This document shows, piece by piece, positions 1-10,171 of a stretch of DNA of 10,171 nucleotides. This DNA comes from Eubacterium sp. Its GTDB lineage: Bacteria > Bacillota_A > Clostridia > Lachnospirales > Lachnospiraceae. Every line of letters begins with the position of its first letter. Positions within the stretch are counted from its first letter, which is position 1. The notes beneath the pieces were generated by a model that did no database searches, was not told the origin of the DNA, and worked only from the letters and a program-made list of their open reading frames with translations. A program made the translations under genes and the position numbers. Where the stretch lies: assembly GCA_023663915.1 (NCBI GenBank), contig JAMPGN010000159.1, positions 1 to 10,171 on the forward strand, read 5' to 3'.

Positions 1-135
1 TTATAGAGATTTTAAAATAAAGGATGGAAGCGGCATACCATATATTTATTTAGCGAATACTTATGAGACAGAGAATGAGCTGGATAAATATTGTAAATAG
101 GATTTATCAAAGGGGGACAAGTATGCCTGATATTG
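1..135 (+). repeat. Direct repeat, copy 1 (left flank of hsdS/toxin-antitoxin segment)
   Basis: This stretch matches 1935-2070 almost base for base. I see two substitutions (positions 73 and 100) and one missing base in the ribosome binding site (AAAGGGGGACAAG here, AAAGGGAGGACAAG in copy 2). The match ends at the G of TGATATTG, just after the ATG at 123. Copy 1 may extend beyond the left edge of the window. The repeat carries the tail of an unknown gene plus the translation start of the nucleotidyltransferase gene, so it is duplicated coding DNA and not an insertion-sequence end. Confidence 0.9.
2..100 (+). CDS. C-terminal end of an unrecognised protein (5' part off window)
   Basis: An open frame enters from the left edge and ends at TAG 98-100, giving 32 residues that include DGSGIPYIYLANTYE and end ELDKYCK. 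I do not recognise the family. It is probably real coding sequence, because the second copy of this segment (1935-2034) keeps the frame with one synonymous change (GAG/GAA) and swaps TAG for TAA at the stop. It lies 22 bases upstream of a start codon with a purine-rich ribosome binding site, so it was probably the gene preceding the nucleotidyltransferase in an operon. Whether the gene is complete beyond the left edge cannot be seen. Confidence 0.5.
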   Translation, partial: YRDFKIKDGSGIPYIYLANTYETENELDKYCK

Positions 136-960
136 CATTTGAAATCACACCGGCGTCCATGGATGACCGAGATGGGCTGAGAGAATTTTTTACGCTATAT
201 TGAGAAATATAATAAGGCATACTCTAAACTGGAAACATTTCATAAGAGATTTCCAACGGATATGCAGAAGTCGCTCCTGCAATATGCTATGCAAGGTAAA
301 TTGGTAGAGCAGAGAGCGGAGGAAGGAACAGGCGAGGGACTGTATTGGCAGATACAGATAGAAAAAGAGAAACTTATCAGAGCTGGAAAGATTAAGGAAG
401 AAAAAAGGCTGCCAGAGATATCAGAGGATGAAATGCTGTTTGACATTCCTAAGAACTGGAAATGGGTAAGATTGTCTGAAGTTGTGGATGTTAGGGATGG
501 TACACATGATTCTCCAAGGTATTATGAAACGGGAATCCCTTTAGTGACTAGCAAAAATATTTCGAGTGGTGGATTAAATTTTGATAATGTAAAATATATT
601 TCAAAGGAAGATGCAAAGAAAATAAATGAGCGTTCTAATGTAGATACAGGAGATATATTATTTGCTATGATCGGCTCGATCGGCAATCCGGTTATTGTCA
701 ATAAGGATAGAGATTTTTGCGTGAAAAATGTTGCTTTATTTAAAATATTTTCAAAAGATAAATTATCTGTAGGATATTTATACTGGTTTTTATTTTTAGA
801 ACAGTTTGTAATGAAAAAGATTGCATCGGGAGGAGTACAATCTTTTATTAGCCTTAAAGTATTCAGAAATTATTTATTTCCACTTCCACCTTATGAGGAG
901 CAAAAGCGCATTGTGGCGGAACTTGAAAAGATAATGTCGTATTGTCAAAGGTTTGGATAA
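123..960 (+). pseudogene. hsdS: Half-length type I restriction specificity subunit HsdS, frameshifted near the start
   Basis: HsdS gives a type I restriction-modification complex its DNA target. From 181 the frame reads IEKYNKAYSKLETFHKRFP, then QYAMQGKLVEQ and a spacer helix, then WKWVRL, one target recognition domain (GTHDSP, DILFAMIGSIGNP) and the distal conserved region PLPPYEEQKRIVAELEKI, ending at 960. That is one recognition domain; usual HsdS has two and about 400 residues. The frame from ATG 123 (with a ribosome binding site) and ATG 159 reads MDDRDGLREF and then hits TGA 201. Removing one T from the T6 run at 186-191 joins the two frames into REFLRYIEKYNKAY, giving 278 residues from 123 or 266 from 159. 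ATG 262 is in frame but has no convincing ribosome binding site. No hsdM or hsdR is visible. It is probably decayed or a silent specificity cassette. A real half-subunit that dimerises, or a sequencing error in the T run, are alternatives. Confidence 0.75.
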
Positions 961-1050
961 GAAAGTTAATTTTATCGGTTGATAGGATAGGAAGCAATTG
1001 ATACTATAAAACATATTCCTATGCAAGCTTTGAGTTCGCTCTTTTTTACA

Positions 1051-1079
1051 TTGACAAAAATATGAATATTGCATACAAT
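1051..1079 (+). promoter_or_regulatory. SigA-type promoter of the relB-PIN toxin-antitoxin operon
   Basis: TTGACA (1051-1056), a 17-base spacer and TACAAT (1074-1079) form a near-consensus vegetative promoter. The ATG of the antitoxin gene is about 45 bases further on, after GAGGAG at 1115-1120. A T-rich stretch (TTTTTT at 1042-1047) lies just upstream of the -35 box. Confidence 0.85.
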
Positions 1080-1085
1080 AGTATG
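1059..1085 (+). promoter_or_regulatory. Probable autoregulatory operator: two small palindromes over the relB promoter
   Basis: CATAC-AATA-GTATG (1072-1085) is a perfect inverted repeat covering the -10 box, and AATAT-GA-ATATT (1059-1070) sits in the spacer just before it. Ribbon-helix-helix antitoxins of the RelB/DinJ type normally bind palindromes over their own promoter. The position fits, but binding is inferred. Confidence 0.5.
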
Positions 1086-1123
1086 AGAAAATATATAATA
1101 CATCTATTGATAGAGAGGAGAAT

Positions 1124-1438
1124 ATGACAATGGCAGAGCAGGCACTTGTACAGGTGCGTTTAGACAAAGATTTGCGAGATGAAGTGGCAGATATTTATTC
1201 AAAAATGGGACTTGATATACCGACCGCTATTCGGATGTTTTTTGCCCGTACAAAAATTGAAAAAGGGCTTCCTTTTGCGGCTACTCTTCCAAAAACTGAT
1301 GAAAAAATGTTGCGGGAAAGAAGTTTGCAGGCACTTGAGAATATTAGGGTCAATGCGGAAGCACTCCCGGAGATGACGCTGGATGAGATTCAGGCGGAAA
1401 TTGCGGCAGCTCGCGCTGAGCGGAAAGAAGGGCAATAA
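1124..1438 (+). CDS. RelB/DinJ-family antitoxin
   Basis: A 104-residue antitoxin. The N-terminal half (VQVRLDKDLRDEVADIYSKM, then GLDIPTAIRMFFARTKIEKGLPF) is the ribbon-helix-helix DNA-binding fold of the RelB/DinJ family, which dimerises on the operon promoter. The helical, charged C-terminal half (about 60-104) should wrap and neutralise the toxin. The ATG at 1124 is chosen because GAGGAG lies 3 bases before it; the ATG at 1130 gives a nine-base gap and is an alternative. The stop TAA shares its last base with the toxin ATG (TAATG), so translation is coupled. A DinJ/RelB antitoxin usually pairs with a RelE/YafQ toxin; here the partner is a PIN protein. Expression is likely repressed by its own product through the palindromes at 1059-1085. 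Confidence 0.88.
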   Translation: MTMAEQALVQVRLDKDLRDEVADIYSKMGLDIPTAIRMFFARTKIEKGLPFAATLPKTDEKMLRERSLQALENIRVNAEALPEMTLDEIQAEIAAARAERKEGQ

Positions 1439-1860
1439 TGCCGGTCTTAGCAGTAATCGATACCAATGTAATCATATCAGTATTGCTCACGAAGAACAGG
1501 GAGTCAGCGACTTATCGAGTGATCCAGGCGGTGCTCGATGGACGGATTACGCCGCTGTATCATCCGAATATTCTAGCGGAATATAAAGAAGTAGCTCATC
1601 GTCCGAAGTTTCATATTCACGAGAAAGACATTGATGTAATTCTTGAGGCTATTGAAACGTTTGGCATTGAAGTGCAGCCATCTCCGACTGGTGAAACGAT
1701 TTCAGATATGGACGACCTAATATTCTACGAAGTAGCAATGGAAAAGCACAAAGATGGCGCGTATCTCGTAACTGGCAACGCCAGACACTTTCCAGCCAAG
1801 AAGTTTATCGTCACTCCAGCCGAGATGATGAAAATTGTTGATGCTACCGAGTTTGTATAG
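1438..1860 (+). CDS. PIN-domain toxin (putative ribonuclease) of the toxin-antitoxin pair
   Basis: A 140-residue protein of the PIN-family toxin group (COG1569-type). PIN toxins are metal-dependent ribonucleases. Visible family features are the opening VIDTNVIISVLL with the first metal-binding Asp at residue 8, Glu48 in ILAEYKEV, the acidic cluster DMDD at 90-93 followed by a helix, and the TGNARHFP segment at 112-119 after beta strand AYLVT. The acidic residues expected for catalysis are all present and the length is normal, so it looks intact. It starts at ATG 1438, overlapping the antitoxin stop by one base and with no strong ribosome binding site of its own, which keeps toxin translation dependent on the antitoxin. 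The RNA target cannot be read from sequence. A stabilising role for the surrounding segment is inference. Confidence 0.88.
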   Translation: MPVLAVIDTNVIISVLLTKNRESATYRVIQAVLDGRITPLYHPNILAEYKEVAHRPKFHIHEKDIDVILEAIETFGIEVQPSPTGETISDMDDLIFYEVAMEKHKDGAYLVTGNARHFPAKKFIVTPAEMMKIVDATEFV

Positions 1861-1899
1861 GAAATCAGAGTGCAGTTATTTTATTACTACAGATGATAG

Positions 1900-2034
1900 G
1901 TTATTTTTAAAGTAAGAGTTGACAATAAAGAATATTATAGAGATTTTAAAATAAAGGATGGAAGCGGCATACCATATATTTATTTAGCGAATACTTATGA
2001 GACAGAAAATGAGCTGGATAAATATTGTAAATAA
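1900..2034 (+). pseudogene. 3' fragment of the unrecognised gene (second copy)
   Basis: After a stop at 1897-1899 the frame reads VIFKVRVDNKEYYRDFKIKD and continues to ELDKYCK with TAA at 2032-2034. From 1935 it duplicates the segment at the left edge. There is no start codon in a good context, and it begins only about 40 bases after the toxin gene ends, so it is a truncated copy. The junction with foreign sequence must lie between 1861 and about 1920. Its function is unknown. Confidence 0.5.
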
Positions 2035-2070
2035 GATTTATCAAAGGGAGGACAAGTATGCCTGATATTG
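1935..2070 (+). repeat. Direct repeat, copy 2 (right flank)
   Basis: Second copy of the segment at 1-135, differing by two substitutions and one extra A in the ribosome binding site. It runs from the middle of the unknown gene tail through its stop codon, the gap and the first codons (MPDI) of the nucleotidyltransferase. Because both copies are in the same orientation about 1.93 kb apart, homologous recombination between them could delete everything between them. Confidence 0.9.
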
Positions 2071-2408
2071 TAAACAAAAGTATTAATCAGTTTTTGCAAC
2101 AGATGAAAAGAATATTTGGCTCGCATTTATCAGAAGTGATTGTCTATGGTTCTTATGCAAGAGACGATTATCAAGATAATTCTGATGTGGACATTATGGT
2201 TTTGGTGAATCTTTCAGAGGCAGAAATTAAGAAATTTGAGAATGAGGTTTATGATATTGCATTTGAGATTGAAATGGGAATGGGCGTAGACATTTCCCCA
2301 ATTATTAAAAATAAGGCTCAATATGAATATTGGGTAGATGTGCTGCCGTTTTATCAAAATGTCGGGAAAGAAGGGCTATCTATTTTCCGACAGCCCCAAA
2401 CTATTTAA
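2058..2408 (+). CDS. MNT-type nucleotidyltransferase (orphan antitoxin-like), C-terminus probably replaced
   Basis: A 116-residue minimal nucleotidyltransferase. GSYARDDYQDNSDVD (31-45) gives the pattern GS-x10-DxD with metal-binding Asp43 and Asp45; Asp79 in MGVDISPI fits the third carboxylate. Related MntA-type proteins AMPylate and neutralise a HEPN toxin encoded next door. No HEPN gene is present: the stop at 2406-2408 is three bases from the stop of the convergent core gene prs. Codons from about residue 104 (KEGLSIFRQPQTI) are written by the hairpin that is the prs terminator, so the native C-terminus and any partner were probably lost at the island edge. The start ATG 2058 has AAAGGGAGGA about six bases before it. 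Activity is possible because the catalytic motif is whole, but its partner is unknown. Confidence 0.8.
   Translation: MPDIVNKSINQFLQQMKRIFGSHLSEVIVYGSYARDDYQDNSDVDIMVLVNLSEAEIKKFENEVYDIAFEIEMGMGVDISPIIKNKAQYEYWVDVLPFYQNVGKEGLSIFRQPQTI
2367..2396 (-). terminator. Intrinsic terminator of prs (and the dnaD-dnaC-prs operon)
   Basis: Read on the minus strand, GGGCTGTC, an 8-base loop and GATAGCCC pair over 8 bp with one G-U pair, followed by TTCTTT. It lies 16 bases after the prs stop. It overlaps the last codons of the convergent nucleotidyltransferase gene on the plus strand, which is unusual and marks the border between island and core. Confidence 0.65.
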
Positions 2409-2411
2409 ATT

Positions 2412-3599
2412 CTACTCTAACTCCCCATCATTATATCGAGCCACGATCGACTGAATACGCTCCACAGGATTCAGCAGATCGCTGATGGAAGTATCATGAT
2501 TCAGTGTATCGATGATATAAGCAATATATTTACTCATGTCGCAGTCGATATACCATTCACGAGCAAGCAATTCCGGTGTCTGGTAGATCAGATTCGTGGT
2601 CAGCACGCGGCAGATCAAGCCGTCGGCGTAAGCCGTGTCAAAACGATCCAACCCCGCCGTAAAGAGTCCGAACGTAGAGAATACAAAGATCCGGTTTGCC
2701 TTGCGCTCTTTCAAGGCGGATGCTACTTCCAAGACGCTCTCACCGGATGAAATCATATCATCGATGATAATCACATCTTTGTCTTCCACGCTAGAACCGA
2801 GAAACTCATGCGCCACGATCGGATTTCTGCCATTTATGATGCGGGTATAATCCCTTCTCTTATAAAACATACCCATATCAAGCCCGAGCACGTTGGCGAT
2901 GTAGATTGCCCGGCTCATACCGCCCTCGTCCGGGCTGACGACCATCATATGATCGTTGTCAATCGTCAGATTTTTTACATGAGTCAGCAGACCTTTGACA
3001 AACTGGTAAGCGGGCTGAACCGTCTCAAATCCGTGCAGCGGGATCGCGTTCTGGACACGAGGGTCGTGGGCATCAAAAGTGATGATATTGTCTACGCCCA
3101 TGTTTACCATTTCCTGCAGGGCAAGCGCACAGTCGAGGGATTCTCTGGCAGCCCTGTTATGCTGTCTGCTCTCGTATAAGTAAGGCATAATAACGGTGAT
3201 CCGTCTCGCCTTGCCGCCCACAGCAGCTATGATACGTTTCAAGTCCTGATAATGGTCGTCGGGCGACATGTGGTTTTCATGTCCGCAGAGGGAATAAGTG
3301 AGGCTGTAATTGGCGACATCTACCAGAAGATAGAGGTCGGAACCGCGCACGGACTGCCTGATTACACCCTTCGCCTCACCGGAACCGAACCGCGGTACAT
3401 TGGCCTTAAAAATATAAGAATCTCTCTGATATCCGGAAAAAGCGAGAGAATCTTTGTGCTCGCTCTCACGCTCTGTCCGCCACTTGACGAGATAGTAGTC
3501 TACCTTTTCACCCAAAGACTTACACCCTTCAAGGGGTATGATTCCGAGGGAGCCTACGGGGATGGTTTCCAGATTTCTTTTTTCTTCGCGTCTGGTCAT
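2412..3599 (-). CDS. prs: Ribose-phosphate pyrophosphokinase (PRPP synthase), long form
   Basis: Makes PRPP from ribose 5-phosphate and ATP in the cytoplasm, feeding purine, pyrimidine, histidine and NAD synthesis. The 395-residue protein is longer than the roughly 315 residues of classical Prs. Visible motifs are MPYLYESRQHNRAARESLD (138-156, the equivalent of the usual PYARQDR loop), TFDAHDPRVQNAIP (174-187), SPDEGGMSRA (222-231) and the PRPP-binding loop VIIIDDMISSGES (276-288). The extra length is mostly N-terminal (about 20-90) plus insertions. I chose ATG 3599 because GTGAGG lies six bases upstream and overlaps the dnaC stop; the frame is also open from 3668, but that start would overlap dnaC by 61 bases. 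It is the third gene of the dnaD-dnaC-prs operon and ends at the terminator 2367-2396. The family call is firm; whether it is regulated like the classical enzyme is unknown. Confidence 0.93.
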   Translation of the reverse strand: MTRREEKRNLETIPVGSLGIIPLEGCKSLGEKVDYYLVKWRTERESEHKDSLAFSGYQRDSYIFKANVPRFGSGEAKGVIRQSVRGSDLYLLVDVANYSLTYSLCGHENHMSPDDHYQDLKRIIAAVGGKARRITVIMPYLYESRQHNRAARESLDCALALQEMVNMGVDNIITFDAHDPRVQNAIPLHGFETVQPAYQFVKGLLTHVKNLTIDNDHMMVVSPDEGGMSRAIYIANVLGLDMGMFYKRRDYTRIINGRNPIVAHEFLGSSVEDKDVIIIDDMISSGESVLEVASALKERKANRIFVFSTFGLFTAGLDRFDTAYADGLICRVLTTNLIYQTPELLAREWYIDCDMSKYIAYIIDTLNHDTSISDLLNPVERIQSIVARYNDGELE

Positions 3600-3607
3600 G
3601 AAAAACC

Positions 3608-4579
3608 TCACTTTCTGTTCATCAGTCTCTTCTTGTACATACGGATATCTTGTCCGGACAATTTGCAAATTTCATAGTGGCTGGTTATGCGGGAGAAGAT
3701 ACGGTCAGAGTATCTATTTCGTAACTCTTCCAATGACAAATTTGTGGAGATCACAGTCGCCTTTTTACCCATATGCCGCTCGTTTAAAAGCGAAAATAAT
3801 TGGGAAGTCACAAACTGGTTTGTCAGTTCCGTGCCTAAATCATCGACGATGAGCAGATCACACTGATATAAGTCCGCATAGGTTTCACGAAGCTCTTCTC
3901 TATTCTTATAATCAAAGGAATTTTTGGAAAGTAAATCAAACAAGCCGGTCGCACTGAAATAGATCACGGAATGTCCGCTCTCGATCAGTTCCTTCGCAAC
4001 ACAGCCGGAAAGGAATGATTTTCCTGTACCCACTGTACCATAAAAAAATAGATTATGGTAGTCAGAATTGAAATTTTTGATAAAATTACGGCAGGTGTTT
4101 ACTGCATTTCGGAAACGGGATAAATCTTCCCCATCATAATATTCGTAGGAAAGGCAGTCAAAGTTCTCTGTCCGGAGCATTTCGCGTATATTGGACTGCT
4201 CGTAGAGAAGTGTGATCATAGCCTGTCGAAAGCAGTGGCATTTCTGCCCGTCCACATATCCGGTATCCTTGCAGTCGGGACATTCGTAAACGGGTTCTAA
4301 ATAATCGGGGGTAAATCCGGCGTCTTTCAGAAGCTGTGCTTTGCGTCCCGATAATTCGGCAAGGGAATCGCGCAGATCTTCCATGGCATCCGGATCACCC
4401 TCAAGCATCTTCTTGCCCTGTGAGACAGAAATAGATGCCACGGCGTCGTCCAAGTCACGGTAGGCGGGAATCCGGTCGTAAACATAGGCGAGTCTGCGCT
4501 CCACTTCGCGTCTGCTCTTTCGCTGTTTCATCTCGTATTGATGAAGGATCATGTCATATTGGGTGTTTGTCAGTGACAC
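3608..4579 (-). CDS. dnaC: DnaC/DnaI-type replicative helicase loader (AAA+ ATPase)
   Basis: A 323-residue helicase loader that would place the DnaB-type replicative helicase on DNA at the origin or at restart sites. The N-terminal part (1-95) is helical and charged. A zinc-binding CPDC...CHC motif follows with Cys100, 103, 114 and 116, as in Bacillus DnaI. The AAA+ domain has Walker A GTVGTGKS (181-188), Walker B LLIVDD (242-247), sensor-1 STN (278-280) and arginine-finger candidates Arg293 and Arg297 in SDRIFSRI. The start is GTG 4579 with AGGAG seven bases before it; this ribosome binding site is adjacent to the stop of the DnaD-like gene, 13 bases upstream. The prs start is 8 bases downstream. 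Such genes are called dnaC or dnaI in Clostridia. The AAA+ loader assignment is secure; the partner helicase is not in the window. Confidence 0.93.
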   Translation of the reverse strand: MSLTNTQYDMILHQYEMKQRKSRREVERRLAYVYDRIPAYRDLDDAVASISVSQGKKMLEGDPDAMEDLRDSLAELSGRKAQLLKDAGFTPDYLEPVYECPDCKDTGYVDGQKCHCFRQAMITLLYEQSNIREMLRTENFDCLSYEYYDGEDLSRFRNAVNTCRNFIKNFNSDYHNLFFYGTVGTGKSFLSGCVAKELIESGHSVIYFSATGLFDLLSKNSFDYKNREELRETYADLYQCDLLIVDDLGTELTNQFVTSQLFSLLNERHMGKKATVISTNLSLEELRNRYSDRIFSRITSHYEICKLSGQDIRMYKKRLMNRK

Positions 4580-4592
4580 AATAGTACTCCTT

Positions 4593-5675
4593 TTAGTTGC
4601 TCAGTAATTCCTGCTCTAAAGCATCGAAATCATAGTCGTTCTGTTTAAACTGGTTAAACTTGTTGGTGGAAGCGCTCTTCGCCGCCTTGGTCTTGTGGTA
4701 ATGCTCGTCCAGCGACAGGATATCGCTCTTGTGGTGCACGCCCGCCTTGTACCAGGCGTTTAAAATACTGTCGGCGTACTCAAAGCGGTGCTTGTCCGTG
4801 GCGAGCACGGTGCGTTCGCAGGCGGCAAAAATAATGTCGGTCGTGAACCCGTATTCTTTCGTCCAGCGCGTGATGTAAGATACTTCCGTCTGGGTTGGCG
4901 TGTCGTTTCTTCCAAGAGCCTGCATGATGGCATAGACGGACTTGTCATATTTACCTGCGAGACGGGCAGCCTGTTTCGGTGTTGAGATTCCCTGTTGTGC
5001 CCAGCTTATCGCGACTTTCTCTATGTATCGGAGATCCTTCTTGCCCCGGTCAACACAGTACTGAATCAGATAATCGATCAAATCTTCGGAAAATCCGAGC
5101 CGATCGGAAATAAACAGGATGGTTCGTACTTCGTTTGCGCTCAGGGTCTTCTTGAGGTATTGTTCCGCCACGAAGAGAAGTCTGGAAGTTGCCTCGTCGG
5201 ATTTAAATGCTTTCAGTTCGTCCAATGTATAGTTAGGTTTGACATAGATATCTTCCTCGCGGGAGTTCTCACTGTCCGCCGCATTTATTTTCGAGGAGAT
5301 CGGCACGACGGAAGCTAGCGGCGTGACTGTCCCGACTGACACCGCAGGCACCGGTGCGATGGCAGGCGCAGTCGGAAGAGGGGCAAAATCCATCAGATGA
5401 ATACCGGTGACATTTTTGCCGTCATCATATTCCAGAGAGAGAAGACGCTGCTTCTCCCAATATTTGAGCGCACGCATGACATCCTTCTCGGTGTAGTTAA
5501 ATTTATCCGCAATATCAGAGATGCTGGTGGAGAGTCTGGCGCTTACCATGCGGATGAGATATAAATAGATTTTGAGCTGCGCGTCGTTGGCAGCTTCCAT
5601 ATATTCATCAATAAAACGGTTGGAAATAACCGTAGAATTGGTATAATTATCTTGATAAATCGTTAAATGACTCAT
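4593..5675 (-). CDS. DnaD/DnaB-like primosome protein (replication initiation)
   Basis: A 360-residue protein of the DnaD/DnaB primosomal family of Firmicutes, which remodels DNA and recruits the helicase-loader complex. The N-terminal part (about 15-90; ISDIADKFNYTEKDVMRALKYWE region) is a winged-helix fold. A Pro/Ala/Val-rich linker (about 97-125) follows. Two tandem DnaB_2-type helical modules lie at about 140-232 and 240-315, and the tail ends YDFDALEQELLSN, typical of this family. I chose ATG 5675 with AGGTGG seven bases upstream; GTG 5681 is in frame but only one base from that ribosome binding site. It is the first gene of an operon with the helicase loader and prs. Likely promoter at 5742-5750, with DnaA-box-like sites at 5815-5930 upstream, so DnaA control is plausible. 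Whether it acts as DnaD or DnaB of Bacillus is not resolved. Confidence 0.88.
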   Translation of the reverse strand: MSHLTIYQDNYTNSTVISNRFIDEYMEAANDAQLKIYLYLIRMVSARLSTSISDIADKFNYTEKDVMRALKYWEKQRLLSLEYDDGKNVTGIHLMDFAPLPTAPAIAPVPAVSVGTVTPLASVVPISSKINAADSENSREEDIYVKPNYTLDELKAFKSDEATSRLLFVAEQYLKKTLSANEVRTILFISDRLGFSEDLIDYLIQYCVDRGKKDLRYIEKVAISWAQQGISTPKQAARLAGKYDKSVYAIMQALGRNDTPTQTEVSYITRWTKEYGFTTDIIFAACERTVLATDKHRFEYADSILNAWYKAGVHHKSDILSLDEHYHKTKAAKSASTNKFNQFKQNDYDFDALEQELLSN

Positions 5676-5741
5676 TTCCACACCACCTCTGTTCCATAAC
5701 GTACCGGAACGTATTAAGCGCCTACGAAGGGCATATGCTGA

Positions 5742-5750
5742 ATTATAGCA
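5742..5750 (-). promoter_or_regulatory. Extended -10 promoter of the dnaD-dnaC-prs operon
   Basis: On the minus strand, TGCTATAAT (TGn plus TATAAT) lies about 67 bases before the dnaD-like ATG. No good -35 hexamer is seen at 16-18 bases, as expected for an extended -10 promoter or one needing an activator. The arms TATGCT (5734-5739) and AGCATA (5747-5752) form an inverted repeat around the -10 box that could be an operator. Confidence 0.6.
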
Positions 5751-5814
5751 TAGCGATTTTTAAAATGAAATAGGCAAAACGCCATAAACAAAATCAGAAC
5801 AAGAGTTCATCAAA

Positions 5815-5930
5815 TGTGGACAATGTGGATGATATTTGAAAAACTTGATAAAATGGCATTTCTTATACACAAAAATATCCACAGAAAAACGAGGAATATT
5901 GCGTGCATTTTCTGTGGATATTGTGAATAA
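5815..5930. promoter_or_regulatory. Cluster of six DnaA-box-like 9-mers
   Basis: Six 9-mers each differ by one base from TTATCCACA: TTGTCCACA (5815-5823, minus), TCATCCACA (5824-5832, minus), TTATACACA (5863-5871, plus), ATATCCACA (5875-5883, plus), ATATCCACA (5913-5921, minus) and TTATTCACA (5922-5930, minus). They form three pairs; in the two outer pairs the boxes abut exactly. Pair-to-pair spacing is about 50 bp. The cluster fills the murC-dnaD gap upstream of the dnaD promoter. DnaA is known to act as a transcription factor at clustered boxes. Binding here is inferred from sequence. Confidence 0.6.
5866..5922 (-). terminator. Probable intrinsic terminator of murC
   Basis: A perfect 15-bp inverted repeat (5874-5888 and 5908-5922; arm AATATCCACAGAAAA) with a 19-base loop begins eight bases after the murC stop. 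On the minus strand it is followed by a short T run (ATTTTTGTG). The stem is AT-rich, so termination may be weak. The same arms contain two of the DnaA-box-like sites, so the repeat may equally reflect protein binding. Confidence 0.5.
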
Positions 5931-7310
5931 TTATTTTTGAAGCAGTTTTTCACCGATGTTTACGACATCGCCCGCACCCATAGTTATCAACAAATCGTCC
6001 TTTGTGCAATTTTTCAGAAGAAAATTTTCGATCTCTTCAAAAGAGGAAAAATAGTAGCAGTGGTGTCCGAGTTTTTCAATCTCCGCCTGAAGAGTCTTAG
6101 AACTGATTCCGAGCGTGTCTTTCTCTCTGGCGGCATAGATATCCGCAAGCACGATCTCATCCGACAGGGAGAGAGCCTTGGCAAATTCGGTAAGAAAAGC
6201 CTTTGTCCGCGTGTAAGTGTGGGGCTGGAATACGCACCAGATCGTATGATGCGGATAATTCTGCGCGGCGTGAAGCGTCGCCCGAATCTCGGTAGGGTGG
6301 TGCGCATAGTCGTCTATGATGGTGAATCCATTCAACTTGCCTTTGTATTCAAATCGTCTGTCCGTTCCGCCGTAGTGGAGCAGAGCCCCGGCGGTCACTT
6401 CATCGGAAATTCCGAGAAGATCGGCTAATGCGATGGCGGCAAGGGCATTGTATACATTGTGTTCTCCGGGAACGTGCAGAGAAAATGATTCTTCTTTGCC
6501 GTCTTTGCGCATAAGATAGAAAGAGGGACAACCTAAAGCATCATAAGTGATGTTTTTCGGATAATAGTCGCAGCCGGAAGAAGAACCGTAGGTGATGACT
6601 TTGCATGGAAGGTCAGCGGTGATCTCTTCGCAGCGGTCGATATCACCGTTGATGATGAGCATCCCGTCGGGCGGCAGAAGACGCGCGAACTCATGAAATG
6701 AATTGCGGATATCGTCAATATCCTTAAAGAAATCCAGGTGGTCTTCTTCTATATTAAGGATGATACTGATCTTGGGATAAAAACTTAAGAAGCTATTTGT
6801 ATATTCACACGCTTCGGTTACAAAACAATCGGAAGAGCCTACGCGGATGTTGCCGCCGATCGGTTGATAGATTCCGCCAATGGAAAGGGTAGGATCGTCA
6901 TTGTTTTCCAACAAAATCTGGGATATCATGGAAGTGGTCGTGGTCTTGCCATGTGTGCCGCTGACGGCGATAGGAGTCTTGTAATTCTTCATCATCTGTC
7001 CTAAAAGCTGCGCTCTGGTAAGTGACGGCAGCCCTAATTTGCCTGTGGCGGTCATTTCCGGATTATCGGGTCTGATCGCGCTGGTATATACTACCAGATC
7101 AATATCGGAAGAAAGATTTTCCTCGCGCTGTCCATAATAGATCACAGCCCCCTGTTCTTCCAGCTTGCGGGTGAGAGGCGACGGCGCCCTGTCGGAACCG
7201 GATATACGGAAACCTTCGGACAGCAGAATCTCGGCGAGACCGCTCATGCTGATGCCGCCGATGCCGATGAAATATATATGAATTGGGTCTTTAAAATTGA
7301 TTTGATACAT
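5931..7310 (-). CDS. murC: UDP-N-acetylmuramate--L-alanine ligase
   Basis: Adds L-alanine to UDP-N-acetylmuramic acid using ATP, the first amino-acid step of peptidoglycan precursor synthesis in the cytoplasm. The 459 residues match normal MurC length and all three domains are visible: the N-terminal Rossmann-like UDP-binding motif GIGGISMSGLAE (16-27), the ATP loop SGTHGKTTTTSM (117-128) with EACEYTNSF (166-174) and NIEEDHLDFF (186-195), PGEHNVYNALA (281-291), and C-terminal DDYAHHPTEI (333-342), QPHTYTRT (362-369) and GAGD (445-448). I chose ATG 7310 because GGGAG lies six bases upstream; an in-frame ATG at 7331 precedes that ribosome binding site. It is monocistronic here, with its own promoter at 7343-7371 and a probable terminator at 5866-5922. 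Confidence 0.96.
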   Translation of the reverse strand: MYQINFKDPIHIYFIGIGGISMSGLAEILLSEGFRISGSDRAPSPLTRKLEEQGAVIYYGQREENLSSDIDLVVYTSAIRPDNPEMTATGKLGLPSLTRAQLLGQMMKNYKTPIAVSGTHGKTTTTSMISQILLENNDDPTLSIGGIYQPIGGNIRVGSSDCFVTEACEYTNSFLSFYPKISIILNIEEDHLDFFKDIDDIRNSFHEFARLLPPDGMLIINGDIDRCEEITADLPCKVITYGSSSGCDYYPKNITYDALGCPSFYLMRKDGKEESFSLHVPGEHNVYNALAAIALADLLGISDEVTAGALLHYGGTDRRFEYKGKLNGFTIIDDYAHHPTEIRATLHAAQNYPHHTIWCVFQPHTYTRTKAFLTEFAKALSLSDEIVLADIYAAREKDTLGISSKTLQAEIEKLGHHCYYFSSFEEIENFLLKNCTKDDLLITMGAGDVVNIGEKLLQK

Positions 7311-7342
7311 GGATATCTCCCTATATTTCATTTTTTACTAGT

Positions 7343-7371
7343 ATTATACTCATTTCATGAAAAAAAACCAA
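7343..7371 (-). promoter_or_regulatory. SigA-type promoter of murC
   Basis: On the minus strand, TTGGTT (7366-7371), a 17-base spacer with a T run and TATAAT (7343-7348) precede the murC ATG by about 30 bases. The -10 is perfect and the -35 matches three of six bases. Confidence 0.65.
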
Positions 7372-7480
7372 TAGGAATTTAGAAAAGCGGCGGAGTGAAC
7401 TTTTTTTGGATACAATTTATATTGCGCGATCGAACATATTGACTTCTTGAAAAACGAAATGTCTAAAATAAACAAATATA

Positions 7481-7509
7481 TTGAAAATAACTATAAAATA
7501 TTGTATATT
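7481..7509 (+). promoter_or_regulatory. Upstream candidate promoter of glgC-glgD (P1)
   Basis: TTGAAA (7481-7486), a 17-base spacer and TATATT (7504-7509) give a good SigA-type promoter. A transcript from here would have a leader of about 140 bases that includes the inverted repeat at 7533-7563 as a hairpin. Confidence 0.5.
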
Positions 7510-7532
7510 ATTAACACAAGAAGAGGATTGGT

Positions 7533-7563
7533 AAGTGAATATTTTTGTAAATAATATTCACTT
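7533..7563. promoter_or_regulatory. 11-bp perfect inverted repeat over the glgC P2 -35 box (probable operator)
   Basis: AAGTGAATATT (7533-7543) and AATATTCACTT (7553-7563) are exact reverse complements separated by nine bases. The right arm contains the -35 hexamer of P2. The arms contain only three G/C pairs and no T run follows, so a protein-binding site is more likely than a terminator. The regulator is not in the window. Confidence 0.6.
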
Positions 7564-7585
7564 TCGCGCCGGACTGTGATATAAT
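7557..7585 (+). promoter_or_regulatory. Proximal promoter of glgC-glgD (P2), extended -10
   Basis: TTCACT (7557-7562), a 17-base spacer and TATAAT (7580-7585) preceded by TGA form a strong extended -10 promoter. The start codon is about 70 bases downstream. The -35 box overlaps the inverted repeat at 7533-7563. Confidence 0.7.
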
Positions 7586-7654
7586 TAACAGACAAAACAA
7601 AATAAGCATCAATTTTTAATATATATAAAATTTTAAGAAGTAAGAGGTGATATG

Positions 7655-8926
7655 ATGGTAAAGAAGGAAATGATTGCCATGCTGCTCGCAGGCGGTCAGG
7701 GAAGCAGATTAGGAGTGTTTACGTCAAAGGTTGCAAAGCCTGCTGTATCTTTTGGCAGTAAATATAGAATCATCGACTTTCCACTCAGTAATTGCATCAA
7801 TTCAGGCGTCGATACCGTAGGCGTATTGACGCAGTATCAGCCGCTTCGACTGAACACACATATCGGGATTGGTATTCCGTGGGATCTTGACAGGAATATC
7901 GGCGGTGTAACAGTACTGCCTCCTTATGAGAAGAGTGCGAACAGCGAGTGGTATACAGGTACTGCGAATGCGATCTACCAGAATCTGGATTATATGGAAA
8001 GCTTTCATCCGGAATATGTGCTGATCCTGTCGGGAGATCACATATATAAGATGGATTATGAAGTGATGCTCGATTTTCATAAGCAGAACGGGGCGGAAGT
8101 GACGATTGCCGTCATGCCTGTGCCGATGGAAGAAGCGAAACGTTTCGGCATCATGATTACGGACAAGGACCGCAAGATCGTTGATTTTGAGGAGAAGCCG
8201 GAGAATCCCAGAAGCAATCTTGCTTCCATGGGTATCTACATTTTTAACTGGAAGACCTTAAAAGAAGCGCTGGTCACGAACGCCGAACAGCCGGGGCTGG
8301 ATTTCGGCAAACATATTATCCCGTATTGCCATGCCAAAGGTGCACCTCTTTATGCCTATGAGTTTAATGGTTATTGGAAAGATGTAGGGACACTCAATTC
8401 CTATTGGGAAGCGAATATGGAATTGATCGATATCGTTCCGGAATTTAACCTGTATGAAGAGTATTGGAAGATTTACACGAGAAGCGAAATCCTTCCGCCG
8501 CAGTATCTGGCAAATGACAGCGTTGTTGAGAGATGTATCATCGGTGAGGGGTCGGAGATTTACGGCAAGGTATATAATTCGGTGATCGGCTGTGGTGTTA
8601 CGATCGGTGCCGGCACGGTGGTGCGCGATTCGATTATTATGAACGAGACCCACATCGGCGGTAATTGCGAGCTGTATAAGGCAATCATTGCAGAGGAGGT
8701 CGAAATCGGTGATAATGTGAAGCTGGGCATCGGCGAGGAAGCTGAGAACGAGACTGATCCTCATATTTATAATCACGGTATCGTGGCTGTGGGAGAGAAG
8801 AGCGTTATTCCCCAGGGAGTTTCTGTAGGTAAAAATTCAGTGATATTTGGCGTGACGTGTGCGGAGGATTACAGGGACGGAGCGCTGCCAAGCGGCAAAA
8901 CTTTAATTAAGGCAGGTGATAAATAG
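7655..8926 (+). CDS. glgC: Glucose-1-phosphate adenylyltransferase, catalytic subunit
   Basis: Makes ADP-glucose from ATP and glucose 1-phosphate, the committed step of bacterial glycogen synthesis. The 423-residue protein has an intact catalytic domain: [10 protein letters not shown] (11-20), KPA (28-30), GTANAIYQN (102-110), [10 protein letters not shown] with catalytic Asp128 (126-135), FEEKP with the sugar-phosphate Lys (178-182) and SMGIY (191-195). The C-terminal third (about 290-400) is a left-handed beta-helix of hexapeptide repeats, as in allosteric ADP-glucose pyrophosphorylases. ATG 7655 is favoured over ATG 7652 because AGAGGTGAT (7643-7651) is then at a better distance. The stop TAG shares its G with the GTG start of glgD, so the subunits are co-translated. 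Control probably acts through P1, P2 and the inverted repeat upstream. Confidence 0.96.
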
Positions 8927-10044
8927 TGAGAGCAATTGGAATTGTCTTGGCGGGTGGCAACAACCATAGAATTAAGGAACTGACGCAGAAACGTGCGGTC
9001 TGCGCGATGCCGATTGCAGGAAGCTACCGCAGTATCGACTTTGCTTTGAGCAATATGTCAAATTCCCACATCAACAAGGTGGCGGTATTTACACAGTATA
9101 ATGCCGGAAGCCTGAATGAACATCTGAGTTCTTCCAAGTGGTGGGATTTCGGTCGTAAGCAGGGCGGATTGTTCGTATTTACGCCGGCATTGACGGCGGA
9201 GAGCAGTGCGTGGTATCGTGGTACGGCAGACGCCATCGCGCAGAACTTGTCTTTCTTAAAGAACAGCCATGAGCCTTATGTGGTAATATCTTCCGGTGAC
9301 TGTGTGTACAAGATGGATTATAATAAGGTTTTAGAATACCACATCGAGAGGAAGGCAGATATTACAGTAGTATGTAAGGACATGGAGCCGGATGCCAATG
9401 TAGAGAGATTCGGTACGATTAAGATGAATGAGGAGTGCCGCATTGAGGAATTTGAGGAGAAGCCTGTTATGGCTAAGTCTAATACGATTTCATGTGGTAT
9501 CTATGTAATCAGAAGACGTCAGTTGATCGAGATGATTGAGAAGTGCGCGGAAGAAGACAGATATGATTTCGTTAAGGATATCCTGATACGATATAAGAAT
9601 CTGAAGAGAATCTTCGGTTATAAGATCAAAGATTACTGGAGCAATATCGCAACAGTGGAAGATTACTATAAGACGAACATGGATTTCCTCAAGCCGGAGA
9701 TCAGAAGCTATTTCTTCAAGCAATATCCGGATATTTATTCCAAAGTAGATGACCTTCCGCCGGCTAAGTACAATACGGGAGCAAATATCAGGAACAGTTT
9801 GATTTCCAGCGGTTGTATTGTGAACGGTAAAGTTGAGGATTCCGTAATCTTTAAGAAAACATATATCGGTAATAACTGTTATATTAAAAATTCCATCATT
9901 CTTAACGATGTGTATATCGGTGATAATACACATATTGAGAACTGTATCGTGGAAAGCAGGGGAACGATACGTGCCAATTCCTACCATAGGGGAGAGAATG
10001 GCATAGAAATTGTCATGGAACATAATGACAGATACGTAATCTAA
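8926..10044 (+). CDS. glgD: GlgD, probable regulatory subunit of ADP-glucose pyrophosphorylase
   Basis: A 372-residue paralogue of GlgC. In Firmicutes GlgD associates with GlgC and tunes its activity, with little activity alone. The nucleotidyltransferase fold is recognisable (GIVLAGG 5-11, SIDFALSN 36-43, GTADAIAQN 99-107, SGDCVYKMDY 123-132, EFEEKP 175-180, SCGIY 189-193), but the ATP loop reads GGNNHRIKEL instead of GGQGSRLG, and the KPA motif of GlgC aligns with VCA (25-27). These losses fit a weakly active or inactive subunit. Hexapeptide beta-helix repeats (IGNNCYIKNS, IGDNTHIEN) fill the C-terminus. The start is GTG 8926, overlapping the glgC stop, with AGGTGAT five bases upstream. Its position directly after glgC is typical. 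glgA or other glycogen genes may follow beyond the window. Confidence 0.93.
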   Translation: MRAIGIVLAGGNNHRIKELTQKRAVCAMPIAGSYRSIDFALSNMSNSHINKVAVFTQYNAGSLNEHLSSSKWWDFGRKQGGLFVFTPALTAESSAWYRGTADAIAQNLSFLKNSHEPYVVISSGDCVYKMDYNKVLEYHIERKADITVVCKDMEPDANVERFGTIKMNEECRIEEFEEKPVMAKSNTISCGIYVIRRRQLIEMIEKCAEEDRYDFVKDILIRYKNLKRIFGYKIKDYWSNIATVEDYYKTNMDFLKPEIRSYFFKQYPDIYSKVDDLPPAKYNTGANIRNSLISSGCIVNGKVEDSVIFKKTYIGNNCYIKNSIILNDVYIGDNTHIENCIVESRGTIRANSYHRGENGIEIVMEHNDRYVI

Positions 10045-10171
10045 TGATATGATGGAAAGGCGGTTGCTATTATCGGTAGGATTGTTTCTTGTGTGAGAGG
10101 CATGAGTGTTATTAAGTAAATGTTTATTACAAGCTACGTGGCTTGATGGGTATGACTTGTGTGGAAAAGCT

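Follow-up and report, generated by a model that had tools for sequence, protein, structure and literature searches.

The DNA between murC and a dnaD-like gene in Eubacterium sp. carries a cluster of DnaA-box-like sites which, by comparison of relatives, resolves into two candidate modules: module A at the 3' end of murC and module B on the promoter side. The window, that is, the whole stretch of DNA analyzed, is 10,171 nucleotides long. Judged from its sequence and that of its relatives, the cluster is probably a two-module DnaA-binding locus outside oriC, in which module A would assemble or hold DnaA and module B would regulate the dnaD-dnaC-prs operon. Most likely, the locus would titrate or organize DnaA and, in Lachnospiraceae, would also control dnaD. 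We infer DnaA binding, DnaA titration, and a response of dnaD transcription from the box sequences and their conservation, the spacing of module A, the synonymous constraint within murC, the covariation of a hairpin, and the separation of the cluster from oriC in a relative.

The murC, DnaD-domain, AAA+ helicase-loader-like, and prs-like genes around the cluster are all encoded on the minus strand. The murC gene (5931..7331) scores 455.7 bits against TIGR01082, whose cut-off is 335.1, and the dnaD-like gene (4593..5681) encodes a DnaB_2/DnaD domain (PF07261, 1e-39; TIGR01446, 1.3e-23). A helicase-loader-like AAA+ ATPase gene of the dnaC/dnaI type (3608..4579) follows, with 349.7 bits against NF005304 (cut-off 215) and matches to the IstB and DnaA AAA+ Pfam families, and then a prs-like ribose-phosphate pyrophosphokinase gene (2412..3668; NF005299, 586.6 bits, cut-off 327), whose start is placed mechanically and overlaps the preceding gene. 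A putative extended -10 element of the dnaD operon, TGCTATAAT (5742..5750, minus strand), was assigned by consensus match and is conserved in an alignment of 32 sequences. Elsewhere in the window, the plus strand carries a type I restriction specificity (Methylase_S) reading frame of 232 amino acids near the window edge (262-960), a RelB-like antitoxin gene (1124-1438) overlapping a PIN_3-domain gene (1438-1860), likely a toxin-antitoxin pair, and a gene for a small NTP_transf_2-domain nucleotidyltransferase (2058-2408), convergent with prs.

A first-pass annotation, made from the letters of the window, had listed six 9-mers one mismatch away from TTATCCACA in front of dnaD and a seventh such site within murC (5984-5992), and the coordinates and strands of all seven proved accurate. 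The whole window contains 11 one-mismatch matches, compared to a mean of 2.82 and a maximum of 7 in 200 dinucleotide shuffles. In the murC-dnaD gap (5682-5931) there are 6, compared to 0.10 expected from the local first-order composition, with a maximum of 2 in 5,000 samples. The cluster is therefore beyond chance, as had been claimed; the earlier estimate of 0.02 applied to a shorter stretch and leads to the same conclusion. Six boxes in 116 bp make this a DnaA-box cluster in the sense of several boxes within ~300 bp. The outer pairs abut exactly, as described at first pass, but the middle pair has a 3-bp gap, and the picture of three equal ordered pairs does not hold. One member of the middle pair, ATATCCACA (5875..5883, plus strand), is best read as the 3' arm of a hairpin; the other, the plus-strand "box" TTATACACA (5863..5871), is hardly conserved. 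The latter site is in place in 2 of 79 close loci, as an identical 9-mer in L001 and as a different one-mismatch form in L020, and L029 has no counterpart at the equivalent place.

How widely is the cluster conserved? The close set comprised 80 loci collected by DnaD similarity and not by boxes, 79 of which were usable (L002 is too short upstream). Within 300 bp upstream of dnaD, at least three boxes were found in 79/79 close loci and at least four in 78/79; without counting the murC box, the numbers are 78/79 and 76/79, respectively. Box density is 4 to 9 per 300 bp in 78/79 loci, with L072 the weakest at 3. At the family level, all 120 genomes (120/120) gave a DnaD match, and 70 of the 120 were sampled, namely, the 30 best-scoring loci and 40 hand-chosen from the list. 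At least three boxes in 300 bp occur in 63 of these 70 (58 without the murC box) and at least four in 58, with an abutting pair in 56 and a perfect box in 59; the cluster is lost in L184, L185, and L186, and only two boxes are left in L147, L187, L189, and L203. The order sample consisted of 20 of 118 genomes, hand-chosen where the dnaD start was clear, and the cluster is present in 14/20, corresponding to 14/16 with murC upstream and 0/4 without; L311 and L313 have murC upstream and no cluster. The class sample took 20 of 146 genomes, two of them family members, with several dnaD starts extrapolated from a C-terminal match; 18/20 lack both murC upstream and the cluster, and at least two of these (G355 and G422) belong to the order. 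Since the genomes are related, these counts are not independent events, and the family, order, and class samples are partly hand-picked. Scoring of boxes across Lachnospiraceae, proposed as a check at first pass, points to a selected DnaA-type cluster conserved with dnaD.

Module A consists of an inverted DnaA-box variant inside murC, TTATCAACA (5984..5992, plus strand; TGTTGATAA on the coding strand), and a tandem pair just outside the gene. Box 1, TTATTCACA (5922..5930, minus strand), lies directly past the murC stop codon, and box 2, ATATCCACA (5913..5921, minus strand), abuts box 1 and coincides with the 5' arm of a terminator-like hairpin of murC. The murC box is frozen at synonymous positions: of 72 murC genes, 69 have TTG, 72 have ATA, and 71 have ACT at its three codons, while the shares of these codons elsewhere in murC are 0.09, 0.22, and 0.22, all minority codons. 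Among 131 conserved degenerate columns of these 72 genes, codon fixation at the three positions is the 4th, 1st, and 2nd highest, respectively. The murC box TTATCAACA deviates from the consensus at position 6, and its strength as a DnaA box is putative. The murC motif is also lost in all five examined genomes (5/5) with a cluster-less murC-dnaD gap (L323, L324, L325, L328, and L332).

The spacing within module A is nearly invariant. Of 145 sequences anchored at the murC box, 130 have the best tandem pair at offset 62: 75/77 in the close group (to which the window belongs), 43/56 in the family, and 12/12 in the order. Over 68 family and order rows, boxes 1 and 2 carry 1.24 bits per column, compared to 0.14 in the gap and 0.31 downstream. 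Both the offset and the bits-per-column counts need an exact murC motif, which excludes 3/80 close, 14/70 family, and 8/20 order rows. An order-wide scan allowing gaps of 50 to 64 matched 40 of 118 genomes, whereas a reversed-control pattern matched none of the 118 in the same scan; the class scan matched 4 of 146, all 4 also among the family draws. In the 24 order hits translated (of the 40), the position of the murC stop varies: offsets of 56, 59, and 62 occur, and five genomes have the stop past the boxes. The 62 register is kept in 23 of these 24 (G089 is off by 1 bp), with box 1 itself at 62 in 20, and a variant box 1 at 62 plus box 2 at 71 in G536, G477, and G479. Since the boxes hold this register while the murC stop moves, DNA geometry is a likelier determinant of the spacing than the length of the protein. 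In the five genomes G456, G473, G480, G486, and G491 (L312, L307, L308, L306, and L309), the murC frame stays open across the boxes and ends at a later stop, so that the protein gains a C-terminal tail encoded by the boxes (LSTLST and more).

A third box-like 9-mer follows 3 bp on in many rows: TTATCAACA, TTATACACA, or TTTTCAACA in 15/56 family rows and TTGTCAACA, TTTTCAACA, TTGTTCACA, or TTATTAACA in 11/12 order rows. It is absent from the commonest 9-mers listed for the close rows.

Module A also occurs apart from dnaD. In G536, G499, G483, and G477, murC retains the motif and the boxes with other genes next to it, and the available DNA upstream of dnaD in G536, G499, and G483 (L315, L342, and L344) contains zero one-mismatch boxes; the G477 locus (L343) scarcely extends upstream of dnaD. 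Partial versions are found at murC in G541 and G546, and no boxes directly follow murC in G512 or in the class-level loci L327, L329, and L333. The persistence of module A with dnaD elsewhere means that it is not only a dnaD regulator, and that candidate explanation was rejected.

The terminator-like hairpin after murC (5871..5922, minus strand) is formed by arms at 5908-5922 and 5874-5888, with a T-run at 5871-5875. The arms are perfect 15-nt inverted repeats, which the first-pass annotation had missed, and they bring the first and second pairs of sites into one hairpin. RNA folding of 5862-5925 gave -20 kcal/mol with a z score of -5.4, and the folded stretch is closed by TTTTT in the murC orientation. 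This pattern, a stable stem and then a T-run, is that of an intrinsic terminator, with termination itself putative; the 19-nt loop is above the limit of a simple terminator scanner, hence the absence of the hairpin from the scanner list. Arm pairing of at least 9/11 is seen in 68/77 close and 36/56 family rows (shuffles, 50/1540 and 9/1120) and in only 2/12 order rows. Among 112 distinct sequences, the six stem pairs adjoining the boxes are paired in 72 to 88%, compared to 42 to 47% with arms swapped between sequences. Pairing above the arm-exchange level indicates that the stem is kept by compensating changes; the search pattern for this set fixed the box cores, so that the invariance of the cores there is no evidence. 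In many distant relatives the 3' arm is TGTGGATTT, where the pairing is retained and the one-mismatch box is gone.

Module B is the promoter-side array, with the boxes TCATCCACA (5824..5832, minus strand) and TTGTCCACA (5815..5823, minus strand). The latter reads TTATCCACA in many close relatives and ends 67 bp before the -10 hexamer. Among 76 usable close sequences, module B has three boxes in 26, two in 41, and one in 9, and the distance from the last box to the extended -10 is 66 to 71 bp in 63/76 and 78 to 79 bp in 13/76. When the rule was widened slightly, the distance was 66 to 71 or 78 to 80 bp in 80/80 close sequences, window included. In 57 family genomes, for which the -10 is a consensus match and two outliers of 33 and 155 bp were omitted, 69 to 70 bp is the commonest distance (19/57), and the rest are mostly ~42 to 60 or 78 to 82 bp. 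The array-to-array distance is not fixed; its standard deviation in close sequences is 19.7 and that of the -10-to-ATG distance is 20.9, with a range of ~20 to 33 given elsewhere in the analysis. One-turn periodicity of module B is no more than suggestive, with R of ~0.5 at periods of 9 to 10 bp and no sharp optimum among genomes that are related. Eight family loci (L146, L151, L174, L179, L181, L182, L199, and L210) have a single array, whose murC-side last box lies 52 to 54 bp before the -10. In G308 (L207), two abutting pairs remain before dnaD; a murC was not found further upstream there, and the genome gives only divergent murC-like matches, the best with 33% identity. Divergent trpR-like and queA-like frames, named by eye, lie upstream of dnaD in L207. 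The first-pass interpretation is supported in part: the promoter-side array tends to keep a certain distance from the putative dnaD -10, but a role of the whole cluster in serving dnaD is not supported, since the murC-side geometry survives with dnaD elsewhere and those dnaD genes are without a cluster.

The relation to the origin was examined in G083, a complete relative of 3.59 Mb, of which 40 stretches totaling 800 kb were read. GC skew flips at dnaA and a second time somewhere from 1.72 to 1.90 Mb, while no switch occurs at the cluster at 3.3325 Mb, where the skew is negative throughout. The comparison by GC skew suggested at first pass accordingly separates the cluster from oriC in this genome. 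The cluster lies ~257 kb from dnaA and is the densest of the 800 kb read, with 9 boxes per 300 bp compared to 6 and 4 flanking dnaA. The dnaA-dnaD distance is 235 to 286 kb in G083, G152, G041, G032, and G148, 668 kb in G114, and ~1.0 Mb in G141; it is ~100 to 350 kb in G001, G010, G015, G058, G060, G097, and G106, where one contig holds both genes. Around dnaA, too, most of these genomes have clusters of the same 9-mer; L092 has none.

In the two-module reading, module A, comprising the murC inverted box, 62 bp, and the tandem pair, would be an element of Lachnospirales on which DnaA assembles with a defined geometry; in many distant relatives a third box, TTNTCAACA-like, lies 3 bp further on. 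Its inner tandem box would also serve as one arm of the terminator-like hairpin after murC, and the module probably keeps DnaA off oriC or reshapes DnaA. In module B, the one to three boxes would stand at favored spacings from the dnaD-dnaC-prs extended -10, with bound DnaA acting as a transcription factor. Our guess is that dnaD may be repressed at high free DnaA, which would create feedback. Such a loop is plausible because, as reported for Bacillus subtilis, deleting six box clusters leads to early initiation and DnaD inhibits cooperative DnaA binding (PMC5295017). A further reading, which we regard as unlikely, holds that the locus is a datA/DARS-like DnaA-remodeling center of Lachnospirales, which the helicase-loader operon joined in Lachnospiraceae to form a DnaA-DnaD feedback loop. 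Module A would then be a rigid nucleoprotein scaffold made up of the inverted box, 62 bp (about six turns), the tandem pair, 3 bp, and the third box; encoded partly in murC codons and partly in the terminator-like hairpin, the scaffold would alter the state or availability of DnaA. DnaA would set the supply of DnaD, and DnaD would antagonize DnaA.

Set against the two-module reading, a pure DnaA sink, with the whole cluster titrating DnaA near the origin and the proximity of dnaD incidental, is unlikely. The persistence of module A at murC without an adjoining dnaD speaks for a sink, as do the origin-proximal position in most relatives with both genes on one contig (in G083, for instance, 257 kb in a genome of 3.59 Mb), the box density above that of oriC in G083, and the precedent of six DnaA-box clusters described in B. 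subtilis (PMC5295017). A sink, however, does not need a rigid 62-bp geometry and sits poorly with module B, whose spacing to the dnaD -10 takes preferred values even as other distances vary and which accompanies dnaD in G308, where no murC was found upstream. That the sites belong to another protein and only resemble DnaA boxes is improbable; the murC-internal 9-mer is an atypical box and DnaA binding is putative, yet clusters of the identical 9-mer surround dnaA in most of these genomes (L092 excepted).

The two remaining explanations concern the hairpin and the origin. The sites could derive mostly from the terminator hairpin of murC, with their box-likeness coincidental, given that 2 of the 6 sites sit in its arms, that the hairpin covaries, and that arm pairing is common in the close and family rows (68/77 and 36/56). 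This is very improbable: box 1, module B, and the murC box are conserved although the conserved stem does not include them, and order-level genomes still have boxes, with arm pairing down to 2/12. The same two observations, conserved boxes outside the stem and boxes in order genomes mostly without arm pairing, led us to reject the candidate that the locus is only a terminator. The basal unwinding element of oriC consists of tandem boxes and a DnaA-trio. The cluster resembles this element in its abutting box pair but differs in that its arrays lack a trio-like run and do not stand at a skew switch. A second or former chromosomal origin is scarcely credible, even though tandem pairs similar to the abutting boxes lie downstream of dnaA in L164 and L166. 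In the one genome examined for it, GC skew remains negative across the cluster and switches at dnaA; a scripted search with a trio pattern found no trio-like run within 40 nt after tandem arrays (0/239), whereas the same pattern gives one just downstream of dnaA in L164. On these two grounds, skew in one complete relative and no trio-like run after the arrays, the origin was rejected as a candidate.

DnaA-box clusters outside oriC are already known. Those reported in B. subtilis, at ywcI-vpr, gcp-ydiF, trmE-jag, ywlC, yqeG-sda, and yydA, have been tied to initiation timing and transcription control (PMC4447404; PMC5295017). The B. subtilis clusters described there and the present one are alike in having several boxes within ~300 bp outside oriC, some before promoters. 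They differ in location, none of the top 20 DnaA regions given in PMC4447404 being at murC or dnaD, and in three features of the present locus: a box within codons, one in a terminator-like hairpin arm, and a module A geometry kept across the order. Escherichia coli datA and DARS1/DARS2, which control the supply of DnaA, are likewise loci with DnaA boxes at a distance from oriC (PMC5295017); no sequence homology of the present locus to them is claimed. Within the portion of the open-licence literature covered, no report was found of DnaA boxes at murC-dnaD or of dnaD control by DnaA. What is new here is the codon-embedded box, the near base-pair-exact spacing across the order, the box shared with a terminator-like hairpin, and the association with the helicase-loader promoter within the family. 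Clostridial DnaA control is little known, and for Clostridioides difficile it is called unknown in the text of the origin paper (PMC7561715). The murC-dnaD module offers a defined locus where small mutations could separate the titration, DnaA-state, and transcription models.

Genome-wide, the tandem pattern TTATCCACANTATCCACA matches in 78 of 120 family genomes. Among the 150 tandem pairs listed, 88 (from 60 genomes) are situated <900 bp upstream of dnaD, and the other 62 (from 50 genomes) map elsewhere. Another tandem pair that recurs is found near hpf, the gene for the ribosome hibernation factor, in L235, L236, L244, L249, L258, and L259, that is, in 6 of 14 examined loci away from dnaD, several of which also have secA or an NlpC/P60-type gene (named by eye). 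In G083, near 3,407,818 (L273), seven boxes in 300 bp lie by a V-type ATPase subunit D-like gene, and a similar gene, identified by eye, occurs in L255.
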